In this document: in pieces, positions 1-64,000 of the stretch
How the letters are laid out: every line of letters starts with the position of its first letter
Numbering within the stretch: position 1 is the stretch's first letter
DNA from: a virus
Length of the DNA stretch: 64,000 bases
Reading direction: 5' to 3' (one strand)
Virus record (IMG/VR): IMGVR_UViG_3300020596_000011
Coordinates: 62,001 to 126,000 of that record
Position numbers and translations under genes: made by a program
The notes under the pieces: generated by a model
What the model was told of the DNA's origin: nothing
Database searches by the model: none
What the model saw: only the letters and a program-made list of their open reading frames with translations

Positions 1-226
1 CCGTTTTTCCGCCGGGGGGATTGAGAAAGATAGAGCAGTCGATAGGCCATTCTGTCGTCAATCCGCCTTGTTCTTGATTGATAATCGTAGTGGCACCCAC
101 TCTAGCGTTGCCAAAAACGTCAGAGGCAGGGTCGAGGTCTATTGTCCCTAGCACCAGTTTCGCCTTTTCAACAATCAAAGTAGGGGTGTACCAAAGGTCA
201 GTAGCAGAGCTGTGTAAGATGTTCAT
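1..226 (-). CDS. Dam-type DNA N6-adenine methyltransferase, N-terminal part (cut by window edge)
   Basis: The first 75 codons of a phage adenine methyltransferase of the Dam (PF05869-like) family. Visible family marks are the opening LWYTP, the block TIDLDPASD near residues 28-36 and the catalytic-type NPPG near residues 69-72, in the order and spacing usual for phage Dam proteins. It would methylate adenine in phage or host DNA, a common way to escape restriction. The ATG at 226 overlaps the stop of the upstream gene as ATGA, so the two are translationally coupled. It is last in a three-gene minus-strand run driven from about 1270. The target sequence cannot be read from this part. Confidence 0.8.
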   Translation of the reverse strand, partial: MNILHSSATDLWYTPTLIVEKAKLVLGTIDLDPASDVFGNARVGATTIINQEQGGLTTEWPIDCSIFLNPPGGKT

Positions 227-525
227 TCAACCGCGCCCACATCGCCCACGCGCAGCTCGTTTTCACAAGGACCCATGACAGTGTATTCAGCCGATCCAAC
301 CTTGGAAACCAAGCTTCGAAACGGAATCTCTTCACCAAGCTCAGTAAGGACAACAAAACGACTCTCGGAGATCGACACAACCACTCCTCGCAGCGACCGT
401 AGTACGTTCTTCCCTGTGCTCATTGAAAGAAGCAAAGTGTCCCCTTGCTCAAAGTATTCTGGATGGCTCGGGTCTTGTAAAAAATTTACAGCGTTTCCCT
501 TAAGTAGTTCAGGCGTCGAGTTCAT
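223..525 (-). CDS. Unknown 100-residue protein
   Basis: No family recognised. The middle (residues 28-75) is rich in short alternating hydrophobic segments, as in a small beta-barrel or SH3-like fold, and the end is acidic. It overlaps the upstream gene by 17 bases and the downstream methylase by 4, so it belongs to a tightly packed operon with them. A role linked to the methylase is only a guess from position. Confidence 0.75.
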   Translation of the reverse strand: MNSTPELLKGNAVNFLQDPSHPEYFEQGDTLLLSMSTGKNVLRSLRGVVVSISESRFVVLTELGEEIPFRSLVSKVGSAEYTVMGPCENELRVGDVGAVE

Positions 526-1210
526 TCAATTCTCCACTATCAATTCGTAGTTTTAGCTCTTCCATGGCGTTATCTTTTAACACTTTCTCTGCTACTATTT
601 CAGTAACTTCACTGTAGGCATCGGTCAGCAACACGGCAGACTTTAGTCTCCATCTTAAAAAATCTATTTTCTTTAGGAATCTTTTAAAGTCTTCTGGTAC
701 ATGGTGCGTATTCATAGTCGCGTCTTTAAGATACAGGTCTTGCCACCTCGACGGGATCTCAACAACGTCTAGATTTCCGCCAGTCATGTCTAACCAGTCG
801 AGCGCAAGAATGACCTCTATTTTTTCTTCTGCCGCTAGCTTAAGCAGGAGGCAGTCACATATTGCTACTTGCTTCTCTTTAGAAAGAGCACTGTAGGCCG
901 CGTTTTCAATCATTAGCGGGTTCGCCCACACCTCGACAAGCACCGCGTCTAGCACTTCTCTAGGCGCTTCGGTGGAATCTAGCTTTTTTTCTACTGCCAT
1001 TTCGCATTCGTCGTAAAGCTGGAGTACCCGATAGTCTTGCTTGCAGCACAGCGAGATGTACTCAAACGTTTTATCAGCTAGTACGTCCATGCTCCAGCGT
1101 TCGTGCTGCTCCTCGATCTCCCACTTAACGTAGAGGTCTAGAAGGTCGTAGCCTCTTTGCGACCTTGGGGAAAGCTTTACGTACTTGGGGTGCTTGAATA
1201 TTCGTGCCAT
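509..1210 (-). CDS. Unknown 233-residue mostly helical protein
   Basis: No family recognised. The sequence is charged, largely helical in character and has no signal peptide or membrane segment. An AAGGA site lies just before the ATG at 1210. It is the first gene after the promoter and repeat at 1221-1272, and the two following genes overlap in sequence, so this is the head of a three-gene unit ending in the Dam-type methylase. Confidence 0.8.
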   Translation of the reverse strand: MARIFKHPKYVKLSPRSQRGYDLLDLYVKWEIEEQHERWSMDVLADKTFEYISLCCKQDYRVLQLYDECEMAVEKKLDSTEAPREVLDAVLVEVWANPLMIENAAYSALSKEKQVAICDCLLLKLAAEEKIEVILALDWLDMTGGNLDVVEIPSRWQDLYLKDATMNTHHVPEDFKRFLKKIDFLRWRLKSAVLLTDAYSEVTEIVAEKVLKDNAMEELKLRIDSGELNELDA

Positions 1211-1220
1211 GGTAATCCTT

Positions 1221-1272
1221 TTTCAAACGTCGAGAACTTGAATGTCTTCGGTAACAGTGCGGTAGACTTTAG
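1221..1272 (-). repeat. Truncated copy of the helicase gene 3' end (direct repeat, copy B)
   Basis: This 52-bp block matches 2083-2134 with 3 mismatches, in the same orientation. Read on the minus strand it still encodes the last 15 helicase codons (KVYRTVTEDIQVL, then D instead of E, V, stop) without a gene in front. The two copies flank the lipoprotein gene, so the repeat marks where that gene came in or a duplication occurred. Confidence 0.9.
1245..1271 (-). promoter_or_regulatory. Sigma-28-like promoter
   Basis: Minus strand: TAAAGTCT, 11 bases, ACCGAAGA. It has the same spacing as the other sites of this class in the window and lies about 35 bases before the ATG at 1210. It is inside the repeated block, so the promoter was copied together with the helicase end. 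Confidence 0.55.
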
Positions 1273-1277
1273 AAGGT

Positions 1278-2051
1278 CTACCTCAGAAGGAGCTGAATAT
1301 TAAGCTCAAGCCCCCCCGTCGACCAGCCGCCCACGTGGATGCCGACCAATCGCCCAGCACCGTCAAAAACGGGCGCGCCGCTGGAACCGCCCGCAGCGGC
1401 AGCGTCGGTTATCATCGCATTGCTCCAATAGACGCCCCCTCCTGAGTAGCTCTCGTCCGTCACTGATCCGGCGGCGAATTGCACATCGTTGGTCAAGTCT
1501 AGCGGAAAAGATGCTGTGACAGTCAAATCCCCTAATTTCGGAGCGTAGTCTTTAGATTCGCTGAACCCCTGCAACGCAAGTCCCGCAGTGTTCCAAGCGA
1601 TTCCCGAAATTCGTGTAACGTCGCGCGAGCCATCTTGAAAAGCCGTACCACCCGCGCCTACAAGAGTTGGGCCGGAGTAGTAGAGCATGTTGGTGCAACC
1701 GGAGGTTACATGATGTGCTGTAAGGATTCGCCCGTCGTGTAGTTTTGTCCCTGTGCCTCGCGTCGCATTTGAAACACATTGCAAGTCAAGAATTGACGCG
1801 CGGTTTGGGATAATAGCCTGTAAGATAGAGACCAACGCTGCTGTATAAGATTGACCGTCCTTTCCTGTAATACCTGTATTTCCTGTTTGACCGTCCTTTC
1901 CTGTAATACCTGTATTTCCTGTAATACCTGTATTTCCTGTTTGACCGGCCTTGCCGCTCTCTCCAGATGGCCCTGGCCTACCGTCCTTACCGTCTGATCC
2001 GCACGCTGCGAGAAATAAAGAAGCCAAAGTGTACAAGCGGGGGTAATTCAT
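1278..2051 (-). CDS. Collagen-like lipoprotein with a trypsin-type protease domain
   Basis: A 257-residue exported lipoprotein. Residues 1-17 form a lipoprotein signal ending in the lipobox LAAC (lipidated Cys17). Residues 18-67 are Gly-X-Y collagen-type triplets. Residues 80-257 resemble a chymotrypsin-fold peptidase: LTAHHV at 110-115 holds the histidine and GGSSGAPV at 221-228 the serine. The usual aspartate is not evident, since the matching segment near 152-160 reads NTAGLAL, so activity may be lost or use another residue. It would sit on a membrane of the infected cell. The gene lies between two copies of the helicase gene end, as expected for an acquired accessory gene (moron), with its own promoter in the upstream copy. 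Confidence 0.85.
   Translation of the reverse strand: MNYPRLYTLASLFLAACGSDGKDGRPGPSGESGKAGQTGNTGITGNTGITGKDGQTGNTGITGKDGQSYTAALVSILQAIIPNRASILDLQCVSNATRGTGTKLHDGRILTAHHVTSGCTNMLYYSGPTLVGAGGTAFQDGSRDVTRISGIAWNTAGLALQGFSESKDYAPKLGDLTVTASFPLDLTNDVQFAAGSVTDESYSGGGVYWSNAMITDAAAAGGSSGAPVFDGAGRLVGIHVGGWSTGGLELNIQLLLR
1849..1950 (-). repeat. Short tandem repeats coding collagen-like triplets
   Basis: Several near-identical units built on TTTCCTGTAATACCTGTA (plus-strand reading) code the ITGNTG and ITGKDG triplets of the lipoprotein. Near-perfect DNA identity suggests recent slippage or recombination that could change the stalk length. Confidence 0.85.
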
Positions 2052-2082
2052 AATGTTCTCCTAATAGCCTAATCGGCGGTTG

Positions 2083-2134
2083 TTTCAAACTTCTAGCACT
2101 TGAATGTCTTCGGTAACAGTGCGGTAGACTTTAG
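2083..2134 (-). repeat. Direct repeat, copy A: intact helicase 3' end
   Basis: This is the original version of the block repeated at 1221-1272. Here it is the true end of the helicase gene and at the same time holds the promoter for the lipoprotein gene. Confidence 0.9.
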
Positions 2135-3521
2135 CTCTTTGTTGAGAGTACCCTAAGAATTTATCTCGATACCCGTAACCTTTCAAGGTGACGTCAAAGA
2201 AATATACGGCGTCCTTACCAGGACTCAGGCGAAGCCCTCGTCCTAGCACTTGTCTTGTCAAAGCTTCGCCGGAAGTATTCACAACTGATATCATGGCGTC
2301 TATGGAGGGTACGTCAATCCCAGTTCCCAACAATGCACTATTAGAGATCAGCGTGCCTACCTTCCCGTCTTTAAACATTTTGAAAGGGTGCCGAAACCCG
2401 CTATGCGCAACCATATGCTTTGTGCCGTAGCGCTCATTGTAAGCAGTGGCGAATTTCTCCCCTGGCTCTCTTGTCTTAAAGAGCACAAGAGTTCTCAGCC
2501 CTCTGTCTTCTAGAGCCTTCAGGGTGTCACAAAGATAATTTATGGCCGCAGACGAGCTGGCAAGAATGCCGTAAGCTTTTTGCTGGTTCATGGCATCGGG
2601 CAGGGTAGATTTTTGAGAGGAGAGATTAATCATAAAAATCCGAGGGGGTGTGAGAAACTTATGCTCAAGTCCCCAAGCGGAAGTCTTTTGATAAACTACA
2701 GGGCCGCAGAGGGCATGCACGCCTACGACTAGGCTGTCAGCTCTCACAGGAGTGGCTGTGAGCCCGTAGGCATGAGAAGCGCCCGAGCCGAGAATGGCCG
2801 CCGAGTAGGAATCCGATCCCACCCCATGGCATTCATCTGAAACCATGACATTGAACATATCGCAATAGCCTTTCGCCGAAGCGATAGTGGTTACTGCGCA
2901 AGGAGCACCTTCTTTAAACTTTGCTCCGCCGCCTATGCCACACGTTCCCGGGATAACTTCCTTTAATGCTTTAACAGTTTGTTCCACAAGGTCAATTGTA
3001 GGCACAATCACCAAAGGACGCTTCCCACTCTTAATAGCGGAGTGGCAAAGCATAGCGATGATCAGGGACTTACCCCCGCCCGTGAACACATCGAGCATTG
3101 CTCTCTTGAAAAGGAGCAGCTCTTTTACAGCTTCGACTTGGTAGGCTCTAGGCTGTTTGGCATAGGTGACGTCGAGCGGGTGGTATATGATTTCATTGTT
3201 CAGGTGTCCAGACACCTCCTCACAGAGCCACCACAGCCCTGGAGGACAGGACAGCGATCCGTCTGCGTTTTCGGCGTAGTAGCGAACGAGCAAGTTTTTC
3301 CCTAAGCGCCTTATTTCCCTCTCTACCCAACGCGCTTGCACGTCGCTGGTTGACGGCTTGTTTTTAAGGGCCTTGATTTGGTATTCCACGGAAGAATCTA
3401 CGGCGGTGATAAAGCGTTTGAAAGGGTCGAGGTCAGCACCTGTGACAATGAGTTCCTGCCCGTCGGGTCTTAGGGTTCCTTTAGTAAACGGAAAAGCCGT
3501 AAATGATTCAATTTTTTTCAC
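2085..3521 (-). CDS. SF2 DNA helicase, UvsW-like
   Basis: A 478-residue superfamily 2 helicase. Seen motifs are FTGGGKS (Walker A, near 146-152), IVPTIDLVEQ (Ia), SDECHG (DEAH-type motif II, near 228), GLTATP (III) and QVLGRGLRLSPGK (VI). Length and motif set match phage UvsW-type helicases, which unwind branched DNA and R-loops during recombination-dependent replication. The start is GTG at 3521 with AAGG upstream. A small membrane-protein gene lies 24 bases upstream and shares the promoter at 3710-3736. The last 15 codons double as promoter DNA for the next gene. Confidence 0.9.
   Translation of the reverse strand: MKKIESFTAFPFTKGTLRPDGQELIVTGADLDPFKRFITAVDSSVEYQIKALKNKPSTSDVQARWVEREIRRLGKNLLVRYYAENADGSLSCPPGLWWLCEEVSGHLNNEIIYHPLDVTYAKQPRAYQVEAVKELLLFKRAMLDVFTGGGKSLIIAMLCHSAIKSGKRPLVIVPTIDLVEQTVKALKEVIPGTCGIGGGAKFKEGAPCAVTTIASAKGYCDMFNVMVSDECHGVGSDSYSAAILGSGASHAYGLTATPVRADSLVVGVHALCGPVVYQKTSAWGLEHKFLTPPRIFMINLSSQKSTLPDAMNQQKAYGILASSSAAINYLCDTLKALEDRGLRTLVLFKTREPGEKFATAYNERYGTKHMVAHSGFRHPFKMFKDGKVGTLISNSALLGTGIDVPSIDAMISVVNTSGEALTRQVLGRGLRLSPGKDAVYFFDVTLKGYGYRDKFLGYSQQRAKVYRTVTEDIQVLEV
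2107..2133 (-). promoter_or_regulatory. Sigma-28-like promoter inside the helicase 3' end
   Basis: Minus strand: TAAAGTCT, 11 bases, ACCGAAGA, identical to the copy at 1245-1271. It lies about 55 bases before the lipoprotein ATG at 2051. Confidence 0.5.
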
Positions 3522-3545
3522 GTTATCAGCCTTATGACGCGGTTG

Positions 3546-3659
3546 TTAATCAGAGTTGGGCGGGCTGAAGATTGTCGCTATGACGCCCGCTAAGACGAGC
3601 ACCCCGATGAAAATTGCAAAGAACAGGATTGGGGCGAGCAGAAGACCAATTAGAAACAT
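3546..3659 (-). CDS. Small single-span membrane protein (37 residues)
   Basis: An ATG at 3659 preceded by AAAGGACGTGATC opens 37 codons. Residues 2-30 are almost all hydrophobic, forming one membrane span, with a short polar tail (SPPNSD). It sits between the sigma-28-like promoter and the helicase gene. Function unknown; with one span and no coiled coil it could be a small membrane regulator or a holin-like peptide. Confidence 0.7.
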   Translation of the reverse strand: MFLIGLLLAPILFFAIFIGVLVLAGVIATIFSPPNSD

Positions 3660-3709
3660 GATCACGTCCTTTTACCGAAAAACTTAAACATCTCGAACTT
3701 CCTAGCCTG

Positions 3710-3736
3710 TTATCGCCACGCGTTCTTCAAACTTTA
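3710..3736 (-). promoter_or_regulatory. Sigma-28-like promoter
   Basis: Minus strand: TAAAGTTT, 11 bases, GGCGATAA. Compared with the known FliA consensus (TAAAGTTT, N11, GCCGATAA) it differs at one base. It lies about 50 bases before the small membrane-protein gene and drives it and the helicase. Confidence 0.75.
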
Positions 3737-3783
3737 GCTTTTTCTAGAATAAATCTTACGATTGACTAAAGCAATAGTTGGAA

Positions 3784-3791
3784 GGTAAAAT
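3784..3791 (+). promoter_or_regulatory. GTAAAAT-class (late) promoter
   Basis: GGTAAAAT, 29 bases before the ATG at 3821. This copy also has a TTGACT 18 bases upstream of TAAAAT, so an ordinary sigma-70 reading is possible here. Confidence 0.55.
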
Positions 3792-3820
3792 AGCACCTAA
3801 GTGTGTTAAGGAGTTAACGA

Positions 3821-4612
3821 ATGGCGTATAGAATCTACGGGGTAGGCTCGGTTCAGTCTCCCGACAAAGTGGGCGAAACTGTAAATCTAGAGGGCTTGGA
3901 TACGTCCAACCTCCGCTATTTGAGCGACGAGCACGCCACCGACGACGTTGGTGGGGGTATGTTCGCAATATTAGGCGCTATTACCAGCTACAAGAAAATA
4001 TTTAAACAAGAGGACGCCCAAACGCCTAGACAAAAGCGCTGCTGGGACGTCGCAAAAGCTCCTTTCCTTTACTTTGAAGCTGAGCTTCTTCACAGCCACC
4101 CGAACGCGGCTAGCGCAGAAGCCCTTATCACATGGTGCGCACAACACCCTGAGAATGCTTTAAAAATTGGAGCTTCGATCGAAGGCGGTATCGTAAAGAG
4201 GGGTGACGCTGACGCAAAACACCTCGAGCAAACTGTAGGCGAGGGGATTGCCCTTACGATAAAGCCCATGATGCCGCGTTGCTCAGTGTTTCCCATGCTT
4301 GATTTACAAAAGAGTAACGTTCAAGTAGCTTACCCTAAAGCCTACGTAGCGCTCTTGCAGAAGTCGTCTAGTGATAAAGGGTTCATCGAGTTGAAGAAAA
4401 GCGAACAAATCCAACTTATTGCCGCGCGGCTAGCTCAGCTAAAGAAATCAGCCGAAGCTATGACATCGAGCATGAAGTGCAATCACTGCGGAAAACCAAC
4501 GTCTTTCTTCATCGGTAGCGATACACCCAACCGCTGCCCTTCGTGCTCTGCGGCGTTTTCAATGACTTCGCTCTGGAAAGCTGTTAAAAAAACAACAAAG
4601 GATGGTAAATAA
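3821..4612 (+). CDS. Possible virion maturation protease (XkdF-like) with C-terminal zinc ribbon
   Basis: A 263-residue protein. Residues 34-130 resemble phage XkdF/prohead-type serine proteases: a DEHATDD segment, a hydrophobic FLYFEAELLHSHPNA block with histidine, and IGASIEGG, which matches the family's serine-containing 'SIxG' block. Residues 221-246 carry two CxxC pairs (CNHC and CPSC) typical of a zinc ribbon, which is unusual for that family. It opens a plus-strand run of virion-type genes behind a late-type promoter. The protease call is tentative because the capsid gene it would serve is not nearby. Confidence 0.45.
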   Translation: MAYRIYGVGSVQSPDKVGETVNLEGLDTSNLRYLSDEHATDDVGGGMFAILGAITSYKKIFKQEDAQTPRQKRCWDVAKAPFLYFEAELLHSHPNAASAEALITWCAQHPENALKIGASIEGGIVKRGDADAKHLEQTVGEGIALTIKPMMPRCSVFPMLDLQKSNVQVAYPKAYVALLQKSSSDKGFIELKKSEQIQLIAARLAQLKKSAEAMTSSMKCNHCGKPTSFFIGSDTPNRCPSCSAAFSMTSLWKAVKKTTKDGK

Positions 4613-4989
4613 TGTCTAGAAGTGTATTCATGGACCCAGCAGTGTCCGCTAACATCTGCCAAGAAGTGCTTGCTCAGTTCTCAGACTTCTCAGGATCTAC
4701 TCAAGTCAACCCCCTTCGGTTGCTACAGATCACGGAAAACATCCATCAGCTTTCGATCTCGAACCAGACAGACGCGGTTATCAGAATTGTTCTTACCGCT
4801 CCGGGCCGTGTAGCCGATAAAGGGCTCACTACCGCAAAATTGGTCACAATTGCTGCTCTAAGCGCATTTACGTTTGACGGCACAGTTTTAGAAAATCTTC
4901 AATTTCCGGCTGGTTCCACTTTTTGGGTATATCCCGCAAGTGCCGTACCTACCCTTGGCTACCTACAACTCTTCTCAACGGGGATTTAA
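4612..4989 (+). CDS. Small virion-type protein (125 residues)
   Basis: The ATG overlaps the previous stop as TAATG. The protein is beta-rich with many Thr, Ser and Ala and ends in a hydrophobic strand pattern typical of phage tail or decoration proteins. No family recognised. The next gene follows after 2 bases, so the three genes from 3821 form one unit. Confidence 0.7.
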   Translation: MSRSVFMDPAVSANICQEVLAQFSDFSGSTQVNPLRLLQITENIHQLSISNQTDAVIRIVLTAPGRVADKGLTTAKLVTIAALSAFTFDGTVLENLQFPAGSTFWVYPASAVPTLGYLQLFSTGI

Positions 4990-4991
4990 CC

Positions 4992-5639
4992 ATGAGCTTT
5001 GGATACAACGGCGTTGGTTTTGGTGGATCAGGCGGCGGTGGAGGGGGCGGAGGAGGCATCTCTGGCGTACCTTCATTTACCGTATCCTCCTCAGGATCAC
5101 TTACTTCTTTGGTTTCAGCCGTGATTGGATCTTTGGGTCGAGTACCCACGGAGTCCACGACTTACGTGCTTCACTCACTTCCAGCCAGCAACATCTCGAA
5201 CTGGTTAGCTTTGCCTTCTGGTTCTTCGGCCACACAGGGCGCAATAGTGTCCGCTTATCAGAACACATCAGGAAGCACGATTGCTGCTTTCTTACCAGTG
5301 CAGATCAACTCGGCTACCGGCTCTCTCGCCCTTGTAGACGTGTCTGTACTAGATAGTTCACAAGACACCTTCGGCGTCACTCAGGCAGCGATTGCCAACG
5401 GCGCATACGGGAATGTGGTCATGGAAGGTCGCTTAGAAAATATTACAGGCGGCTTCTTGGCTGGGTCTGTTCTCTGGGTTGCCAAGAACGGCTCGCTCAC
5501 AGCCACAGCGCCTAACGCAGGGATCAATGGTTTTGTGTCCGGTGACTTAGTCATTAAGGTAGGGGTGGTTGTTCCAAACGTCGGAAACGCGCTGCTTGTC
5601 GACCTCGTAGTTGAAATGGACATTATCGGCGCTCTCTAA
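4992..5639 (+). CDS. Virion surface or capsid-fibre-like protein with glycine linker
   Basis: A 215-residue protein starting at the ATG 2 bases after the previous stop. Residues 12-22 are a glycine-rich linker, followed by beta-rich sequence. The last 90 residues have the repeated pattern seen in phage head-fibre and decoration proteins (GNVVMEG, LAGSVLWVAKNGSLT, then Val-rich strands). It probably projects from the virion surface. Function inferred from composition and position only. Confidence 0.65.
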   Translation: MSFGYNGVGFGGSGGGGGGGGGISGVPSFTVSSSGSLTSLVSAVIGSLGRVPTESTTYVLHSLPASNISNWLALPSGSSATQGAIVSAYQNTSGSTIAAFLPVQINSATGSLALVDVSVLDSSQDTFGVTQAAIANGAYGNVVMEGRLENITGGFLAGSVLWVAKNGSLTATAPNAGINGFVSGDLVIKVGVVVPNVGNALLVDLVVEMDIIGAL

Positions 5640-5648
5640 AGTATTTTC

Positions 5649-5675
5649 TCAAGTCTCACGAATCCCCACTGCTAG
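5649..5675 (+). promoter_or_regulatory. Weak sigma-28-like promoter
   Basis: TCAAGTCT, 11 bases, ACTGCTAG. The upstream box fits the class well and the downstream box only partly. It is 75 bases before the GTG at 5750. Confidence 0.35.
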
Positions 5676-5749
5676 CGCAAGCCTCTTTACCCTACCCGAA
5701 AAAAATGCTACAGTGGCTTTGTTCCTGTTAACCGCTCAAGGAGAACCGC

Positions 5750-6058
5750 GTGACTGAGAAAAAAGCTAAGAAGCCTAAAGCTGCTAAAGTATTACCCGAC
5801 GAAAAGCCTACCGTCACGTTTCCAGACGGGCGTGAGAAATACGTAGACGAGCTGAACGACGACGACGTTCAGCAGATTCAACAAATTATACGGGCAGCCG
5901 TAGAAGACGTTATCAAAGGCTCAGCCGCTGCCTTAGACAAAATGCTCAACCCTTTCGGACTGGCTTGTAAAGTCATAGCGTTTACGTACCCGCTCGGAGC
6001 GACCAAGGAAGAAGTAGACGGCCTAATGCTTGCTGCCGCTGGTCCACAAGCAGAATAG
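5750..6058 (+). CDS. Unknown 102-residue basic/acidic protein
   Basis: GTG start with AAGGAGA at good spacing. The first 20 residues are rich in Lys and Ala; the rest has a DELNDDDVQQIQQII helix and a hydrophobic C-terminal stretch. No family recognised. It stands alone, bounded by a promoter-like site and the terminator at 6091. Confidence 0.75.
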   Translation: MTEKKAKKPKAAKVLPDEKPTVTFPDGREKYVDELNDDDVQQIQQIIRAAVEDVIKGSAAALDKMLNPFGLACKVIAFTYPLGATKEEVDGLMLAAAGPQAE

Positions 6059-6090
6059 CTCACATTAAAGCATGCGGTCCAAAGACACCC

Positions 6091-6127
6091 AAAATCCACC
6101 CACTCAGTAAGAGCCGGTGGATTTTTG
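6091..6127 (+). terminator. Rho-independent terminator
   Basis: AATCCACC pairs with GGTGGATT across a 15-base loop and is followed by a T run. It ends the transcript of the gene at 5750. Confidence 0.8.
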
Positions 6128-6168
6128 TTATTAAATACAAGTAGTTAAAAGATTTTGTAAGCTTTTGT

Positions 6169-6195
6169 TAAAGTTTTGTGGCAATTGTGCGATAA
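6169..6195 (+). promoter_or_regulatory. Sigma-28-like promoter
   Basis: TAAAGTTT, 11 bases, TGCGATAA: one of the closest matches of the class. It is 36 bases before the ATG at 6232 and directly after a terminator, so it starts a new transcript. Confidence 0.75.
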
Positions 6196-6231
6196 CTATA
6201 TTGGTAATGAAACCACAGAAGGAGATATCAG

Positions 6232-6516
6232 ATGCGCATTCCCCCGAAGTCTCGTACTACTCTTGATCCTGCATCCGTGGCAGAAATAAAAGCTGTGGTG
6301 CCAAGTGGGTCTGAAGACACCGCAGCTGCTAACAAAGAAGATTTGCTTCAGATGGCGAGAAAAGCCGAAAGCAGACCTCACTGGCAGAATCCTCTGGCAC
6401 CTGTTCTTAGCAACTACACAAGAGCTACTAGCCAGGGCTACGACCCCGACTTTGCGGCGAAGATTAAAGAGTTGGCGCCAAGTTGGTTTAAAGGCGCATC
6501 GACCGCAAAGAAATAA
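6232..6516 (+). CDS. Unknown 94-residue protein
   Basis: A strong GAAGGAGATATC ribosome site precedes the ATG. The protein is polar with a short C-terminal segment containing WFKGA. No family recognised. Its strong promoter and ribosome site suggest high early expression. Confidence 0.75.
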   Translation: MRIPPKSRTTLDPASVAEIKAVVPSGSEDTAAANKEDLLQMARKAESRPHWQNPLAPVLSNYTRATSQGYDPDFAAKIKELAPSWFKGASTAKK

Positions 6517-6542
6517 CAATTTAAATCACGTATAGGTGTTGT

Positions 6543-6779
6543 ATGATTCTCACTGTCAAAGTCTCCGTAAATAGAACCCACTTGCTCTGGGCAGCCTGCT
6601 TTCTTCTATGCCGCAATGAAAAGCTGTCAAAGTCCGCGGTGCTTAAGTTTTTGCGTGAGCAAATGGCAAGGTTTGGCGAAGACGAAAACTCGTTGTGCGG
6701 GTTGACGTGGCAACAGGATTACTGCGACCAACTCCCAGAAGCTGAAACATGGCTGAACAAAGCCTTTGATCGCGAGTAG
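6543..6779 (+). CDS. Unknown 78-residue protein
   Basis: Follows the previous gene by 26 bases and probably shares its promoter. It has a hydrophobic segment near residues 14-22 and an acidic C-terminal half with several Cys and Trp. The ribosome site is weak (AGGTG). No family recognised. Confidence 0.6.
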   Translation: MILTVKVSVNRTHLLWAACFLLCRNEKLSKSAVLKFLREQMARFGEDENSLCGLTWQQDYCDQLPEAETWLNKAFDRE

Positions 6780-6830
6780 CCCAGTCCAACCCTCCCATGG
6801 TGTTTCTCGGCATCCCCTACCGCGAATTGA

Positions 6831-6837
6831 GTAAAAT
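6831..6837 (+). promoter_or_regulatory. GTAAAAT-class (late) promoter
   Basis: GTAAAAT 45 bases before the fibre ATG at 6882. A TATACT sits 10 bases downstream (6847-6852), so the exact promoter is uncertain. Confidence 0.4.
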
Positions 6838-6881
6838 AGCTTGGTGTATACTCACCAATCACCTCAAAGGGGTTCTCCACC

Positions 6882-8744
6882 ATGGCGACCAGCTCTAAGT
6901 TGTTATATCTAGCGTCCGGCGTAAACCGCTCGCTCGACCTTCTCAATGCTTCCAACGTGTTCCAAATCCGTGACAGCGTTCTCAAAATTGCCGCTGACGC
7001 TTCTGCAACGAACGTTATGTCGTTCAACTTGGCTGCATACTCGGCAAGCCGCTCTTTAACTTTCCCTGACAGCAACATCAACTTCGGTGCTTTTGCCCGT
7101 GGTTTTATCGCTGCTGGCTCGGCTAACCATGTCGTTATCAACGATGGTACAGGCGCTCTCTCTAGCGAAGCAGCTCTTGCGGCTTCTCGCGGTGGTTTCG
7201 GTGCTGACGTTTCTGCTTTCACAGGCGTTCTCAAAGCGTCCTCCGGTGTGTTCTCTGCTTCCGCAGTCGTTAACGCTGATATCAGCGCTGTTGCCGCTAT
7301 TGCTTACAGCAAGTTGGCAGCCCTCACCTTTAACCGCGCCCTTATCTCTGACGGCTCGGGCGTAGTTACCGCTTCGGCAGTGACTTCTACTGAACTCGGA
7401 TACGTTGCAGGCGTAACTTCCGCAATCCAGACACAGCTTAACGGTAAGCTCAACCTTACTGGCGGTACATTGTCCGGCGCGCTGGACTTGGGCGGCAACC
7501 TTCTTACAAACGTGGCTACTCCTGTATCCGCATCCGACGCTACTAACAAAGCTTACGTTGATGCCGCTATCAACGGACTAAGCTGGAAGTTGCCAGTTGT
7601 TGCGGCTTCGACAGGCAACTTAACCCTCAGCGGAGCGCAAACCGTTGATGGTGTTAGCTTAGTTGCAGGTCAGCGCATCCTCGTAAAAGACCAAGCTACT
7701 ACTTCACAGAACGGTATCTACGTTGTAGCCGCTGGCGCATGGGCTCGCTCTGCGGATATGGACTCGCTCACTCCTCTAAACGAGTTCAACTCGGCTGCTG
7801 CGTTTGTCCAGTCCGGTACAGTCAACGCCAACCGTGGATTTGTTCAAACTGCTACAGTCACTACAATCGGAACAGACCCTGTTGCGTTTGTCCAATTCTC
7901 CAGCGCATCTTCGCAGATTGCCGGAAGCGGAATCAGCATCTCTGGCTCTACAATCTCCATCAACTTGGCTACTAACCCGGGTTTGGAATTCTCTAGCTCC
8001 GCTCTCCGCATCAAGCTTGCTGACACTTCCCTCGCCCTTTCGGCAGGTGGCGTAGCTCTGGCTTTGGCTTCCTCAAGCGGTTTGACTGTCGCTAGCGGAC
8101 TTTTGGTTAAAGTAGAAGCTTCCAACCCTAGCCTCCAGATCAACGGCTCGAATGAACTCGGCGTTAAACTCGCAGCAGCAGGCGCAATCGTCTCCGGCGC
8201 TTCTGGTGTCGCGGTTCAACTCGAATCTTCCCAACCTTCGCTCCAAATCGTAGCCAACGCTATCGGCGTTAAGCTCGACACCGCTCGCGGTCTTGCCAAA
8301 GACGCTTCTGGCGTATTCGTAAAAATTGACGGAAGCTCGCTTACGTTTAATGGTTCTGGAGAGTTGCAGGTAGGTTCATCCGACGCTACGCTCATTTCCT
8401 TTACCTCGGGTGAAGCCCTCACAGCAGGCGACAACGTGTACATCTCAGCAGCAGGCACTGTGTCAAAGGCACGTGCAAACGCTGAATCTACGTCGCTCGG
8501 CTATGTTGGTCTTGCTCGCACCACAGTTGGTTCCGGTGCAGCGGTGCAAGTAATTGTTGGCGGACGTCTTAGCGGATTGACTGGCTTAAGCGCAGGCAGC
8601 CGTTACTACTTGTCAGCAGGAACTGCGGGTGTATCGACCACTACAGCTCCTTCCGCTTCTGGACAACAAGTTGTGTTGGTTGGAATTGCAATGAGCGCTA
8701 CTGAACTCATTGTTTCACCTGACTATAAAGTATCTATCGATTGA
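6882..8744 (+). CDS. Tail fibre protein (620 residues)
   Basis: A Ser/Ala/Thr-rich, beta-repetitive protein of the kind that forms trimeric phage fibres. Residues 215-345 hold the common fibre module that starts DATNKAYVDAA, continues with GQRILVKDQ and NGIYVV, and ends before SGISISG. The C-terminal part (LTAGDNVYISAAGTVSKA onward) resembles a fibre-tip capsid/tail decoration fold. It is a single-gene transcript: late-type promoter in front, strong terminator at 8785 behind. It probably contacts the host surface. Confidence 0.85.
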   Translation: MATSSKLLYLASGVNRSLDLLNASNVFQIRDSVLKIAADASATNVMSFNLAAYSASRSLTFPDSNINFGAFARGFIAAGSANHVVINDGTGALSSEAALAASRGGFGADVSAFTGVLKASSGVFSASAVVNADISAVAAIAYSKLAALTFNRALISDGSGVVTASAVTSTELGYVAGVTSAIQTQLNGKLNLTGGTLSGALDLGGNLLTNVATPVSASDATNKAYVDAAINGLSWKLPVVAASTGNLTLSGAQTVDGVSLVAGQRILVKDQATTSQNGIYVVAAGAWARSADMDSLTPLNEFNSAAAFVQSGTVNANRGFVQTATVTTIGTDPVAFVQFSSASSQIAGSGISISGSTISINLATNPGLEFSSSALRIKLADTSLALSAGGVALALASSSGLTVASGLLVKVEASNPSLQINGSNELGVKLAAAGAIVSGASGVAVQLESSQPSLQIVANAIGVKLDTARGLAKDASGVFVKIDGSSLTFNGSGELQVGSSDATLISFTSGEALTAGDNVYISAAGTVSKARANAESTSLGYVGLARTTVGSGAAVQVIVGGRLSGLTGLSAGSRYYLSAGTAGVSTTTAPSASGQQVVLVGIAMSATELIVSPDYKVSID

Positions 8745-8784
8745 GTTTTCACAGTTAACTTTGTGTCCTGTTTACAGGCGCGTC

Positions 8785-8815
8785 GGGCTGGGTCTTTCGA
8801 CCCAGTCCTTTTTTT
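8785..8815 (+). terminator. Strong rho-independent terminator
   Basis: GGCTGGGTC pairs with GACCCAGTC around a tttc tetraloop, followed by seven T. It ends the fibre transcript. Confidence 0.92.
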
Positions 8816-8828
8816 ATTGAAACTGTGC

Positions 8829-8855
8829 TAAAGTCTGAAAGCAAAACGGCGATGA
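8829..8855 (+). promoter_or_regulatory. Sigma-28-like promoter
   Basis: TAAAGTCT, 11 bases, GGCGATGA, 20 bases before the ATG at 8875. Confidence 0.65.
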
Positions 8856-8874
8856 AGAAATAACGGAGGTGACT

Positions 8875-10599
8875 ATGGCGGCGGGGAAAAAATTAACAGC
8901 TGAAGACGTAGCAAAAGTCGCACAAGCAAAAAACCCAAACCTGCGCTTGGTCGAGAGTTCTTACGTTGACTTATCCACCCTGTGCATCTGGGTGGAAGAG
9001 GGTTGGGGTGAGTTTGAGCGAAAGCCTTCTATCATTCTTTATTCGAACAGCGTGTATCACCCTGAACACGGCAGGTTGCGTAAAAATGCAATTTTGGCAA
9101 AAGCGCAACAAAAACCGGAAAGCAAACAAAAGCGTAAAACCACTAACCTTGCCAAGTATGGACACGAATACATTTCACTCTGCCCACATGTACGTAGTAA
9201 AGTTTGTGCAACTAACTTAGAACGTTACGGTCATGAAACCCCGCTTTTGAACGCCGACGTTCAAGCTAAGATTAGTGCAACTAACTTAGAACGCTACGGT
9301 CATGAAAACCCCCTTTTGAACGCCGACGTTCAAGCTAAGATTAGAGCAACTAACTTAGAGGCGTATGGCGTAGAAAACGTCCTGTCGAGTAGTCTTATAC
9401 AAGACAGAGTAAAGACTACTAATCTACAGCGCTACGGGTTTGCAAACGCTGTGCAAGCCGAGGCGGTTCAGAGTAAAACGAAAAACACTAATTTACAGAG
9501 GTATGGCGCTGAATACGGTCTGTCAAACCCTGATGTGCAGCGTAAACGGAGACTTACTAACGTTGCGCGCTACGGGTCTGCGCACGCTACATTACACCCT
9601 GCGGTCAGAGCAAAACTAAGTGCTACCAATATCGCGCGATACGGCCACCAAAGTAGTTTCGGTAATTCAGACGTCCAGAAGAAAATTTACAGAACTAAGA
9701 TGCTTCGCGGGCTATACAAACAGTCTAAAGGTGAACTAGAACTGAGAGACTTTTGTAAAACACTGGACCCCGACGCCCGTACAACCATGGCGTATTTAAA
9801 CAAGAAAGCTTTCCAAATTGATATTTTTCTGCCTTCTAAAAATATATGCATCGAATACAATGGGATGTTTTGGCATTCCGAGGGGAATAAAAAAAATTAC
9901 TCCGAAAAACACTTAGACAAGACGAAAGCATGCGCTTTACAAGACAGACGTCTCATACACATTTGGGAAACCGAATGGCACAACAAGCGCCCTCAAGTGG
10001 AAAACTACATCCGAAGCGTAGCGGGTATTTTTGAAAGAAGGATTCCTGCAAGAAAATGCCTAGTAAAAGAAGTTACTGATAAGGCGCAAGTTAAAGCGTT
10101 TCTTGACAGCAATCACTTATTAGGCGCGTGCCCGTTTTCAAAAGCGGTGGGCATCTTCTTGAATGAGGAACTCGTAGGTGTTGCTCTTTTGGGGAGGCAC
10201 CATCGAACAAACGTCCTTAACATTGCTAAGCGATTTGCTTTTTTAGCGGGTGTTCAGGTGATTGGCGGCGTGAGCCGTCTTACCAAACACCTTTTAGACG
10301 TCTGCGAATCCGATTCCCTCGTCACTTGGGCCGATGTCAGGCTAGGAGCGGCGTCGGTCTACACGTCCGCAGGGTGGACCTTAGATTCCACGTCGCGCCC
10401 TGACTATTTTTACTGGCACGAATCTCAAAAAAGAGTTGTTTCAAAGCAGCATTTTAAAGACCACCGAAAAAGTTCAACCGGTGTTTCCGAAAAAGATTTT
10501 GCTAAAACCCGGAGATGCCTACGGATCTGGGACTGTGGAAAACATAGGTTTCGTATCTATAAAGGCGGAATTCCTACATGCTCGCTTTCATCCCCGTAG
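8875..10599 (+). CDS. Homing endonuclease-like protein with TNLxxYG repeats
   Basis: A 574-residue protein of a family common as free-standing endonuclease genes in large phages. About eight tandem units of roughly 24 residues, each with TNL and RYG or similar, span residues 85-265 and probably read DNA. The segment near 318-375 (CIEYNGMFWHSE, then an HLDKTKAC helix and IHIWETEW) matches the EDxHD/Vsr-like nuclease fold with acidic and histidine residues. The C-terminal 200 residues resemble the accessory domain usual in this family. The ATG at 8875 has GGAGG at 5 bases. It has its own promoter and lies between virion and lysis genes, typical of a mobile gene. Confidence 0.85.
   Translation: MAAGKKLTAEDVAKVAQAKNPNLRLVESSYVDLSTLCIWVEEGWGEFERKPSIILYSNSVYHPEHGRLRKNAILAKAQQKPESKQKRKTTNLAKYGHEYISLCPHVRSKVCATNLERYGHETPLLNADVQAKISATNLERYGHENPLLNADVQAKIRATNLEAYGVENVLSSSLIQDRVKTTNLQRYGFANAVQAEAVQSKTKNTNLQRYGAEYGLSNPDVQRKRRLTNVARYGSAHATLHPAVRAKLSATNIARYGHQSSFGNSDVQKKIYRTKMLRGLYKQSKGELELRDFCKTLDPDARTTMAYLNKKAFQIDIFLPSKNICIEYNGMFWHSEGNKKNYSEKHLDKTKACALQDRRLIHIWETEWHNKRPQVENYIRSVAGIFERRIPARKCLVKEVTDKAQVKAFLDSNHLLGACPFSKAVGIFLNEELVGVALLGRHHRTNVLNIAKRFAFLAGVQVIGGVSRLTKHLLDVCESDSLVTWADVRLGAASVYTSAGWTLDSTSRPDYFYWHESQKRVVSKQHFKDHRKSSTGVSEKDFAKTRRCLRIWDCGKHRFRIYKGGIPTCSLSSP
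9165..9700 (+). repeat. Tandem repeats in the homing endonuclease gene
   Basis: About eight diverged units of about 72 bp coding TNLxxYG segments. The second and third units (9207-9350) are nearly identical in DNA, showing recent duplication. Confidence 0.85.
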
Positions 10600-10618
10600 G
10601 TTTGTCCGCGCCCTGTTC

Positions 10619-10786
10619 TTAGTCCTCATCCTTATCACGCTCAAAATATTGCGCAATAGCCAACAACCCTAGGTCACACGCTAGCATTAAGCCAGCAAAC
10701 GCTAAAATATTCGTAGGCATCTTAAATTGTAGGACAAAAACCAAGACGAACAGGTTAAAACAAGCTAAAAGAAGAAAAGTTTTCAT
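10619..10786 (-). CDS. Small two-span membrane protein (55 residues)
   Basis: ATG at 10786 with GGAGG 5 bases upstream. Two hydrophobic stretches (residues 3-22 and 28-47) and an acidic tail ERDKDED. A sigma-70-like promoter on this strand (TTGAGT, 17 bases, TATCTT) overlaps the divergent sigma-28-like site at 10827. Function unknown. Confidence 0.7.
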   Translation of the reverse strand: MKTFLLLACFNLFVLVFVLQFKMPTNILAFAGLMLACDLGLLAIAQYFERDKDED

Positions 10787-10826
10787 AGCACCTCCAAACA
10801 AAAGATACCCTGTGTAAAGAAAAGAC

Positions 10827-10853
10827 TCAAGTTTTAAAAGAAACTTGCGATAC
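10827..10853 (+). promoter_or_regulatory. Sigma-28-like promoter
   Basis: TCAAGTTT, 11 bases, TGCGATAC, 23 bases before the ATG at 10876. Divergent from the promoter of the gene at 10786. Confidence 0.7.
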
Positions 10854-10875
10854 CTAAGCTAGAAGGAGGGCAAAC

Positions 10876-11100
10876 ATGTACGAAGTTCTAGTTACAATCA
10901 TAGTTATCCAAGCGGTTCTAATCTTAGAGGGTCTGGTCATAGGGGTGTTGCTAGCCCGCACCGCTAAGGTACGCTTGAGAGACCGAGTGCAGATGGTAGC
11001 CCACGTTATGCTTTTCGTAGCGTTTTTCTACCTAATGCTTTGCGGCTGGTTAGTTGACCGTGTAATGTCTTTCTGTAAACGCCTTTGGAGCGCCAAATGA
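10876..11100 (+). CDS. Small two-span membrane protein (74 residues)
   Basis: Strong AAGGAGGG ribosome site. Hydrophobic segments at residues 5-26 and 43-63 with a basic loop between them and a basic tail. It overlaps the next gene as ATGA, so it is coupled to a secreted protein. A holin-like role is possible since the lysozyme lies 850 bases downstream, but nothing proves it. Confidence 0.75.
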   Translation: MYEVLVTIIVIQAVLILEGLVIGVLLARTAKVRLRDRVQMVAHVMLFVAFFYLMLCGWLVDRVMSFCKRLWSAK

Positions 11101-11570
11101 AAATTTTTCTTTTTTTAACAGCCTTTCTTCCACTTCCGGCACTCGCTTCGACGCAGGTGTTTTACCCGACCGGTAAGGACGCTGGTAAGCTGCTCCTCTC
11201 CACGGTAAATGACCCCAACGGGTTTTGCACCGACGGGACACGAATCCGCAACAGGCAGGGCGTGGTACATTTCACTTGCTTTGGGGTCAACGGCACAACA
11301 ACCGACGCTGCCTTGATACTGATGAAATCGTCTTTGGGATTGCACCCGCGAATCTGTTTCTCTTTTCTCGACTCACAAAAGAGCTACAAGATCACGCTAC
11401 CTACCCCGATGTTCTATTACAAGGCTTCCGACGTGGGCAAGGTGTTGGACACCAGCAGTGCGCACTTCATCGATGTTCGCGAGTTAAGCACGGTATTTGA
11501 CAGTTCCCTAGAATGTACAAAGCTTCCGGTCGATTTCGTTGCACCTACACAACAACAACCAGCAATTTGA
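11097..11570 (+). CDS. Secreted protein of unknown function (157 residues)
   Basis: Start chosen at the ATG overlapping the previous stop. Residues 1-17 form a signal peptide with cleavage expected after ALA. The mature part has four cysteines that could form disulphides in the periplasm, and a Gln-rich end. No family recognised. It is coupled to the membrane protein in front. Confidence 0.75.
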   Translation: MKIFLFLTAFLPLPALASTQVFYPTGKDAGKLLLSTVNDPNGFCTDGTRIRNRQGVVHFTCFGVNGTTTDAALILMKSSLGLHPRICFSFLDSQKSYKITLPTPMFYYKASDVGKVLDTSSAHFIDVRELSTVFDSSLECTKLPVDFVAPTQQQPAI

Positions 11571-11576
11571 TAATTT

Positions 11577-11583
11577 GTAAAAT
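11577..11583 (+). promoter_or_regulatory. GTAAAAT-class (late) promoter
   Basis: GTAAAAT 19 bases before the ATG at 11603. Confidence 0.55.
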
Positions 11584-11602
11584 GAATTTTTAGGGGGACT
11601 GC

Positions 11603-11860
11603 ATGAAGATATACGCCGGACACGCTATCGGAACAAGAACTTTGACTGCGGATTTGCAATTTTTTAAGAGAGACATTCTCGATTTTGGCTTTGAGGTCGC
11701 TTACGACTGCCCTGCCCTGGGGTGGACAGTGTGGGTGTCTCGGGCTTCGAATTTTAAAGAACGGATGGAACTCTGTAAAAAGTTTGACTATCTAGTAACG
11801 CACCCTGAAGGTGTAGCCGAAGACGTAGTGTGCAGGTTGACACAGATCGTAAGTTTGTAA
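11603..11860 (+). CDS. Unknown 85-residue protein
   Basis: AGGGGG precedes the ATG. The fold looks like a small alpha/beta domain (GHAIGTRT, then DFGFEVAYDCP and WTVWVSRA). No family recognised. It is transcribed alone, ending at the terminator at 11885. Confidence 0.75.
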   Translation: MKIYAGHAIGTRTLTADLQFFKRDILDFGFEVAYDCPALGWTVWVSRASNFKERMELCKKFDYLVTHPEGVAEDVVCRLTQIVSL

Positions 11861-11884
11861 AAGCGTTCCCGATCTCTCCTTACT

Positions 11885-11919
11885 CGCCTCTAGACGTTCT
11901 GTCTAGAGGCTCTTTTGTT
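11885..11919 (+). terminator. Strong rho-independent terminator
   Basis: GCCTCTAGAC pairs with GTCTAGAGGC around gttct, followed by a T-rich run. Confidence 0.92.
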
Positions 11920-11923
11920 TGGT

Positions 11924-11930
11924 TTAAAAT
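11924..11930 (+). promoter_or_regulatory. Late-type promoter variant
   Basis: TTAAAAT, a one-base variant of the GTAAAAT box, right after the terminator and 19 bases before the lysozyme ATG. Confidence 0.4.
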
Positions 11931-11949
11931 ACGGATTGAAGGAGAATCC

Positions 11950-12531
11950 ATGCCAAATCAACCAGTTATCACGTTTGACGACACAAAACTTATCAGAGAT
12001 TCCGAGGGTCACTCGCTGACCGCTTACCCAGACCCCGCAACGAAAAACGATCCTATTAAAAAAGGGCACCCTTGGACAATCTCCTATGGGATTACAGGAG
12101 CATGGGTAAAGCCGGGCGTTGTGATCACACAAGCAGAGTCCGAGCTTAGATTTATGGAACTTATTAAAGTCTTCTGTAAAGATCTCGACGCATGCCTCAC
12201 TGTAGAGCTTGGTAAAAACCAATACATCGCCGTCCTTTCTCTCTTGTGGAACATCGGCAAAGGTAACTTTGCAAAAAGTACCCTGCTCAAAAAACTGAAT
12301 GCAAAAGACTTTGCGGCGGCTGCCTTGGAGTTTGTAAAGTGGAATAAAGCAAATGGTGCTGTCATGAACGGGCTAACGACCCGTAGAGCCAAAGAAGCCG
12401 CGCTATTCTCTACCCCATCTCAGGCTCCTAAGCTGTCTAAGTCTCTCACGGCGCCCGCTGTAATCGATTTTGAGCAGTTTACACAGACAACATGCCCTGT
12501 CACAGACGAAACAAATTTACCAAAGAAATAA
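11950..12531 (+). CDS. Phage lysozyme (endolysin), GH24 family
   Basis: A 193-residue muramidase that cuts the glycan strands of peptidoglycan to lyse the host. The catalytic pattern of T4-type lysozymes is clear: Glu19 in RDSEG, Asp28 in YPDP and Thr43 in WTISYG. Later family blocks are SLLWNIGKG and GLTTRRAKEAALF. Start set at the ATG at 11950 because GAAGGAGA lies directly before it. There is no signal peptide, so it needs a holin to reach the wall; candidates are the gene at 10876 or 48073. Confidence 0.92.
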   Translation: MPNQPVITFDDTKLIRDSEGHSLTAYPDPATKNDPIKKGHPWTISYGITGAWVKPGVVITQAESELRFMELIKVFCKDLDACLTVELGKNQYIAVLSLLWNIGKGNFAKSTLLKKLNAKDFAAAALEFVKWNKANGAVMNGLTTRRAKEAALFSTPSQAPKLSKSLTAPAVIDFEQFTQTTCPVTDETNLPKK

Positions 12532-12581
12532 ATGCTTTACCGCTTTCTTTAAAAATTTCTTTTAAACGTCAAAAATAAACC

Positions 12582-12608
12582 TAAAGTCTGACCAACTCTT
12601 GGCGATAA
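12582..12608 (+). promoter_or_regulatory. Sigma-28-like promoter
   Basis: TAAAGTCT, 11 bases, GGCGATAA, 22 bases before the ATG at 12631. Confidence 0.75.
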
Positions 12609-12630
12609 CAAAGCTAGGAGGAACAAACAA

Positions 12631-13194
12631 ATGACTTGTTCAATAGATACAGCACCGCCGCCAGCGATAATACGCCACCTTCCCACCAAGTCTGCCTGTA
12701 ACGGCAGCCGGAATTCATCCGCGCCGAAGGGCGTCATGATCGCTCCCGCCAAAGTTGCTAGCCACAGCAGCCAGAGTTCTTCTGGCACTCCCTCCCACTC
12801 ACCCGCTGACGCAAGGTCAGCGGCAGGAAGTAAGGCCAATGCTGAAACAGGTCAAGTCACCCAGAATCTAGACGTCAGGGTGTTTAATGTCACTTCTAAA
12901 CAAAAAGCCTACCGACCGAAGAGAGCAACGTCCAGCGGACGCTATTACTCTCTAAAACCCGCTCCCGTGAAGCACTTCCACCTATTCGTGCTTGCGGGGG
13001 TGTCCCCTACCTCCTACACAATCGCAAACAACTCATGCGACAGGGCAACTTTGACCTGCACAGTAGACGTAGACCGCAAGCGCGTTTTTGACATCGGCGC
13101 TGGTGGCTCATTCACGACAGGCAGCGGTGCTAGTATCGGTATTATCGGTACCGTGCAAGGAAACATCTACGGAACTTTGGGATTCTCTTTTTAA
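12631..13194 (+). CDS. Unknown 187-residue protein with Ser/Pro-rich N-terminus
   Basis: A good AGGAGG site and a near-perfect promoter lie in front. The first 80 residues are rich in Ser, Pro and Ala without clear structure. The rest is beta-rich and ends in NIYGTLGFSF, a Gly/aromatic end like that of surface or barrel proteins. The opposite strand of the first 200 bases encodes two hydrophobic segments, which raises doubt about whether this half of the frame is an ancestral coding sequence. No family recognised. Confidence 0.65.
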   Translation: MTCSIDTAPPPAIIRHLPTKSACNGSRNSSAPKGVMIAPAKVASHSSQSSSGTPSHSPADARSAAGSKANAETGQVTQNLDVRVFNVTSKQKAYRPKRATSSGRYYSLKPAPVKHFHLFVLAGVSPTSYTIANNSCDRATLTCTVDVDRKRVFDIGAGGSFTTGSGASIGIIGTVQGNIYGTLGFSF

Positions 13195-13215
13195 TCACGC
13201 ATTGAAGGACTTCTT

Positions 13216-13812
13216 GTGAAAAAACTACTCTTGCTTTTACCTCTTTTTCTAGCCGCTTGCGGCGCAGACGACCAGTCGACGCGCATGACGACGTCGTTCG
13301 ACCCAGAATGCGAGGATGCAATTCTATCTTTAACTGCTACAAACTGCTCGACACCCGGCCCTACGCCTCCTCCAGCTCCGACGGGTCCAGCATCGACGCT
13401 GACTATCACCGGCCCCGTACCCGCACCTTCGGGTGCAGGCTGGACAACTGAAGGGTTTGTACGCGTTCCAACGAGTACAACGTTCCTAGGCTGGCAGAGC
13501 CTTGGCTTGTCCACCTCCACAGTGGCAATTACCAAAGTTTATGCTAGCTCAATAACAACGTCTGGCTCTTGCCAACAGGTAGACCTCAAGATGATTACTG
13601 GTTTGGGTGCACCGACAGGGCTGCGAGGTAACTTTTACAACCAGAGCAGACCTGACCGCTTTAAGTATTGCGTCGAGAGCGGGTCGGTTATCGCTGGATA
13701 TGAAGACGGAGCGGACACAAACTTCTCAGACTTTAAAGTGAAGATTAGCTCAAACCTCGGAAGTTTGAACTACGAGCTACGGGGTAATAACCTGTTCGTT
13801 TGTCTCGATTAA
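13216..13812 (+). CDS. Lipoprotein with proline-rich linker (198 residues)
   Basis: GTG start with GAAGGAC upstream. Residues 1-15 are a lipoprotein signal ending in LAAC, so Cys15 is lipidated after export. A Pro/Thr-rich linker at 46-60 (PGPTPPPAP) leads to a beta-rich domain with several cysteines. No family recognised. It follows the previous gene by 21 bases and shares its promoter. Phage lipoproteins made early often alter the host surface, but the role here is not known. Confidence 0.8.
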   Translation: MKKLLLLLPLFLAACGADDQSTRMTTSFDPECEDAILSLTATNCSTPGPTPPPAPTGPASTLTITGPVPAPSGAGWTTEGFVRVPTSTTFLGWQSLGLSTSTVAITKVYASSITTSGSCQQVDLKMITGLGAPTGLRGNFYNQSRPDRFKYCVESGSVIAGYEDGADTNFSDFKVKISSNLGSLNYELRGNNLFVCLD

Positions 13813-13815
13813 AAA

Positions 13816-13842
13816 AAAGAAATCGTCCCTGATTTCTTTCTG
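13816..13842. terminator. Bidirectional terminator
   Basis: AAAGAAATC pairs with GATTTCTTT around gtccct, with A and T runs outside the stem. It separates the convergent genes ending at 13812 and 13846. Confidence 0.8.
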
Positions 13843-13845
13843 TGA

Positions 13846-14097
13846 TTAGCCTACCAGTCCTTGGTAAAAGGCGTCAACAAGCATCTTACATTCTGCGTTT
13901 TGTAAATCTAAAACTTCTGGAAGAATTTCTGGGAGTTTTAGGTCTTTTAGAGGTAGGAGGCTTGGTACTTTTTCGAAAATCACACCGATGATATTCTTCT
14001 TCTGAATCGTTGCGACGATGATCGAAGCAATCGCTCCACCTGCCACAAAAATCTTCTTTAACTCTGAAATGTCTTGCGGAAAAGAAGCTGCACTCAT
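13846..14097 (-). CDS. Unknown 83-residue protein with a hydrophobic segment
   Basis: AAGGAG precedes the ATG at 14097. Residues 17-31 (FVAGGAIASIIVATI) could span or insert in a membrane; the rest has Leu/Pro-rich helices. It stands alone with its own sigma-70-like promoter. No family recognised. Confidence 0.7.
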   Translation of the reverse strand: MSAASFPQDISELKKIFVAGGAIASIIVATIQKKNIIGVIFEKVPSLLPLKDLKLPEILPEVLDLQNAECKMLVDAFYQGLVG

Positions 14098-14137
14098 TTA
14101 AGACTCCTTGTCTTATTAGGTTGTTAAGGCCAGATAA

Positions 14138-14165
14138 AGCATAGCAACTTTTACTTTTTGATCAA
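14138..14165 (-). promoter_or_regulatory. Sigma-70-like promoter
   Basis: Minus strand: TTGATC, 16 bases, TATGCT, about 40 bases before the ATG at 14097. Confidence 0.5.
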
Positions 14166-14272
14166 GTGTCAGACCTTTGACGCCTTTTTACTTGCCAAGG
14201 TTCTGACGCATTTGCGTATTCAAAATTTGTTCGTATTCTTCTCTTGCCCAATAACGGGCTAAGGAGATTTCG

Positions 14273-15499
14273 ATGCGCGGTAGTTATTTGGATTTATGGA
14301 ACACAGCAAAAGTGCTCGGTAACTGGTCAAACGAAACGAAACAAGCCGTCGATGCTATCGTGGCGAACAGAAGCAGATACGAGGAAGTACAGAACAAAAC
14401 AGGCGTACCTTGGTACATAGTAGCGGTGTTGCACAGCCTCGAGTCGAGCAGAGATTTTGGGTCATGGCTTGCGAACGGTGACCCTTTGACAGCTCCCACC
14501 GTACACGTTCCCGCAGGGCTCGGTAGAGGAATGTCCTTTCCAGTGTCGTTTGTCAAAGGCTGCGAAATTAGCCTAGCACACGCGGGTGTCCGTGGTTCCA
14601 CACATTGGGACGACCTGACTGTGCTTCTCGAAACACTAGAGGCATACAACGGGATGGGATATGTCCCGCGGCGAATTAATTCGCCCTACCTTTGGTCGGG
14701 TACCCAACACTATGCAAAGGGCAAGTATGTCGCTGACGGAGTGTGGGATTCTAACGCTGTCTCTGCTCAACTCGGCTGTGCCACTCTTCTTAAAGAAATT
14801 CAAAACAGGGGGCTCTTGAATATGGCAGACGTTACTCCCGTGGCTACATGGTTTGATTTTCAACGCGACGCTTCGAGAACAACAGTAATCACTGCGTATG
14901 CAGGACCGACACCTGTTGCGCAAGTAAAAACAAACATTAAGAAAGAGATTGTGAGTTTTCTGAATAAGTTTCCTCAAGCGGGATCTGTGCTGGTAGGGCT
15001 GCAAAGTAAGCCCATCCCTGTGGTAGCCGCTGCTCCCATTGCCGCTCCCATTGCCGCTCCTGTGCTCAGTTCTGTGAATTCAAAGATGGTCGAGTTTTAC
15101 AAAGTCAAGTCAAACTACGACAGAGTGTTCGACGATGTCATGCAATGGTACGGTACAACGTCGAACGGATGCGTCGCGTTTATGAGCACGGCTTTGCGAA
15201 TGACAGGGTATTCCGTCCCGATGGGCGAGATCAGTTTGGTAACCACCCCTTTCTCGGACTTCCTTATTTCAAAAAGATGGAAGCGGATATCACTTGACCA
15301 ACTCCTTCCGGGCGACGTCTGTTTCAGTATTGAAACGGACTATCCGGGCTACCCTTCACACACATACTGCTTTCTTAGTTGGGCAAACATCAGCACCAAA
15401 ACAGCTTGGATTATTGACAATCAGGGTTTTACCCACGAGCGAAACATGCTTGCTAACGGTCCGAAAGATGCGTTTCAATACGCCCTGAGGGCTGTGTGA
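14273..15499 (+). CDS. Two-domain cell-wall hydrolase: lysozyme-like plus papain-like amidase domain
   Basis: A 408-residue protein with no signal peptide. Residues 40-175 match a phage and proteobacterial muramidase-type family: VPWYIVAVLHSLESS with likely catalytic Glu57, then NGDPLTAPTVHVPAG, EAYNGMGY and SPYLWSGTQHY. An Ala/Pro linker (PVVAAAPIAAPIAAPV) joins a C-terminal domain with cysteine in SNGCVAF, LLPGDV and histidine in SHTYCF, the layout of NlpC/P60 or CHAP peptidases. It likely cuts both glycan and peptide bonds, as a second endolysin or a virion-borne enzyme for entry. It overlaps the next gene by 4 bases. Confidence 0.75.
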   Translation: MRGSYLDLWNTAKVLGNWSNETKQAVDAIVANRSRYEEVQNKTGVPWYIVAVLHSLESSRDFGSWLANGDPLTAPTVHVPAGLGRGMSFPVSFVKGCEISLAHAGVRGSTHWDDLTVLLETLEAYNGMGYVPRRINSPYLWSGTQHYAKGKYVADGVWDSNAVSAQLGCATLLKEIQNRGLLNMADVTPVATWFDFQRDASRTTVITAYAGPTPVAQVKTNIKKEIVSFLNKFPQAGSVLVGLQSKPIPVVAAAPIAAPIAAPVLSSVNSKMVEFYKVKSNYDRVFDDVMQWYGTTSNGCVAFMSTALRMTGYSVPMGEISLVTTPFSDFLISKRWKRISLDQLLPGDVCFSIETDYPGYPSHTYCFLSWANISTKTAWIIDNQGFTHERNMLANGPKDAFQYALRAV

Positions 15500-15714
15500 G
15501 ACGAGAAACCTTAGAGACGCTGAAGACCAAAGTCTCGTGCTCCTTTGAGCCGAGTAAGTTCTTAAGCTTAAACTGGAGCGAAGTTGAACAGTTGAAGAAA
15601 GACCTACTCGTAGCCGCTTTAGAGATTTGTAAGGGTAACCAAACCCACGCCGGTGACTTGTTAGGGATATCCAGCATTTGTGTCTCGAAGCTCCGCGTAG
15701 AGTACCACCTCTGA
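15496..15714 (+). CDS. Fis-like stand-alone DNA-binding protein
   Basis: A 72-residue protein. Residues 36-70 match the helix-turn-helix found in Fis and at the end of NtrC-type activators: LLVAALEICKGNQTHAG, then DLLGIS and a recognition helix near VSKLRVEY. No ATPase or sensor domain is present. GTG start, overlapping the previous stop as GTGA. Just downstream lie a perfect palindrome (15721-15741) and a sigma-54-type promoter (15800-15816), so it may bind there as an activator helper, competitor or self-regulator. Confidence 0.75.
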   Translation: MRRETLETLKTKVSCSFEPSKFLSLNWSEVEQLKKDLLVAALEICKGNQTHAGDLLGISSICVSKLRVEYHL

Positions 15715-15720
15715 ATCCAT

Positions 15721-15741
15721 GTGTCTAAAACATTTAGACAC
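15721..15741. promoter_or_regulatory. Palindromic operator
   Basis: GTGTCTAAA, aca, TTTAGACAC: perfect 9-bp arms. It is centred about 95 bases upstream of the predicted start of the sigma-54-type transcript, the usual place for an enhancer site, and 7 bases after the Fis-like gene. With no T run it is less likely a terminator. Confidence 0.7.
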
Positions 15742-15799
15742 TGGTGAATCCTTATACATCCCTAATTATCAAAAACTGAATGAAATTACTCTTGACGCC

Positions 15800-15816
15800 T
15801 TGGCACGCCACATGCA
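15800..15816 (+). promoter_or_regulatory. Sigma-54-type promoter
   Basis: TTGGCACG, 4 bases, ATGCA. The invariant GG and GC are exactly 10 bases apart and the -24 half is the full consensus; the -12 half has one mismatch. A TTGACG at 15792 has no good -10 at sigma-70 spacing. The predicted start near 15826 gives a short leader to the ATG at 15857. Confidence 0.6.
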
Positions 15817-15856
15817 ATAGAGGTATTGAGCAATGAAGCTCTTAGGAGAATTTGAA

Positions 15857-16414
15857 ATGTTGAACACACGAGCAATTTTTAACCTATACCCAAAAAACCC
15901 CGTCGCTAAAACCGTCCTCGACCACATGACGCTCAAAGGAAAAAACCAAGAAAAGTTTTACGTCGACGTATTGGCTAAAGAACTAAAGCTCGGTCGTTCG
16001 GACATCATCGAAGTCTTTAAGCTTTTGGAAAAGGACTGCAAAATGGGGTCATGGTTGCGGGGCCGAGTAACTCCGGGACAGACAAGATTCGAAGCAGTGT
16101 ATCGGATGGACGACGTAGAAAAGGCGATGCACAACCCAAAATTTGAAGCACCAGAGCCTTATAGGGCATCTCCGAAGAGGATAGTTTTTACAAAAAAGAC
16201 GCTCAAGCAAAAGAAGACGCCTCTGCAAGTAGCTCCTCGCGTAGCTCCCGTGGTTGAGCCGCTTCCAGTTGTAAAAGCGGTCGAGCCTGTCGCTACCGAG
16301 CCCGTGCTTATGAACATGCTAGTCATTCGTCCTGGTTTTGTTTTGCAAATTCCTTCTGGGCTTTCCGAAGCGGAACGTAAGAAAGTGGCTGACTTTGTAC
16401 AAATAGCGAACTAG
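15857..16414 (+). CDS. Winged-helix-like regulator candidate
   Basis: A 185-residue protein from the ATG at 15857, chosen for the AGGAG 8 bases before it (an ATG at 15833 is in frame). Residues 25-85 look like a winged helix: VDVLAKELKLGRSDI as helix-turn-helix, a third helix and a GRVTPGQTRFEAVY wing. A Lys-rich stretch and a Pro/Val/Glu-rich linker follow, then a small C-terminal domain. It is the only gene behind the sigma-54-type promoter, so it may be a phage transcription regulator. Confidence 0.65.
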   Translation: MLNTRAIFNLYPKNPVAKTVLDHMTLKGKNQEKFYVDVLAKELKLGRSDIIEVFKLLEKDCKMGSWLRGRVTPGQTRFEAVYRMDDVEKAMHNPKFEAPEPYRASPKRIVFTKKTLKQKKTPLQVAPRVAPVVEPLPVVKAVEPVATEPVLMNMLVIRPGFVLQIPSGLSEAERKKVADFVQIAN

Positions 16415-16444
16415 AGTACTCAATCAATTAAATACCCGACCTTC

Positions 16445-16465
16445 AGCCCTTAAGGGGCTTTTCTG
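16445..16465 (+). terminator. Rho-independent terminator
   Basis: AGCCC pairs with GGGCT around a 5-base loop, followed by TTTTC. A short stem, but placed right after the regulator gene. Confidence 0.65.
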
Positions 16466-16500
16466 CGTTTTCATTTAGAAAAGCCTGTGTTAGACTGCAA

Positions 16501-16507
16501 GTAAAAT
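16501..16507 (+). promoter_or_regulatory. GTAAAAT-class (late) promoter
   Basis: GTAAAAT 17 bases before the ATG at 16525; it opens the first fibre cluster. Confidence 0.55.
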
Positions 16508-16524
16508 CTAACAAGAGGTGATGA

Positions 16525-16854
16525 ATGGCAACAGGCGCGTTAGGCAAACCAGTAATTCAAGTAGTAAGCGGAATCTTTCGGTCACAGCCGCAAGAATACA
16601 CGCTTACACACAACGCTACATCTGACTGGGGGAGTATAGCAGCAGGTGACCTCTATCAAATTATCGTATTAGCTTCTGCTCACGGCCTCGGTACAAGCCC
16701 AGTTGTAGCCTGTTTTCTCGATACAGGCGCCGGTTTTGTACTAATTATCCCTGACAGCATTACTGTCGCTGCCAACGGTGACGTCGCAGTTAATGTAAGT
16801 CAAGCAGGTATTGACGGGCGCTACAGCGGCCGCATTCAAATCGCTCGGTCATAA
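16525..16854 (+). CDS. Small virion-type protein (109 residues)
   Basis: A beta-rich Ala/Val/Thr protein without signal peptide. The pattern (GDLYQIIVLASAHG, then ANGDVAVNVSQAG and RYSGRIQIARS) resembles small tail or fibre-associated proteins. It heads the cluster and the next gene follows after 9 bases. Exact role unknown. Confidence 0.7.
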   Translation: MATGALGKPVIQVVSGIFRSQPQEYTLTHNATSDWGSIAAGDLYQIIVLASAHGLGTSPVVACFLDTGAGFVLIIPDSITVAANGDVAVNVSQAGIDGRYSGRIQIARS

Positions 16855-16863
16855 GGAGATGTT

Positions 16864-17595
16864 ATGGCTCGAGTAAAGGGCGATTTAAGCTCTAGGGTAG
16901 TGAGCACGAATTCGTTGGCTGTGGGTGTCACCACAAGCGTAACGTCTTCTTCCGGTCAAGTTGTGCTCAATAATTTTGCAACAGGCGTGCAAACAGCCAC
17001 GGGCGTCGCGTCCAACTTTTCATTTAAGTTTGCAGCAGCTACACTATTTCCGACGGTGGGCTACCAGTTCACTATATATAATAAAAGTTCTCAATCTATC
17101 TCGGTACTTAACAGCGCAAATACAAGTCTAGTAATTATTCCAAGCGGTTACTCCGTGATTGTGACGCTTCGCGACAATACGACGTCTAGCGGAATCTTCG
17201 ATATTGCTGCTTTTTCTAACACATCCTTCTCCGACACGTCAGCAGAGCAAACGGCTCTTTTTGGGCGCAGCGGTCTTGTTTCGGTCGACGCGTGGTTGCT
17301 TCTGAGTGGGGTGCCGTCAAATTCGGTCGGCTACCGTACTTCTGTGACCACCGCGCGAGTGGTCCGGTTGTTTACCAACACGGGCGCAGCGAGCACATAC
17401 ACACTGGGCCTTTATTCCCACGACGGTGCCTTGGTAAACTCCTCACTCATAGCGACGTTAGCAGTCGTAAGTGCCCTTGGCGCAGAAGTCTCTATCTCAG
17501 CGAGTGTGGCAAACGGTAAACAACTCGCCGTAAAATTGGAAAGTGGCGCAGTCACGGACGTTCTTGCGGGCGTAGTTCTGAAAGGACTTGTTTAA
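16864..17595 (+). CDS. Fibre-associated virion protein (243 residues)
   Basis: A Ser/Thr/Val-rich protein made of short beta strands. Residues 125-243 look like a jelly-roll tip (VVRLFTNTGAASTYTLGLY, then GKQLAVKLESG). No recognised enzyme motif. It lies between a small virion protein and the 922-residue fibre, so a linked fibre subunit is likely. Confidence 0.7.
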   Translation: MARVKGDLSSRVVSTNSLAVGVTTSVTSSSGQVVLNNFATGVQTATGVASNFSFKFAAATLFPTVGYQFTIYNKSSQSISVLNSANTSLVIIPSGYSVIVTLRDNTTSSGIFDIAAFSNTSFSDTSAEQTALFGRSGLVSVDAWLLLSGVPSNSVGYRTSVTTARVVRLFTNTGAASTYTLGLYSHDGALVNSSLIATLAVVSALGAEVSISASVANGKQLAVKLESGAVTDVLAGVVLKGLV

Positions 17596-17596
17596 C

Positions 17597-20365
17597 ATGT
17601 CAAAAATTCTAAAAAATACCACGGGGAGCCCTGTAACGATTACGGATGTGGGAGTGACCATTGGCGCTAGCAGCCAAATCACACTCGCACCGCAGGACTA
17701 TCTTCTGTACGCTGCTTCAAGCAACGTGCTGACGTTCATTGGCGCAGGCACAATAGTTGTTAACGACGGATCATCTGACCTTAGCATCAACCAGGGCACA
17801 TCTTTAATACAAGGGAACTTCCCTTCTTCTATATTGAGCAGAACCCAAGACGGAGCGGGCACAGCGGTAACGTCCACTCTAGTTAGTGGCAAGCAAAGCC
17901 TTGACGCAAACATAACAGCTTCCGCTTTGCCAACAGGAGCCGCCACTTCTGCCAATCAGACAACAACTAACTCTTCTTTGTCGTCCATCGACACAAAAAC
18001 ACCGGCGCTTGGGCAAGCTCTTGCAGCGGCTTCCCGTCCAGTGGTTCTGACCGCTGCTCAAATTACAACTCTCACTCCTCTGACCACAGTAGCATCTACA
18101 CAATCAGGCACTTGGAACATCACAAACATCACTGGGACAGTCTCTCTTCCCGCAGGTGCCTCTACCTCTGCACTACAAACAACTGGCAACGCTTCTTTAA
18201 GTTCTATAGACACCAAGACACCTGCTCTTGGGCAAGCCCTTGCGGCTGCCTCGGTGCCCGTTGTTCTCACAGCAGCTCAAATTACAACTCTCACTCCTCT
18301 GGCAACAATTGCGGCTACTCAATCAGGCACTTGGAACATAGCCAACGTCACGGGAACAGTCTCTCTTCCCACAGGCGCTGCCACGTCTGCACTACAAACG
18401 ACTGGTAACACTTCTTTATCTTCGCTAGACACCAAGACACCTGCGCTTGGGCAGGCTTTGGCAGCAGCATCTAGTCCAGTTGTTCTCACAGCCGCTCAAA
18501 TTACAACGCTCACCCCTTTGACCACAGTGGCTGTGACCCAGAGCACCTCGCCTTGGGTGACCTCAAGAAACTGGAATCTAGGTAGTGGTACAGACTCAGT
18601 GGCTGCGGTGCAGTCGGGCGTTTGGAACGTTACAAATATTTCAGGGACCGTCTCTCTGCCCACGGGCGCGGCTACGGAAACCACTCTAGCAGCGGCAAGT
18701 GCAAAGCTTCCCGCTTCTCTAGGCGCTAAGACAGGCATCACCTCTTTTAGCGTAGTGCCCAATACAGACACACCTTTTCCGTCTTCTCAGTCCGGCACTT
18801 GGAACATAACCAACGTCACGGGGTCAGTAAGCTTACCCACCGGAGCTTCCACGTCTGCCAGTCAGACAACCGGAAACGTGTCCCTAGCAAGCGTCGATGG
18901 CAAGCTCACAGCAAGCAACACTTCTCTTGCAAGTATTGACGGGAAAATTACTACCGTGAATACAGGCGCGGTCGTTATTACCTCCAGCGCATTGCCCGCA
19001 GGTGCTGCCACTTCTGCCAACCAGACATTAACTAATGGACCTGTCACCCCAGGCGCTGTGGCAACTCAAAGCAACCTAGCGGGCGGACAATTCAACAGGG
19101 TAAAACCCGCTGTAACCAATGGGCAGCAGGTCGCTGTTCAAGTAAACTCACGCGGAAATTTGATGACCGCATCGGACCTCGAATCACCCAACTTCGATGC
19201 AATGAACCGCATGCGTGTGTCCAATCCCGTTCAAATCCTCGGGTACACTTTTTCCCTGTCTGAGCATAGTCTTTCATTCAACTACCTCCTAACTACAGCG
19301 GGCACAGTCACGCACGTCCCTGACAATGCCTGCCTACGCCTCGCCGCAACTACCGCGTCTGGGAGCAGCGCCGTGGTTCAGTCAAAAATGTACATACGTT
19401 ATACTTTGGGCGTGAGCCACGTGGTTCACCAATCGATTGTTGTAGGTGCCGCAAAAGCCAACGTTAGAAAGCGTTGGGGTTATTTTGACGCAGAAGACGG
19501 ATTGTTTTTCCAACAAACACTAGCCTCTCTTTCGGTGGTCGTGAGAACTTCCACATCAGGATCAGCAGTGGATACTGTTATCGACCGAGCAGCATGGAAC
19601 ATTGACTTACTGGATGGCACAGGGCCTTCCGGCTATACCCTCGATGTGACGAGAGGCAACCTTTATTTTCTTGACTTTACTTGGCACGGAGCCGCTCGAG
19701 TGCGGTTTGGGGTATTGTTCAACGGGCTCAAAGTTTACTGCCATGAATTCGACGGCTCTAATACGTTTACCGTACCGTACATGAGAACGGCATTTTTGCC
19801 GGTGCGTGCGGAAATCACAAATACAGCGGCTACGGCATCTGCGACCTCGCTGGACTTTATCGCAGGGTCAGTATTTAAAGAAAGCTCAGAGCCATACCTC
19901 CCTACATACAACTTCGGGCGTTCTACAGCGAGAACGTTTAAAAATGCGAATGCTACCGCGAGTCCGTTCCTCAGCATCCGCCCTCGCACCACTTTTGCCA
20001 CTATCACGAACAGAATCATTACAGAGCCTACTGAGTTTCAGGTGTTTGCCGGTGCGGTTGCGGTAGTTGCCACTTTAGTTCTGAATCCTACGCTCACAAG
20101 TGCCTCGTTTGCAAACGTAAATACTGCGTCTAGTTCGGTTCAGGTTGATACGGCAGCTACGGCTTTTACAGGCGGGACGGTGATCGGTGACTACCTGATA
20201 CAGATAAACACCACAGCGACTTTTGACCTTAGGGCCTTTTCGGACGCTATCCTTCTCGGCCTAAACATTCCGGGTACAACGGCGGACATTTTAACAATCG
20301 TTTTGCAAAGTACAGCGGGTAACTCTAGCTGCGGTGCTGCTTTCAGGTGGGGTGAATTCCAATGA
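17597..20365 (+). CDS. Large tail fibre with 73-residue repeats (922 residues)
   Basis: Starts at the ATG 1 base after the previous stop, with AAAGGAC upstream. The N-terminal 80 residues form a beta domain seen at fibre attachment ends (ILKNTTGSPVTITDVG). Residues 110-400 are tandem repeats of a well-known fibre unit (SLSSIDTKTPALGQALAAAS, then PVVLTAAQITTLTP and SGTWNI). The last 400 residues form a globular, beta-rich receptor-binding-type region. Repeat copy number may vary fibre length. Confidence 0.85.
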   Translation: MSKILKNTTGSPVTITDVGVTIGASSQITLAPQDYLLYAASSNVLTFIGAGTIVVNDGSSDLSINQGTSLIQGNFPSSILSRTQDGAGTAVTSTLVSGKQSLDANITASALPTGAATSANQTTTNSSLSSIDTKTPALGQALAAASRPVVLTAAQITTLTPLTTVASTQSGTWNITNITGTVSLPAGASTSALQTTGNASLSSIDTKTPALGQALAAASVPVVLTAAQITTLTPLATIAATQSGTWNIANVTGTVSLPTGAATSALQTTGNTSLSSLDTKTPALGQALAAASSPVVLTAAQITTLTPLTTVAVTQSTSPWVTSRNWNLGSGTDSVAAVQSGVWNVTNISGTVSLPTGAATETTLAAASAKLPASLGAKTGITSFSVVPNTDTPFPSSQSGTWNITNVTGSVSLPTGASTSASQTTGNVSLASVDGKLTASNTSLASIDGKITTVNTGAVVITSSALPAGAATSANQTLTNGPVTPGAVATQSNLAGGQFNRVKPAVTNGQQVAVQVNSRGNLMTASDLESPNFDAMNRMRVSNPVQILGYTFSLSEHSLSFNYLLTTAGTVTHVPDNACLRLAATTASGSSAVVQSKMYIRYTLGVSHVVHQSIVVGAAKANVRKRWGYFDAEDGLFFQQTLASLSVVVRTSTSGSAVDTVIDRAAWNIDLLDGTGPSGYTLDVTRGNLYFLDFTWHGAARVRFGVLFNGLKVYCHEFDGSNTFTVPYMRTAFLPVRAEITNTAATASATSLDFIAGSVFKESSEPYLPTYNFGRSTARTFKNANATASPFLSIRPRTTFATITNRIITEPTEFQVFAGAVAVVATLVLNPTLTSASFANVNTASSSVQVDTAATAFTGGTVIGDYLIQINTTATFDLRAFSDAILLGLNIPGTTADILTIVLQSTAGNSSCGAAFRWGEFQ
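17950..18560 (+). repeat. 219-bp tandem repeats in fibre gene
   Basis: About three copies with exactly 219-bp (73-codon) period; AATTACAAC recurs at 18061, 18280 and 18499. High DNA identity points to recent expansion. Confidence 0.9.
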
Positions 20366-20390
20366 TTAACATACAACAGAGGGCGTCATA

Positions 20391-21029
20391 ATGCCGTTTA
20401 ACATAAATAACGAGAGCAATGTACCAGTCACCTACCAGGGTCAAACAATTGCCCCTGGCGCTTTCTACACAGTAGCCGACCCCGGAACAGCTTTTGCTCT
20501 GGACTACGTGCTTATCAACGATGTGATCTACGGGGACACCTCTATCACGGTGAAGACTGCCACTCATAGGGGACAAGACGCGCTCGCCATCCTGTCGACT
20601 ATCCGCAGCGCGTTTGTGTCTATAACAAGTGCACCCTTGCAATCGCCCTTTGCTGCGAAGAAAATCGGAACAAAAAACCTTGTCGCCCGTACAACGGGTG
20701 TGAGCTACGCCGTCACCACGGGAGCAACAACCCTCTTGTTCACAATAGCGTATCCCTGGGTAAAAATTAACGGCGTCGAGATTATAGGAGCCGTGGTAGG
20801 AGATAGTTGCAATTTCAAAGTGTTTGACACGGCTGCGGGTACATATTCCACGATTCCTAATTATCAGCTCAATCAATTCGGTTTTAATGTTCAAATGGCA
20901 CCCGGCTTTTACCAACGAATCTCCGACTTCGACGCCGACCTCTATGAGGGCATGGTGCTCCAAGTCGAATACACCTCGGTCTCAAATAAAAATGTAGGGA
21001 TAAACTACATACTCACCGAAATGAAATAA
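20391..21029 (+). CDS. Fibre-cluster virion protein (212 residues)
   Basis: A beta-rich protein with an N-terminal FNINNESNVPVTYQGQ segment similar in style to the attachment end of the preceding fibre. Residues 100-212 look like a single sandwich domain. No enzyme motif. Its stop touches the next gene (21030), so the two are coupled. Confidence 0.7.
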   Translation: MPFNINNESNVPVTYQGQTIAPGAFYTVADPGTAFALDYVLINDVIYGDTSITVKTATHRGQDALAILSTIRSAFVSITSAPLQSPFAAKKIGTKNLVARTTGVSYAVTTGATTLLFTIAYPWVKINGVEIIGAVVGDSCNFKVFDTAAGTYSTIPNYQLNQFGFNVQMAPGFYQRISDFDADLYEGMVLQVEYTSVSNKNVGINYILTEMK

Positions 21030-21470
21030 ATGCAAAACGGTGTTGTTTTTCGTAGAAGTAGAAAACTAGGGTCGAGATTAATTCGCTGGGGTACCCAAGA
21101 AGCTTGGAGCCACTGTGGGGTTATCATAGACAATGAAGCGTATCATTCAGATAGTAGAGGCTGTCATGTGTCTACCGTGGAAGAGTTCTGTCTAGGCTCT
21201 GAAACGTTTTTCCTTGCCGTCGCCATCACAAAAGAACAAAAAGATAGAGCTATAAAAGCAATAGGTTATCAATATGATTGGGCAGCTATCGTCTGGTTTG
21301 CGATCGTCTTGTTACTGAAAAGAATCGCAATTATCCTACCGACGACTACAGTCAACTCAAAGTGGCTCGTGTGCTCTGAGTACGCTTCGTACATCTTTTG
21401 GGGTAAGGGTCAAACCGTAACTCCTGGCGAGTTTTTAAACCGCGTCCTTGCTGAACAAATCGTAAAATAG
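21030..21470 (+). CDS. Permuted papain-like amidase (YiiX/NlpC-type)
   Basis: A 146-residue protein. WSHCGVII near 26-33 gives the family histidine, YQYDWAAI the usual Tyr-Asp block, and LVCSEYAS near 115-122 the catalytic cysteine, in the permuted order (His before Cys) of the YiiX/YaeF family. A hydrophobic stretch at 88-106 may insert in a membrane. The likely role is amide-bond cleavage in peptidoglycan or a lipid-linked substrate, perhaps as a virion enzyme since it is embedded among fibre genes. The late promoter of the next gene lies in its last codons. Confidence 0.7.
   Translation: MQNGVVFRRSRKLGSRLIRWGTQEAWSHCGVIIDNEAYHSDSRGCHVSTVEEFCLGSETFFLAVAITKEQKDRAIKAIGYQYDWAAIVWFAIVLLLKRIAIILPTTTVNSKWLVCSEYASYIFWGKGQTVTPGEFLNRVLAEQIVK
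21462..21468 (+). promoter_or_regulatory. GTAAAAT-class (late) promoter inside the end of the amidase gene
   Basis: GTAAAAT 62 bases before the fibre ATG at 21531. The leader holds a small hairpin (GCAGA and TCTGC around ATAC). Confidence 0.45.
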
Positions 21471-21530
21471 AGAAAATACCCTCGTTGCAGAATACTCTGC
21501 TGTTGCGCTAGACGCAGATAGGAAGACATC

Positions 21531-23894
21531 ATGGCGTTCTTTACTAGAGGTAGCGTCTCCATCCAACGCGACCTCGCAATTGGTCGTAATTTGACGATAG
21601 TCAATCCGGGCTACGTCCAGTTCAACGACGCAGCTTCAAACTTCATACGTCTTCTTGGTCCAAGCACCGTTGTCTCCTCTTACACTATCACTTTGCCTGC
21701 CACTGCTCCAGGCACCAATCAAACTTTACAGTTTGACGGGACAAACTATATCTGGTCTTCCGCTGGGTCGGGTACAGTTACATCTGTAGCCCTCACGGCT
21801 CCCGTAGAATTTAGCGTGTCGGGATCGCCTATAACAGGCGCGGGCACACTAGCAATAACCAAGACGACACAACCAGCCAACTTTGTTTGGGCGGGACCCG
21901 CAACAGGTGGACCGGCGGTGTCTGCGTTTCGTGCGCTTGTTTCAGGAGACATCCCTGTTCTGTCTTACGTCAGTTCAATCACAGCGGGTACTGGACTTTC
22001 GGGCGGAGTAATTACAAGCTCGGGTACTATCAATATAGCCACTACGGGTGTGGCAGCAGCGGCCTACGGGTCAGCTTCCTCTGTAGCCACTTTTACAGTG
22101 AACACCCAAGGGCAACTCACAACAGCAGCAACCACAGCCATTCAAATTGGTCAGTCGCAAGTTACAAGCCTTGTCTCAGACTTAACAGCAAAAGCTGCCA
22201 CCACCCTTCTGCTAAACACGGGTACTGGGCTTACAGGTGGCGGGGACCTTTCGGCTAACCGCACTTTCTCCATAGCCAACACGTCCGTAATAGCGGGCTC
22301 CTACGGGTCTGCGACTCAATCACCGACGTTTACAGTGAACGCGCAAGGGCAACTAACGATTGCGGGCAACACGACAATTGCACCTGCTTTCTCTTCGCTC
22401 ACAAGTACTCCCACTACCCTTGCGGGCTACGGGGTAACCGACGCTATCCAAAACGTCCTGGGTACTCCAAGTATCTCTTCTAACGCAATTGCGAGCCGTC
22501 CCGTTTTTGGGACGGCGGGTCGTCTTTTTGTTTCGACCGACACAAAGCTGTTATTTCGCGACACGGGATCAGCATGGGAAGCCATTGCGGGCTCTGTTAC
22601 GTCGATCGCTACGGGGACCGGACTTACCGGTGGAACGATTACGGGGACAGGGACTATCGCCCTAGCTGATACTGCGGTAGTAGCTGCCGCTTATGGGTCG
22701 GCTTCTGCGGTCGGTACTTTTACAGTAGACGCACAAGGTCGTTTAACAACAGCAGCAACCACAGCCATTCAAATCGGTCAGTCGCAAGTTACAAGCCTTG
22801 TCTCAGACTTAGCAGCAAAAGCTGCCACAGCAACAACAATCACAGCGGGTACTGGGCTTACAGGTGGCGGGGACCTTTCGGCTAACCGCACTTTCTCCAT
22901 AACCAACACGGCAGTGACCCTTGGAGCCTACGGGTCTGCTACTCAAACACCTACGTTTACAGTCAACGCGCAAGGGCAACTTACAGCCGCTGCAAATGTG
23001 CTCATCGCTCCTCTTTTTTCCTCAGTGGCATCGAAACCAACTACCCTTGCGGGCTACGGGATCACTGACGGTATTCAAAACGTCCTAGGTACTCCGAGTA
23101 TCAGCTCAGACCTTATTGCAAACCGCCCTACTTTTGGAACAGCAGGGAGGCTGTTTGTCGGAACGGACACGGCACTCATTTATAGAGACACGGGCGCTGC
23201 GTGGACTGTTCTAAGCCCTTCGTCAGGTGGAACAGTTACATCTGTGGCTTTAAGTCTACCTGCAATTTTTACAGTCAGTGGATCGCCCGTCACAACCACT
23301 GGCACACTGACAGGGACACTAGCGACACAAACGGCAAACATCATATTTGCGGGGCCTTCAACTGGCGGAGCTGCTGTTCCGACTTTTCGCTCGCTCGTTT
23401 CAGCGGATATCCCAACCTTAGACTTTGCGAAAATAACATCAGGTACGGTACCAGTAGGGCAGGGCGGGACAGGAATAACCACCACGCCGTCAAACGGGCA
23501 GATCCCGATAGGAGACGGAACCACTTACTCGGCGGCGGCTTTAACGGCGGGTATCGGGGTCGCTGTTACCAACGGTGCCGGTAGCATTACTTTAGCTGCC
23601 ACAGGAGCTATCCCTGCCACAGTTTCGACAAGTACCTCGTTAACCCTAACCGCAGCTAACTGCGTCGTCATTCTCACGGCAACTACCGCGAGGTCGGTCA
23701 CTCTTCCTACGGCGCCCGTAAACGGGTCTCAGATTATGCTTAAAGACGGAGCAGGTACTGCGGCTACTGCAAACATTTCGGTTGTAGCTGGTGGCGCGGA
23801 CACCTTAGAAGCCCTCGGCACGCCGATAGACGCAGATGGAGCTGCGGTGTGCTACGTTTATTTAACAAGTACGACAAGGTGGTATGTAATCTAA
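21531..23894 (+). CDS. Tail fibre with internal duplication (787 residues)
   Basis: A beta-repetitive fibre. A module of about 209 residues occurs twice (near 165-375 and 375-585), each with TAGTGLTGGGDLSANRTFS, then GSATQ, TLAGYG and FGTAGRLFV. These units are common in phage and prophage fibres. The last 90 residues (SLTLTAANCVVILTATTARS onward) form a fibre-tip domain found in many tail proteins. A single-gene late transcript, ending against a convergent small gene with a 4-base overlap. Confidence 0.85.
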   Translation: MAFFTRGSVSIQRDLAIGRNLTIVNPGYVQFNDAASNFIRLLGPSTVVSSYTITLPATAPGTNQTLQFDGTNYIWSSAGSGTVTSVALTAPVEFSVSGSPITGAGTLAITKTTQPANFVWAGPATGGPAVSAFRALVSGDIPVLSYVSSITAGTGLSGGVITSSGTINIATTGVAAAAYGSASSVATFTVNTQGQLTTAATTAIQIGQSQVTSLVSDLTAKAATTLLLNTGTGLTGGGDLSANRTFSIANTSVIAGSYGSATQSPTFTVNAQGQLTIAGNTTIAPAFSSLTSTPTTLAGYGVTDAIQNVLGTPSISSNAIASRPVFGTAGRLFVSTDTKLLFRDTGSAWEAIAGSVTSIATGTGLTGGTITGTGTIALADTAVVAAAYGSASAVGTFTVDAQGRLTTAATTAIQIGQSQVTSLVSDLAAKAATATTITAGTGLTGGGDLSANRTFSITNTAVTLGAYGSATQTPTFTVNAQGQLTAAANVLIAPLFSSVASKPTTLAGYGITDGIQNVLGTPSISSDLIANRPTFGTAGRLFVGTDTALIYRDTGAAWTVLSPSSGGTVTSVALSLPAIFTVSGSPVTTTGTLTGTLATQTANIIFAGPSTGGAAVPTFRSLVSADIPTLDFAKITSGTVPVGQGGTGITTTPSNGQIPIGDGTTYSAAALTAGIGVAVTNGAGSITLAATGAIPATVSTSTSLTLTAANCVVILTATTARSVTLPTAPVNGSQIMLKDGAGTAATANISVVAGGADTLEALGTPIDADGAAVCYVYLTSTTRWYVI
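22050..23205 (+). repeat. 627-bp internal duplication in fibre gene
   Basis: Two copies with 627-bp (209-codon) period; AACAGCAGCAACCACAGCCA recurs at 22121 and 22748. Confidence 0.85.
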
Positions 23895-24043
23895 GGTTTT
23901 TTGGTCAGTTCTTCCATTAGACGCTTTACCTGTTCCGTGGAGTGTTTAAGCTGTTTGATACGTTCCTCTAAGGTCATGTGAGGAGGCGGTTCTTTGATTT
24001 CTTTGGTTTTTTTCCATGCGTCTAAACTAATCACTTTTGTCAT
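23891..24043 (-). CDS. Small charged protein, MTK(V/I)ISL family copy 1 (50 residues)
   Basis: Start placed at the ATG at 24043; the longer frame has no ribosome site. It is a charged helical peptide beginning MTKVISLDAW. The protein at 25469-25753 begins MTKIISLGTY, so the two share an N-terminal motif. A weak sigma-28-like site (TCAAAAAT, 11 bases, CCAATACC) lies at 24056-24082. Function unknown. Confidence 0.6.
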   Translation of the reverse strand: MTKVISLDAWKKTKEIKEPPPHMTLEERIKQLKHSTEQVKRLMEELTKKP

Positions 24044-24129
24044 GCGGAACCCTAAGGTATTGGGACGGTTGAGTATTTTTGAAACCTGTAGTGGGATACG
24101 ATTAACTTTACAATTCACTGACGCGTGCG

Positions 24130-24136
24130 GTAAAAT
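24130..24136 (+). promoter_or_regulatory. GTAAAAT-class (late) promoter
   Basis: GTAAAAT 30 bases before the ATG at 24167. Confidence 0.55.
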
Positions 24137-24166
24137 GTGAAAAGACTTTACAACTAGGAGACTATA

Positions 24167-24466
24167 ATGCCAATTACTTCAGATACACAACAAAGACTCG
24201 AAATCGCTCTTGCTAGCTCTACAGCCGCGGCTGACCTTCTCGCCTTAGCAAGTGCTGGTTCAGTTATTGCCCAGACTCCCCCTGCGGCAGCACCTACGTT
24301 TACCCCCGCATCTGCTCTCACAGGTGTTGACGGTACAGGAAGCAACGCAGCTCCTTTGGCTGGAACTAACACACGCCTCGGTGGTCATGACACCCAAATC
24401 GTAGCTTTGACCTCTTTGGTCAACAGCTTGCGGACTAAGTTGATTGACGCTGGAATTCTCGTTTAA
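24167..24466 (+). CDS. Small virion-type protein (99 residues)
   Basis: An Ala/Leu-rich helical N-terminus (TQQRLEIALASSTAAADLL), a Pro/Ala linker and a C-terminal helix with hydrophobic heptads (IVALTSLVNSLRTKLIDAG), suggesting an oligomer-forming virion accessory protein. The late-type promoter supports this. No family recognised. Confidence 0.65.
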   Translation: MPITSDTQQRLEIALASSTAAADLLALASAGSVIAQTPPAAAPTFTPASALTGVDGTGSNAAPLAGTNTRLGGHDTQIVALTSLVNSLRTKLIDAGILV

Positions 24467-24805
24467 TCACTTGATCCTGTAGCTTCGCAAAACATTTTTA
24501 TTATTTTTAGCGCGCGCGAGCTTCATGTGCTCTTGCGCTTCTTTGTTTTTTGCTATTGTGCCTTCGAGCGTGCTGGGTTGGTTGGCTTTGAGATGTCTTA
24601 GAGCTTGCTCAAAGCTCGCACATTCGACTACATCGTCAGCGCCCTGGTCAAACTGGTCATACGAACCCCAGCGTTTAGTCGACCGGTCGTACACATCTAC
24701 GTTGTGTTGACCGTCTTCTCGGTACACCTTTGCATTGTCGGCATAGTAAGTGTAAGCGCCATGGTCGGCGGCTTCTTTATTAAAGATATTTATCACGTCG
24801 GTCAT
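24467..24805 (-). CDS. Unknown 112-residue protein
   Basis: Start at the ATG at 24805, overlapping the stop of the tiny upstream gene as TAATG. Charged, with many His, Tyr and Asp in the first half and a basic C-terminus. No family recognised. It is last in a minus-strand run of small genes from 25753. Confidence 0.65.
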   Translation of the reverse strand: MTDVINIFNKEAADHGAYTYYADNAKVYREDGQHNVDVYDRSTKRWGSYDQFDQGADDVVECASFEQALRHLKANQPSTLEGTIAKNKEAQEHMKLARAKNNKNVLRSYRIK

Positions 24806-24879
24806 TATTCTTTCCAATCAAAAGCGAACCACAAGAAAAATAAAATCCCAAAAAGCAAATAAAAGGTCAAATGTTCCAC
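24805..24879 (-). CDS. Tiny single-span membrane peptide (24 residues)
   Basis: A GTG at 24879 opens 24 codons reading MEHLTFYLLFGILFFLW and a short charged tail: one membrane helix. It ends as TAATG on the next start. The ribosome site is weak. Coupling and composition support it; size makes it uncertain. Confidence 0.45.
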   Translation of the reverse strand: MEHLTFYLLFGILFFLWFAFDWKE

Positions 24880-24893
24880 TGCGCGCTTCTTTC

Positions 24894-25130
24894 TTAGTAC
24901 TCGGAGGGTTCGTGCCAGACTTTAGTTAGTTCTTCCGAGAACCGCCCGCTGGTAGCGTACTCGGGGTCTTGCAGTGTAATGTCGGGCGAGATGGTGCAGC
25001 CTAGCGCCCTCGCTTGATCAAGCGCATGGTTGACAGCAGAAGGCGCATAAGACATGCGACCGTCTGCGTACCTACGAGCCCAAAAACCCAACTCTTCAAC
25101 TAAACGTCTTAGTGCGTCTTCATGTGTCAT
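24894..25130 (-). CDS. Unknown 78-residue protein
   Basis: The ATG at 25130 overlaps the upstream gene by 11 bases. Mostly helical (THEDALRRLVEELGFWARRY) with an acidic end. No family recognised; part of the small-gene run. Confidence 0.65.
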   Translation of the reverse strand: MTHEDALRRLVEELGFWARRYADGRMSYAPSAVNHALDQARALGCTISPDITLQDPEYATSGRFSEELTKVWHEPSEY

Positions 25131-25440
25131 GTAGCACCTTTACTTGATGTTCTGCTTGTTTAATCAACTCGTCCATAGCATCCGTTTGCCAAGTCATGTA
25201 AAACCGGAGTGTCCCAAACTTCTCTTTTACTTGAGACGCTTTTGGGCGCGCACCCTCCTCGTCCGCTGGTTCATCTGCTATTAAGCATTCAAGCTTTTCA
25301 CTCAGTCGCCGAATGGCAGGTTCCCAAGCGTCCGGTACGTCAAAACCCCAACACATACAGGTGGATCTTGCACTTGCTTGGCGGTCTGCGTAAAGCAGCG
25401 GGAAGTCTCTACAGAGAGCGTCGTCTAGTTCAGCCTTCAT
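25120..25440 (-). CDS. Unknown 106-residue protein of a widespread phage family
   Basis: Start at the ATG at 25440, GAGGACG upstream. The block VKEKFGTLRFYMTW near 80 and the helix after it are shared by many hypothetical phage and bacterial proteins of unknown function; the Cys pair that often follows in that family is missing. An earlier CMCWGF segment is present. Function unknown. Confidence 0.65.
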   Translation of the reverse strand: MKAELDDALCRDFPLLYADRQASARSTCMCWGFDVPDAWEPAIRRLSEKLECLIADEPADEEGARPKASQVKEKFGTLRFYMTWQTDAMDELIKQAEHQVKVLHDT

Positions 25441-25468
25441 GTCCGTCCTCACTGTTTGGGTAGTCTGT

Positions 25469-25753
25469 CTATGGGAGGTTGGCGGCTTTTAAATCCCGCC
25501 TTGCCTTGGCAATACGCTCTTTTAGCACTTTACGGGTTTCGTCAGATGGGTCCTCGTTTAGCCAACCTTCATTCTGTTCTTGAAAGCGCTTTAGCTCAGC
25601 TCGCTCTGTTTTGGTCAAAGCCATTCTCGAAGGTGCTTCTTGTGCTATTGCGAGAGCGCTCACACGAGAAGGTTTTTTTACCTTCTTAGGCTTCTCTACT
25701 TCTTCTATTATCCCAGTTGCTCTATAAGTACCTAAACTAATTATCTTTGTCAT
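25469..25753 (-). CDS. Charged helical protein, MTK(V/I)ISL family copy 2 (94 residues)
   Basis: Start at the ATG at 25753 behind AGGAG. It begins MTKIISLGTY like the protein at 23891, then has Lys/Glu-rich helices. Promoter at 25787-25813. Likely a small early protein; function unknown. Confidence 0.7.
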   Translation of the reverse strand: MTKIISLGTYRATGIIEEVEKPKKVKKPSRVSALAIAQEAPSRMALTKTERAELKRFQEQNEGWLNEDPSDETRKVLKERIAKARRDLKAANLP

Positions 25754-25786
25754 GCAATCTCCTGCTTGTTTCAAACTCTACCTATG

Positions 25787-25813
25787 GTTTCGGACGTGTC
25801 CGTTCAGACTTTA
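25787..25813 (-). promoter_or_regulatory. Sigma-28-like promoter
   Basis: Minus strand: TAAAGTCT, 11 bases, TCCGAAAC, about 35 bases before the ATG at 25753. Confidence 0.65.
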
Positions 25814-25827
25814 GCATTATTTTCAGT

Positions 25828-26166
25828 TTACTGAAAAAAAGCTAGCGGATGTGTCCATGAGTATTCCTGTGCCCATTCTCGTGGCGTTAACGGTCTAGTA
25901 GTCCAAGAGAGATTTGAAAACTGCGCACCAAGCAATTCTGGCAAGACTTGGGTGACCATCTGCGTGCGCTCGGTGCTGTGTTTGTGTGTGAATGCGGTGC
26001 TCACAATCGACAATTCGGCAAAGCCATCAGTCAGGCCGTTTGCGCTATGGATTACGATTTTTACAAGAGGGTCGCTCCAGTACGTAGACAACACCTTTCT
26101 AAGATGTTCTTCCAATTGACCTATTACCACTTCTGTTGCCGATACGTCGTTGAAAAGCTCAGTCAT
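25828..26166 (-). CDS. Unknown 112-residue protein
   Basis: Overlaps the upstream gene by 8 bases. Mixed alpha/beta character with several Trp near the end. No family recognised. Third of four overlapping genes starting with the metallopeptidase at 26769. Confidence 0.65.
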   Translation of the reverse strand: MTELFNDVSATEVVIGQLEEHLRKVLSTYWSDPLVKIVIHSANGLTDGFAELSIVSTAFTHKHSTERTQMVTQVLPELLGAQFSNLSWTTRPLTPREWAQEYSWTHPLAFFQ

Positions 26167-26371
26167 TCGACTCCCAGAGTTGTTCCATGCGCTCGGTTAA
26201 TCTTACGACTTCCCGCGCAGTGTCCGTTCTAAATTCTGTAGAAAACCAGTTAGTAGGGGCTTCGTTCAAGAAGCGAAGCAGAGCCGCACGCTGCCGCGCC
26301 GTGTGTAGGTATTCCGAGGGTATGTATTCCGTCAAGATGCCTGATAAACTCGACGGGTAGTGATGCGTCAT
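26159..26371 (-). CDS. Unknown 70-residue helical protein
   Basis: The ATG at 26371 overlaps the stop of the metallopeptidase gene as ATGA. Composed of amphipathic helices (TARQRAALLRFLNEAP). No family recognised. Confidence 0.65.
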   Translation of the reverse strand: MTHHYPSSLSGILTEYIPSEYLHTARQRAALLRFLNEAPTNWFSTEFRTDTAREVVRLTERMEQLWESND

Positions 26372-26769
26372 TCTTTCTCCTTCATTAGGTAGTCTAGATA
26401 ATCTTCTTGCCCTGCCGCAATATACGCTAGCGTCTCATAAGGAATTGATGCGTAAGCCTGTTCGTGCGACATGCCCTTCATGCGGTTTTTAATATAGTAC
26501 GAAAGATAGGAACTGTAAAACTTAAGCCAGCCAATTTCTCGCACCTGCAAGCAGTGAACATTTTCGTGGGCGCGCACCTTGGGGTCAATCTCTACCTCAA
26601 AGAAAAACACGATAGGGTAAAGTACGAACCCGCTCGGTATTTTCTTACTGCTAGTGGGTAGATGTACAAACACCGAGCACGCTTCTCCTTTTAGTGGAGG
26701 CAGAAATTTTAGCTCAACCATTGAAAGGTTAAGCCACAGTAACAACGCTATTAGTATCCACCGCTTCAT
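26368..26769 (-). CDS. Membrane-anchored zinc metallopeptidase-like protein (133 residues)
   Basis: Start at the ATG at 26769, behind GGAG. Residues 3-20 form a signal anchor. AHENVHCLQ gives HExxH (His68, Glu69, His72) and YETLAY supplies a downstream glutamate (Glu112), the pattern of minimal gluzincin-type peptidases. With export, it would act at the periplasmic face of the membrane. The substrate is unknown. It heads a run of overlapping genes. Confidence 0.65.
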   Translation of the reverse strand: MKRWILIALLLWLNLSMVELKFLPPLKGEACSVFVHLPTSSKKIPSGFVLYPIVFFFEVEIDPKVRAHENVHCLQVREIGWLKFYSSYLSYYIKNRMKGMSHEQAYASIPYETLAYIAAGQEDYLDYLMKEKE

Positions 26770-26783
26770 AGTACTCCAAGTCC

Positions 26784-27098
26784 TTAACAATATTCCGTGG
26801 AATCGTCTTCGTCCGTAGGGGTGGGTGCAAGAGGTTCAAAGAATTTTGCTGGGTTTGCCGTGCCGTGTACCTGTTTTAAGTTGGTGACGTCTAAGTTGAT
26901 ACCAAGCGGCACGCGGTCGCCTTTCATATTGCAGCACGCAATTCCCGTCACGTGTGCGCCCGAAGAAACCGATGTAGTTTTAAAAATTTTAAAGACTAAA
27001 CGGCTACGTCCCATTTCATGAGTGGCGTAGAACACCTGGGTAGTTTTAGGGTTTTGGAGCTGTATGCGGGCGTGTGTGAAACATTCTGTCAAGTTCAT
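26784..27098 (-). CDS. Unknown 104-residue protein
   Basis: Beta-rich centre (SRLVFKIFKTTSVSSGAHV) and an acidic tail. Lies 36 bases after the sigma-28-like site at 27134 and probably opens the operon running to 25828. No family recognised. Confidence 0.7.
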   Translation of the reverse strand: MNLTECFTHARIQLQNPKTTQVFYATHEMGRSRLVFKIFKTTSVSSGAHVTGIACCNMKGDRVPLGINLDVTNLKQVHGTANPAKFFEPLAPTPTDEDDSTEYC

Positions 27099-27133
27099 AA
27101 AAATCTCCTACGTGCGAACTAAGTCTACATTAG

Positions 27134-27159
27134 TTATCGGCAGGAATTTTCAAACTTGA
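27134..27159 (-). promoter_or_regulatory. Sigma-28-like promoter
   Basis: Minus strand: TCAAGTTT, 10 bases, GCCGATAA. The -10 half is the exact FliA consensus; the spacer is one base shorter than in the other sites. Confidence 0.7.
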
Positions 27160-27165
27160 GGAAAA

Positions 27166-27324
27166 TTATTTCTTTTCTTCTTTATTTCTGTACTTGAGAA
27201 AAGTCTCGTTTTGTTTCGCCCAGATAGCGTGGAAGGCTGTAAGTTCTAGCTCTTTTACGCGCTTGTCGAGTTCTTTAATAATTTCAAGCAGGTCTTTAAC
27301 GGTAGGCTTGGCGGGCAACTTCAC
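27166..27324 (-). CDS. Small charged helical protein (52 residues)
   Basis: GTG at 27324 with AAGGAG 5 bases upstream. It encodes a Lys/Glu-rich protein with a coiled-coil-like segment (VKDLLEIIKELDKRVKELEL) and a basic tail. Follows thyX by 55 bases. Function unknown. Confidence 0.7.
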   Translation of the reverse strand: MKLPAKPTVKDLLEIIKELDKRVKELELTAFHAIWAKQNETFLKYRNKEEKK

Positions 27325-27379
27325 GATAACTCCTTAAGAAGATCAAGATGGACCTATATTGGGAAAGACTGGTAGGGAG

Positions 27380-28030
27380 CTAAAGCCATTTTTTGGCTTG
27401 CCCGATAGCCGGAAACTGTTCACAAAAAACGTGTTGTATAGCCAAAGCGATATCTCTGTGTTCTTTTTGCGTTGAGACATCGGTCCTAAGGTCGAGGTAG
27501 TGTATCCAGTTGCGGAGGTTGTTTGTCATGTAAAGAGTTGTAGAGGTACCTAAAGGAAGGAGAAAACGCGCTTGCTCTTTAGCAATGTTTTTATCTAACG
27601 CCTCTTGGTAAAGCCTAGTGCTTAAGCTCTGAACTTGAATTTGCGCGTCCAGAAACCACGCAAGGTCTTCTTCGGACATATCATCTAAGGAGTTCTGACG
27701 GTTTTTCTTATCTTGCCTGCGGGCAGGGTAAGTCTCAAATTCAGTAACCGCTGCGTAGCGCTGCGAAAACTCTTGAAACGTTGCAGACCTATGCCGAAGA
27801 ATTTGTGCAGCTATGGCGCGTGAAGTAGTGATCTCCACTGTCATGTAAGCGTGTTCAAAGACAGACCAGTGGCTGTGCTCTATGCAGTAGTTCAAAAGTT
27901 TAGAGGCTGTTTCGTTGTTCATCTGGTTCGAGGGGTTAGACACGCGCGCCACGTAAGCTGAAAGCTGCTCTGCTGACATATGCTCTAGGTCACCCACGCC
28001 CTTGGTCACCGATACTAGTTTCACTTTCAA
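27380..28030 (-). CDS. thyX: Flavin-dependent thymidylate synthase ThyX
   Basis: A 216-residue enzyme making dTMP from dUMP with FAD, NADPH and methylene-tetrahydrofolate. The family signature RHRx7S is exact: RHR at 79-81 and Ser89, within RHRSATFQEFSQRY. Length matches the family. TTG start at 28030, 7 bases after the stop of the upstream ADP-ribosyltransferase gene. With the dCMP deaminase at 57140 it supplies thymidine nucleotides for phage DNA. Confidence 0.95.
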   Translation of the reverse strand: MKVKLVSVTKGVGDLEHMSAEQLSAYVARVSNPSNQMNNETASKLLNYCIEHSHWSVFEHAYMTVEITTSRAIAAQILRHRSATFQEFSQRYAAVTEFETYPARRQDKKNRQNSLDDMSEEDLAWFLDAQIQVQSLSTRLYQEALDKNIAKEQARFLLPLGTSTTLYMTNNLRNWIHYLDLRTDVSTQKEHRDIALAIQHVFCEQFPAIGQAKKWL

Positions 28031-28039
28031 AATATGATC

Positions 28040-29530
28040 TCATTTCTTGCTTTGTTTGGGGAGCGTGTCCGGCTTTTTAACGTCTTTCAATTCGTTTATT
28101 GTTTCATGGTCAGCGTTCTCTAGCGCATTGTTAAACTCGTCGGTCTCATTCTTCGGATCGTAGCTGTAGTGCCCGATTTTTGAAATATTTACACCGTGGT
28201 GATTATTTAAGTGATCGATCACATCATTTGCAGCAGCCCTGTGGGTGCCTGTGACAAGAGACCCATTCCCCATCTCACCATCGATCATGAAAGGCGGGAT
28301 TTTGTTTTCACCTTTTATTTGAGACACGACCATTTGATGCACGTGCGGCCAATCGTGCACGACGTGGATCGGGTTGAAGTTTTGCGGATAATAAGGTTTC
28401 TGTGAGAATTTAGCAATAGTCTGTTTTAAAGCATGCGGTAAGTTGTTTGATTTTATGAGAGGGTTCTTCGGCGGTTTTGGAATTGCAATCTTTTTGGGAG
28501 CTTCAAAATCTGTTCCCGAACTCGATTCATCACGGGGATGCCCAACTTCGATATCTTTGCTGCTCACTTTGAAGTGTGCCTCGGGGTGTGCGACGACGAT
28601 TTCTTCTTCACTTGAATGGACTGGGTTGTGCCCTGGATAAAGTGAATGGCCGCCGGTGTGCAGCACGTCTCTTAAGGGGACGTCCTTTTTCATGATGAGG
28701 TGGTGAGGGTGATCTTCTGAATCGTGCTCCCCCCGCCCTGTAGCGAAACGCGTAGCCATGTCACGACTAAGAGACCAAGAGGACATGTGAGCCGAAGGGA
28801 TTGTTACGGTTTTGTGGCGGTCCACTTTTGAAGCCTTCCCTACAGTGTAGGGGGACATACCGCCTTCGAGGTATTTTTCCTCGTCATGGTCTGTTACACC
28901 TAGTGAATCTTTCACCCGCTTTGCATAGCTTCCACCCACACCTCTATAGACCGTGATGTGCGGCTCGCCGTTAATCATTTTCTTGTTAATGTGGCTGTCG
29001 TTCATAATCGCTTTCTGTGAAGCAATCATGTGGTTAACGAGGTGAGGGGTTTGGTGCTTATGCTCGTCTGAGTGGCCCTTGTCACCTCTATGCGTTTCAA
29101 TGTGTTCAGGCTCCCCCGTGTACATCGCTTTAATAGCCGCAAAATGGCTGGGCTCCACTTTTCTCTCGTATGAGTTCCAGAAGTCCCCAGATTGCTGCTC
29201 ACCTTCCTCGGCGCCTCCACCTTGGTAGTTGGGGTGCGCTAAGATGGCTCCTGTGGAAAATTGCTCGTCAGGCGCGTGGCTCCATGCGTGTCTGAGTTGC
29301 TCTCTTGAGAGGTCCGGGTGTAGGTTGCCCGCTAAATTGTACAGTACATCCGATATTTGATCTTTGGGCGCGTGCTTCAGGTATTTTTCAACGTGACTTG
29401 GGGGAATAGGGTGTTCTTGTGCAGCAAGCATTTGAAAACCGCTGTGGTGTCTCAGTTTGTGTGCCACTGCGATGGCTTTGTCCCAGTCCTGTGTCTGGGC
29501 GTAATGGTCTAAAAGTTGGTAGTCGTTCAT
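28040..29530 (-). CDS. ADP-ribosyltransferase (R-S-E class) with C-terminal ParB/Srx-like domain
   Basis: A 496-residue protein. Residues 185-325 show the three marks of arginine-type mono-ADP-ribosyltransferases: Arg196 in ITVYRGVGG, the Ser block SSWSLSRD near 250-257 followed by a TRFATG helix, and the ExE motif at 308-310 in SSEEEIVV. It would transfer ADP-ribose from NAD to a host target, as Alt and Mod enzymes of T4 do. Residues 385-440 (PPFMIDGE, then LVTGTHRAAANDVI) resemble a ParB/sulfiredoxin-type fold. The first 100 residues are helical and unassigned. It overlaps the Nudix-GNAT gene by 4 bases (ATGA). Confidence 0.75.
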   Translation of the reverse strand: MNDYQLLDHYAQTQDWDKAIAVAHKLRHHSGFQMLAAQEHPIPPSHVEKYLKHAPKDQISDVLYNLAGNLHPDLSREQLRHAWSHAPDEQFSTGAILAHPNYQGGGAEEGEQQSGDFWNSYERKVEPSHFAAIKAMYTGEPEHIETHRGDKGHSDEHKHQTPHLVNHMIASQKAIMNDSHINKKMINGEPHITVYRGVGGSYAKRVKDSLGVTDHDEEKYLEGGMSPYTVGKASKVDRHKTVTIPSAHMSSWSLSRDMATRFATGRGEHDSEDHPHHLIMKKDVPLRDVLHTGGHSLYPGHNPVHSSEEEIVVAHPEAHFKVSSKDIEVGHPRDESSSGTDFEAPKKIAIPKPPKNPLIKSNNLPHALKQTIAKFSQKPYYPQNFNPIHVVHDWPHVHQMVVSQIKGENKIPPFMIDGEMGNGSLVTGTHRAAANDVIDHLNNHHGVNISKIGHYSYDPKNETDEFNNALENADHETINELKDVKKPDTLPKQSKK

Positions 29531-31932
29531 TTGGCACCCCTGCGCCCAATCGCATGCGCAACTTCCCGAGCTTCATCCCAGTCCACGGTCACTTCGTTGT
29601 CTGATTTTTTTAGAGAAGGCCCCTTTTGCCTAAACTGCCTAAACTTCCAGAGGTGTTCGGCATCGTGGCTCGTAGAACCTGCCTCTAATGGAACTCTGAA
29701 ATGTTCCTCTGCATAGTCGTACATTGCCGACGCAACCCCTTTACGCTGGTGCTGAGGAAACACCTCTGTCTCGTAAGACATAATGTGGTCGGTGGGCTTT
29801 TTAGAAAAAATAGGCACGCCCTCTGCGTCTTCGTTATTGTCCCAATCATGGTAACCTATGCTTGCAAATCCCGCATGGTTTCCTTGCTTATCGTGGGCAT
29901 TAACGTAGATGCCGCCGTGTGGGGAAGTTGTGTGAGAGAGCGTGTAACCCTCTTTTTGCCAATCCCCATTTTCACCTTTGCCCAAAGCAGCGACCCCCAC
30001 TTGCCCAGCACTCTTTTTTATCTCTGGCTGCGGTTCTAGCAGCGCATTCTTTTCAGGAAGTTGTGTAGTTTGGTGTGCGGTTTTCAACGAGCGTAGCACT
30101 GACGCGTATTTTGCAGCGGCATGCAAGACACTCGTCTCGTTTCCAAACTCTAGCTTAGCCATTGAGGAGTTTCTAGCAACACCTCCAACGCCCTTTTGCG
30201 AACTGTGGTCCGAGTGTCTGATTTTTGGATGGTCAAATGGGAAACGTATGTATCTTGAATTCGTTGTCTCTGCCTTTTCTTCCCCGTGAGGAATACCTGA
30301 ATCTTTGAGTTGACTTAAAAAGGCGTCGCATTGCAGGCTGCGTGTCTTCTGAGACGCAATCGCAAAACCTTGTTTTTCAAATTCGTCAGGTTGGAGCCCT
30401 TGGATGTACGCATGAGCGGAAGGAAGATCAGGAAAGCTTTCGGTGACCCCCTTTTTATTAGAAACTTTCACGGGTTTGTTTACGTGCTCCTCGAGCCAAA
30501 TACTACGGGAGACGCCCAAAGGACGGTCCGCCGGTGTGAGCGGAACGTGAGTAATATGCAAAGGCTTACCCAAAAGTGCGTCTTTTTTGTGCGGGTGGCT
30601 GTTCCTCACGGAATAGTAATTTGACATTGCGCGAAGTTTTTGCAAGCCCGTGCCTGCTTTGTTCAAATCTTTCGCCCAAACAATCGGAGGTTTTAGTGGG
30701 TCGCCCTGCACAACTTTTCGCGTTTTCCCGTCCATCGTAGGCTCTGGTAAATCTTTCGCATTTAATTTAGACCAAACCCGTTTCGCTGCGTTTGACGTTT
30801 TGCCGGTATCTGACGCAAGGCCGCCGTAATGATCTGCTAACTTTTGATAAACTTTTTGTCCTAGACCCTTACCCCTGTGAGGCTTGTCTATGAAGGAATG
30901 AGACATATGCATCCCATCGTGGCTTTTGTCGTGAAATTCCGAGTGGTCGACTAAAAATTTCCCAACCGTTTTGTTTTCGTGATGTAATTCCCAGTAGTGT
31001 CTTTTGGAAGTCCCCCGCTCTCCTGGTTCAGTCCAGTTTCTGTGATGGAGTGTATACCCGTTCCCAATTTCATGCATCGTGAGCCCTTGAGCGTCTTCAG
31101 CTTTGTTGAGCTTCTCGCCGTTCATTTTGGGAAACATTTTCAGTATCAGATTGTGTTTTGCAGCGACGTGAAGGTTTTCTAGGATTTCTTTCGGTAAACG
31201 CGCATTCACACTAAACCACTTAAAGCCTAGAGCTTCCTTGTCAGGGTCGTTTTCGTTTGTTATTTTTTGCGGGACTTTCTCTAGTTCAACTAAAAACGCC
31301 TTGACCACTTTGCCGTTAGGTGTTTTGCACCTCAATTTAGCGTCTGTAATTTCAGCTAAGTCTTGTATGCCTGTCTCTTCCCTAAATTCCCTTATTGCGC
31401 CTTTTTCAAAATCTTCGCCGTTTTCGACGTGTCCGCCAGGAAAGGTCCACTTTTTATTGTCGTTTCTTTTCATCATGAGAAGCTTATTATCCGCTTTCAC
31501 TGCAAGACACGCCACGCGGTTACTTTCCGATTTCCACAGGCGGGTAGACTTCTTGACAGGCTCCGTCGAGTAATCCTCAATTTCGCTTTGATGGACACGT
31601 TCAGGGTGACCGCCTAAAGTGTAGAAATTACCGCCGCCTTCTTGGAGACTTTTTCCATTGTCTACGATTTGAAGCACTGGATACCACAAGCCCTTGTACT
31701 TCGCTGTGTGCCCTTTGGGAGCCTTGTTTGCATTTGCTTTAGCTCGTGCAATTGCGTCTGCAAGGCTTTTTGCAAGTGCCGGATAAGACTTTGTTAACTG
31801 CGTGGCAGTGCTCATTGCGCTTTTTGCGAGACGGCTATCGCCGAGCTTAAGAGCCTCCTCTGCAATTTTGAGGGCTTCGCTAAAAGCTTTTAAAGCGTTT
31901 TGTTGAATTTGGGTAAGTGGTTGTTTTTGCAT
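29527..31932 (-). CDS. Nudix hydrolase fused to two GNAT acetyltransferase domains
   Basis: An 801-residue multidomain protein. Residues 1-70 are helical. Residues 138-265 form a Nudix domain with the full box: GGHVENGEDFEKG followed by REFREETGI. GNAT domain 1 (about 285-395) has the acetyl-CoA loop RGKGLG near 353, and GNAT domain 2 (about 655-765) has QRKGVA near 729. The middle is unassigned. Start at the ATG at 31932 with GAGGGG before it. A sigma-70-like promoter lies at 31961. It opens an operon with the ADP-ribosyltransferase and thyX. Nudix enzymes can cleave NAD, ADP-ribose or RNA caps; GNATs modify proteins or small molecules. This combination suggests a host-takeover role. Confidence 0.8.
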   Translation of the reverse strand: MQKQPLTQIQQNALKAFSEALKIAEEALKLGDSRLAKSAMSTATQLTKSYPALAKSLADAIARAKANANKAPKGHTAKYKGLWYPVLQIVDNGKSLQEGGGNFYTLGGHPERVHQSEIEDYSTEPVKKSTRLWKSESNRVACLAVKADNKLLMMKRNDNKKWTFPGGHVENGEDFEKGAIREFREETGIQDLAEITDAKLRCKTPNGKVVKAFLVELEKVPQKITNENDPDKEALGFKWFSVNARLPKEILENLHVAAKHNLILKMFPKMNGEKLNKAEDAQGLTMHEIGNGYTLHHRNWTEPGERGTSKRHYWELHHENKTVGKFLVDHSEFHDKSHDGMHMSHSFIDKPHRGKGLGQKVYQKLADHYGGLASDTGKTSNAAKRVWSKLNAKDLPEPTMDGKTRKVVQGDPLKPPIVWAKDLNKAGTGLQKLRAMSNYYSVRNSHPHKKDALLGKPLHITHVPLTPADRPLGVSRSIWLEEHVNKPVKVSNKKGVTESFPDLPSAHAYIQGLQPDEFEKQGFAIASQKTRSLQCDAFLSQLKDSGIPHGEEKAETTNSRYIRFPFDHPKIRHSDHSSQKGVGGVARNSSMAKLEFGNETSVLHAAAKYASVLRSLKTAHQTTQLPEKNALLEPQPEIKKSAGQVGVAALGKGENGDWQKEGYTLSHTTSPHGGIYVNAHDKQGNHAGFASIGYHDWDNNEDAEGVPIFSKKPTDHIMSYETEVFPQHQRKGVASAMYDYAEEHFRVPLEAGSTSHDAEHLWKFRQFRQKGPSLKKSDNEVTVDWDEAREVAHAIGRRGAK

Positions 31933-31960
31933 AGGCCCCTCAAAAAGGTGTATAATCAAC

Positions 31961-31989
31961 ATTTTATCGCAACAGGTCGTAAAATACAA
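31961..31989 (-). promoter_or_regulatory. Sigma-70-like promoter
   Basis: Minus strand: TTGTAT, 17 bases, TAAAAT, 29 bases before the ATG at 31932. It overlaps the divergent GTAAAAT site. Confidence 0.6.
31979..31985 (+). promoter_or_regulatory. GTAAAAT-class (late) promoter
   Basis: GTAAAAT 33 bases before the fibre ATG at 32019. Confidence 0.55.
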
Positions 31990-32018
31990 CTGACAAACTA
32001 AGCTTGAGGGGCAAAACA

Positions 32019-34397
32019 ATGGCCGGAACTATTAGTCACGCATCGCTCGCGTCACTTGGGTCTTTACATAACGCACGCGTCGATCTGGTCTCAGGTGCTC
32101 CCGCTGGGTCGCCTCTTTACATTGGCCAAACTGCGTGGGACCAAGTCAACTCCCGCTTTTACATAGCGGTCGGTACCAATCCCGGAGACTGGGTGACTAC
32201 TTCTATACCCGACGCGGTCTCCGTAGCTGACACCGCAACGGTTAACCTAACCCTTTCGAGCGGTTTATTATCGGCGGACGTCATAGAGGCAGCACTTTCG
32301 CTGCTCTCGACGCAGATCAGCGACTTTACGGCTGCGGTTACCACTAACAGTGACGTCGCGCAGAACACCGCCAAGCGTCACGAGAGCTTGACCATTCCTG
32401 CGTCTCACACCCCGACTAGTATTGTCAACGGGTTAGAGCTTAATTTCATCAACCAAACTTTAAAGCTTTCTCAAAACCTTTCGACCGCAGGTTCTCCCAT
32501 TTTTCAGGGCGCTACTCTCTCTACCCTGAGTACAGGTTTACTCCATGCAAACTCTTCGGGTGTTTTGTCCTCCTCTTTAGGAGTAAATGCGGATATTTCA
32601 GCTTCCGCTGCAATTGCAGGGACTAAGATTGCGCCCAACTTTGGATCTCAGACCGTACAAACCTCGGGACCCATTTTAGGGCAGAACTTTAACATCCAAG
32701 CGGGACAGACAGTCGTTACGCTTTTCCCAGACGCATTAGCCATTCAAATCGGTCAGTCAGCCACCCCCAAGGTTATTCAAATTGGTGGACCAAACGACAT
32801 TGTGCAGATTCAGGGCAGCGCAATTATTAACCAAACCACAAACACATCGTCGAGAGACTCGACCGTGGTGATCAACCAGGGCGGCCTTGCGGGGTCAAGC
32901 GGGCAGGCAGGGCTTTACATTGAAGAAGCTGCGGTTGCTCTACTCCCAGCCACTACGAGCAATTGGCAGTCCGCCAATATTGTCAGAATGGCGATGGCTT
33001 CTACAGGAGCTATCACCGTAGGTAGCTTGGTAAATGTGCTAGGATTTAGCAACGCCCAAAACAACGGGACTTTTCCTGTGACGTCCGTCTCAGCAAACGT
33101 CTTCATTGAGATTGACAATGCTCTGAGAACCGACGCTGCTTTAGATGAAGCCAGTGCGTCTGCCACCGTGACCAACCCAGATTCAGCTAAAGGCTACGCC
33201 CGCATCTCGGCTGATAGAGCCTCTTGGGAATTCCAACCTTCTGGAGTTTCCGGACAGTTCATTTTTACCCCTGGCGCTTCTACTTTTACGTTTAACCAAG
33301 GCGTAAACTCCGCAGACGCCGTGTCTTTTTCTTCTCTGGCTCTCACAGGCGCGGGTACGGCTCTCTCTGTTACCAACAACTCGAGTCTGCTAGGCGACGT
33401 TGTGCTCGGGGTCGATAACACTAAAACGCTAGTCGTAAACTCGACAATTGCTTCCAATCTGTCTTTGGGCACGGGCTACAATATTACGCTATCTAACACG
33501 GGTCGGCTCGACGCACCTTTGGATCTCAATCTAGGCACCGTGAACGCCACGGTCGTAAATTTAGGGAGCGCTGGTACGGCTGTCACTCTGGCAAGTTTGA
33601 CGGACGGTGTAGTGCTGTCTAGCAGCGGGGGTGTTCTTTCTTCTGGGCAAATCGTAAACACTAACGTATCTAACTTAGCAGCAATAGCTTACTCAAAGCT
33701 TGCTCTTTCTAACTCTCTAGTCAATGCAGATATTAATGCTTCAGCAGCTATCGCTTACTCTAAGCTTGCTCTTTCCAACTCTCTAGTCAATGCAGATATT
33801 AATGCTTCAGCAGCTATCGCTTACTCTAAGCTTGCTCTTTCCAACTCTCTAGTAAATGCGGACGTTGCTCCGAGTGCAGCTATTGCTTACTCCAAGCTTG
33901 CTTTAACAAACTCTCTAGTCAATGCGGATATTGATGCTTCAGCAGCAATAGCTTACTCAAAGCTTGCTCTTTCCAACTCTCTAGTCAATGCAGATATTAA
34001 TGCTTCAGCGGCTATAGCCGGAACAAAGATTGCACCTGACTTTGGCGCACAAACGGTAACCACGACAGGTCTTACTCAAAGTGGCTCGTCGCGCATAACG
34101 GGCGCCGTGTACAGGTCCGTGGTTGCCACGCGGACGGCAAACTACTCTATCGCCGCAAACGACTACGTTGTGAAGACGGATAGTACAAGCGGAACCTTTA
34201 CGGTGACGCTGCCGAGTGCCGTCATAGAGGAAGGACGAGTTGTGTTTTTGAAGGACGTGTCAGATTCTTGGGGTGTCGCACCTATTTCGATTACAGCTAC
34301 CGCGGGACTAGTCGGTGGACTTTCAACGTTTGTAGGAGACGCGGACAGGCAGTCGCTTCAGTTCATTAGTGACGGTGCGAATTGGCTTATTCTGTGA
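32019..34397 (+). CDS. Tail fibre with 22-residue repeats (792 residues)
   Basis: Start at the ATG at 32019, GAGGGG upstream. The N-terminal 60 residues (SGAPAGSPLYIGQTAWD) are a common fibre-base module. Residues 545-675 are about five and a half 22-residue repeats (NADINASAAIAYSKLALSNS), a unit widespread in phage fibres. The C-terminal 100 residues resemble a fibre-tip beta domain (RTANYSIAANDYVVKTDSTS). It overlaps the small minus-strand gene at 34387 by 11 bases. Confidence 0.85.
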   Translation: MAGTISHASLASLGSLHNARVDLVSGAPAGSPLYIGQTAWDQVNSRFYIAVGTNPGDWVTTSIPDAVSVADTATVNLTLSSGLLSADVIEAALSLLSTQISDFTAAVTTNSDVAQNTAKRHESLTIPASHTPTSIVNGLELNFINQTLKLSQNLSTAGSPIFQGATLSTLSTGLLHANSSGVLSSSLGVNADISASAAIAGTKIAPNFGSQTVQTSGPILGQNFNIQAGQTVVTLFPDALAIQIGQSATPKVIQIGGPNDIVQIQGSAIINQTTNTSSRDSTVVINQGGLAGSSGQAGLYIEEAAVALLPATTSNWQSANIVRMAMASTGAITVGSLVNVLGFSNAQNNGTFPVTSVSANVFIEIDNALRTDAALDEASASATVTNPDSAKGYARISADRASWEFQPSGVSGQFIFTPGASTFTFNQGVNSADAVSFSSLALTGAGTALSVTNNSSLLGDVVLGVDNTKTLVVNSTIASNLSLGTGYNITLSNTGRLDAPLDLNLGTVNATVVNLGSAGTAVTLASLTDGVVLSSSGGVLSSGQIVNTNVSNLAAIAYSKLALSNSLVNADINASAAIAYSKLALSNSLVNADINASAAIAYSKLALSNSLVNADVAPSAAIAYSKLALTNSLVNADIDASAAIAYSKLALSNSLVNADINASAAIAGTKIAPDFGAQTVTTTGLTQSGSSRITGAVYRSVVATRTANYSIAANDYVVKTDSTSGTFTVTLPSAVIEEGRVVFLKDVSDSWGVAPISITATAGLVGGLSTFVGDADRQSLQFISDGANWLIL
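33658..34030 (+). repeat. 66-bp tandem repeats in fibre gene
   Basis: About 5.5 units of 66 bp; TCAATGCAGATATT recurs at 33721 and 33787. Two adjacent units are almost identical. Confidence 0.92.
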
Positions 34398-34551
34398 CGA
34401 GTGTAGCTTCGACTGGCTGAGCACTTACCAAGGCTTCAAGCACTTGCAAGGCTTCAATGATAATTTCATGATCCTTTCGCGTACCTGAAAAATTAGCTGT
34501 TGCTTGTCCTACTACTTTGAGGGCGTCTACTGCGGTCATTGCTACGGTCAT
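34387..34551 (-). CDS. Small helical protein (54 residues)
   Basis: ATG at 34551 with AGGAG 6 bases upstream. Ala/Val-rich helical protein (MTAVDALKVVGQATANF). It ends inside the convergent fibre gene. It follows the zinc-ribbon gene by 9 bases and shares its promoter. Function unknown. Confidence 0.65.
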   Translation of the reverse strand: MTVAMTAVDALKVVGQATANFSGTRKDHEIIIEALQVLEALVSAQPVEATLVTE

Positions 34552-34560
34552 GTAATTCTC

Positions 34561-34764
34561 CTAAAGAATTGGGTGGTTAGAAATCGTTTGTACCTTGGGG
34601 CTATTGCACTTTTTGCAGTAGAAATTACCAGCACTCTCAAAAGACCCTGAACATGTGTGACACTTTCGCACCTTAATCAAGATTAAGGGCAGTCCTACCA
34701 TAGCACGCGCTTGGTTTTGCTGTTCAAGATGCTTTTTTTCACGCTGTAACATTACTTTAATCAT
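34561..34764 (-). CDS. Small zinc-ribbon protein (67 residues)
   Basis: AGGAG precedes the ATG at 34764. A basic helical N-terminus is followed by two CxxC pairs (CHTC and CKKC), forming one zinc ribbon. It may bind nucleic acid or a host protein. Promoter at 34829-34855. Confidence 0.75.
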   Translation of the reverse strand: MIKVMLQREKKHLEQQNQARAMVGLPLILIKVRKCHTCSGSFESAGNFYCKKCNSPKVQTISNHPIL

Positions 34765-34828
34765 ACAAAAACTCCTAAATAAATAATAAAGCAGAGAGAG
34801 GAATTTGGCAAGCCTTTCTCGTTTTAAC

Positions 34829-34855
34829 CTATCGGCTAGGCGGTCACGGACTTGA
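34829..34855 (-). promoter_or_regulatory. Sigma-28-like promoter
   Basis: Minus strand: TCAAGTCC, 11 bases, GCCGATAG. Drives the zinc-ribbon gene and the small gene after it. Back to back with the GTAAAAT site at 34857. Confidence 0.65.
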
Positions 34856-34856
34856 G

Positions 34857-34863
34857 GTAAAAT
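34857..34863 (+). promoter_or_regulatory. GTAAAAT-class (late) promoter
   Basis: GTAAAAT whose expected start point (about 34870) falls at the first base of the folded leader. Confidence 0.55.
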
Positions 34864-34870
34864 TTAACTA

Positions 34871-35035
34871 GAACCTGTCCTCCCTGCTTTTGCAGAGTCG
34901 CGCAGATTCTGAAAAGTACTTGCCCATAGAGCAGGGAAAAGTAGGAGCTATACGCTCTGAACAGTAGGGACGGGTTTACAAAAACCTAAACAGAATAACC
35001 GTTAAACTTTTAGTTTAACAATATTGAGGTGTTAA
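34871..35035 (+). ncRNA. Folded leader RNA candidate before fibre gene
   Basis: About 165 bases between a late-type promoter and the TTG at 35036. A closing helix pairs 34872-34881 with 34967-34976 (10 pairs, two G-U). Inside it, 34881-34888 pairs with 34930-34937 (8 pairs) and encloses a 7-pair hairpin (34893-34899 with 34905-34911). A 5-pair hairpin lies at 34944-34958. After the closed domain, 35001-35007 pairs perfectly with 35013-35019, just before the ribosome site. No known riboswitch or ribozyme was recognised. It may be a regulatory leader or a processed small RNA. Confidence 0.55.
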
Positions 35036-36304
35036 TTGTCATATCAAGGACGGAAACCCGCGCTTCTCTCGTTACGTACAGGTGAGCTTGTGCTACCAAA
35101 AGCTGCGGATATCTCGCTGGCTACAGGTACGTCAAACAATTTAAATATCCCCGCGTCTACCAGTAACTCGTACATCCGGTTTACACTCACTGGCGAATCC
35201 GTGCTCACCGGTGTCGTGGCTCCTACAGCGCCTTACGCAAGCGGTAAGCTGTACGTGTTTACCAACGCGGGCGTCGGTTTGACAATCACTTTGAACAACG
35301 AAGATATCAACTCAAACGCTGGTAACCGCTTTATCACCGGGACAGGAAATGACCTCACTATTGCTGAAGGTGCTTCTGTCTTTGCAATCTACGACGACGG
35401 CGCATCGCGCTGGCGTATCGTGGGCGGCTCCGGCTCCGGTTCTGGCTCAGGTACTTTCAAAAACTACTATTCTGTTTGGTTTGACTCGACCAAAAATATT
35501 CCGAGCACAAGCAACGGTACCGTGTCCGCTGCGGGTAACCGCACTGCAACTGACGTTCAGTGGGCTTCGACGAACACTTCGGACATCAGCGTAATACGCT
35601 CAGCAATCACGCCGCTTCGGGGAAGGTACTCATACATCTTTCAGGGTACTACGGCAAACGCAGCGGGAACTACATTCGTTGAATCGCCTACCTTTACATT
35701 AGACAATGTAGACCGAGCGACCTCAACTCTCTTACAGCCGATGTACATATCGTTTGAGTACAATGGTGTTGGCGCTGATGGAGATAACGATCTTATCTTA
35801 GTCAGATACAACTCCGCTGGTACGTTCGGATCTGTTCAAACTATTTTTACTGCCGCTGGGCAAAGTGCCACAGCAACGCCCGGCGCTCGAATCTTGTCAG
35901 CGGGTCCTCGGTTTTTTGGGTATGTTCCTGCGGGGATTACTGCAAACGTGGGCGATAAATTCGCTGTGCGGTTTAGAAACCTTGCGGCGGCTTCAGTCGG
36001 CTTAAGAATTACAGGCTTCTACACGGGGCCTAACGCCGACATCGGCTCTACTTCGCAACGGTTTGTCGGTGATAAAGAATTTGCCGACCGGTTGGTTGCA
36101 CGGGAAGGAACAACAGTTCCACAGCAACTCGATATCGGCTCTACGACCACAATACTCGCAGGAGAAACAAGAATCGTCGGGCGCTTGGACATAGCTTCTG
36201 GGACAACTATTAACCTTGCGGCGGCTGACAGCTATCTCGTAACTGCCGGACCGATTACAGGACCTGGGACTTTAAGCGGACCGGGCGTTATCATAAGCGT
36301 TTAA
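35036..36304 (+). CDS. Tail fibre/spike with carbohydrate-binding-like module (422 residues)
   Basis: TTG start with GAGGTG upstream; no ATG or GTG suits. Residues 1-135 form a beta-rich base ending in a Gly/Ser linker (GGSGSGSGSG). Residues 140-330 resemble the jelly-roll module found in many phage fibres (NYYSVWFDSTKN, then TPLRGRYSYIF and YISFEYNG), which also occurs in the protein at 39341. The tail repeats short beta strands. It likely binds surface glycans. Confidence 0.75.
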   Translation: MSYQGRKPALLSLRTGELVLPKAADISLATGTSNNLNIPASTSNSYIRFTLTGESVLTGVVAPTAPYASGKLYVFTNAGVGLTITLNNEDINSNAGNRFITGTGNDLTIAEGASVFAIYDDGASRWRIVGGSGSGSGSGTFKNYYSVWFDSTKNIPSTSNGTVSAAGNRTATDVQWASTNTSDISVIRSAITPLRGRYSYIFQGTTANAAGTTFVESPTFTLDNVDRATSTLLQPMYISFEYNGVGADGDNDLILVRYNSAGTFGSVQTIFTAAGQSATATPGARILSAGPRFFGYVPAGITANVGDKFAVRFRNLAAASVGLRITGFYTGPNADIGSTSQRFVGDKEFADRLVAREGTTVPQQLDIGSTTTILAGETRIVGRLDIASGTTINLAAADSYLVTAGPITGPGTLSGPGVIISV

Positions 36305-36322
36305 CTTTTAAGGAGAAAATCT

Positions 36323-38095
36323 GTGTCTTTTATACCAAACTTAACAAGCTCCCCGTCCCTCGCGGTAGACGGACTTGCGGGTACTTCTGCAAGTGCTCCT
36401 GTAGCCTTCCCAGCCGGATTCACCGGCGTAGGAGCTATACCGTTTGCTGCCGCTGACGCAGCGCTGACCATGACTGTCGCAGTGCATGGGTCTCTAGTGT
36501 CTATGACGCCCACAGCTACAAGAATTATTACTCTAGCTTCAACGGGAGTTGCTACAGGTTTTCCTGTAATGATCATCAATAATAGCGCAACGTTTAGTAT
36601 CACGATCAATGCCTCGGGTGGTACGCAAATCACGGTATGCGGCCCTTCCACTAGTATCAGTCTTTATTCAAACACTGCTGCACCAACGTTAAACACGCAG
36701 TGGAGCATTGCAAACGGCGGCGCGTTTCTGCTTTCAGGTAACAGTGTCGGCGCTGCGATTACGCTTGGAACTAATGACAACTTTGATCTGAATCTCAGAA
36801 CAAATGGAGTTGTCGGACTGACGTTAAGTACTGCGGGCGCTGTTACGATGGGATTCACCCCGTCAACAAACATAACGCACCGAGTAAACGGCAGGGAGCT
36901 TAGACTTATAGGCCCTACTGGCGACCCAGCCTTCTTTCAAACAGACCAAGCAACGAATAACGCAGGTAAAAGGTGGCGCTTCGGGCATACTGGCGGAATC
37001 GCAGGTTTTAACAGTTTCGATTTACAGAACGAAACAGATAACATCATTGCATTTTCGGCTTCGAGCGCAGGCGCTGTTACGATGGGGGCTAGCGCAGCAG
37101 TGGGATTGAAGCACTCGCTGATTGGGAACAACGTGCTTGTCCTTGGAGATGGCGGCACCGTTGACTTTAAAAACAGGGCAGAGACAACAACGTTTATGTC
37201 GATACAGACGACGACCGGCGCTGTTACGATTGGGCCACCGGTCAATCTGAATTACAACGGAACAGCACACAGTATTGCGGGCGGATTGAGAGTTGCTACT
37301 CCGACTTCGCCGAGTACCGACCAAGCTTACTCGTTCAACCTGACAGCTAACTCGCTTGGTGATAATGCAACGCATACTCGCACCAACACGGCAAACGGTG
37401 GTGTAAGATTCATTTTAAATCCCAGAACATCGGACAATGATTCCTGCTTTAATATACAGACAACACCTGCCGGAAGCTCGCTTGCGACAAGTCCCGACAA
37501 AACGGTTTTTGCTGTAACCGCAGCAGGCTCTGTTACGCTGGGGCCTTCTGCTGGTCTCGCGGGCTTTCACCTTATCCGAAACACCTCGACAACGTCGTCA
37601 ACTTTATACCTAAGTAACAGCAGCACTAGTACATCGTCAGATACGCACTACAGTCTGATATGTGAAAAAGGTTCAACAACTGTTTCGACTTCACAGAACT
37701 ACATCTTGTTTCAAGCCAACGCTGGCGCAAGCCTAAACGGCAAAATCAACGGTAACGGCGCTAACAGTGCCGCCTTCGGCTCAACGTCTGATAGCAGAGT
37801 AAAAGAGAACGTAGCTGATATGGAACCAATGCTCGCAAACATGGTTGCACTGAGACCTGTTACGTTTGACTATATCCAAACTGCGTCAACAAGCGCCGGT
37901 GAAGGCGTCGGCTTTATTGCTCAAGAAATGGAAGTAATATTTCCAGACGCAGTGAGCGAAGACGGCAACGGCTTTAAGCAGATTAGCGGTTGGGACAAAA
38001 CAACGGCTCGGCTTGTCAAAGCTCTGCAAGAACTATCAGCTAAAAATGACGCACTAGAAGCTAGACTAGCAACATTAGAAGGAATAACCCTATGA
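36323..38095 (+). CDS. Tail fibre/spike with C-terminal S74 autocleaving chaperone (590 residues)
   Basis: GTG start with AAGGAG. The N-terminus (MSFIPNLTSSPSLAVDG) resembles those of the next two fibres and probably docks to the same virion site. The middle is beta-helix-like with recurring AGAVTMG. The last 110 residues are a peptidase S74 intramolecular chaperone: STSDSRVKENVADM, then LRPVTFDYI, GVGFIAQEME and a C-terminal coiled coil. Such domains trimerise the spike and then cut themselves off. Overlaps the next gene as ATGA. Confidence 0.85.
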   Translation: MSFIPNLTSSPSLAVDGLAGTSASAPVAFPAGFTGVGAIPFAAADAALTMTVAVHGSLVSMTPTATRIITLASTGVATGFPVMIINNSATFSITINASGGTQITVCGPSTSISLYSNTAAPTLNTQWSIANGGAFLLSGNSVGAAITLGTNDNFDLNLRTNGVVGLTLSTAGAVTMGFTPSTNITHRVNGRELRLIGPTGDPAFFQTDQATNNAGKRWRFGHTGGIAGFNSFDLQNETDNIIAFSASSAGAVTMGASAAVGLKHSLIGNNVLVLGDGGTVDFKNRAETTTFMSIQTTTGAVTIGPPVNLNYNGTAHSIAGGLRVATPTSPSTDQAYSFNLTANSLGDNATHTRTNTANGGVRFILNPRTSDNDSCFNIQTTPAGSSLATSPDKTVFAVTAAGSVTLGPSAGLAGFHLIRNTSTTSSTLYLSNSSTSTSSDTHYSLICEKGSTTVSTSQNYILFQANAGASLNGKINGNGANSAAFGSTSDSRVKENVADMEPMLANMVALRPVTFDYIQTASTSAGEGVGFIAQEMEVIFPDAVSEDGNGFKQISGWDKTTARLVKALQELSAKNDALEARLATLEGITL

Positions 38096-39339
38096 GTTTT
38101 ATCCCAGGCGCAAGCAGTACGCCTTCAACATTTCCCGACGGTTTTAGTCTATCTGCTGGTAGCGTAACTAACGCTACGCTGCGATGGTCCTCGCCGACAA
38201 CTGGTCTGTACGAACCAGGAACTAACCAGATCGGCTTTACTAATGCGGGCGTGCAAACATTCTTAATGAGCGCTGCTGGAGCGGTTACGATTGGGCCGAG
38301 CGCTTTTGTGGGGGCGCATGTAATTAATGGCGCTCATTTATCAATACGAAACAGCGGGTCCAACGGAGGTTACATCGAGGGCCAGCAGGCAGGTGTGCCA
38401 CAGTGGTTTATCGGTAAACACCCGTATAATAATTTCACTGGTAACAACGTTGGTATTGGTTCGGTAGTCGCGGGAGTTGGGCTTGAATTTGCGTCTGCAA
38501 ATGTGTTGTGCGGAGCAGTAAGTGCAGCGGGCGCTTGGGCGTTTGGGCCTGCTCCTAGTGCGGGCGCTAACCTTGAGCATATCTTTCAATCGCAGGTACA
38601 AACACAACTTTCAATTAGGTCGTTAACCGGCAATTCGTCAATACTTAATTTTCAGCAGGGAAGTACAAACCGTCTTCAAATTAGGCACAACCCAGGGGTG
38701 AACAGAGCAGAGCTGCTTGTAGGGAACCCTGCGACTCTTGTAGCTGCCGAGATCAGCCCAACAGGAGCTTGGACGCTGGGCGACGGAACCAACAACACCG
38801 CATCGCATGTGTTCAGGGCGAACACAACAAACGAATGGGTTGTCAGAGTTCAAAACTTGTCGAATAGTAACCCTTACGGTCAAGCGATAACATTCACAGC
38901 GGCAGCGCCTAATGACACTACTCGACTGTTTTTTGAATGTGCGGACAATGTTGGGGTAAGGGCAACAATACGGTCGAATGGTGGTATTGCGAACTTTTCA
39001 GCCAATAACGTAAACTTGTCAGATGCGCGGCTGAAAGAAGCTATCGAGCCTGCGCCTTCTTATCTCGCAAAGCTGTTACAAGTTGAAGTCGTTAACTACA
39101 AGTTTAAAGACCAGACCCATGATGATTTCAACTTAGGCGTTATTGCCCAGCAGCTTGACTCGGTTTGTCCTGAACTCGTTGACAAAGATGGCTTTGGTAC
39201 AACGCCCGCAGACGGCATTCCTTTAATGTCTGTATACCAAACCGACCTCCAATACGCGCTCTTAAAAGCACTACAAGAACTATCAGCAAAAGTAGACGCA
39301 CAGGCTGCTGAACTAGAAATATTAAAAGGATTAAACTAA
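38092..39339 (+). CDS. Tail spike with C-terminal S74 autocleaving chaperone (415 residues)
   Basis: Start overlaps the previous stop as ATGA. N-terminus MSFIPGASSTPSTFPDG parallels its neighbours. The body has beta-helix-type repeats, again with AGAVTIG. The S74 domain begins at NLSDARLKEAIEPA and continues through FNLGVIAQQLD to a C-terminal coiled coil. It is a diverged relative of the preceding fibre with a different central part, as expected for alternative receptor-binding proteins. Confidence 0.85.
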   Translation: MSFIPGASSTPSTFPDGFSLSAGSVTNATLRWSSPTTGLYEPGTNQIGFTNAGVQTFLMSAAGAVTIGPSAFVGAHVINGAHLSIRNSGSNGGYIEGQQAGVPQWFIGKHPYNNFTGNNVGIGSVVAGVGLEFASANVLCGAVSAAGAWAFGPAPSAGANLEHIFQSQVQTQLSIRSLTGNSSILNFQQGSTNRLQIRHNPGVNRAELLVGNPATLVAAEISPTGAWTLGDGTNNTASHVFRANTTNEWVVRVQNLSNSNPYGQAITFTAAAPNDTTRLFFECADNVGVRATIRSNGGIANFSANNVNLSDARLKEAIEPAPSYLAKLLQVEVVNYKFKDQTHDDFNLGVIAQQLDSVCPELVDKDGFGTTPADGIPLMSVYQTDLQYALLKALQELSAKVDAQAAELEILKGLN

Positions 39340-39340
39340 A

Positions 39341-41836
39341 ATGGCATTCTTACCAGGAAATACAGCATCCCCGTCGACCGCGACGGACGGCATTGTCGGC
39401 AAGGGTCAGCTCGGCAATAACGAAACAATATCTGCTACTCGTGTACTGACTAACGCGGATAGAAGAATTCAAGTACTGACGCCTTCAGGTGCAATAAGAA
39501 TAGTTCAGCTTCCTACTACAGCCATTGTTGCTGGAGAAGCTTGGGCTATAACATGTGCTGCAAGCTCAGGCTTTGGATTAACTGTTCAAAGTTCAAATGG
39601 AACAACAATCGTCACGCTTAACCCCGGCGAAGCGATGACTTATTCGGCTAATATTGCTACTCCTGTAGCTGCTACAGATTGGAGTTTTTCTGGGGTTGCA
39701 GTAACTGCTACTCTTGCTCAAACTCTTTTAAACAAAGTAGTTTCATCAACCGCCGCAATCACAGGTGCTCTAACATTACCCTCCGGAACAGTGGCTAACC
39801 GCTCTGCTCTAGCTACGGTCGGGATGATTAGGCATAATACCGACGCAAACGAGTTCGAAGGATTTTCGAATGGGACTTGGGCAAGTGTGGGCGGTGGATT
39901 AAACGAGCAACCAGTTAAAAACTACCTTAAGACATTCTCTAATGCCTCTGTAGCTCCTGGGACAGTATCTAACCTTGCTTCAACAACCGCTAACCTTGTT
40001 TCTTTAACTGCGTTTTACACGGGTACAGCGGCTAACGCTTCTGCTGTTACAAGTCCGGCGAATACTGAGCTGAGAGGCTCAACCAACTACCTTACAGCGG
40101 CGCTGACATCTAACCCCACCGGTACATCGTTTGTGCAGTTCCCCGCCTTCGCTTTAGAAGGCGCAGACCTCGGCAAACCCGTCATGCTCAACTTTGATAT
40201 CCTTGGCGTTACTGCTGATGGAAATTGGGATGTAGTCGTAGTCAGGTACAACTCATCGGGTGTTCACCAGAGCATTATATCAGTTGCTGGGAACGCATCC
40301 GCAGCAACTCCTGCAAGTGCTAAACTGCCAACGGGCACGTCAAGATTCAGCGGCTTTTGGGTGCCAGACAGCATTACCCCTTCTGACCTCTACGCTGTGC
40401 GACCGAGAAGTTTGGCAGGCAGTGTTGCAGTGCGATTCGATACGCTTTTCTCAGGGCCGCAAGTGCTGATGCAGACGGGTGCTTTGACCGACCCAATCAT
40501 AACCACAGGCATCACTGTTTCAGGTTTTGGCGCAACTCCAACGGTCGCGAGTGTATATTCCAGAATTGGCCAAAACGCTCACATTCGGACGGTAGTAAAA
40601 GTAACAGCGGCATCAGGTTACGGTAATCATGTTTTCACACTTCCGGCAGAATTAACGCCAGACTTTACCAAGATACCAGGGCAGGAAGGCGGATTCGGCA
40701 CGACCAATGCTTGGGTAGGTGAGGCTAGTATTGTCAATACCTCAACGGGTACACTTTGGAAAGGAAGGGTTCTTCTTAACACCTCAAGACAGATGACGCC
40801 ATACGGGCCGAATGGTCAAGGCGACTGGAACGGAACGGTTCCCGTTGCGCTGTCAACTAACATGTCAATAACTCTTGATGTTATAATCCCAATAGTCGGC
40901 TGGTCGAGTAACGTAACAGCGGGTGATAGGAGTGTCTCAGAGTACGCTAGTAACTCAGGTGTCGGCGGTGTAGCTGCGAATACAATTTACACCACAGGAA
41001 GTGTACAAGGCGCTCTTGGTTCCCAATTTGTTTCAGTCAATAGTGTTACCTCAGGTGGTAATACAAAATACCGGCTTGATTGGGCGACAGCAATTCAGGC
41101 AACGGACACATTTATAATACAGACGACACAAGACTTCGGAGTTACTTTTCAAAATGAAGGCGGCTCAATTTCGTACATCGGACGAGGGCGTCAAGGCGCG
41201 TCAGAATACGGGATGTGGACTGAGCCCATTAACGCAAGCCAAAATTACATAGTCTTCGGTAACCAAGGGCGCATGATATCGAATGCAGGCTACGCAGGCT
41301 CAGGCGCTGCATGGTCTGATATTGCAGGCAGTGCGCAGTACCTATTCAGAGTATTAAAAGTAAGCGGCGGCGCAGTAGTCGGGTTTCCGATTGGCTCACC
41401 GAATATTACTGGGCGCACCGATGGAATTGCGCAGCCTGCGGGGATTGTAGGAGAGGTTATTAATGGAACGAATCTTTCACCTGCGCTTGGCTCATCAGGG
41501 GTAGTGGTTAACCACTATTCGATAGCATTAACAGCGGGGAACTGGCGCATCGAAGGAACTACGGGCTTTAACATAGGTACCACGGCGGTTGTTGGCTCGG
41601 ACAATTATATAGTCGTCTCAGTTTCTTCAACTTCCGCGTCAGAACAAAACCCTCTGGGAATCACAAGTCTGGCACCGGTCGGGTCGGGCGGCGGAAGGCA
41701 GACGGGGACATCTAGGTGCATTTCGATATCAGCATCCGCAACGTGGTTTCTCACGGCAAGGCACGGCATCACGACAGCAGGAAATGCATCGGTTGATTCA
41801 GGAACAGGATTTTTTAGGGCTGTCAGAATCTCATGA
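39341..41836 (+). CDS. Large tail fibre (831 residues)
   Basis: Starts 1 base after the previous stop. N-terminus MAFLPGNTASPSTATDG matches the two upstream fibres. Residues 190-390 hold a jelly-roll module like that in the protein at 35036 (NYLKTFSNASVAPG, then VMLNFDILG and WDVVVVRYNS). Residues 390-540 and the last 130 residues are common fibre-tip folds. No S74 domain, unlike its neighbours. It probably uses the shared docking site with another specificity. Confidence 0.8.
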   Translation: MAFLPGNTASPSTATDGIVGKGQLGNNETISATRVLTNADRRIQVLTPSGAIRIVQLPTTAIVAGEAWAITCAASSGFGLTVQSSNGTTIVTLNPGEAMTYSANIATPVAATDWSFSGVAVTATLAQTLLNKVVSSTAAITGALTLPSGTVANRSALATVGMIRHNTDANEFEGFSNGTWASVGGGLNEQPVKNYLKTFSNASVAPGTVSNLASTTANLVSLTAFYTGTAANASAVTSPANTELRGSTNYLTAALTSNPTGTSFVQFPAFALEGADLGKPVMLNFDILGVTADGNWDVVVVRYNSSGVHQSIISVAGNASAATPASAKLPTGTSRFSGFWVPDSITPSDLYAVRPRSLAGSVAVRFDTLFSGPQVLMQTGALTDPIITTGITVSGFGATPTVASVYSRIGQNAHIRTVVKVTAASGYGNHVFTLPAELTPDFTKIPGQEGGFGTTNAWVGEASIVNTSTGTLWKGRVLLNTSRQMTPYGPNGQGDWNGTVPVALSTNMSITLDVIIPIVGWSSNVTAGDRSVSEYASNSGVGGVAANTIYTTGSVQGALGSQFVSVNSVTSGGNTKYRLDWATAIQATDTFIIQTTQDFGVTFQNEGGSISYIGRGRQGASEYGMWTEPINASQNYIVFGNQGRMISNAGYAGSGAAWSDIAGSAQYLFRVLKVSGGAVVGFPIGSPNITGRTDGIAQPAGIVGEVINGTNLSPALGSSGVVVNHYSIALTAGNWRIEGTTGFNIGTTAVVGSDNYIVVSVSSTSASEQNPLGITSLAPVGSGGGRQTGTSRCISISASATWFLTARHGITTAGNASVDSGTGFFRAVRIS

Positions 41837-41857
41837 AACACCTAGCCGATAGGCGCA

Positions 41858-41875
41858 GAAAGCATAGCGGCTTTC
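41858..41875. terminator. Hairpin between convergent genes
   Basis: GAAAGC pairs with GCTTTC around 6 bases. No long T run follows on either strand, so termination is only suggested by its place between convergent genes. Confidence 0.35.
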
Positions 41876-41907
41876 AATTAGTTTAGAACTTGCATGGTGC
41901 GAGAATA

Positions 41908-42153
41908 CTAGTTGAGGGCCAGTCTTTCAGACGCTGCTTCATTTCTAAGCTCAACAGCCAGTCTATAATAGTCGTCTGCATCCAGCGGTTCTTCGTCGTC
42001 GCTCAGACAGCTCGGGTATCCTTGAGATGCTGCGTATTCTTTTAATTGATCCGCAATTTGTTGCATCGGGGAATCCGGCGATAAGCCTAATTCTTTCATT
42101 GTGTTAAGAGCCGAAAGTGCACTTCCCGTGAGGTCTGCCCAATAATTCACCAT
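41908..42153 (-). CDS. Unknown 81-residue acidic protein
   Basis: Start at the ATG at 42153, AAGGA 7 bases before it; a longer TTG-start frame lacks a ribosome site. The protein has a helical N-half and an acidic DDEEPLDADDYY segment. No family recognised. Upstream DNA holds two copies of CACAAGTTTCA. Confidence 0.6.
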   Translation of the reverse strand: MVNYWADLTGSALSALNTMKELGLSPDSPMQQIADQLKEYAASQGYPSCLSDDEEPLDADDYYRLAVELRNEAASERLALN

Positions 42154-42248
42154 TTTGATTTCCTTTGCAACTACTGAAACTTGTGAAACTTGTGACGGCT
42201 TAACCCTCACATCTCCTGTATCGGACAATCATCAGAACAAGTAAAGGC

Positions 42249-43025
42249 TTATTTCATATTTTTAAACGCCATCTCAGACCAGCGCACATACACTGCCGAA
42301 GGGTAGATGTGTGCAAAATGCCCGCCTGAACTTGGCGGCCAGCCAGCAGCCTCTCCATACTTATTCAAAGTAAGCATTGAGTTGCGGTTGTCCGCAGCGG
42401 TGCCCGCAATACCCTCAACACGTTCCTTGGCACCCTTCAAATATAGAAACACAACATCGTTTTGATTTCTGACATTCTCAAGCGTCCTCATGGTTTCACG
42501 AGTCCAATAGTTGTCCACACCGTGCTTTCTAAAAAGCATCAGCGCGCAACAAACAAGGTTTAGCTGGTACGGCTCATAGACTGTAACCGCTTCTACGAAA
42601 GCTATAAAACCGAGGAGTGGTTTAAAAATCTTCGCGAGAATAAAACCTTTTAGGCCCATGTGTGCAACAGTGGCATCTTTACCAAGCGCTAGTCCGAGTT
42701 GAGCCCAGCCCATGACGCCCACTCTGTTACGGTTGTCGCTTGCCGTTGGTGAGAGAAGGCCGTTGTTGGAAGCGAGATAGCGCGCGATGCGTATCTTAGA
42801 GAGCTGAGAAGCGCCAAGCAGTGCGCCAATGAACATGTCGCGACTGTTAGAGTTGCGGTAATCCGTGTTTCTGTTCGCAGCTAGTACGTTGCGCCAAATA
42901 CGACCGTTGCTGTCAATACAAGCGTCGACGTAGCCTTGCTGCTCCGTGTCCCCGACCGCCACGAGCATACCTGCGTACAGTAGCGAATCGCCAAAAACAT
43001 CGGAATATAGTACTTCAGAATTCAT
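42249..43025 (-). CDS. Unknown 258-residue protein, possible hydrolase-like helical fold
   Basis: Start at the ATG at 43025, AAAGGA upstream; the frame stays open to 43187 but without a better start. The sequence has many helices and recurring polar blocks (RNTDYRNSNSRDMFIGALLG, DNRNRVGVMG, ADNRNSMLT) like those in alpha/alpha-barrel carbohydrate-active proteins, but no catalytic motif is certain. A hydrophobic stretch near 130-150 could contact a membrane. Role unknown. Confidence 0.65.
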   Translation of the reverse strand: MNSEVLYSDVFGDSLLYAGMLVAVGDTEQQGYVDACIDSNGRIWRNVLAANRNTDYRNSNSRDMFIGALLGASQLSKIRIARYLASNNGLLSPTASDNRNRVGVMGWAQLGLALGKDATVAHMGLKGFILAKIFKPLLGFIAFVEAVTVYEPYQLNLVCCALMLFRKHGVDNYWTRETMRTLENVRNQNDVVFLYLKGAKERVEGIAGTAADNRNSMLTLNKYGEAAGWPPSSGGHFAHIYPSAVYVRWSEMAFKNMK

Positions 43026-43119
43026 TGTGTGTCCTTTTAATTGTTTAAACTGGTTAGGGTTTGCCGCTTTTAGTTCTGCTGTGAGTACTGGGTCGTAAGA
43101 TCCGCTACCAACGCTTGCT

Positions 43120-43782
43120 TCAGTCCTCCTCAACTTCGTATGTTCCAGAAACAAACACACACGCAATGCGTGGGGTTCGTCCTTCAATCGAATCAGTGAC
43201 TGCTTTTGCGGCGGCCTCCGATGGATAGACTTCGCTGGCCCATGTGGCGTATACGCTCACCCACCCCGAGAACGCTTTTGTTACCATCATTTTTTTCTTG
43301 ACTATCAAACCTGGAATAGTCACATACGGTAGAACGTCATAGAAGATATGGGTGCGGTTGTTCTGCGCCATGAGCGAGGTGCTGCCTGCATCTCTTGCTA
43401 CAGTCCAGGTGAGCTTGTGATCGGTGACCTTAGTTCCCTCAGGCAATGATTCCACAAATTCAAGTACCGTGGGTTCTCTATACGGTGGCCCCATGACAAA
43501 GTCACGCGGGTCGTGTGTGTACGTTCCAGTGGCGAATGCGCTCGCGGGCGTCTCGAAGGATAAGATGTCCTGCGACTGAGATTCGTCGGCAGCACGGTAA
43601 TGCCCGTTTGATGTGTAGTAGTGGCGCATACCATTACCTCCCTCGAAATAAATACCATACTTGCTTCTGCGGTAGTGTTCCAAAGTACGAATAATGGTGA
43701 CTGTCTGGGTCTGACCGTTTCGGAGAGTAACTACGTCTCCGACTCTTAAATCACTAAGGTCTACTGTCATTTTCGGCTCCAT
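43120..43782 (-). CDS. Unknown 220-residue protein, paralogue of the next upstream gene
   Basis: The first 25 residues (DLRVGDVVTLRNGQT) match those of the 81-residue protein upstream (DLRIGDIVTLRGGRT), so the pair arose by duplication. The block looks like a small beta-barrel. Two starts are possible: ATG 43782 right after the upstream stop, or ATG 43770 behind GGAG. No further family recognised. Confidence 0.7.
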   Translation of the reverse strand: MEPKMTVDLSDLRVGDVVTLRNGQTQTVTIIRTLEHYRRSKYGIYFEGGNGMRHYYTSNGHYRAADESQSQDILSFETPASAFATGTYTHDPRDFVMGPPYREPTVLEFVESLPEGTKVTDHKLTWTVARDAGSTSLMAQNNRTHIFYDVLPYVTIPGLIVKKKMMVTKAFSGWVSVYATWASEVYPSEAAAKAVTDSIEGRTPRIACVFVSGTYEVEED

Positions 43783-44028
43783 TTATTTCACCGGTGATTC
43801 AAAGGACACAATGTCCAGGTCACGGTCGTCTCCTTCTGCCCGGCCATCCACATCGAAGCTATAGGGCAAGCCCTGCTCGGTGAAACTAATACTAAAACTA
43901 CTGTACGCGTATCCATCTGCGCAGTGGACATCTTGGTCCCACGTCTCTTCAACGGACAGAGTTCGACCCCCGCGCAAAGTGACGATATCTCCAATTCGCA
44001 AGTCGTTCAGGTTCATTTTCGGCTCCAT
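43783..44028 (-). CDS. Unknown 81-residue protein, duplicate partner
   Basis: Beta-barrel-like protein ending SFESPVK. The 45 bases around its start repeat those at its own end and the next start, and upstream DNA keeps a remnant ending SFELQVK, stop. This points to a tandem array that has lost a copy. Alternative start at 44016 behind GGAG. Confidence 0.65.
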   Translation of the reverse strand: MEPKMNLNDLRIGDIVTLRGGRTLSVEETWDQDVHCADGYAYSSFSISFTEQGLPYSFDVDGRAEGDDRDLDIVSFESPVK

Positions 44029-44062
44029 TTATTTCACCTGTAGTTCAAAGGACGTTCAACGC

Positions 44063-44395
44063 TCATTCGTCTAGTGACGCTTTACATTGCGTTATCAACA
44101 CTTGACATTCTTCGAGCGTCTCGTAGGTATCACACGGCTTGCACGCAGCAACGGATTCGACTTCGCAACTTTTCTTGACGCCATCCGACGTGCTTGTACA
44201 CGACCAGTCACCAAGACAGGCAAAATACTCGCAAGACAGGCACGTGGTCATAGCGCGAGCTACAGCCGCCGACTCCCTTAGCAACCTTTCTCTTTGGTTC
44301 AAATCGTCAGTTTGTGTGTACACAGGACCGAGGAAATAACCACAACTCACCGCCAGCAACCCCAGTGCGGCTACAAGCCCTATTCGTTTACGCAC
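44063..44395 (-). CDS. Cysteine-rich lipoprotein (110 residues)
   Basis: GTG start at 44395, GGGGGC upstream. Basic N-terminus and hydrophobic segment end in LAVSC, a lipobox. The mature part has about nine cysteines (including CLSCEYFACLGDWSC and CKPC), suggesting a disulphide-knotted periplasmic protein. It overlaps the upstream 50-residue membrane gene by 16 bases. An outer spanin is possible from the lipoprotein plus nested small membrane protein, but the Cys content is unusual for that. Confidence 0.6.
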   Translation of the reverse strand: MRKRIGLVAALGLLAVSCGYFLGPVYTQTDDLNQRERLLRESAAVARAMTTCLSCEYFACLGDWSCTSTSDGVKKSCEVESVAACKPCDTYETLEECQVLITQCKASLDE

Positions 44396-44532
44396 GCGAG
44401 CCCCCAAAGTGCCAAAACAATTGCGAGCGTCAGCGCAACAATTGAGAGGTTGATGTAACGACCAACCAACAACCCCAAAGCGACGTAGCAGCAAAGACTG
44501 TACAAACTAAACAGGATATTATTCTTTGTCAT
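44380..44532 (-). CDS. Small two-span membrane protein (50 residues)
   Basis: ATG at 44532 opens MTKNNILFSLYSLCCYV and continues with two hydrophobic spans (about 8-25 and 29-47). It overlaps both neighbours (14 and 16 bases), the pattern of a genuine embedded gene. Ribosome site weak. Could be holin- or spanin-related; unproven. Confidence 0.6.
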   Translation of the reverse strand: MTKNNILFSLYSLCCYVALGLLVGRYINLSIVALTLAIVLALWGLACVNE

Positions 44533-44689
44533 CAGGCTTGTCTTTCTTGAATATCTTCTCGTCGCAGTACAGATAGGCTAGCCGCAGTGCCTGCATGCGT
44601 ATACCGATCAGCTCGGGGTTCATCTCTTTCGATTTCTTGATCTTCTTTAGCGTAAGACCCTTTTTTACTTTTACTTTGTCGTCACTCAT
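44519..44689 (-). CDS. Small basic protein (56 residues)
   Basis: ATG at 44689, AAGGA upstream, overlapping the AAA ATPase gene stop by 4 bases. Lys-rich (KVKVKKGLTLKKIKKSKE) with a short helix. No family recognised. Confidence 0.65.
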   Translation of the reverse strand: MSDDKVKVKKGLTLKKIKKSKEMNPELIGIRMQALRLAYLYCDEKIFKKDKPDDKE

Positions 44690-45750
44690 GAAGATTTCCT
44701 TGCAAGTCCGAGTTTTCCAATCCGTACAGCGATGTAGTCCCAAGCCCAGTTTTGAGGGTCCAAGTCGGCTACATGCGCTAGCCCCGTAGGCCAGTGCTTT
44801 AGAGTATGCCTGAATTCTCCGTAAGAAAACATCCCCCTACACGTCTCAGGAAGAGCAGTAGTTAGCAGATAGTGTGCAGCCATCTCACTCTCCTGGCTCT
44901 GAAGATAGCCGATAGTCTCGTTCACAAGCCCTTTGGCTTCTAGCTGAGACACAGCTTCAAAATTTAACTGTGTGAGCGTCAGTGGAAACACAGTAGTCCT
45001 TTTGTCAACGATATCACAGTACTGTTGGAAACGTGCGTTCCCATGCTCTAGGCCCATTTTGCCTACGAACACATGGCGAGTTTCATCTCGCGATAGCAGC
45101 CCTGTTTCCGCAATCTCAAGAGCTTGATCGAGTTGTCTTGGTGACTCGCTAAGTTTTACCCAAACTTCCTCTCCCGATCCCGGCTCTTTAAAAAGCTTTG
45201 GGTGTTTCTGTAGCATCTCTGTTGCCAACTTCGACCGCATGGTGCGAGCCACTGCGTGGACGCTTGGAGCATGCACCACGTGTGTCACGCGTTTAATCAC
45301 GGCATCCGGTAGGTCACGTACACCGATGTCCTCAGTCTCTAAGTTAGCAGCCGCAAGAATAAGGACGTTGTCGGATAGCTTGTACGTATTCATAAATGTG
45401 CGATCGAGTAGCATTTCGGTAAACATTCCAAACGTCTGGTCGCTCATAGGCCGATTAAACTCGTCCAAAAACAACACGGTTTTGGGGACGACGTAGCCTG
45501 TGGACGGGTCGTCGCAGAGGTCCTTCACCCATTTGTCAGGGTACGGGATAAGTACCTTGTTTACTTCGTCTTTGTGTGGGATGCAAAGATTCAGCGGGTC
45601 GATATTTAATACGCGCCTCTCAATGTAGTTAAACCCGTGGTTTTGGGCAAACGCTTTTACTAGCGCAGATTTACCAAACCCGCTCGAACCATGTATCAGG
45701 ATTGTCTGTTTGGTCTGGAAGTGGGCTAGAAACATGTTGTCGGTAATCAT
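44686..45750 (-). CDS. MoxR-type AAA+ ATPase
   Basis: A 354-residue AAA+ protein. Walker A is GSSGFGKS at 21-28, Walker B VLFLDEFNRP near 91-100, with an ILAAANLE sensor-1 strand and PDAVIKR arginine-finger region. This fits the MoxR/BchI group, which works with VWA-domain partners to assemble or remodel complexes. The partner is the next gene upstream (45834). Own sigma-28-like promoter at 45782. Confidence 0.85.
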   Translation of the reverse strand: MITDNMFLAHFQTKQTILIHGSSGFGKSALVKAFAQNHGFNYIERRVLNIDPLNLCIPHKDEVNKVLIPYPDKWVKDLCDDPSTGYVVPKTVLFLDEFNRPMSDQTFGMFTEMLLDRTFMNTYKLSDNVLILAAANLETEDIGVRDLPDAVIKRVTHVVHAPSVHAVARTMRSKLATEMLQKHPKLFKEPGSGEEVWVKLSESPRQLDQALEIAETGLLSRDETRHVFVGKMGLEHGNARFQQYCDIVDKRTTVFPLTLTQLNFEAVSQLEAKGLVNETIGYLQSQESEMAAHYLLTTALPETCRGMFSYGEFRHTLKHWPTGLAHVADLDPQNWAWDYIAVRIGKLGLARKSS

Positions 45751-45781
45751 AAAAATCCTCTCGGTTTATTTCCTAGTGTAG

Positions 45782-45808
45782 TGTTCGGAGGGAGCGCGCA
45801 AAACTTGA
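45782..45808 (-). promoter_or_regulatory. Sigma-28-like promoter
   Basis: Minus strand: TCAAGTTT, 11 bases, TCCGAACA, 32 bases before the ATG at 45750. Confidence 0.65.
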
Positions 45809-45833
45809 GAGGAATTCACATATTTTTTAGCAA

Positions 45834-46964
45834 TCATATTTTTATTAAATGAAACCTATGCTGCGTTCTCACCAAATCCCACGCAATCTCTAAGTCGGAT
45901 AGCACAACGACATCGAGGTTGTTTCCGTGGTCTTTATAAATTTTGTTCATCATGGCGTCCGAGATTACTGTTCCACCCCCGCCTACAAACGCTTTAGCAT
46001 CCAAACTAAATGGTCGGATATCCGCATCAAACGTGTAAGTCGCTAGAAGCTTACCGCTCGCTTCCATGTGCTTGCAGCCTGCGTAGAGTTGAGAGAGTGT
46101 CTCAGGATTACACATAGATCCCGACACGTCAAGTAGTAGGACCGCTTGCCTTGTCCTTCCAGGTACTCTCTTAACGCCTGGAAGATACCCGTAGGCGTGG
46201 TTAATTGCGCTGCACGTGTAATGCGACTGTGGGTTTTTGAGGCTTAGCCTTTTTGTTACAATCCGCACTTGCTCTAGCGCATCGCGGATTGTCTTCATAA
46301 GTTTCGCCCTAGGGTCAAACGTCAGGTCGCTGTCCATAGCTTGGTGACCAGCGGTAGTCCCCATTCTTTGCGCAACGTCTTTCGCTGTCATAAGCTTATG
46401 CCTAATTAAGTCACCCACACCGTCTTCAATTTCGTGCTCGTCAAAAGACGGGGGGAGTTCGTCCGCAATGTCTAAGATCCGGTTGTAATAGTACACCCAG
46501 TCTTGGTTTCGCTCCAAGACGACGTGGGTGACGTTTGAGTGCTCTTTTGCCTTCCGGTCTATGGTCTCCTGCAAAGATTCCACGGTAACCATACCACCCA
46601 GCACGTCCTTAGTGGCTTGGGCTTCCGTTGGAAATAACCTGATAAGGTCTTCATGCAACGCTGCGTCCATGGCCGCGTTCGCAATCCGCTTTTCAAACTT
46701 AGACATCTTTTGCATCTCTAGGTAAGTGGCTATCTGGTATATGTGGCGGATTTCGTGGCATAAGACAAACAAAAACGTATCTTTGCTTGAGCACACGGCG
46801 TCACCCAAGGTGATCGAGATCCCGCTTGGAGTAAACCGCACACTGGCAGACGGCGTCTCCGAATTGTGTGACACCGACACTTGCTGGAGTAGCGCGAGGG
46901 TGTGATACATCCGCATTCTTGCCAGGGTCGTTACCGCGTGTTCGCGCAAGTTACTAATGTCCAT
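45834..46964 (-). CDS. VWA-domain protein with metallopeptidase-like domain (DUF2201 type)
   Basis: A 376-residue protein. LCHEIRH gives HExxH (His70, Glu71, His74) in an N-terminal putative metallopeptidase domain. Residues 285-376 are a VWA-like domain with the metal-site motif LLLDVSGSM and a FVGGGGT turn. This domain pair is known from bacteria and phages next to MoxR ATPases, as here. Its ATG overlaps the ligase stop as TAATG. The target is unknown. Confidence 0.85.
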   Translation of the reverse strand: MDISNLREHAVTTLARMRMYHTLALLQQVSVSHNSETPSASVRFTPSGISITLGDAVCSSKDTFLFVLCHEIRHIYQIATYLEMQKMSKFEKRIANAAMDAALHEDLIRLFPTEAQATKDVLGGMVTVESLQETIDRKAKEHSNVTHVVLERNQDWVYYYNRILDIADELPPSFDEHEIEDGVGDLIRHKLMTAKDVAQRMGTTAGHQAMDSDLTFDPRAKLMKTIRDALEQVRIVTKRLSLKNPQSHYTCSAINHAYGYLPGVKRVPGRTRQAVLLLDVSGSMCNPETLSQLYAGCKHMEASGKLLATYTFDADIRPFSLDAKAFVGGGGTVISDAMMNKIYKDHGNNLDVVVLSDLEIAWDLVRTQHRFHLIKI

Positions 46965-47854
46965 TACAAATCCCTTTCATCACGAAAGCCCAAAAACACA
47001 GGAAACCGCGGGCGACCTTCCGATCCCACACCCTGAAACTTAAACTTCACATGTCGACCTAGCAGCCGGTCTTTCTCCGACCAGTAAGACTTTCGAAGAC
47101 CGTGGGTAAGCCCATCACCGGTGCCGAGCTTAAACTCCAAGCCCTTCCACGCCACGACTAACGCGCCGAGGGTATCTTTACCGACCATGCCGTCTTGGTG
47201 AGACGATCGTTTCGTAGTCCCCAGCTCAGACACTTGTACAACGTTGGTATTCTGCATTTGTTCTTCATACCCGACGACCAGACCTTCATCGTCCTCGAAA
47301 AACTTAACTTTAAGCAAAATTTCTTCTTTTAAAGTAGAGCGTCCGAATTTGTAGCGTCCTTTTGGATCTCTTAGCATCGCGCCCTCGAGCCCAAGGTCGA
47401 CCCAATGCTGTGCTTGAGCAAGCGCCTCTTCGGCACCGGTCACAGTGAAATAAGACAGAAAACATACATGCGGGGGTTCCTTCGCCGCAAGAATGCGTGC
47501 TAAGCCCATCGCCCGCTCTTCATAATGTGCTTCGCCTATCTGGTCAAAAACCCAATACGTAAAAAATGGAGTTCCGGCTACGCTCATGACCGCTGATTGT
47601 GTTTGGTTGAAGTCACAACCGTTCACCATGATTTCACCGTCCATGCCGTCAAGCTCGGGCATCAAGTAGACAAGAGCTTCGAGTTGCTCGCGTATGTATG
47701 TGTTTGGGATAGGCTTCAGTTTGCGGGATACGGCTTTACCGTTCAACAGGATGCAACGTATACCATCCAGCTTTGTCGAGATAAGCTTTGGGTATTTGAG
47801 TTTTGAGAGGTCGTCGGCTTTTTCAGCGAGTAAAGGTTTAAACTGTTTCGTCAT
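46964..47854 (-). CDS. ATP-dependent DNA ligase
   Basis: A 296-residue ligase close to T7 type. Adenylation motif STKLDG has the active lysine at 28. Other nucleotidyltransferase motifs are DGEIMVNG (III), YWVFDQIG (IIIa), LEGAMLRDPKG (IV) and LLKVKFF (V). A C-terminal OB fold follows. Start at the ATG at 47854, GGAG upstream. Seals nicks during phage replication and repair. First gene of the operon with VWA and possibly MoxR. Confidence 0.92.
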   Translation of the reverse strand: MTKQFKPLLAEKADDLSKLKYPKLISTKLDGIRCILLNGKAVSRKLKPIPNTYIREQLEALVYLMPELDGMDGEIMVNGCDFNQTQSAVMSVAGTPFFTYWVFDQIGEAHYEERAMGLARILAAKEPPHVCFLSYFTVTGAEEALAQAQHWVDLGLEGAMLRDPKGRYKFGRSTLKEEILLKVKFFEDDEGLVVGYEEQMQNTNVVQVSELGTTKRSSHQDGMVGKDTLGALVVAWKGLEFKLGTGDGLTHGLRKSYWSEKDRLLGRHVKFKFQGVGSEGRPRFPVFLGFRDERDL

Positions 47855-47881
47855 AACGCACTCCATTAAGGTCTATCAGAG

Positions 47882-47908
47882 GTATCGCCAGTCTGTGCCA
47901 AAACTTGA
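47882..47908 (-). promoter_or_regulatory. Sigma-28-like promoter
   Basis: Minus strand: TCAAGTTT, 11 bases, GGCGATAC, 28 bases before the ligase ATG. Confidence 0.72.
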
Positions 47909-48040
47909 GAGAAAAGTTTTAAGGTTTTGATCATAGCTGAGGTTTTAGTCAAAAGTCCAGCAATTCTTCTCATTTTGCGCTCTTGCCTGACACTCAGCTC
48001 AAAGATGTTGTTTGGGCACCTAGTCAACTCTGGCCGGTTG

Positions 48041-48047
48041 GTAAAAT
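48041..48047 (+). promoter_or_regulatory. GTAAAAT-class (late) promoter
   Basis: GTAAAAT 25 bases before the GTG at 48073. Confidence 0.55.
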
Positions 48048-48072
48048 GCTAAATAATAAGAGGGGGGTCGGC

Positions 48073-48393
48073 GTGGACGTAATTGATTGGATCTTTAAAA
48101 GCATTCAGGGCGGTAACACGGCACTCGCCATAGCTATAGTATCAGGTGCCGCGTTATACGGTATTTGGCAGCTCGCTATGCGCTTTTTAAGGTTTTTAAC
48201 TACCCTTTTTAAAAACACGAATGCAGAACTATGCTCTATGAAAGAGATGTTTGTCGGCTTAACCAAAGAAGTCGAGAAGTTAAACCTCGTGTTAGAGAAA
48301 ACCGTAGAACTCAGCTCTCAGCGCTTTGGTCACCTCGAGCACCGTGTCAGCCGCCTAGAGAATCGTGTCGACGTTTTACAAGATAAAGACTAA
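48073..48393 (+). CDS. Holin-like membrane protein with coiled coil (106 residues)
   Basis: GTG at 48073 chosen for the AGGGGGG 5 bases before it. One clear membrane span (residues 17-37) is followed by a C-terminal coiled coil (FVGLTKEVEKLNLVLEK onward). This layout occurs in holin-associated or XhlA-like proteins and some inner spanins. Late-type promoter in front, metalloprotease gene 5 bases after. Confidence 0.55.
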   Translation: MDVIDWIFKSIQGGNTALAIAIVSGAALYGIWQLAMRFLRFLTTLFKNTNAELCSMKEMFVGLTKEVEKLNLVLEKTVELSSQRFGHLEHRVSRLENRVDVLQDKD

Positions 48394-48397
48394 CAAT

Positions 48398-49006
48398 ATG
48401 ACTATCATCGGTATTTTTGTTGCCCTCTTTATCGGTTTAGGTGTGTCTTCTGTTGCTGGCAGGTCAGGGTACATTGACCCTATCATGCTGACCGGCGACG
48501 GTATCAGCGACCCGTTGATTAAAGCCGAAGCTGCCGAGTTCATTCAAGCTTGTGAGCGAAGAGGGGTAATGGAGCCCTGTGAATTGGGCGTGGGATTTAT
48601 CACGCGCGGCGAGTTTTGGCATGAAGACGCATTCAACACGCTACCAGGATCGGACGGCGCAGCGGGTATTACGTACAGTTCGTTTGTCACACCTTTCAAA
48701 AACATCTTTATTCAAGCGCACTTGCAGTATGCGTTGACGGATCGGGCCTTAAAAAACCTGATCTGGCACGAACTAGCGCATGCCGTGTTTCAGGCGGAGC
48801 ACGACGACTTGTCCCCGCATCTCATGAATTCCGGTTTTGGGATCTACGAGCTAGAAAAAGAGCGGATGTCGTGGGATATCTTGGAAGAACACTTGTTTCG
48901 CAACTACGGGTTTCCCAACACTCAAAAATTAAAGTTTCATTGTAACTTAAACGACTTACGGGCTTTGGGTACCCTTCTCATTGCGGGCTACTGCACAAAC
49001 CCCTAG
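48398..49006 (+). CDS. Exported zinc metalloprotease-like protein (202 residues)
   Basis: Start at the ATG at 48398 just after the previous stop; a GTG at 48365 is less likely. Residues 1-21 form a signal or membrane anchor. IWHELAH at 122-128 is a perfect HExxH core, with His135 and LMNSG at 142-146 resembling a metzincin third ligand and Met-turn, though the spacing to the third His is one residue longer than standard. It likely acts in the periplasm; co-transcription with a holin-like gene suggests a role in lysis or release. Confidence 0.65.
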   Translation: MTIIGIFVALFIGLGVSSVAGRSGYIDPIMLTGDGISDPLIKAEAAEFIQACERRGVMEPCELGVGFITRGEFWHEDAFNTLPGSDGAAGITYSSFVTPFKNIFIQAHLQYALTDRALKNLIWHELAHAVFQAEHDDLSPHLMNSGFGIYELEKERMSWDILEEHLFRNYGFPNTQKLKFHCNLNDLRALGTLLIAGYCTNP

Positions 49007-49009
49007 GCT

Positions 49010-49612
49010 TCATTTCACACGCTGTAGCTCAACTAGTAAAAACTTAACACAGTCTTCCACCCAGGCTTCCCACGTCTCTAGTGGAAGCCCTTGCTTTAAG
49101 TGTAACAGCGCAGCAAAAGCTCCGCTGCCGTAGTCCCACCAAGAACAGCACGACACGATAGCTTTTACAGGTGCCGAGGGGTCTGAGGTAAACATTGTGA
49201 ACGTCTGTTTGTGCGATTGTTCCGCGAGTGCTTTTTGAAGCGCCATCAATGGCTCTGAGCAGAGAGAATCTTTTCCTACTACCCGTTTAAGCTCTTTGTA
49301 AAGCAATTCGGTAAAAAGACCCTGTACTTCTGAATAAGTACGTATTCTTTCAAAAATGAAAACACAGAGTTTTGCGGAAATTTCCTCTGGGAATAGCGTA
49401 GGGGTACGCAATATGAGGTCTAAGCGACCTAGGCACGTAAACTTGTAGGAAGAGAGCACATCCTCTATCGTCCCCGCCCAACTTGGAGAAAAGGGAAGGT
49501 TCAGCCCTGCTGGGTGGTAGCGAAACGACACAGCAGTTAGGGCGCGATCAAGCTTTGGTGGATTTTTTTGCACGTTTTGGGCTTTTTGGTGGAGGTGGGG
49601 GTAGATTTTCAA
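49010..49612 (-). CDS. Unknown protein of up to 200 residues
   Basis: A helical protein with conserved-looking Trp and Cys near the end (CCSWWDYGSGAF). The start is uncertain: TTG 49612 and GTG codons at 49573 and 49531 all lack a good ribosome site, and the gene overlaps the 3' end of the one upstream. No family recognised. Confidence 0.6.
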   Translation of the reverse strand: MKIYPHLHQKAQNVQKNPPKLDRALTAVSFRYHPAGLNLPFSPSWAGTIEDVLSSYKFTCLGRLDLILRTPTLFPEEISAKLCVFIFERIRTYSEVQGLFTELLYKELKRVVGKDSLCSEPLMALQKALAEQSHKQTFTMFTSDPSAPVKAIVSCCSWWDYGSGAFAALLHLKQGLPLETWEAWVEDCVKFLLVELQRVK

Positions 49613-49916
49613 GCATTTCTTCGAGTTCTGTATCCGCTACACCGTCTTCTATACCATCGTCTGCACTGTCAGCGCCGTAGACGAGGTTAAAGGGTAGGCC
49701 GAGGGCAGGTGCTTTTGTGGGGAGTTGTATGAGTTCTTGGCATTCGGCCACCGCTTGGACGAGCTTGGCAATTTCTTTCGGGTCGCTGACGTAAGACATG
49801 TTACCGGCAATGTCGTATACGGCACGGTATCCCCGCCCTGTGTCTTTAATCAAAGAAACAAACTGGGGGTTAATATAAAGAGTCTTTTTCATGGAGTCTT
49901 GTATACTCAGTATCAT
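49548..49916 (-). CDS. Unknown 122-residue protein with acidic, proline-rich end
   Basis: Start at the ATG at 49916, overlapping the upstream stop as ATGA. The N-half is beta-rich (KTLYINPQFVSLIKDTGRG), then an acidic stretch, five prolines and a Lys-rich tail. No family recognised. Confidence 0.65.
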   Translation of the reverse strand: MILSIQDSMKKTLYINPQFVSLIKDTGRGYRAVYDIAGNMSYVSDPKEIAKLVQAVAECQELIQLPTKAPALGLPFNLVYGADSADDGIEDGVADTELEEMLENLPPPPPKSPKRAKKSTKA

Positions 49917-50134
49917 TTTTTCGCCTTTTTCTTCTGGTCGACAACCGGAACCTTGTTGCGCTCTGTAAGCCTTGCACCGCCGTGGCATAAGTTCCACTCT
50001 TTTCCTTTATGCATTTCGGTCATGGTAGCTATAAAATCTTCCCAGGTCTCATGCTCTTCTTTGAAATACTCCGTAATCACTATCAAATTTCCGTCCGCTG
50101 TGGGTCCGTTGAGCTGATTTCGGTGTACTCGCAA
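49913..50134 (-). CDS. Unknown 73-residue protein with TTG start
   Basis: The open frame runs far upstream but the real start is likely the TTG at 50134, with AAGGAG 6 bases before it; the upstream part only mirrors the opposite-strand gene. Reads RVHRNQLNGPTADGN and ends KKKAKK. No family recognised. Confidence 0.6.
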   Translation of the reverse strand: MRVHRNQLNGPTADGNLIVITEYFKEEHETWEDFIATMTEMHKGKEWNLCHGGARLTERNKVPVVDQKKKAKK

Positions 50135-50176
50135 TCGGTTCTCCTTTGTGTCTACAGCTATTTTAGGCTGTCGGGG

Positions 50177-50183
50177 GTAAAAT
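50177..50183 (+). promoter_or_regulatory. GTAAAAT-class (late) promoter
   Basis: GTAAAAT 18 bases before the ATG at 50202. Confidence 0.5.
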
Positions 50184-50201
50184 GGCAAGGAGGAGAAAAC
50201 T

Positions 50202-50777
50202 ATGAATATTACTTGGAAAATGGCATCATTGGGTGCTTTCGTTGCTATATCGTTGGGCTTTGTAGCCGGTCGTATGACCAACCAAGCGACTACCACTTCT
50301 GTTGTCGACACAAAAACGTCAGAAGTGAGGGAAGTTGAAAATAAACTTGTTGTCGATGTAGTAGCAGACAAGGTGGTGGTGGTCGAAAAAGGACCTACAA
50401 GAACCAGAACAAAAAAGAAAGTTACACGCCCTACAGGTGAAGTCGAAGAGTCAGAGACTGTGGTTGAAGAAGGACCTGTAAAAGTCGTCGAAACTGACAA
50501 AGGTACGTCTAAGCTGGTTGTAGACGAGAAGTCTAAGACAGCGATAAAAACCGAAACACGCACAGAGACGACGAGTACGCCACCGAGAAACTGGTTGGTT
50601 GGTGGGTCTGTATCTTACGGATTGACAGATGCGCTTCAGCAACAATGGCAAAAACCCGACGTGGAAATCCACGCGGGCTATCGAATTTTTGGTGGGTCCT
50701 ACTTCGTCGTACAGACTGGGTTTGATGTTTCAAACCAGAACGTGAAATTAGGCGTGGGTCTGAACGTCACGTTCTAG
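50202..50777 (+). CDS. Anchored periplasmic/surface protein (191 residues)
   Basis: AAGGAGGA site. Residues 5-22 form an N-terminal membrane anchor. Residues 35-125 are a long charged Val/Lys/Glu/Thr region (repeated VVD, VVE and TKT), probably extended. The last 60 residues (WLVGGSVSYGLTDAL, then YFVVQTGFD and a terminal Phe) look like beta strands of an outer-membrane contact. A spanin-like bridge between membranes is one possible reading. Convergent with the gene ending at 50780. Confidence 0.65.
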   Translation: MNITWKMASLGAFVAISLGFVAGRMTNQATTTSVVDTKTSEVREVENKLVVDVVADKVVVVEKGPTRTRTKKKVTRPTGEVEESETVVEEGPVKVVETDKGTSKLVVDEKSKTAIKTETRTETTSTPPRNWLVGGSVSYGLTDALQQQWQKPDVEIHAGYRIFGGSYFVVQTGFDVSNQNVKLGVGLNVTF

Positions 50778-50779
50778 TG

Positions 50780-51142
50780 TTAGCCGCGTTTCTTTTTTTC
50801 AATGAACAATGCACAGACGTCTAAAGTCGCTTTTAGCGGGTTAGTAACATTCTTCAAGGCCGCGTTAAAGTCTTTTACGATTTCTTTGGCGTCTTGAAAT
50901 CCTTTGTTATTCTCCACTTGCTCGGTTTGCGCGTTAATCTCAATCCAAGACGCAGCAGCCATATTTTCAAGTTCGGCTACGGGCTTGTCGTCCAGTTCTT
51001 CAATGCTACCGAATTCGAAACTTTTGGCGATACGCTTAGCTTTCTTTTCGGAAATACCAAACAACCCGATGAGCTTGTCCGCCGTTGCGCGTACGTCTTC
51101 AGCGTGAATTTCTTTAGTAGGTGTAATCTCGTTAACAGACAT
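50780..51142 (-). CDS. Unknown 120-residue protein in recombination operon
   Basis: A charged helical protein; residues 15-60 (ATADKLIGLFGISEKKAKRI) resemble a helix-hairpin-helix-like DNA-binding segment but not decisively. Follows the gene at 51154 by 11 bases in the operon with the RecA-like recombinase, so an accessory role in recombination is plausible. Confidence 0.65.
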   Translation of the reverse strand: MSVNEITPTKEIHAEDVRATADKLIGLFGISEKKAKRIAKSFEFGSIEELDDKPVAELENMAAASWIEINAQTEQVENNKGFQDAKEIVKDFNAALKNVTNPLKATLDVCALFIEKKKRG

Positions 51143-51153
51143 TATCGTATCCT

Positions 51154-51675
51154 TTACAAATTAAGTGAGGGGCCAGAAAGAATTGAGTTTAAAATATCAT
51201 TTGGAATTTCGCTAGAGCCCGAAGCGGCGTGTTGTCTTTGCTGCGGGCGCTGAGGTGCTTGCGAATTTTGGGCAACTTTACCCAACGCGCCTTGCACAGT
51301 TTGTGTAAACATTAAAAGATGCTTGTGAGTGGCGTCATGCGTACTGGAGATAACAGATGCCATATGGTCTAGCATCTTGTTCAGTTCCCCGACGTCTTCG
51401 AAAGTTTGTTCGTTAGTTTGCAACGAGATGATTTCTTTTTCGACGGACGCTAAAAACAACTCCCACACGCGAGAACCGCTAGGCTTCGCTAGAACCAGAC
51501 TTTTGATGTTGGCGTCACGGATAACTTGAACCATTTCAAAAGACCGTTCGACTCTTTCAATAGCAGATAGAGCTACGGACTTAGGAGGGGCTAGCTCGGG
51601 CAAAGCATTTTCTTGTTCTGTATTCGGACCTAGATTTTCCGAATCCAAAGCTTCTAGTTTTTTGCGTACCGCCAC
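51154..51675 (-). CDS. Unknown 173-residue protein after the recombinase
   Basis: GTG start at 51675, one base after the recombinase stop, with GGGAGG upstream; the longer frame is antisense-like overlap with recA. Helical with a Gln/Pro-rich segment near 140-155 (QAPQRPQQRQH). No family recognised. It could be a recombination mediator by position only. Confidence 0.65.
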   Translation of the reverse strand: MAVRKKLEALDSENLGPNTEQENALPELAPPKSVALSAIERVERSFEMVQVIRDANIKSLVLAKPSGSRVWELFLASVEKEIISLQTNEQTFEDVGELNKMLDHMASVISSTHDATHKHLLMFTQTVQGALGKVAQNSQAPQRPQQRQHAASGSSEIPNDILNSILSGPSLNL

Positions 51676-51676
51676 C

Positions 51677-52828
51677 TTACCCTCCCAATTCCATATCAAT
51701 AATATCGTCGTCTGGAGTATACCCGTTTGGATTTGCCATGCAAGCGGCGACGACCGATCTGTACGCATTCTCGTCGTCACGTAGAGCTTTCAGGGTTTTC
51801 TCTTCACCGTGAAACTTGTGTTCTTTACCATCTACCTGAAACGCCCACCATTGCGGGTTAGATTTTCCCGTATCGGGATTTACAGGATGATATACAATCC
51901 CGAGTTTTGTAGCGAGAGAAAAAAGGCTCTTGTCTTGCCGAATAATACGGCAGGTATCAAAGTCAGCCATGATCTCAGCGACCTTCCCCTCCATTGTCCC
52001 CCGCGACTTAACGATCTTGATGCGGACGGTCTTGCCCGTAGCGACTAAAGAGTCACGCTCTTTCGATTCAATGATATTACCCGTGTTATCGACCTGCGAT
52101 TCCTTACGGTTTACCGTCTCTGTAAGGAGCATACACTCAGCCTGAAACCGTAGTTTCTGGCCGCCTGTGATGATCCACTTGTTACCCGTTTTCTGGAAAT
52201 CCATATCTTCGATTGCGTGCTGGATCAGGAAAATAGTCACGTCGTATTTAGCGGCAAGGTCGTTTAAAAACTTAGACAGGGTACCAACAACTTTTGCCAT
52301 ACCGCCGAACTTGTTCCCAGCGTCTTCGATGTTCCCTTCTGCGATCTTTTTGAGTGCGTGAGGGTCTTGTAGACCCCCTAAAGAATCTACGATAATAGCT
52401 GCTATCTTACCTTCGCCCGCTTTTAGACTGTCTTCAATAGTCTGCAACGTGCCAAAAACTTCGTCCACCTTTGAAGACGAAAAAATGGCAGTTCTTTCGA
52501 GGTCAATGCCGAATTTACGGAGACGCGATACACGCTCGGGCATGTTGTAATAGTGTTCAATGTCTTTGATAATAATGATGGAATCCGGTATTGCTCTCTG
52601 AAGCTTTGCGGCGGCAAGAGTGGCAAGAAACGACTTACCCGAGCCCGAAGGTCCGGCCAGTACGTTCAAACGGCCTCGGAAAAATCCACCCCCTAAAGCC
52701 CATTCTAAAAACGGCTCGTCGATCTTGACGAATGTAGGCGGGCGAGATGTGTCTTTTTCGATTGCGGCGGCGCTTGTCGCACCGTCCATTTTTTTAAGCA
52801 ATGAACTCATAAACTTGGGTGTAGCCAT
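51677..52828 (-). CDS. RecA/UvsX-like recombinase
   Basis: A 383-residue strand-exchange ATPase. Walker A is GPSGSGKS at 59-66, Walker B IAAIIVDSLG near 145-154, and TIFLIQHAIED is the motif-4 strand with DNA-loop region following. Size and spacing match phage UvsX/RecA proteins. It would pair homologous strands for repair and recombination-dependent replication, together with UvsW-like helicase, gp46-like ATPase and the putative single-strand binding protein. TAGGAG before the ATG sits next to the terminator of the gene upstream. Confidence 0.9.
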   Translation of the reverse strand: MATPKFMSSLLKKMDGATSAAAIEKDTSRPPTFVKIDEPFLEWALGGGFFRGRLNVLAGPSGSGKSFLATLAAAKLQRAIPDSIIIIKDIEHYYNMPERVSRLRKFGIDLERTAIFSSSKVDEVFGTLQTIEDSLKAGEGKIAAIIVDSLGGLQDPHALKKIAEGNIEDAGNKFGGMAKVVGTLSKFLNDLAAKYDVTIFLIQHAIEDMDFQKTGNKWIITGGQKLRFQAECMLLTETVNRKESQVDNTGNIIESKERDSLVATGKTVRIKIVKSRGTMEGKVAEIMADFDTCRIIRQDKSLFSLATKLGIVYHPVNPDTGKSNPQWWAFQVDGKEHKFHGEEKTLKALRDDENAYRSVVAACMANPNGYTPDDDIIDMELGG

Positions 52829-52840
52829 TCACAAACTCCT

Positions 52841-52864
52841 AAAAAAGAAAGAGGCAAAGCCTCT
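52841..52864 (-). terminator. Rho-independent terminator
   Basis: Minus strand: AGAGGC pairs with GCCTCT around three bases, then a T-rich run. Ends the ClpP-like gene transcript just before the recombinase gene. Confidence 0.8.
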
Positions 52865-52889
52865 AGTGTTACAAAAGTGCAAGCTGAAA

Positions 52890-53708
52890 CTATTTACGAA
52901 TTCTCGCCTGAGTAGTCACGTTATCACGTATGTTCAAAGAGTCAACAAAGCTCTTAAACTGCATATCTGTACCTGAAAAGCGCTTAGCTTTTACGTCCAA
53001 TGGGGCTGAGACTAGGGGACACGCAGACCAAGTCACTTGAAACTGGCCAAAAGGCGTATTCAGAATCTCCTCTAGGGTCTCTTTAAAAGCTTTCTTGGAG
53101 CAAGTAAGGTTAGCGTTACGGTCGGTCACACCTTCTTCAGCGAGGTCCGTACCAAACGACCACCAGTCACTTCGTGTTTTTGCTTTAAAAGCCGCGTACG
53201 AAATACCGATGCGCTTTGCTTGCGCAATATCCATCAGCTCTGCCATGCGTGTGAGAAATTTAACGAACGATTCTGCATTCGGTGCTTGCTGCTGGTTCAG
53301 CCCGTAGGACGTAACATGCTGCATCGAGATCGACGAGTAATTTGAAAGCCTTAAGTCGCACGCTTCAAGAATTACAAATGCCATGGAGATTGCGATGTCC
53401 GCAAAACATGTGATCTTCTTTTCTGACGCGCGAATATAGCTGATAGCTTTCATTCCGGCTAGAACTGATCCACCTGGAGAAGTGATAACGACAAACACTT
53501 CGTCGCTAGGACTATTGGCGATGTCTTTTATTAACTTTGAGACGCTCTTGTCGTCTACTGGGCCTCTCAGGGTGACCGTGTTGCTAGGGTCAAGCTCGAT
53601 GGTGTCTGGAGTTTTTGGAAGATTCTTTTTTTCCCTAAACTCAAACCCCAGGGCGGTACCGGAAAACAAACTCATTGCGACTAACGCCGAAACGCAAAAC
53701 TTGAACAT
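52890..53708 (-). CDS. Exported ClpP-like serine protease
   Basis: A 272-residue protein with a signal peptide (residues 1-21, cut after ALG). Residues 45-190 match the ClpP/SppA fold: ITSPGGSVLAG, nucleophile Ser108 in DIAISMAF, catalytic histidine 131 in SISMQHV. An aspartate or glutamate in the DLAEEGVTD segment would complete the triad. Cytosolic ClpP proteins have no signal, so a periplasmic version with no ATPase partner is unusual in a phage. It has its own promoter and terminator. Confidence 0.8.
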   Translation of the reverse strand: MFKFCVSALVAMSLFSGTALGFEFREKKNLPKTPDTIELDPSNTVTLRGPVDDKSVSKLIKDIANSPSDEVFVVITSPGGSVLAGMKAISYIRASEKKITCFADIAISMAFVILEACDLRLSNYSSISMQHVTSYGLNQQQAPNAESFVKFLTRMAELMDIAQAKRIGISYAAFKAKTRSDWWSFGTDLAEEGVTDRNANLTCSKKAFKETLEEILNTPFGQFQVTWSACPLVSAPLDVKAKRFSGTDMQFKSFVDSLNIRDNVTTQARIRK

Positions 53709-53729
53709 ACGTGTCCTTTCTAATGGAAG

Positions 53730-53765
53730 ACTACTTAAACATTACCATGTTTTTGTGAAATAATC
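53730..53765 (-). promoter_or_regulatory. Sigma-70-like promoter
   Basis: Minus strand: TTGATT, 17 bases, TAATGT, about 25 bases before the ATG at 53708. Confidence 0.5.
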
Positions 53766-53770
53766 AAAAT

Positions 53771-53800
53771 TGGAAAACAGAGGGTGGGTGCGCCACCCTC
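53771..53800 (-). terminator. Rho-independent terminator
   Basis: GAGGGTGG pairs with CCACCCTC around five bases; a T-rich tail follows on the minus strand. Ends the transcript of the gene at 53805. Confidence 0.85.
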
Positions 53801-53804
53801 TTTG

Positions 53805-54317
53805 TTAAAACCCCTTGGAGCCGGATACACCGGAGGAGTCACGATAACCATAGGCGATAGAGCGGGTAGAACTGAGAGCCATGGTGATCGCTAATTTAAT
53901 AGAAGCGAGCTGTTCAACCAACGCTTGAAAGAACCCCTCCTGCAAAAAGAAGCCTTGTACTTCTTTATCCATTGCCACAAAAGCCGCTCGCATGTCTGCG
54001 GTACCCTTGTTCCCTGTAGTGTTACACCAGTCGGGAAACTTCTCTAGAGCGGCAATAGCTTCGGCGTTCTTACGAAAGACTTTCGTCTCATTTAGTTTAA
54101 AAAGCGCCGACGCATAGTAGGTGCCTGCAACCATAAGACCTTCTGAAAGAGTAGACAAAGCCACGGGCGCCGTGGACTCGGTCACATTTGTAAGGTCCGA
54201 AGCTTGGACAACATATCGGGCTAGAGCTTCGTGTGCCTTGTCTAGCGTCAGGCTTGCCTGCTGCGGGTTGGGGTACACGTTGTTTAGGCTCAACGAGCCA
54301 AGCGTTGTTAAACTCAT
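53805..54317 (-). CDS. Unknown 170-residue helical protein
   Basis: ATG overlaps the upstream stop as TAATG. Ala/Leu-rich helices throughout (ALSTLSEGLMVAGTYYASAL). No family recognised. Coupled to the putative single-strand binding protein, so likely a replication accessory factor. Confidence 0.7.
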   Translation of the reverse strand: MSLTTLGSLSLNNVYPNPQQASLTLDKAHEALARYVVQASDLTNVTESTAPVALSTLSEGLMVAGTYYASALFKLNETKVFRKNAEAIAALEKFPDWCNTTGNKGTADMRAAFVAMDKEVQGFFLQEGFFQALVEQLASIKLAITMALSSTRSIAYGYRDSSGVSGSKGF

Positions 54318-55582
54318 TACCCACCTGCTTTAGGAGGTAGGTTGGCTGCCATAAACTGCGCCAAGTTAGGCACGGCAGACGGTGCCACTGGAGGAGGTGT
54401 AAAAGCGGGAGCCTGCGCAGCGACGTGTTGCGCAACAGGTACTGCATAGGTCGGCTGAGGCGCAGGTACTGCATAGGTCGGCTGAGGCACAGGTTGTACG
54501 TATTGTGGCTGTGCCGCTTGCACATGTTGTACGGCTTCTACCTGCAACACATGCTGTACATGTGGTACATGTGGTACGGCTTCTACCTGCAACACATGTT
54601 GTACATATTGTGGCTGTGCTGCTTGCACGTCGTCTACCTGCAACACAGGTGCGGTAAAGCCAGCGGGTGTAGGAGGAGGCGTTGGTCCGGTAGCTGCGAC
54701 AGCACCTTCTGTTTTCAAGTACTTCGCTATGCGCTCAGAAATGGATCGCGGTAGCGTCTTAAAGCCGTTCTGTGCGTATTCGTTTACTTCGTCGACAGAC
54801 CACGGGAAATTATTGACGTGCGCCACTGGGTCGGGAAGAGTAGCGGTATCTAATTGGAGGATCGCAGGATGGACTGGCGCGTCAATTATCATTGGTATGC
54901 TCATGGTCTGACCTGTTGCCGCATCGGTAATAGTGCGTAGCTCTTTTGCTGGCTCTGCGTGATAGCGCGTGTCCATGAAGGTAGAGCCAGTACGCCACAG
55001 CTTTGCCCAACCTTTGGTTGCATTTAGGTTGAAAAGATCGCCTTCATTGTTTTTGCGCATAGAATCTGTAAGAGATTCAACCGCCGCAGCAGTCCCCCAA
55101 GCTGGCTTGCCAAACAACTGATCCGTGATGGTTCGGCTCGTTGTGAGGACGTGCACTTTCGGGTCGTTTGGGCAGATAACCAAGATAGCTACTTTAGTCT
55201 GCGGTTTAATAGCTTTATGTTCGTTTTTCATTTGGTTGTATTGGTGAGCATATTCGGGAAGCTTGTCGAAGCCGCCCTTTTCCCACTCTTTAATCGTCTT
55301 CTGGAGCGAGTCAGCATACTCTTTTTGCGGGTCTTTGAATCCGCTTAGCTCGAGGGAGGGACGTGTCCAGTTTTCTGCCTTACCGTTGCGGACGATTGTG
55401 TAGGGCATTTGGTCGTACTTAAGATACTTCAGGAAGTTTCCCTGTGCATCTTTCTTAGAAAGGATCGGAACTACCTTGATGTAGATAGGATTGTCTTTAA
55501 TTGTCTTCGTCTCAAGGCGGGTCGAAGAAGACTGTGTGCCGGAAACTTCTGAAGCGTTGTATGCAGTACCGAGAGTAGTCAT
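54317..55582 (-). CDS. Possible gp32-like single-stranded DNA-binding protein
   Basis: A 421-residue protein. Residues 30-260 show beta-rich blocks (IYIKVVPILSKK, VAILVICPNDPKVHVLTTS, GDLFNLNATKGWAKLWRTG) like the OB-fold core of phage gp32-type proteins. Residues 300-400 are a disordered Pro/Gln/Val/His-rich tail with tandem repeats. Abundant phage SSBs often end in such tails, though usually acidic. The assignment rests on context (next to replication genes) and weak pattern likeness. Confidence 0.45.
   Translation of the reverse strand: MTTLGTAYNASEVSGTQSSSTRLETKTIKDNPIYIKVVPILSKKDAQGNFLKYLKYDQMPYTIVRNGKAENWTRPSLELSGFKDPQKEYADSLQKTIKEWEKGGFDKLPEYAHQYNQMKNEHKAIKPQTKVAILVICPNDPKVHVLTTSRTITDQLFGKPAWGTAAAVESLTDSMRKNNEGDLFNLNATKGWAKLWRTGSTFMDTRYHAEPAKELRTITDAATGQTMSIPMIIDAPVHPAILQLDTATLPDPVAHVNNFPWSVDEVNEYAQNGFKTLPRSISERIAKYLKTEGAVAATGPTPPPTPAGFTAPVLQVDDVQAAQPQYVQHVLQVEAVPHVPHVQHVLQVEAVQHVQAAQPQYVQPVPQPTYAVPAPQPTYAVPVAQHVAAQAPAFTPPPVAPSAVPNLAQFMAANLPPKAGG
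54430..54640 (-). repeat. Short tandem repeats coding a Pro/Val/Gln/His-rich tail
   Basis: Units such as GGTACTGCATAGGTCGGCTG and CTACCTGCAACACATG (plus-strand reading) recur two or three times, coding PTYAVPAPQ and VLQVEAV segments. Confidence 0.8.
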
Positions 55583-55624
55583 TGTATTTCCTTATGCCTA
55601 TACGGCTGGTGTGAGTATGGATGT

Positions 55625-56176
55625 CTATTGTTTTGACTTCCGTGGTCGTTTATCGGAAGTCTTTTTTGGGACTTTAGCTTTTTCTTTTACCTCCTTTCTA
55701 ACAACACCTTCTTGGTTAGTTTTTAATAGGTGGCAAGGTCCGCAGAGTAACTGTAGCCGATGCTTAATTGAGTTGTAAAGCGCAAGACGAGAATTTATTT
55801 TTGGGTCCCATACTTCTACGTCTACAAATTCTCTAGCTATCCAGGTGTTGAAATCGACGTACCCCGTTTGCGGGTTTATGACAGGCTCGACGTGGTCTAC
55901 CTGTACCTGTGTAATTTTATTAATTTTTTCAGGAAACCACTGCTTGCAGTGATTGCACTGGTACTCGACTCTTCGTGCCTTTGACGGAGACCCGTCTTGT
56001 TTAGTAACCAGACGCTCGCGTTTATTAAACTCTTTTACAACGGAAAAAAGAGGACTTCGAACAAAGACTTTTTTCAAAGCTGAAATCACGCTAGCGCGTA
56101 AAACAAACTTGTACTCTTTTTTCTTCTTTTTGACGCCGGTATCTGGGTCAGTTTTCTTTTTCACATGCGCCGCCAC
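55625..56176 (-). CDS. HNH endonuclease
   Basis: A 183-residue basic protein. CNHC, then VDHVEPVI and LLCGPCH, give the zinc-stabilised HNH core with the catalytic DH pair. Lys-rich ends. Start GTG 56176 or GTG 56164 (the latter overlaps the primase stop as GTGA). Lies inside the replication operon between primase and SSB-like genes; either a processing nuclease or a homing-type gene. Confidence 0.8.
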   Translation of the reverse strand: MAAHVKKKTDPDTGVKKKKKEYKFVLRASVISALKKVFVRSPLFSVVKEFNKRERLVTKQDGSPSKARRVEYQCNHCKQWFPEKINKITQVQVDHVEPVINPQTGYVDFNTWIAREFVDVEVWDPKINSRLALYNSIKHRLQLLCGPCHLLKTNQEGVVRKEVKEKAKVPKKTSDKRPRKSKQ

Positions 56177-57153
56177 ATTCTGTTCGCAATACCTAAAGGC
56201 ATACCTCCAAATTGTTTTGCTACATCTACTTCTACAAATTTCGAGTATCCAACTTCTTCACGCCACTCTTTAGCGATGATACTCAACGCCTCTCGGCTAT
56301 GCATTGCGTCCTCAGTCCAGCATTTAGCAATGTAGTCGTCACCCCAGATACGGAAGTTGTCGCCGTGGTTGTCACGCCCTTGTGCCCTACATGCGGGACA
56401 CGGAAGGTCGACACCCGATGGCTTGTACTCGACACTGTTCTCCTCACAATACCAATCGAGCATAGCTATGATGTCTGTACGGTCTTCTTCTTTTTTAGGC
56501 GCGCCCCAATTGTGCGAAAAAGGGTCAACCGCAAGCTCTTCTTTGGTGCGAATGACTGTGCTGTTCTCTTGTGGGAGGTCGGACAACGGTACCGCGCGCC
56601 GCACTTCTAGCACTGTCTGCTCAACGTCCCCTCGCCAACATCCAGGAAAGCGAGACCACCGCGCAGGGTCGTTACAGCCTTGGTCATTCATTCGATTAAG
56701 GCGTTTTGACAAAAAGAAAAAGATTTTCTTAAAAGTCTTTTCGTCGATCGGCTTTTGCGCTCCACCAAGAGTAAAGATACGGATCAGGTAGTGGTAGCTT
56801 TTTCCACCCGAAAACGTTTTAGTAGTCCACGGTATACCGGAGGCTTCCATAATTTTTTCTTGTTCGTCTAGCGGAATTGGTTGACCCTCTAGGGGATGGT
56901 GCTTTGGATATTTGTCAAACTCGATTAGGAACGTGCGCGAAAGAGCGGCGGAGTTAGCTCGAACTTGCGTCGATCCAGTAGACGGATTACCGCAGAGGAA
57001 AACGCCCTGCGGTCCTTTGTGACCGATCCATCGCCTAGCTTCGTGTAGAGGGATAGAAATACACGCTCTGTTCAATTCGTCGGTGACCCAAACAAAATCG
57101 TCGGGATCAAATAGAACGTCTAAGGCTTGTTGTGCAAGGTCATTCGCTAACAT
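56161..57153 (-). CDS. PrimPol-like (archaeo-eukaryotic type) primase
   Basis: A protein of about 330 residues. FLIEFDKYP supplies acidic motif I, TFSGGKSYHYLIRI is the Ser/Lys/His nucleotide-binding motif, and DPARWSRFPGC is the conserved arginine block of viral and plasmid PrimPols. A C-terminal segment with CPAC and a later Cys (residues 255-290) resembles a zinc ribbon as in DnaG-type primases. Start uncertain: ATG 57153 gives the smallest overlap with the deaminase gene, 57183 and 57192 are also in frame. It would prime DNA for the polymerase downstream in the operon. Confidence 0.7.
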   Translation of the reverse strand: MLANDLAQQALDVLFDPDDFVWVTDELNRACISIPLHEARRWIGHKGPQGVFLCGNPSTGSTQVRANSAALSRTFLIEFDKYPKHHPLEGQPIPLDEQEKIMEASGIPWTTKTFSGGKSYHYLIRIFTLGGAQKPIDEKTFKKIFFFLSKRLNRMNDQGCNDPARWSRFPGCWRGDVEQTVLEVRRAVPLSDLPQENSTVIRTKEELAVDPFSHNWGAPKKEEDRTDIIAMLDWYCEENSVEYKPSGVDLPCPACRAQGRDNHGDNFRIWGDDYIAKCWTEDAMHSREALSIIAKEWREEVGYSKFVEVDVAKQFGGMPLGIANRMWRRM

Positions 57154-57613
57154 GCTGGGTTTCTTGAGGGATGTAGTCGACATAGATACCAAACTCTCCT
57201 AGTAAATCTAGACCAAGACCTTTGAATTTTCTAAAAACTACGCGCTTGATACCCACGAAAGCGATGTGCTTGGCGCAATCAGGGCAGGGCGAGTGCGTTA
57301 CGTAGAGTGTAGCACCTCGAGCGTCGTCTATGTTCGTACAGGAAAAAAAAGCACGCATCTCTGCATGTACAATTCGAGGATGCTTGTAGTCCGACTGCAT
57401 GTCAATCGGCCAGTAGTTAAACAATGGCGGAAAAGAGTTGTAGCCTTCCGCGACTACGTAACCTTCTGTATACGCATATGGAGCAGGGGGGACACGGTAA
57501 ATAATTGCACCTACCTGCGTCTTAGTGTCGTGGCTGCATTCTGCGGCAGCTTCCGCTAAGTCTAGCATTTTGTTGTCGAAATCCGTGTCGTAGGTAGGTT
57601 TATTTTCGGCCAT
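57140..57613 (-). CDS. dCMP deaminase
   Basis: A 157-residue zinc deaminase. HAE at 83-85 and PCPDC at 109-113 form the zinc and proton-transfer site. It converts dCMP to dUMP, the substrate of the phage ThyX. Start overlaps the helicase gene end by 14 bases. Confidence 0.88.
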   Translation of the reverse strand: MAENKPTYDTDFDNKMLDLAEAAAECSHDTKTQVGAIIYRVPPAPYAYTEGYVVAEGYNSFPPLFNYWPIDMQSDYKHPRIVHAEMRAFFSCTNIDDARGATLYVTHSPCPDCAKHIAFVGIKRVVFRKFKGLGLDLLGEFGIYVDYIPQETQHVSE

Positions 57614-58619
57614 TTTTTTTCTCCTTCTTGTCTGCTTCCACGTCTAGTTCTTCTTGCTTCTTGCCGAATTTAGACCAATCATCCGGTACCTCCTCGTTCT
57701 CAAACCGCTCTCTGCTCGATTCGTACTTAAAGGCGCTCACCGCAGTATAAGGAATACCTGGATAGCGGAACTTATCACACTTGATAATTGTGTAGTTGTC
57801 TACACGCCCGATGATCAGTACGTGCGTGGCATCCTCAATTGCACCTTTACCATTTCGCGCTACGGAGTATGCGTCCCATGTTCGGGGGTGCTTCTTTACA
57901 TCTGGGCTGTACCCTTGCTGAAACGTCACGATGGGCGCGAGCTTTAGGCGCTGGTTGCAGAGAATCTGAAATCGCGTGGTAATAAATTTTATCTGCTTGA
58001 AAGGGTCTTTTATGTTGAGCGTTTTAGAGTTTTCGGGGTTGTACGTGTTACCCGTGTTACTGAGTTGGTCAAAAAGAGTAAGTTCAGCGCCGAAGTGCTG
58101 CGATTGCTCGACGACGTAGTCGGCTACCGAATCCCAACAAGTTGTAACACTCATAGACGTCGTAGTGTCGTAGATACGGACGTACTTTACAGCGTCTTCA
58201 GCGACTTTACGTAAGTCAGCAATCCCTTTGATTCTGCCGATAATCGTCGAGATCGCGTACAGGTACGAGTATATGTCTAGCTCGTTACTAAAAACCGCAA
58301 CCATACGCTTCTGCATAATCATCTTAGCTGCCACATGGTTAGCAAACGTGGACTTCCCATGCCCTGAACGTGCAAACACAACTGTTAAGCTGTCGAGGTG
58401 CACGGGGACGTTAAAGTCGTCATGAAATATTTTGAACGCAGAGGCTTTCCGCTCTTCTACGTAAGTAAACCCCTTGTCGATCTCTTCTGCGGTCTGGTTG
58501 CGAATCTCGTTTACACTAAAAGGAGAGACTTTAGGCGCTTCGACGACGTAGCCGCCCGCAGGCGACCACAGCGAGTCGATCTCGGATTCGGTAGGTACAC
58601 CGGTGTACATTTCAGCCAT
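57600..58619 (-). CDS. DnaB-like replicative helicase
   Basis: A 339-residue RecA-fold ATPase. Walker A is ARSGHGKST near 90-98; Walker B lies at LTLFDQLSN; the later ATHVLIIGRVDNY strand and FRYPG segment fit DnaB-family C-terminal domains. The N-terminal DnaB domain is short or absent. Start at the ATG at 58619, 1 base after the polymerase stop. Unwinds the fork for the family A polymerase. Confidence 0.8.
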   Translation of the reverse strand: MAEMYTGVPTESEIDSLWSPAGGYVVEAPKVSPFSVNEIRNQTAEEIDKGFTYVEERKASAFKIFHDDFNVPVHLDSLTVVFARSGHGKSTFANHVAAKMIMQKRMVAVFSNELDIYSYLYAISTIIGRIKGIADLRKVAEDAVKYVRIYDTTTSMSVTTCWDSVADYVVEQSQHFGAELTLFDQLSNTGNTYNPENSKTLNIKDPFKQIKFITTRFQILCNQRLKLAPIVTFQQGYSPDVKKHPRTWDAYSVARNGKGAIEDATHVLIIGRVDNYTIIKCDKFRYPGIPYTAVSAFKYESSRERFENEEVPDDWSKFGKKQEELDVEADKKEKKNGRK

Positions 58620-58620
58620 G

Positions 58621-60828
58621 TTATTTCGCTTCATAGAAATTGTTACCGACAGCAAATCCAAATCTCATGTTTAAGCTCCATTTAAGCCAAGCGTTGACAC
58701 GGTCTTGCGCAACTTCTTTGGCCTTTCGGCAATCCTCTAGGTCGACTTTAGGGCATTCTATAATTACTTCATCGTGGATGATGGTCACGAACTTAGCATA
58801 CGGTGCTTCTTCTAGCAAGAATCTGGTAAAGTTCTGAATAATTGGGTTCACAGAAGACTGTATCATCCAGTTGAATGCTTTTCTAGGTTCGGGGGTACCT
58901 CTGTATCCTAGAGGGTTTACAAGAAACTCCTGACGTTCGACGATCTGTTTTTGTTTGTCGGCGTATGCTTTAATGCCCGAGAACACGTCCCAGTAGCGAT
59001 ACCAAAATTTCTGCACGTCTTCAAACCGAACATCAAAGCCTGACTCGGTAACTGACTTATGAATCTTTGCAGCGCCCGCTCCATACGCAATCGCCAACGC
59101 GCATGTCTTGTGGATGTTTCTGATCTTTTTCAATTTTGTTTTGATCACTTCATCGTCAGCCAACCACTGTTGTGCAAACGTCTTACCCGACCAGTCCGCC
59201 GCGAAAGCTTCGCGAAGAACTGCGGCACCGAATGGCGAAAACGACATGGACATTAGGTACAGATCGCTAATCAGCATGACGTCTTTTTCGTAGTAAGGTT
59301 CTTTACCAATCCCCGTCAAAGAAGCGTGTGTGTACAGCCGGTCTCCCGTGTACACACTGGTAATTGTGGGTTCACAGCCTAGGGCGTCTGCACTGATCAA
59401 AATATTATCTGCACTTGAAGGGAGCAATGCAGACATTAAGCCGGAATCCCTGCGCCCTAGAGCTTGAATATTTGCGCCGCCGCCACCTGCGTACCTCCCC
59501 GTGACAGTCCCACACAAGCGCAATGTGTGGTGCCAGCGGTCGTCTTGCGTAGATAAGAGTGCAAGTTTAGCGGCTTGTGTTTTAATCAAGAGGCGCTTTC
59601 CTCTGTTCTGGACAATTTCGCCAGGACGACCCCACTGATGCATGTGAGCGCTTCTAAATGACGGAGAGTTCTTAGGCGTGACCAGAAGCTCTGCGCCATG
59701 TACACGACCTTGTTCAGTTTGAATTATCTTAAACCATTTCAGTTCCGTTGCGTCTTTAACTTTCATGAGTACCTTCCGAGCAAGGTCAAGTTGATTGACG
59801 CACAAGGCTTCCATATGTGTTTTAGACGTGATGTTAAACTCAGGAAGGATCTCTACAATCTTTTTCTTAAACTTAGACTGCTCTTTGATCTTAAGCGCTT
59901 GCCGCACTGCCATAATAGGATCAGCGAATTCTTGAAAAAAGACTTGGTCAATATCTGCTACTTCTTTGTTTACGTCTTTGACGTATTGCAATAAAGCCGC
60001 GCGATCGACGTTAATCCCAGTTATTTGTGCGTCTACAATTAAATGCGCCATGCTCATAAATAGCTCGTGGTCGGTTTCCCAGTCGTACTTCTGTGCAGCG
60101 AAACTGTTCGCTATAAACCGCGCAAGCTTAAGCGTGCAGTCAGTGTCACCAACGTTGTACTCCTCAAGCGCCGTATCGTCAGCGAGATAGATGTACTTCA
60201 TAAGATTCTTTTTAGTCATTTTGATTTCCTTGGTGACAAATTTTGTCTCCCAGGTACCGCTAAAAAAAATAGCGTCGTCGTGCTCCACGCCGTCGTCGAG
60301 CCAGACACGTTCACCATCGTCGTCGATAATTGCTAGGCGTTGGTCTTTTCCATTGTCGTCGGGGGTCCAAGTTTTTTCTGTAAGGGATTTGTTAGTCTGG
60401 GCAAGAGCTACCTGTTGTTTCAGGTGCTCATAAAATTTTTGCTTGTGCCCGACGAGGTGCGGGAGGATGCGGGCTAGCGAGTCGTCTAGACCGAAGCCCT
60501 CACCCATTTCGTTTGCGTGACCAAAAAGCTGCGAAAGGCGCATGCTGTCGTATTTAAGATTTAAGTTTAGCTCGGGAAATCGGCACTTAATAACGAGTAG
60601 CTCAAAGCCCACGTTGTGGGCTACAAGTGGAATTTGTGCGTCCGAGAGCATTTTCAAGAAAGCGCGAACTTGATCTTCACCTTTGGCAAAGTATGTCTGC
60701 GTAATATCGTCGTCGGGATCGCCGACAAGCCAGCTTGCTGCTACGGAGAGTACGCGAAAATCGGGCTCCCACGCGTTTAGTCCAGTCGTTTCGAAGTCTA
60801 TGCATATTAAATTTGAAAAATTTATCAT
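58621..60828 (-). CDS. Family A DNA polymerase with 3'-5' exonuclease
   Basis: A 735-residue polymerase. Exonuclease motif IDFETTG gives Asp11 and Glu13; VAHNVGFE is Exo II. Polymerase motifs: LISADALGCEP (A), AIAYGAGAAKI region (B), TIIHDEVIIECP (C, catalytic Asp). Length matches phage PolA enzymes such as T7 gp5 relatives. In the exonuclease part it matches usual proofreading domains. It is followed directly by helicase, deaminase and primase genes. Confidence 0.93.
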   Translation of the reverse strand: MINFSNLICIDFETTGLNAWEPDFRVLSVAASWLVGDPDDDITQTYFAKGEDQVRAFLKMLSDAQIPLVAHNVGFELLVIKCRFPELNLNLKYDSMRLSQLFGHANEMGEGFGLDDSLARILPHLVGHKQKFYEHLKQQVALAQTNKSLTEKTWTPDDNGKDQRLAIIDDDGERVWLDDGVEHDDAIFFSGTWETKFVTKEIKMTKKNLMKYIYLADDTALEEYNVGDTDCTLKLARFIANSFAAQKYDWETDHELFMSMAHLIVDAQITGINVDRAALLQYVKDVNKEVADIDQVFFQEFADPIMAVRQALKIKEQSKFKKKIVEILPEFNITSKTHMEALCVNQLDLARKVLMKVKDATELKWFKIIQTEQGRVHGAELLVTPKNSPSFRSAHMHQWGRPGEIVQNRGKRLLIKTQAAKLALLSTQDDRWHHTLRLCGTVTGRYAGGGGANIQALGRRDSGLMSALLPSSADNILISADALGCEPTITSVYTGDRLYTHASLTGIGKEPYYEKDVMLISDLYLMSMSFSPFGAAVLREAFAADWSGKTFAQQWLADDEVIKTKLKKIRNIHKTCALAIAYGAGAAKIHKSVTESGFDVRFEDVQKFWYRYWDVFSGIKAYADKQKQIVERQEFLVNPLGYRGTPEPRKAFNWMIQSSVNPIIQNFTRFLLEEAPYAKFVTIIHDEVIIECPKVDLEDCRKAKEVAQDRVNAWLKWSLNMRFGFAVGNNFYEAK

Positions 60829-60840
60829 AGAGACCCGCTT

Positions 60841-61563
60841 TCATTTATTTAACATCTCTAAAAGATAAGTATGTTTCGCCACGTAATTCGCGGTTTCCGT
60901 GTTAATTGCCGTAAGGGCTTCTAAAGATTTTAGAGATTTGGAGTACAGACCTGCGTTGTACGCAACAAGCGTTAAGGCAACAGATCCATTTACTCTTTCA
61001 TTGATCAGGTTAAACAAGCACGCAGAAATATTTAAATTCACGACAGGCTCGTTTAGATCGTGTGCATCGAGTTTTTCTTGAAACCCGCAGCGCAGCGAGA
61101 AATCAGATGCCGTAGGTGGAGTAACTTGCCCGACGCCTCTAGCGCCTGCGGAAGATTTAGCGTCTGGTGAGAAGGCACTCTCGATAGCGAGTGTAGCAAT
61201 CCAAGCATTCCTAAGTTCAATGCTAGGTAGGCGCTTTACAGCGGTCTGTGCAATTAAAGCAGCCATTGATGTCCTCTGATACGTCGACAAGGGCGATCTA
61301 GATATTTCCATTGCGTTTAGCGTAAGACTAATAATACGCAGAAATTCTAGGTCTGCAAGACGCGCCGTCTCTTCTTTTTTCTCGAACTCGACCACCTTGG
61401 ACTGCAACGCTTGAACTTTCTCGTCTACGCTAGAAAGAGCTAAAGTTTCGGCGGAGAACCTTAAAGAATTATAGCCGAGCACTATAAACACGCCTAAGAT
61501 AAGAACAGCAACACCAACTCGAAAAAACCGTCGCAAAAAAGATCTAACTTGAATATATAGCAT
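60841..61563 (-). CDS. Membrane-anchored lytic transglycosylase (SLT, GH23)
   Basis: A 240-residue protein. One N-terminal membrane span (15-31) and a coiled-coil segment (45-70) lead to an SLT domain with catalytic Glu128 in LAIESAFSPDAKS, then AGARGVGQVTPPTA and VAYNAG. It cuts peptidoglycan glycan strands. Being expressed from an early-type promoter (61586) and anchored in the inner membrane, it may prepare or remodel the wall rather than lyse the cell. Confidence 0.88.
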   Translation of the reverse strand: MLYIQVRSFLRRFFRVGVAVLILGVFIVLGYNSLRFSAETLALSSVDEKVQALQSKVVEFEKKEETARLADLEFLRIISLTLNAMEISRSPLSTYQRTSMAALIAQTAVKRLPSIELRNAWIATLAIESAFSPDAKSSAGARGVGQVTPPTASDFSLRCGFQEKLDAHDLNEPVVNLNISACLFNLINERVNGSVALTLVAYNAGLYSKSLKSLEALTAINTETANYVAKHTYLLEMLNK

Positions 61564-61585
61564 ACTTGATGCCTCCTAAATACAG

Positions 61586-61612
61586 TGTTCGGACGGGATG
61601 TCCGAAACTTTA
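61586..61612 (-). promoter_or_regulatory. Sigma-28-like promoter overlapping a stop codon
   Basis: Minus strand: TAAAGTTT, 11 bases, TCCGAACA; the first bases are the stop codon of the upstream ATPase gene. It is 23 bases before the transglycosylase ATG. Confidence 0.7.
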
Positions 61613-63742
61613 GCAAAAAATGACGTCGTCAAATGACGAGTCGTTAACTCCATGTTCTACAAGTAATATTAATTTTGACTGCCCTACCACACGCAGATGG
61701 TCTAAGATATCATCTCGTAGTTCTGTGTGGCTTCCAGTGAGTGCTTCGTCGAGACAGAGAATAGGGGATGCGAACATGTCAGAAATAGCTAACTGCGCGG
61801 CTAACAAGCACCTATTTTCGGCGCCACCTGAAAAATCTTCAATAGCCATCTCCAAGCCTTTATGAATAATCTTGAGCCCCATCTTAGCTCTGCGCTCGTC
61901 TTTTTTCGTAAAACTCTCATTTGTAATGAATATGTGTGTACCAGCATCGGGGAAAAAGAGGTCGATATAGTGTTTTAAATTTGTGTTTATGGCATTCACA
62001 ATTGCGCTAACAGAAGACATCGTAGACTCGTCGCTGAGTTTTTTGAGTTTCGTAGCCGTTGTCACACTCTTCAGCAGAGAGTTCTCGCCCTCTACGACTT
62101 TGTTTAGGGATTCCTCTAGCAAAAGGTGCGCCTTGAGGGCAGCGCTAAAAGCTTGGTCTAGTGTAATGGCACGCTCTCGCGTTGCTTTACGAGCCAACCC
62201 CTCGGCTTGCTTCTGCTCTAGGTCTTTTAAAAAAGACCTGTGGTCGGCTGAGCGGATGTTCAACGCATGCAAACTCTCTCTTATTAGGGTTTCATCTGGG
62301 AGATCTTGAACCCACTGCGCTGACAGGGTGCGCAGTTGATTGCGCTTAGACGCTAGGTTTTGTTCCAAAAAATGCAGATTGTTAATTTCTTGAACAACTA
62401 CGGTCATTTCGGCATGTACATCTTGCTGTTTTTTAGTCGTGAGTTGTACGAGTTCTGTAAAGTCTGTGTCAGACACGGGGTGCGCTTTCGCTAAGAGCCC
62501 AGTACTCTCCTCAAACATCTGCCTTTGGACGACGCTTGCGGCCCTGTAGCGTTCCCAGTCGAGTACAAAACTAGCAGCCTGTTTCTCTTCTAGCTCTAAG
62601 GTATTTAGTGTCGCCACGAGTGCAGACTTAGCCGTGCCATCGTGTGAATGATGTAGTGTATTCGACGCTAACGTCAGGGGTGCTTGGCATGCAGGGCACT
62701 CATAGATAGACGTCATTGCATGAAGTGTTTGCGCTTTTTCAGCGGCTAACGTGGCAATACGTTGGCGAATCGCAGCAAGGTTAGCGTCTGCGGAAACAAT
62801 CCCTTCCCTAGCTTGTTCGAGAGTTGTCGAGAGACCTGATTGAAGGGCTATCTGTAGCTTGTCGCGGGCTTGCTTCTTTAGCTCCTGCCTGTTGATTTGG
62901 TCAGATGCGTCCGCTAAAACGGCAGCCGCCTGTTGAATCTCAGTGGAGAGGCTAAATTTGCGGGCGTCGAGGGCACTTCTTGTAGGTAGTGTATTCTCTA
63001 ATGCCGCAATCTCAACTTGCAGGTTGTGAATAAGGGGAGCCAGCGTGCGGCTAGGGTGGTTTAGAAGGGCGGTTTGAGCCTGTATTGCGGAATCTACTTC
63101 GCGTATCTGTTGTCTAGCGTACTCAAACGTGTCACTAGACCACTGGTCGGTGTCCGCAGGTGGAACCGGAGGGTGATCGAGTGTCTCTAAGTGCGCTTTG
63201 CTGCGGGTTACGTTTTCTTGCGCCTGTGCTCGCAAGGACGTCTTGATGGTAAGATTCTGGGTGTACGACGTTAATTTGTCCTGTATAACTTTTTTATATT
63301 TCTCAGGGTCGTGGGCACCGAAAGCGAGCGTCTGGATAAAGCGGACTTGATCCGCCGCACCTAGCGTAAGGAGTGACCCTCTAAGCTTCTGCTTGACGTA
63401 AGAGGAAGCAGAAAACTGCTCATGGCTCATACCAAGCACCCGCTGTATCTCAGCTTGTCCCACGTCGTTCTCAAGGTGGTCATTCACAATTAACCGACCC
63501 GGACCTTTAAAACGAGCTATGGAAGCAAGACCAGAAAAACCTGTAAGAATAACAGAGGCTTTAGTTTCACCCAACGGGGCGACCGCACGTATGGCTTCAT
63601 CGCCGTAGAGCGCCCAGTTGATGGCTTGCAGTATTGTGCTCTTACCGGCCTCACTATTCCCTGCGATTCTTACTAACCCAGTCTGGGGTAATTCTATAGT
63701 TTTGTCTTTAAGTCCCTTAAATGCTTTAATCTCTAGTCTCAA
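61610..63742 (-). CDS. gp46/SbcC/Rad50-like recombination ATPase
   Basis: A 710-residue SMC-type ATPase. Walker A GNSEAGKST at 28-36; long coiled coils; a zinc hook CPAC near the middle; ABC signature FSGGAENR and Walker B ILCLDEALTG near the end. Such proteins work with a gp47/SbcD nuclease to resect DNA ends. TTG start at 63742, GGAG 7 bases before. The partner's end lies just upstream. Confidence 0.92.
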   Translation of the reverse strand: MRLEIKAFKGLKDKTIELPQTGLVRIAGNSEAGKSTILQAINWALYGDEAIRAVAPLGETKASVILTGFSGLASIARFKGPGRLIVNDHLENDVGQAEIQRVLGMSHEQFSASSYVKQKLRGSLLTLGAADQVRFIQTLAFGAHDPEKYKKVIQDKLTSYTQNLTIKTSLRAQAQENVTRSKAHLETLDHPPVPPADTDQWSSDTFEYARQQIREVDSAIQAQTALLNHPSRTLAPLIHNLQVEIAALENTLPTRSALDARKFSLSTEIQQAAAVLADASDQINRQELKKQARDKLQIALQSGLSTTLEQAREGIVSADANLAAIRQRIATLAAEKAQTLHAMTSIYECPACQAPLTLASNTLHHSHDGTAKSALVATLNTLELEEKQAASFVLDWERYRAASVVQRQMFEESTGLLAKAHPVSDTDFTELVQLTTKKQQDVHAEMTVVVQEINNLHFLEQNLASKRNQLRTLSAQWVQDLPDETLIRESLHALNIRSADHRSFLKDLEQKQAEGLARKATRERAITLDQAFSAALKAHLLLEESLNKVVEGENSLLKSVTTATKLKKLSDESTMSSVSAIVNAINTNLKHYIDLFFPDAGTHIFITNESFTKKDERRAKMGLKIIHKGLEMAIEDFSGGAENRCLLAAQLAISDMFASPILCLDEALTGSHTELRDDILDHLRVVGQSKLILLVEHGVNDSSFDDVIFC

Positions 63743-63744
63743 AA

Positions 63745-64000
63745 TTACACTCCTACTGCTGTTACGACCTCTTGAAAAAGGAAGTTTACGTCATTATCGG
63801 CGAGTTCGTCCACCATATGAGACAAAACATCTAAATAAGTTTTACGGTCTGTGGAACTAGAGGAGAACACGACGTCGTCCGCCGCAAGTATTATTTTTAC
63901 ACCTAGCGCGTTAAATTCTTTGTAAGCATCGCTTTTCTTAAACTTTGAGAGTTCTAAGAAGGAGCCTGACAGCTTGAGACGAAAAGAGTCACCTGTGTTA
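63745..64000 (-). CDS. C-terminal end of probable gp47/SbcD-like nuclease subunit (cut by window edge)
   Basis: The last 84 codons of an open frame running off the window, ending 2 bases before the start of the gp46-like gene. The visible part (LSGSFLELSKFKKSD, then a helical tail) carries no catalytic motif. The nuclease call rests only on the usual gp47-gp46 gene order. Confidence 0.5.
   Translation of the reverse strand, partial: NTGDSFRLKLSGSFLELSKFKKSDAYKEFNALGVKIILAADDVVFSSSSTDRKTYLDVLSHMVDELADNDVNFLFQEVVTAVGV

Follow-up and report, generated by a model that had tools for sequence, protein, structure and literature searches.

A Fis/NtrC-type helix-turn-helix gene, a palindrome and a sigma-54-like element in a large phage with sigma-28-like promoter motifs

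The analysed window is a stretch of 64,000 bases, bases 62,001-126,000 of a 147,886-base virus record. Positions are those of the window unless a contig is named. At the locus studied here, two overlapping genes are followed by a perfect palindrome, a sigma-54-like promoter element and a further gene. The features are as follows.

14273-15499, plus strand: gene for a 408-aa protein without a family match, upstream of the Fis-like ORF and translationally coupled to it
15496-15714, plus strand: gene for a 72-aa stand-alone Fis/NtrC-type helix-turn-helix protein (HTH_8 match; aligned with activator C-termini)
15721-15741, no strand: perfect palindrome with arms of 9 and a loop of 3, lengthened as an RNA hairpin by CCA/TGG to 15718-15744
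15800-15816, plus strand: sigma-54-like -24/-12 element, TTGGCACG-N4-ATGCA
15845-15849, plus strand: Shine-Dalgarno (SD) sequence AGGAG, before the ATG at 15857
15857-16414, plus strand: gene for a 185-aa, probable winged-helix DNA-binding protein, assigned by eye and from a low-confidence model

The phage is of the large, contractile-tail type. Myxococcus phage Mx1 is a distant relative, matched by 18 ORFs that include counterparts of its capsid, portal, tail sheath, baseplate and GroEL genes. An 80-kb contig (G003) is closer than Mx1, yet divergent (32 matching ORFs, about 21-45% identity). The locus also occurs in another IMG/VR contig (160,071 bases), with 100% reported identity over 3.4 kb; it is thus invariant in the single sister contig found. 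No tRNA genes were found in the phage.

The Fis-like ORF starts with GTG at 15496, with GAGG just 5' of the start, and overlaps the stop codon of the 408-aa gene by 4 nt (GTGA, 15496-15499). Pfam searches gave an HTH_8 match of 25.2 bits, above the curated cut-off of 22, and neither an AAA+ nor any other domain. These data agree with the sequence-only reading, which had described a stand-alone Fis/NtrC-type protein lacking an ATPase domain. This was the sole HTH_8 match in the whole contig. Residues 30-59 of the protein aligned with profile positions 2-31 of 42, and the domain is therefore incomplete, the match ending at the recognition helix. That helix reads SSICVSKLR where activators have SRRTIYRHL and similar sequences, and most of the usual basic residues are gone.

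The closest sequence matches were the C-terminal domains of sigma-54 activators. The NCBIfam models for FlbD and NtrC matched, as did Fis models, and the genes at three matching bacterial loci encode, by sequence, activators with an AAA+ domain. Identity with activator C-termini clusters in the core ALEICKGNxTxAxxLLGI, the helix-turn-helix core that the phage protein shares with the C-terminal HTH_8 domain of NtrC and FlbD; in contrast to these activators, it has no receiver or AAA+ domain and its recognition helix is short of basic residues. Like the Fis nucleoid protein, it is small with a C-terminal HTH_8-type core, but it is shorter (72 aa) and scored weakly against the Fis nucleoid equivalog model (19.9 bits; cut-off, 99). 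Because the recognition helix is divergent and the Pfam match ends there, it is uncertain that the protein binds with Fis/NtrC-type specificity. The helices ahead of the recognition helix remain, and mixed dimers with a host activator are conceivable.

The best start of the 185-aa gene was 15857, preceded by AGGAG. Profile searches with its product gave no family match. The sequence-only reading had a winged-helix gene following the -24/-12 element; the 185-aa gene does follow it, and the winged helix itself is plausible, as judged by eye and from a low-confidence model (pLDDT 41). Single-sequence structure models of both small proteins were too weak to back DNA binding, and a Foldseek search with the Fis-like model (pLDDT 59) was uninformative (best E 2.3). 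Neither the 72-aa nor the 185-aa protein had a tblastn match in phage records. No HTH_8 protein was found in relatives picked by capsid or baseplate, some of which are fragments. A scan of bacterial genome contigs matched only sigma-54 activators of unrelated bacteria and pointed to no host.

The palindrome reads GTGTCTAAA-ACA-TTTAGACAC. Its perfect 9-bp arms are as first described; the gap to the Fis-like stop codon is 6 bases, where 7 had been counted. It is a single copy in the contig, with the next-best site at 4 mismatches. We observed 11 perfect inverted repeats in the phage (arms of at least 9, loops up to 8), compared to 3-10 in all in shuffled genomes. Six of the 11 lie between genes, and every one of these six starts 4-26 nt past a stop codon. 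We compared RNA folding at the 58 gene ends that leave 35 nt or more of free space, and the signal where the Fis-like gene ends ranked third in strength (z -4.6).

A stem-loop thus follows the gene end, as in an intrinsic terminator. There is no U tract after the stem, the full stem being followed by TGAATCCTTA, and a terminator scan of the region called no terminator-like site. Since the U tract is missing, the hairpin would serve at the 3' end or in processing and would not be a canonical terminator. The palindrome resembles the 3'-end hairpins of phage operons in being a strong stem-loop 6 nt past a stop codon, and differs from them in being A+T-rich and perfect and in lacking the U tract. 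For the palindrome, a role as a transcript-end hairpin is no less probable than one as an operator. The dyad is perfect and free of G-U pairs, which fits a DNA operator just as well.

A role of the palindrome as an operator conserved across viral contigs was considered and rejected: most of its 43 stretches there lay within long open frames, and the sister contig was the sole one in which the dyad adjoined a Fis-like gene. A dyad of the form TGTCTAAA-N3-TTTAGACA, with varying inner bases, recurs within open frames of ~296-330 aa in many viral contigs (L029, L031, L034, L043, L045 and others).

The sigma-54-like element reads TTGGCACG-CCAC-ATGCA and has the GG-N10-GC layout. It is present as first described, 58 bases past the palindrome and not 59. 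It fits the -24/-12 consensus, with a perfect -24 half and one mismatch in the -12 half (consensus YTGGCACGNNNNTTGCW). Within the 148-kb contig it ranked first among sigma-54-like sites and was the sole one with at most one mismatch to YTGGCACGNNNNTTGCW and both GG and GC intact. In shuffled sequences, sites of this quality numbered 0.45 per genome, and the 9.4 kb of upstream regions had 0.017. The corresponding p of about 0.017 is nominal, being that of one motif picked after reading and uncorrected for the many motifs that a reader could name. The low chance expectation is therefore suggestive, not proof.

If the element is real, RNA would start near 15827, giving a 30-nt leader with the SD sequence, and the centre of the dyad would lie at about -96. 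Activators usually bind at about such a distance upstream in the usual layout of sigma-54 promoters. A sigma-54 promoter activated from an upstream site would be compatible with the spacing of palindrome, -24/-12 element, SD sequence and ATG. With RpoN-dependent promoters the phage site shares GG-N10-GC, a perfect TTGGCACG and the upstream dyad, but it is single and putative and has no known activator. No AAA+ sigma-54 activator domain scored over the cut-off in the phage, and a host activator would thus be needed. The region held no sigma-70-type promoter, and its best TAAAATA-like motif scored only 5.3 bits. A 10-mer common to two leaders, TTGACGCCTT, was as frequent in shuffles (59/1000) and was rejected.

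We performed a two-block unsupervised motif search on 78 upstream regions of the phage. It returned CTaAAGTyT-N12-cCGATAaC with rigid spacing, a layout that is, judged by sequence, that of flagellar sigma-28 (FliA) promoters. In E. coli, the sigma-28 boxes are TAAAGTTT-N11-GCCGATAA. Allowing up to 3 mismatches, we counted 17 occurrences of this pattern in the genome; simulated sequence with matched dinucleotide composition led us to expect 1.9, and other spacers gave 1-3. Within upstream regions and with up to 4 mismatches, spacer 11 gave 17 sense sites, which mostly lay 19-40 nt ahead of a start codon, and any other spacer gave 0-2. The sites in the window are as follows.

3710-3736, 25787-25813, 34829-34855, 45782-45808 and 47882-47908, minus strand: sigma-28-like sites from the motif search
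6169-6195, 8829-8855, 10827-10853 and 12582-12608, plus strand: sigma-28-like sites from the motif search

The 80-kb relative G003 had six sigma-28-like sites with at most 3 mismatches, two of them exact, against five in a backward-read control. Mx1 had no such site. No Pfam match to sigma factor region 2 was found in the phage, and the region-4 match was sub-threshold at 11.7 bits. As no sigma factor was detected, the likely reader of these sites is a host FliA-type factor. The motif has the same two boxes as flagellar FliA promoters and Bdellovibrio attack-phase promoters, with the difference that it stands upstream of many phage genes. It is absent between 15715 and 15856.

Of the 140 attack-phase promoters mapped in Bdellovibrio bacteriovorus, 92 are preceded by a FliA-type motif, TTAAG-N16-CCGATA (PMC3627812), and the bacterium also encodes an RpoN-like factor (PMC3464611). 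A Bdellovibrio-type host would be one possible fit. The sigma-28-type promoter set is the striking regulatory feature of this genome, both more surprising and more solid than the proposed sigma-54 control. Genome-wide use of such promoters would link infection to swimming cells, and dependence on host FliA is testable. We found no description of a phage lineage with sigma-28-type promoter motifs in the open-licence papers searched.

Similar arrays were observed in other viral contigs. A 30-kb contig (L096, IMGVR_UViG_3300010392_003462) has 11 sigma-28-like sites with at most 2 mismatches within 5 kb (458-5038), four of them exact. L167 and L173 also carry arrays, the latter with three exact sites. 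A second, weaker motif class in the phage, (G)TAAAATA(G), stands ahead of several genes, that of the capsid among them, and resembles a T4-late-type -10 box; sites lie upstream of L002:2404, of window positions 3821 and 6882, and of others.

Overall, we favor a lineage-specific end-of-operon unit, made up of a coupled Fis-like gene, a 3'-end hairpin and a separate downstream gene, and we hold this tentatively, at a little under an even chance. The Fis-like protein would be made by translational coupling to the 408-aa gene. The transcript would then enter the ~12-pair hairpin formed by the palindrome, whose most likely role is to mark or protect the operon's 3' end. The 185-aa gene behind the hairpin, probably DNA-binding, would be transcribed by read-through or from a promoter of its own. 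As for the Fis-like protein, it would most likely be a local regulator with a changed recognition helix that binds some site in phage DNA. We infer from the features described above that this protein binds DNA and that the hairpin acts at the 3' end; any working of the sigma-54-like element is likewise inference.

The end-of-operon unit is consistent with the HTH_8 score, the activator-type relatives and the 4-nt overlap with the upstream gene. It also accords with the position of all six intergenic repeats after stop codons and with the folding rank of 3 among 58. The dyad elsewhere is not beside a Fis-like gene, the sister contig excepted, and the recurrent promoter motif is sigma-28-like and missing from this region. 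Counting against the unit are the absent U tract, the lack of a called terminator-like site and a dyad that is equally operator-like.

A functional sigma-54 promoter is unlikely, though the best placed of the alternatives. Host RNA polymerase with RpoN would occupy 15800-15816 and start near 15827. The promoter would be opened by a host enhancer-binding protein sitting on the palindrome, and the Fis-type protein would compete for that site or dimerise with the activator. The rank of the site in the genome, its expectation of 0.017 in upstream regions, the SD-bearing 30-nt leader, the dyad with its 3-bp spacer at a typical distance and the kinship of the Fis-like protein with activator DNA-binding domains all speak for such a promoter. 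Set against these are a lone site whose motif was picked after reading, the diverged recognition helix and the lack of an activator in the phage; the position of the dyad is equally explained by a 3' hairpin. Competition with or recruitment of a host activator, as first proposed, is not supported: the recognition helix is diverged, the palindrome has the position of this phage's 3' hairpins, the sigma-54-like site is a lone one of marginal significance, no activator was found in the phage, and its evident promoter class is sigma-28-like. The proposed sigma-54 control stays hypothetical; if true, it would be a control layer that our search of the open-licence literature did not turn up in phages.

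Somewhat more doubtful still is an autoregulatory operator, on which the Fis-like or the 185-aa protein would repress or activate the gene at 15857 without sigma-54. A perfect, single-copy dyad between two probable DNA-binding genes is what such control would look like, but its position fits the 3'-end hairpins of this phage. The second copy expected of a regulon is missing, and the one further candidate for a shared element was no more frequent than chance.

A chance assembly of a degenerating host-derived helix-turn-helix fragment, a palindrome and a -24/-12 match with no joint function is improbable: the diverged recognition helix, the lack of HTH_8 in the relatives tested and the 3-10 repeats in shuffles compared to 11 observed are compatible with it, but the ORF is intact, coupled and SD-bearing, its domain scores above the cut-off, and its end folds strongly. 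We give as little weight to a phage wired twice into the host flagellar hierarchy, in which sigma-28 promoters would serve many genes while a sigma-54 promoter with its dyad and a bare FlbD/NtrC-type domain, titrating or pairing with the host activator, would steer a late switch; the host would perhaps be a motile, Bdellovibrio-like predator with a FliA-run swimming phase.

Further observations concern the rest of the genome. The terminase-like gene (L004:10949-13411) and the GroEL-like gene (L006:5184-7814, minus strand) match Mx1 only in part and look broken by long inserts, which may be inteins. Short repeat-like proteins that resemble one another (MDYQAEFLQAVKSGDLDTVKRLVEA...) and look ankyrin-like by eye form two arrays, at L003:4767-9604 (minus strand) and L004:4654-8780 (plus strand). 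A 576-aa protein at window positions 8869-10599 has DUF7487 repeats and a weak Mom-like stretch below the cut-off, and the protein at L002:4053-5579 has a similar start.

Follow-up and report, generated by a model that had tools for sequence, protein, structure and literature searches.

A phage Nudix-GNAT-GNAT protein enriched in the presumed cut-site motif of the head-maturation protease is a candidate capsid-packaged effector polyprotein

An 801-residue phage protein (P1), probably together with the 496-residue product of the adjoining gene (P2), may be a capsid-packaged effector polyprotein whose domains would be separated by the maturation protease and ejected on infection, a reading of the sequence to which we assign a probability of roughly 0.6. 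P1 carries the presumed cut-site motif of this protease, mostly between its domains, which suggests cutting inside the capsid and delivery with the DNA. In the proposed course of events P1, and probably P2, would enter the prohead during head assembly, where a maturation protease of the HK97/herpes fold would cut P1 after the lysine of LxK[S/A], mostly in linkers. Cutting would yield a Nudix hydrolase and two acetyltransferases from P1, and P2 would contribute an ADP-ribosyltransferase (ART). The cut domains would remain in the head and then enter the cell along with the DNA, to modify proteins or nucleotides of the host soon after infection starts. The domain layout itself is already known; the maturation-protease polyprotein reading is what is new here.

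Both genes lie on the minus strand of a 64,000-nucleotide stretch of viral DNA (the window), which is part of a virus record of 147,886 bases. P1 (29527..31932) starts at an ATG at 31932 with GAGGGG directly 5' of it, and P2 (28040..29530) shares four bases with P1, the stop/start overlap ATGA (29527..29530). On the same strand thyX (27380..28030; Pfam Thy1 1.9e-46, PHROG thymidylate synthase 1.1e-72) begins 9 nt 3' of P2. The overlap and the downstream thyX had been described correctly in an earlier note on this DNA, whose observation as a whole is largely right. The pair is flanked by tail-fibre genes and lies outside the head cluster of its own phage. Scans for promoters (11 seen, 7.7 expected) and terminators (8 seen, 11.6 expected) were uninformative, and a scan of the genome collection with P1 found no relatives of it.

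The Nudix domain of P1 (PF00293, 4.2e-17; residues 140-245, window 31198-31515, minus strand) contains a perfect Nudix box at residues 167-189 (GHVENGEDFEKGAIREFREETGI; 31366..31434, minus strand), in which G167-x5-E-x7-REUxEExGU reproduces the class pattern GX5EX7REUXEEXGU. The Pfam profile Acetyltransf_1 matches P1 in two stretches (1.1e-9). The core of the first GNAT domain (residues 311-369; 30826..31002, minus strand; Acetyltransf_7/_10) has the acetyl-CoA motif RGKGLG, and the second (residues 657-746; 29695..29964, minus strand; Acetyltransf_1) has QRKGVA; both conform to the acetyl-CoA motif R/Q-x-x-G-x-G/A within segments matched by Acetyltransf_1/_7, and acetyl-CoA is what these two predicted GNATs use. 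GNAT 1 is 33-36% identical to a GNAT segment in internal virion proteins of the Drulisvirus type (podovirus), and GNAT 2 is 39% identical to the GNAT of gp224 from the Tunturiibacter phage Tunturi_5. Recent duplication of one GNAT into the other was considered and rejected, as the two share just 28% identity across 36 residues. Pfam and the motifs bear out the description of P1 as one Nudix box with two GNAT motifs, and P1 (Nudix, GNAT and GNAT) has the at least two unrelated effector domains per chain by which polyvalent proteins are recognized.

The sites of the form [LIVM]-x-K-S/A in P1 fall mainly in linkers, outside the catalytic domains. Three LxKS motifs occupy the N-terminal region (LAKS 35, LTKS 46, LAKS 53; 31765..31830), and two lie directly ahead of the Nudix domain (VKKS 126 and LWKS 132; 31528..31557). 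LNKA 275 (31099..31110) is in the linker between Nudix and GNAT 1, LNKA 423 (30655..30666) is 3' of GNAT 1, IKKS 638 (30010..30021) is ahead of GNAT 2 and LKKS 774 (29602..29613) is beyond it, all on the minus strand. VVKA 209 is within the Nudix fold. One site in ten is inside a Pfam envelope (p = 0.12 by the strict count, 0.02 with hand-extended domains), a placement that is only suggestive.

An excess of the presumed cleavage motif would be expected of a prohead-protease substrate, and P1 has 7 [LIVM]xKS motifs where 1.0 is expected, a count reached by 0 of 500 composition-preserving shuffles, for a motif that was picked after P1 had been read. P1 is richer than chance in the related pattern hK.s as well (7 versus 2.3 expected), and scrambled control motifs are mostly near chance. 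In the same phage the head set has 14 motifs against 1.9 expected and a 1049-residue repeat protein 6 against 1.6, and 111 other proteins together have 33 against 34, which is chance. Ranking all phage proteins of at least 150 residues by their excess over shuffles, before head roles were checked, placed a scaffold-like protein, a protease-like protein, P1, the 1049-residue repeat protein and the portal at the top. Scaffolds from five relatives contain 22 motifs versus 2.2 expected. LxK[S/A] in P1 is non-random, and it is common to the scaffold, maturation protease, portal and major capsid protein. The earlier suggestion that the two proteins are perhaps present in the virion is supported to this extent, in that the LxKS evidence makes such presence likelier for P1.

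The head-maturation (prohead) protease of this phage, whose C-terminal part is LxKS-rich, is encoded at 3821..4612 on the plus strand and was assigned from an alignment, a structural model and phrog_1028. Among the head proteins, PHROG profiles recognize the scaffold at 2.4e-4, the portal at 1.5e-8 and the major capsid protein at 8.7e-10, with a weak match for the protease (0.0076). Across an alignment of 28 protease sequences H38, S119 and E121 are invariant and H93 nearly so. The model (pLDDT 78) has herpesvirus maturation proteases as its best PDB matches (best E 0.008), and its matches in BFVD, a viral set, include many prohead proteases, so that a fold of the HK97/herpes type is supported by modeling. 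In four related loci (L039:6062-10348, L038:5736-9530, L040:9165-12818 and L036:13002-16721) the protease forms the N-terminal part of a protein of 1217-1428 residues. The LxKS-rich 1049-residue protein (G000:C1 144641-147790, outside the window) consists in part of 12 in-phase LRV repeats of 28 residues and adjoins the scaffold gene; it is likely another packaged protein. Two similar homing-endonuclease-like ORFs were also seen, one at window 8869-10599 and one at G000:C1 4053-5579, just 3' of the major capsid gene; the second was recognized by phrog_3339, and the likeness of the first was judged by eye.

The same motif recurs in the head proteins of protease-bearing relatives. Scaffolds 5' of the major capsid gene in 34 contigs found via the protease contain 52 motifs against 6.1 expected, with the consensus L-x-K-[S/A]-[E/D], and the capsid N-termini of such relatives read LxKALEAG or LxKAMEAG. 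The capsid part of this survey is circular, because K[A/S] was itself used in finding the capsid genes; for the Myxococcus phage Mx1 and for L037, PHROGs recognized the capsid protein without recourse to the motif. The capsid protein of the phage studied here has LNKS at residues 24-27. In HK97, residues 101-104 of gp5 are FNKS, the mature PDB chains begin at 104, and the capsid cleavage site is K103/S104 (PMC10275583). The cut made in the HK97 gp5/gp4 system, after the lysine of FNKS, fits the motif; its substrate is the scaffold domain of the capsid protein, not an effector.

Beyond head proteins, the polyvalent proteins of protease-bearing relatives contain 11 LxK[SA][ED] motifs versus 2.4 expected. 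The motif is at chance in the Drulisvirus internal protein and in the polyvalent proteins of Tunturi_5, a phage without a match to the protease of the P1 phage. A Nudix/LPD1 polyvalent protein (L014:5947-10272) has a moderate LxKS excess, and no protease match was found in its 108-kb record. A Nudix alignment drew in 16 more IMG/VR loci, several of which encode polyvalent proteins of 989-2067 residues with kinase domains, PBECR5 or LPD1, and in the relatives LxKS motifs come directly after the Nudix domain. The longest of these (L018:5938-12141, 2067 residues) combines Nudix, PBECR5 and a PI3/PI4-type kinase domain with many HRDGDLPAIE..DG..EWY.NGK repeats. By eye, the phage studied here also has two arrays, together about 15 ORFs, of paralogous ankyrin-like frames of roughly 125-270 residues (MDYQDEFLQAVKSGDLDTVKRLVEAGLVDP...) outside the window (G000:C1 24767-29604, minus strand, and 44648-48780, plus strand).

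It is unlikely, if still a serious alternative, that P1 and P2 are ordinary intracellular accessory enzymes made with thyX and never packaged, acting in nucleotide and NAD metabolism or in anti-defence, with LxKS incidental in lysine-rich linkers. Their place directly 5' of thyX on the same strand and apart from the head genes would suit such enzymes, as would the lack of motif enrichment in P2. Against this stand the P1 count that composition-preserving shuffles never reach, the scrambled controls, and the position of the motif between domains in protease-bearing relatives when the Tunturi_5 and Drulisvirus proteins are at chance.

The earlier note presented the layout as one without a known phage counterpart, a view contradicted by two published accounts (PMC5512222, PMC9503650) and by Mx1 WNM70333.1. 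A 2017 paper in the Journal of Bacteriology described phage polyvalent proteins, in which ART, GNAT, ParB-like and further effector domains are joined; they are thought to be packaged and injected, with self-cleavage proposed to occur through a built-in metallopeptidase (PMC5512222). The domain set of P1 and P2 matches these large multi-effector chains, and the layout is not unprecedented. P1 and P2 differ from them in being two overlapping genes and in their ART signature, which is R-S-E, the family typical of that work being H-Y-D (PMC5512222). Pfam finds no LPD, ART-PolyVal or MPTase domain in P1 or P2, domains that are common and not obligatory in the polyvalent class. The proposed cleavage agent differs as well: the P1 evidence points to the capsid-maturation protease instead of a built-in metallopeptidase.

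In Mx1 a single chain, WNM70333.1 (1479 residues), carries GNAT, ART and Nudix domains along with the ParB-like motif DGNHR. Its Nudix domain is 37% identical to that of P1, it has LxKS in its linkers, and its phage encodes the same protease family. Unlike P1 and P2, it is encoded by a single gene, its ART belongs to the ART-PolyVal family, and the gene is located in a head-gene cluster and followed by a kinase gene. This location speaks for packaging, as does the likeness of GNAT 1 to the podovirus internal virion proteins. The arrangement in adjacent genes is found in Tunturi_5, in which gp225 (ART repeats with a ParB-like motif) is followed by gp224 (GNAT-GNAT with a ParB-like motif); the ART is of the ART-PolyVal type, and the pair lacks an LxKS excess and has no Nudix domain that Pfam could find. 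Tunturi_5 gp224 (L011:4779-6845) is annotated as a portal protein, and its sequence reads GNAT-GNAT with a ParB-like DGFHR motif, so that the label is probably a misannotation.

R-S-E ADP-ribosyltransferases carry R, S-x-S and E-x-E motifs in that order. P2 has the corresponding signature in a putative ART region (residues ~118-340; 28511..29179, minus strand; motif scan), with R196 in VYRG, S250-S253 (SSWS) in SSWSLSRDMATRFA and E308-E310 in EEEIVV. The textbook pattern, composed post hoc with P2 already seen, picks out P2 and no other member of a set of 519 phage proteins, and it matches 0 of 2,440 shuffled sequences. Pfam, PHROG, NCBIfam and PADLOC give P2 no informative match and none naming an ART. 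The ART profiles PF03496 and PF18760 (ART-PolyVal) leave P2 unmatched, and PF18760 matches nothing in the whole phage. The single-sequence AlphaFold model (pLDDT 38) is uninformative on an ART fold. The earlier claim of an R-S-E ART in P2 stands for its motifs and failed to gain a family profile, and the assignment is a motif-level one only. The claimed ParB/Srx-like end of P2 (PPFMID...GTHRAAA; 28151..28408, minus strand) is unproven and was not borne out: a profile built from P2 and four relatives (A2) has ParB proteins as its best PDB matches (E 0.015), and with P2 omitted the ParB profile scores P2 no higher than shuffles.

Nor does the N-terminus of P2 resemble the LRV repeats of the 1049-residue protein, a possibility that scored no better than shuffles. 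P2 has no close relatives among phages, plasmids and IMG/VR, except for a stretch of 100% identity in IMG/VR 3300020057_000001. One LxKS motif, LIKS 358 (28448..28459, minus strand), separates the ART region from the C-terminal domain. The case for P2 being packaged rests on the operon, because this single motif is no excess.

The co-encoding of an ART signature and a Nudix domain had been read as an NAD-centred pair, in which P2 would attach ADP-ribose to proteins or RNA of the host, the Nudix domain of P1 would remove ADP-ribose or NAD caps, and the two together would counter NAD-based defence. Phage NAD/ADP-ribose systems are common, and a 2022 survey covers head-packaged ARTs and Nudix proteins (PMC9503650). 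Nothing ties the P1 Nudix to NAD or ADP-ribose substrates, and four of its close relatives (L015, L018, L020 and L024) are fused to kinase domains instead, making this pairing doubtful. It is not mutually exclusive with packaging, and an NAD theme is possible as one option among several.

Packaging of effectors has precedents: Alt of T4 is a head-packaged, injected ART, and T4 internal proteins have a removable N-terminal targeting peptide. That P1 is packaged and stays uncut between domains, LxKS being a capsid-targeting or scaffold-binding signal or residues 35-56 a removable targeting peptide, is improbable, for although three P1 motifs cluster in the N-terminal region and mass spectrometry of SPN3US found that cuts, other than those by which the protease cleaves itself, take off N-terminal propeptides (PMC10052503), six more P1 motifs are in or near inter-domain regions and those of the relatives come directly after Nudix. 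The internal head proteins of SPN3US are cut by its prohead protease at AxE rather than LxKS. T4 Alt and the SPN3US ejection proteins, all head-packaged, are not known as polyproteins whose catalytic domains are cut apart from one another, and an incomplete search of the literature found no paper in which a prohead protease processes polyvalent proteins at LxKS.

The polyprotein reading of P1 may extend to a wide clade of protease-bearing phages, where, at slightly less than even odds, polyvalent effectors would be true polyproteins: within the prohead, the protease that clears the scaffold would also cut them in linkers containing LxK[S/A]. A cut-site shared by scaffold, capsid and effector would be a simple alternative, testable on a laboratory phage (Mx1), to the published metallopeptidase self-cleavage for the processing of polyvalent proteins (PMC5512222). 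It would also offer a route to predicting injected proteins from sequence. If the polyprotein reading is true, one motif would predict much of the set of effectors that a phage injects.

What the first reader, a model, noticed from the sequence alone, without database searches (positions are those of the whole stretch)
34857..35040. Multi-helix leader RNA ahead of a fibre gene
The predicted late transcript start coincides with the first base of a 10-pair closing helix (34872-34881 with 34967-34976) that holds an 8-pair stem with a nested 7-pair hairpin and a second 5-pair hairpin. A separate 7-pair hairpin stands before the ribosome site, and the start codon is the weak TTG. Other late leaders here are 20-60 bases. 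This looks like a cis-regulatory RNA or a small RNA, of no class I recognise.
Basis: partly seen in the sequence, partly recalled or inferred. Interest (0 to 1): 0.7.

Follow-up and report, generated by a model that had tools for sequence, protein, structure and literature searches.

The report
Structured leader RNA before fibre operon
A phage's tail-fibre messenger RNA appears to begin with a strongly folded 105-base structure that its distant relatives lack; the fold is well above chance and matches no known RNA family, but with no relatives of it found, what it does is still a guess.

Summary
The 107-nt domain folds far better than shuffles on the + strand (z -4.45, 0/1000) and much less so on the - strand (z -2.0). 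The record has 21 intergenic late-type promoters ([GT]TAAAAT), all on the + strand. Twenty lie 18-66 nt before a start codon; this one lies 173 nt before. Its first 110 nt have z -4.7, against -1.8 to +1.5 for the other twenty. The start site is inferred, but falls within 0-3 nt of the closing helix. This is the only late-type promoter ahead of four tandem fibre genes (6.8 kb). Orthologous fibre genes in distant relatives have the same promoter 31-32 nt before the start and no such structure, so the element is lineage-specific. Rfam, a covariance model, DNA patterns and BLAST find no homologue, so covariation cannot be tested. No terminator follows, so a separate small RNA is not supported. 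Removing it in silico hardly changes Shine-Dalgarno pairing, so a static switch is not supported. Best guess: a 5'-terminal mRNA-protecting leader, ompA/papA-like in mechanism only (about 0.4). Rivals: protein-binding leader, put-like antiterminator, inserted repeat.

The parts
34857..34863 (+). late-type promoter -10 element GTAAAAT
   Evidence: One of 21 intergenic [GT]TAAAAT boxes, all on + strand; TAAAAT also stands 31-32 nt before the orthologous fibre genes of G002/G003
34869..34872 (+). inferred transcription start
   Evidence: 6-8 nt after the -10 box; inference, not measured
34871..34977 (+). structured domain closed by P1
   Evidence: z -4.45, 0/1000 shuffles, - strand z -2.03; rank 7 genome-wide
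34872..34881 (+). P1 5' strand (pairs with 34967-34976)
   Evidence: pair probability about 0.95 at most 3' ends
34967..34976 (+). P1 3' strand
34882..34889 (+). P2 5' strand (pairs with 34929-34936)
   Evidence: probability about 0.54, competes with an alternative
34929..34936 (+). P2 3' strand
34893..34911 (+). P3 hairpin, 7 pairs, loop GCGCA
   Evidence: probability 0.98-0.99
34944..34958 (+). P4 hairpin, 5 pairs, loop UAUAC
   Evidence: probability mostly 0.96-0.98
34911..34966 (+). three GAAMAGUA copies at 34911, 34936 and 34959, each just 3' of a helix in the P2 model
   Evidence: 18 of 1000 shuffles have as many copies; suggestive only
35001..35019 (+). P5 hairpin GUUAAACU-UUU-AGUUUAAC, no U-tract after it
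35026..35031 (+). Shine-Dalgarno-like GAGGUG
   Evidence: sequence; position relative to TTG
35036..36304 (+). first fibre-like gene, TTG start
   Evidence: N-terminal 135 aa 36-41% identical to proteins of G002/G003, sharing the MSYxG start
36323..41836 (+). three further fibre genes (36323, 38092, 39341) with gaps of 18, -4 and 1 nt and no late-type promoter between them
   Evidence: Peptidase_S74 in 36323 and 38092

Best explanation
The element is the 5' end of the late tail-fibre operon mRNA. A 105-nt branched domain begins at or within a few bases of the first transcribed nucleotide (inferred), so the transcript has almost no unpaired 5' end. The most likely function (inferred) is to protect this long late messenger from decay that enters at a single-stranded 5' end, as 5'-terminal stem-loops do in E. 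coli ompA and papA mRNAs. The unpaired GAAMAGUA repeats may add a protein contact. It was gained in this phage lineage, or lost in its known relatives, between a conserved late promoter and the fibre gene.
For: Strand-specific over-stability at the predicted 5' end. P1 begins within 0-3 nt of the expected start (sequence). It is the only one of 21 late leaders that is long and structured. It heads the only late-type promoter for four tandem fibre genes. The domain hardly alters Shine-Dalgarno accessibility, which suits a 5'-end function better than start-site occlusion. The 5'-terminal-pairing principle is established: the ompA and papA papers in the reference list of PMC3997798 and general knowledge of RppH/RNase E.
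Against: No transcript data, and the start site is inferred. No homologues, so no covariation. Relatives express the orthologous gene from a short leader without this domain, so it is dispensable for that kind of gene. Host and its RNases are unknown. Nothing shows that this mRNA is long-lived. For some 3' ends the fold of P1 is displaced by coding sequence.
Confidence: 0.4

Rival explanations
1. Translational or protein-binding regulatory leader: a phage or host protein (or a ligand) binds the junction and GAAMAGUA repeats and tunes fibre synthesis.
For: Branched junction, three GAAMAGUA copies after helices, weak TTG start, low Shine-Dalgarno accessibility (second lowest of 21 late genes).
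Against: Removing the domain in silico leaves Shine-Dalgarno accessibility about the same (0.21-0.46 with, 0.20-0.42 without). No Rfam riboswitch or leader family. The alternative pairing to the coding region appears only for some 3' ends.
Confidence: 0.22
2. Inserted small element (MITE-like or other repeat) whose terminal inverted repeats happen to fold; no role in the phage.
For: Absent from relatives at the same promoter-gene junction. TA flanks both ends (TA|GAACC...GGGTT|TA, sequence).
Against: No second copy in G000, nor a match in the three relatives, phages or plasmids. The P1 arms match 8 of 10 at DNA level; the mismatches are G-U pairs on the RNA strand, and the + strand folds far better than the - strand.
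Confidence: 0.16
3. put-like antiterminator: the nascent domain binds the elongating polymerase and lets it read through to the end of the 6.8-kb fibre operon.
For: 5'-proximal multi-hairpin element heading a long phage operon; HK022 putL has that placement (PMC9378689).
Against: Architecture differs (putRNA: about 70 nt, two stem-loops; here a closed multiloop). Other late transcripts here lack such a leader. Terminator-like sites in the operon are no more frequent than in shuffles.
Confidence: 0.12
4. Separate trans-acting small RNA made by processing of the leader.
For: Compact closed domain.
Against: No intrinsic terminator after it (sequence); no homologue.
Confidence: 0.1

Closest known systems
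E. coli ompA / papA 5'-terminal stabilising stem-loops
   Same: Stable structure at the (here inferred) extreme 5' end of an mRNA, separate from the ribosome site
   Different: No sequence relation known; here a branched 105-nt domain closed by one helix; stability effect not tested
HK022 putL/putR antiterminator RNA
   Same: Phage, 5'-proximal, multi-helix, heads a long operon
   Different: put is about 70 nt with two stem-loops on early transcripts (PMC9378689); here one closed branched domain on a late transcript
Phage-borne riboswitches (e.g. glutamine riboswitch of phage Melnitz, PMC9004378)
   Same: Structured RNA in a phage genome
   Different: No Rfam match here; different gene context

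Membership tests
5'-terminal mRNA stabiliser (ompA/papA type, a functional kind) | stable helix within a few nt of the 5' end | tested here: inconclusive
   Helix met computationally, but the 5' end is only inferred from the -10 box
5'-terminal mRNA stabiliser (ompA/papA type, a functional kind) | longer mRNA half-life when present | not testable with these tools
   needs a transcript decay assay
HK022 put RNA | two consecutive stem-loops, about 70 nt | tested here: not met
   Fold is a P1-closed multiloop of 105 nt; put description from PMC9378689
HK022 put RNA | antitermination through RNA polymerase beta' zinc-binding domain | not testable with these tools
   needs a readthrough assay
Any Rfam family (riboswitches, ribozymes, leaders) | covariance-model match | tested here: not met
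   none at gathering threshold over the window, none at E<=10 over 34700-35300
Intrinsically terminated small RNA | 3' hairpin followed by a U-tract | tested here: not met
   P1 is followed by UUUACAAAAACC, P5 by AAUAUUG
Retron / diversity-generating element RNA | reverse transcriptase in the genome | tested here: not met
   no PF00078 match in the 147.9-kb record; the record may be incomplete
MITE | several copies with terminal inverted repeats and target duplication | tested here: not met
   single copy in the record; the host genome is unknown, so copies there cannot be excluded
Conserved structured RNA | covariation across homologues | not testable with these tools
   no homologue found

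The most novel reading that the evidence does not exclude
A previously undescribed phage regulatory RNA that acts from the 5' end of one late operon (by binding polymerase or a dedicated protein through its GAAMAGUA repeats) to set tail-fibre output, in a deeply divergent large-phage lineage.
Probability: 0.2. Interest if true: 0.6.

Novelty: new member of a known kind. Interest (0 to 1): 0.4.

Why it matters
If it is expressed as predicted, it shows that one late operon among 21 late promoters carries its own RNA-level control, and that it is the fibre operon, which bears on host attachment. It would give a handle on how a divergent phage group with no close relatives in the phage record collection sets fibre dosage. 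As it stands it is an orphan structure with no demonstrated role.

Tried and rejected
Rfam at gathering and at E<=10: nothing. BLASTN of the region in phages and of the element in phages and plasmids: only short chance matches. A covariance model built on the single sequence (two identical copies) and run against the own record and all three distant relatives: only itself. Viral-collection patterns on the repeats and on P1: only the same virus plus unrelated tandem repeats or chance P1 matches. The GTDB pattern scan gave 10 hits, about the 9 I estimated for chance, none matching the model. Reverse transcriptase (retron, diversity-generating element): none. Leader switch by pairing of CCUGUCC with GGACGG early in the coding region: seen for some 3' ends only, so not claimed. 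A 25-codon TTG frame inside the element (34890-34967) has no evident Shine-Dalgarno and is taken as chance.

Full report
Setting. The window is bases 62001-126000 of a 147,886-base virus record. An IMG/VR contig of 160 kb is 100% identical over the 11 kb compared, and over the leader, so it is the same virus. The DNA polymerase has no match among about 50,000 phage records. UvsX finds three IMG/VR records at about 45% amino-acid identity and nothing closer apart from the same virus. This is a deeply divergent tailed phage.

Is the structure real? The P1-closed domain 34871-34977 has a folding energy of -43.7 kcal/mol against -28.5 +/- 3.4 for dinucleotide shuffles (z -4.45, none of 1000). Its reverse complement reaches only z -2.0. 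A scan of the whole record in 110-nt windows, both strands, ranks it seventh of all distinct places; those above it that were examined include a terminator-bearing junction and a repeat array. P1, P3, P4 and P5 are near-certain in the ensemble for most 3' ends; P2 is about even with a competing pairing.

Is it really a leader, and an unusual one? Boxes [GT]TAAAAT occur 21 times in intergenic stretches within 260 nt of a start codon. All 21 are on the + strand, where the late structural genes lie, so this is very probably the late promoter. Relatives have the same box, including 31-32 nt ahead of the orthologous fibre genes in G002 and G003. Twenty of the 21 lie 18-66 nt from the start codon; this one lies 173 nt away. 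The first 110 nt after the other twenty give z between -1.75 and +1.48; this one gives -4.74. Gene starts in this survey come from a simple ORF caller, so single distances may be off. The expected start (6-8 nt after the box) falls at 34869-34871 and P1 begins at 34871 or 34872; this coincidence is inferred, not measured.

What follows it? The gene at 35036 starts with TTG, and the MSYxG start is shared with relatives. It has no Pfam or PHROG match itself; the next genes are tail-fibre-like proteins, two with the S74 chaperone domain. The four genes lie head to tail with gaps of 18, -4 and 1 nt, with no late-type box between them.

Comparative evidence. In L040, L041 and L044 the orthologous gene follows the late promoter by about 30 nt; in L042 and L043 the junction is also short and has no such domain. 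None holds the element by covariance model. So the domain was gained here or lost there.

Function. Because the domain sits at the inferred 5' end and hardly changes the pairing of the ribosome site, I favour protection of the 5' end of a long late mRNA, by analogy with E. coli 5'-terminal stem-loops (references in PMC3997798). The structure, its strand bias and its uniqueness are shown by calculation; transcription from this start and any effect on decay are inferred. A protein-binding leader is the next most likely reading. Three GAAMAGUA copies follow three helices (18 of 1000 shuffles do as well), and the Shine-Dalgarno is among the least accessible of the late genes, but the domain is not what hides it. 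A put-like antiterminator fits the placement but not the published put architecture (PMC9378689). An inserted repeat remains possible: TA flanks both ends, but no second copy exists in the record and the imperfect positions of P1 are G-U pairs on the RNA strand.

Verdict. A real, strand-specific, lineage-specific structured leader of no known RNA family, with unproven function. It belongs to the known broad kind of structured mRNA leaders; no closer family membership is claimed.

Noticed in passing
window 34829-34855 (- strand) and about 15 other intergenic sites in the 147.9-kb record: Early-type promoters resemble sigma-28/FliA sites (TMAAGTYT-N11-NSCGATA), mostly 17-36 nt before small genes; 141 sites over threshold versus 79-98 in shuffles, with the best ones mostly intergenic. 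One runs divergently just upstream of the late promoter. A phage using flagellar-type promoters would hint at host biology.
   Followed up: partly
G000:135820-135935 (outside the window): Intergenic array of repeated GGGGTACCCTGGTATCAAAACC / GTCCGGTTT units that folds strongly on both strands, the most over-stable place in the record.
   Followed up: no
window 29527-32019 (- strand): One 830-aa frame combines a NUDIX domain and acetyltransferase (GNAT) domains; in relatives the matching parts lie in separate frames.
   Followed up: no
L040, L041 and L044, upstream of the fibre gene: Relatives carry an inverted repeat (AACTTGCA...TTGCAAG in L040 and L041, a weaker form in L044), arms about 30 nt apart, just upstream of the late promoter.
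   Followed up: no
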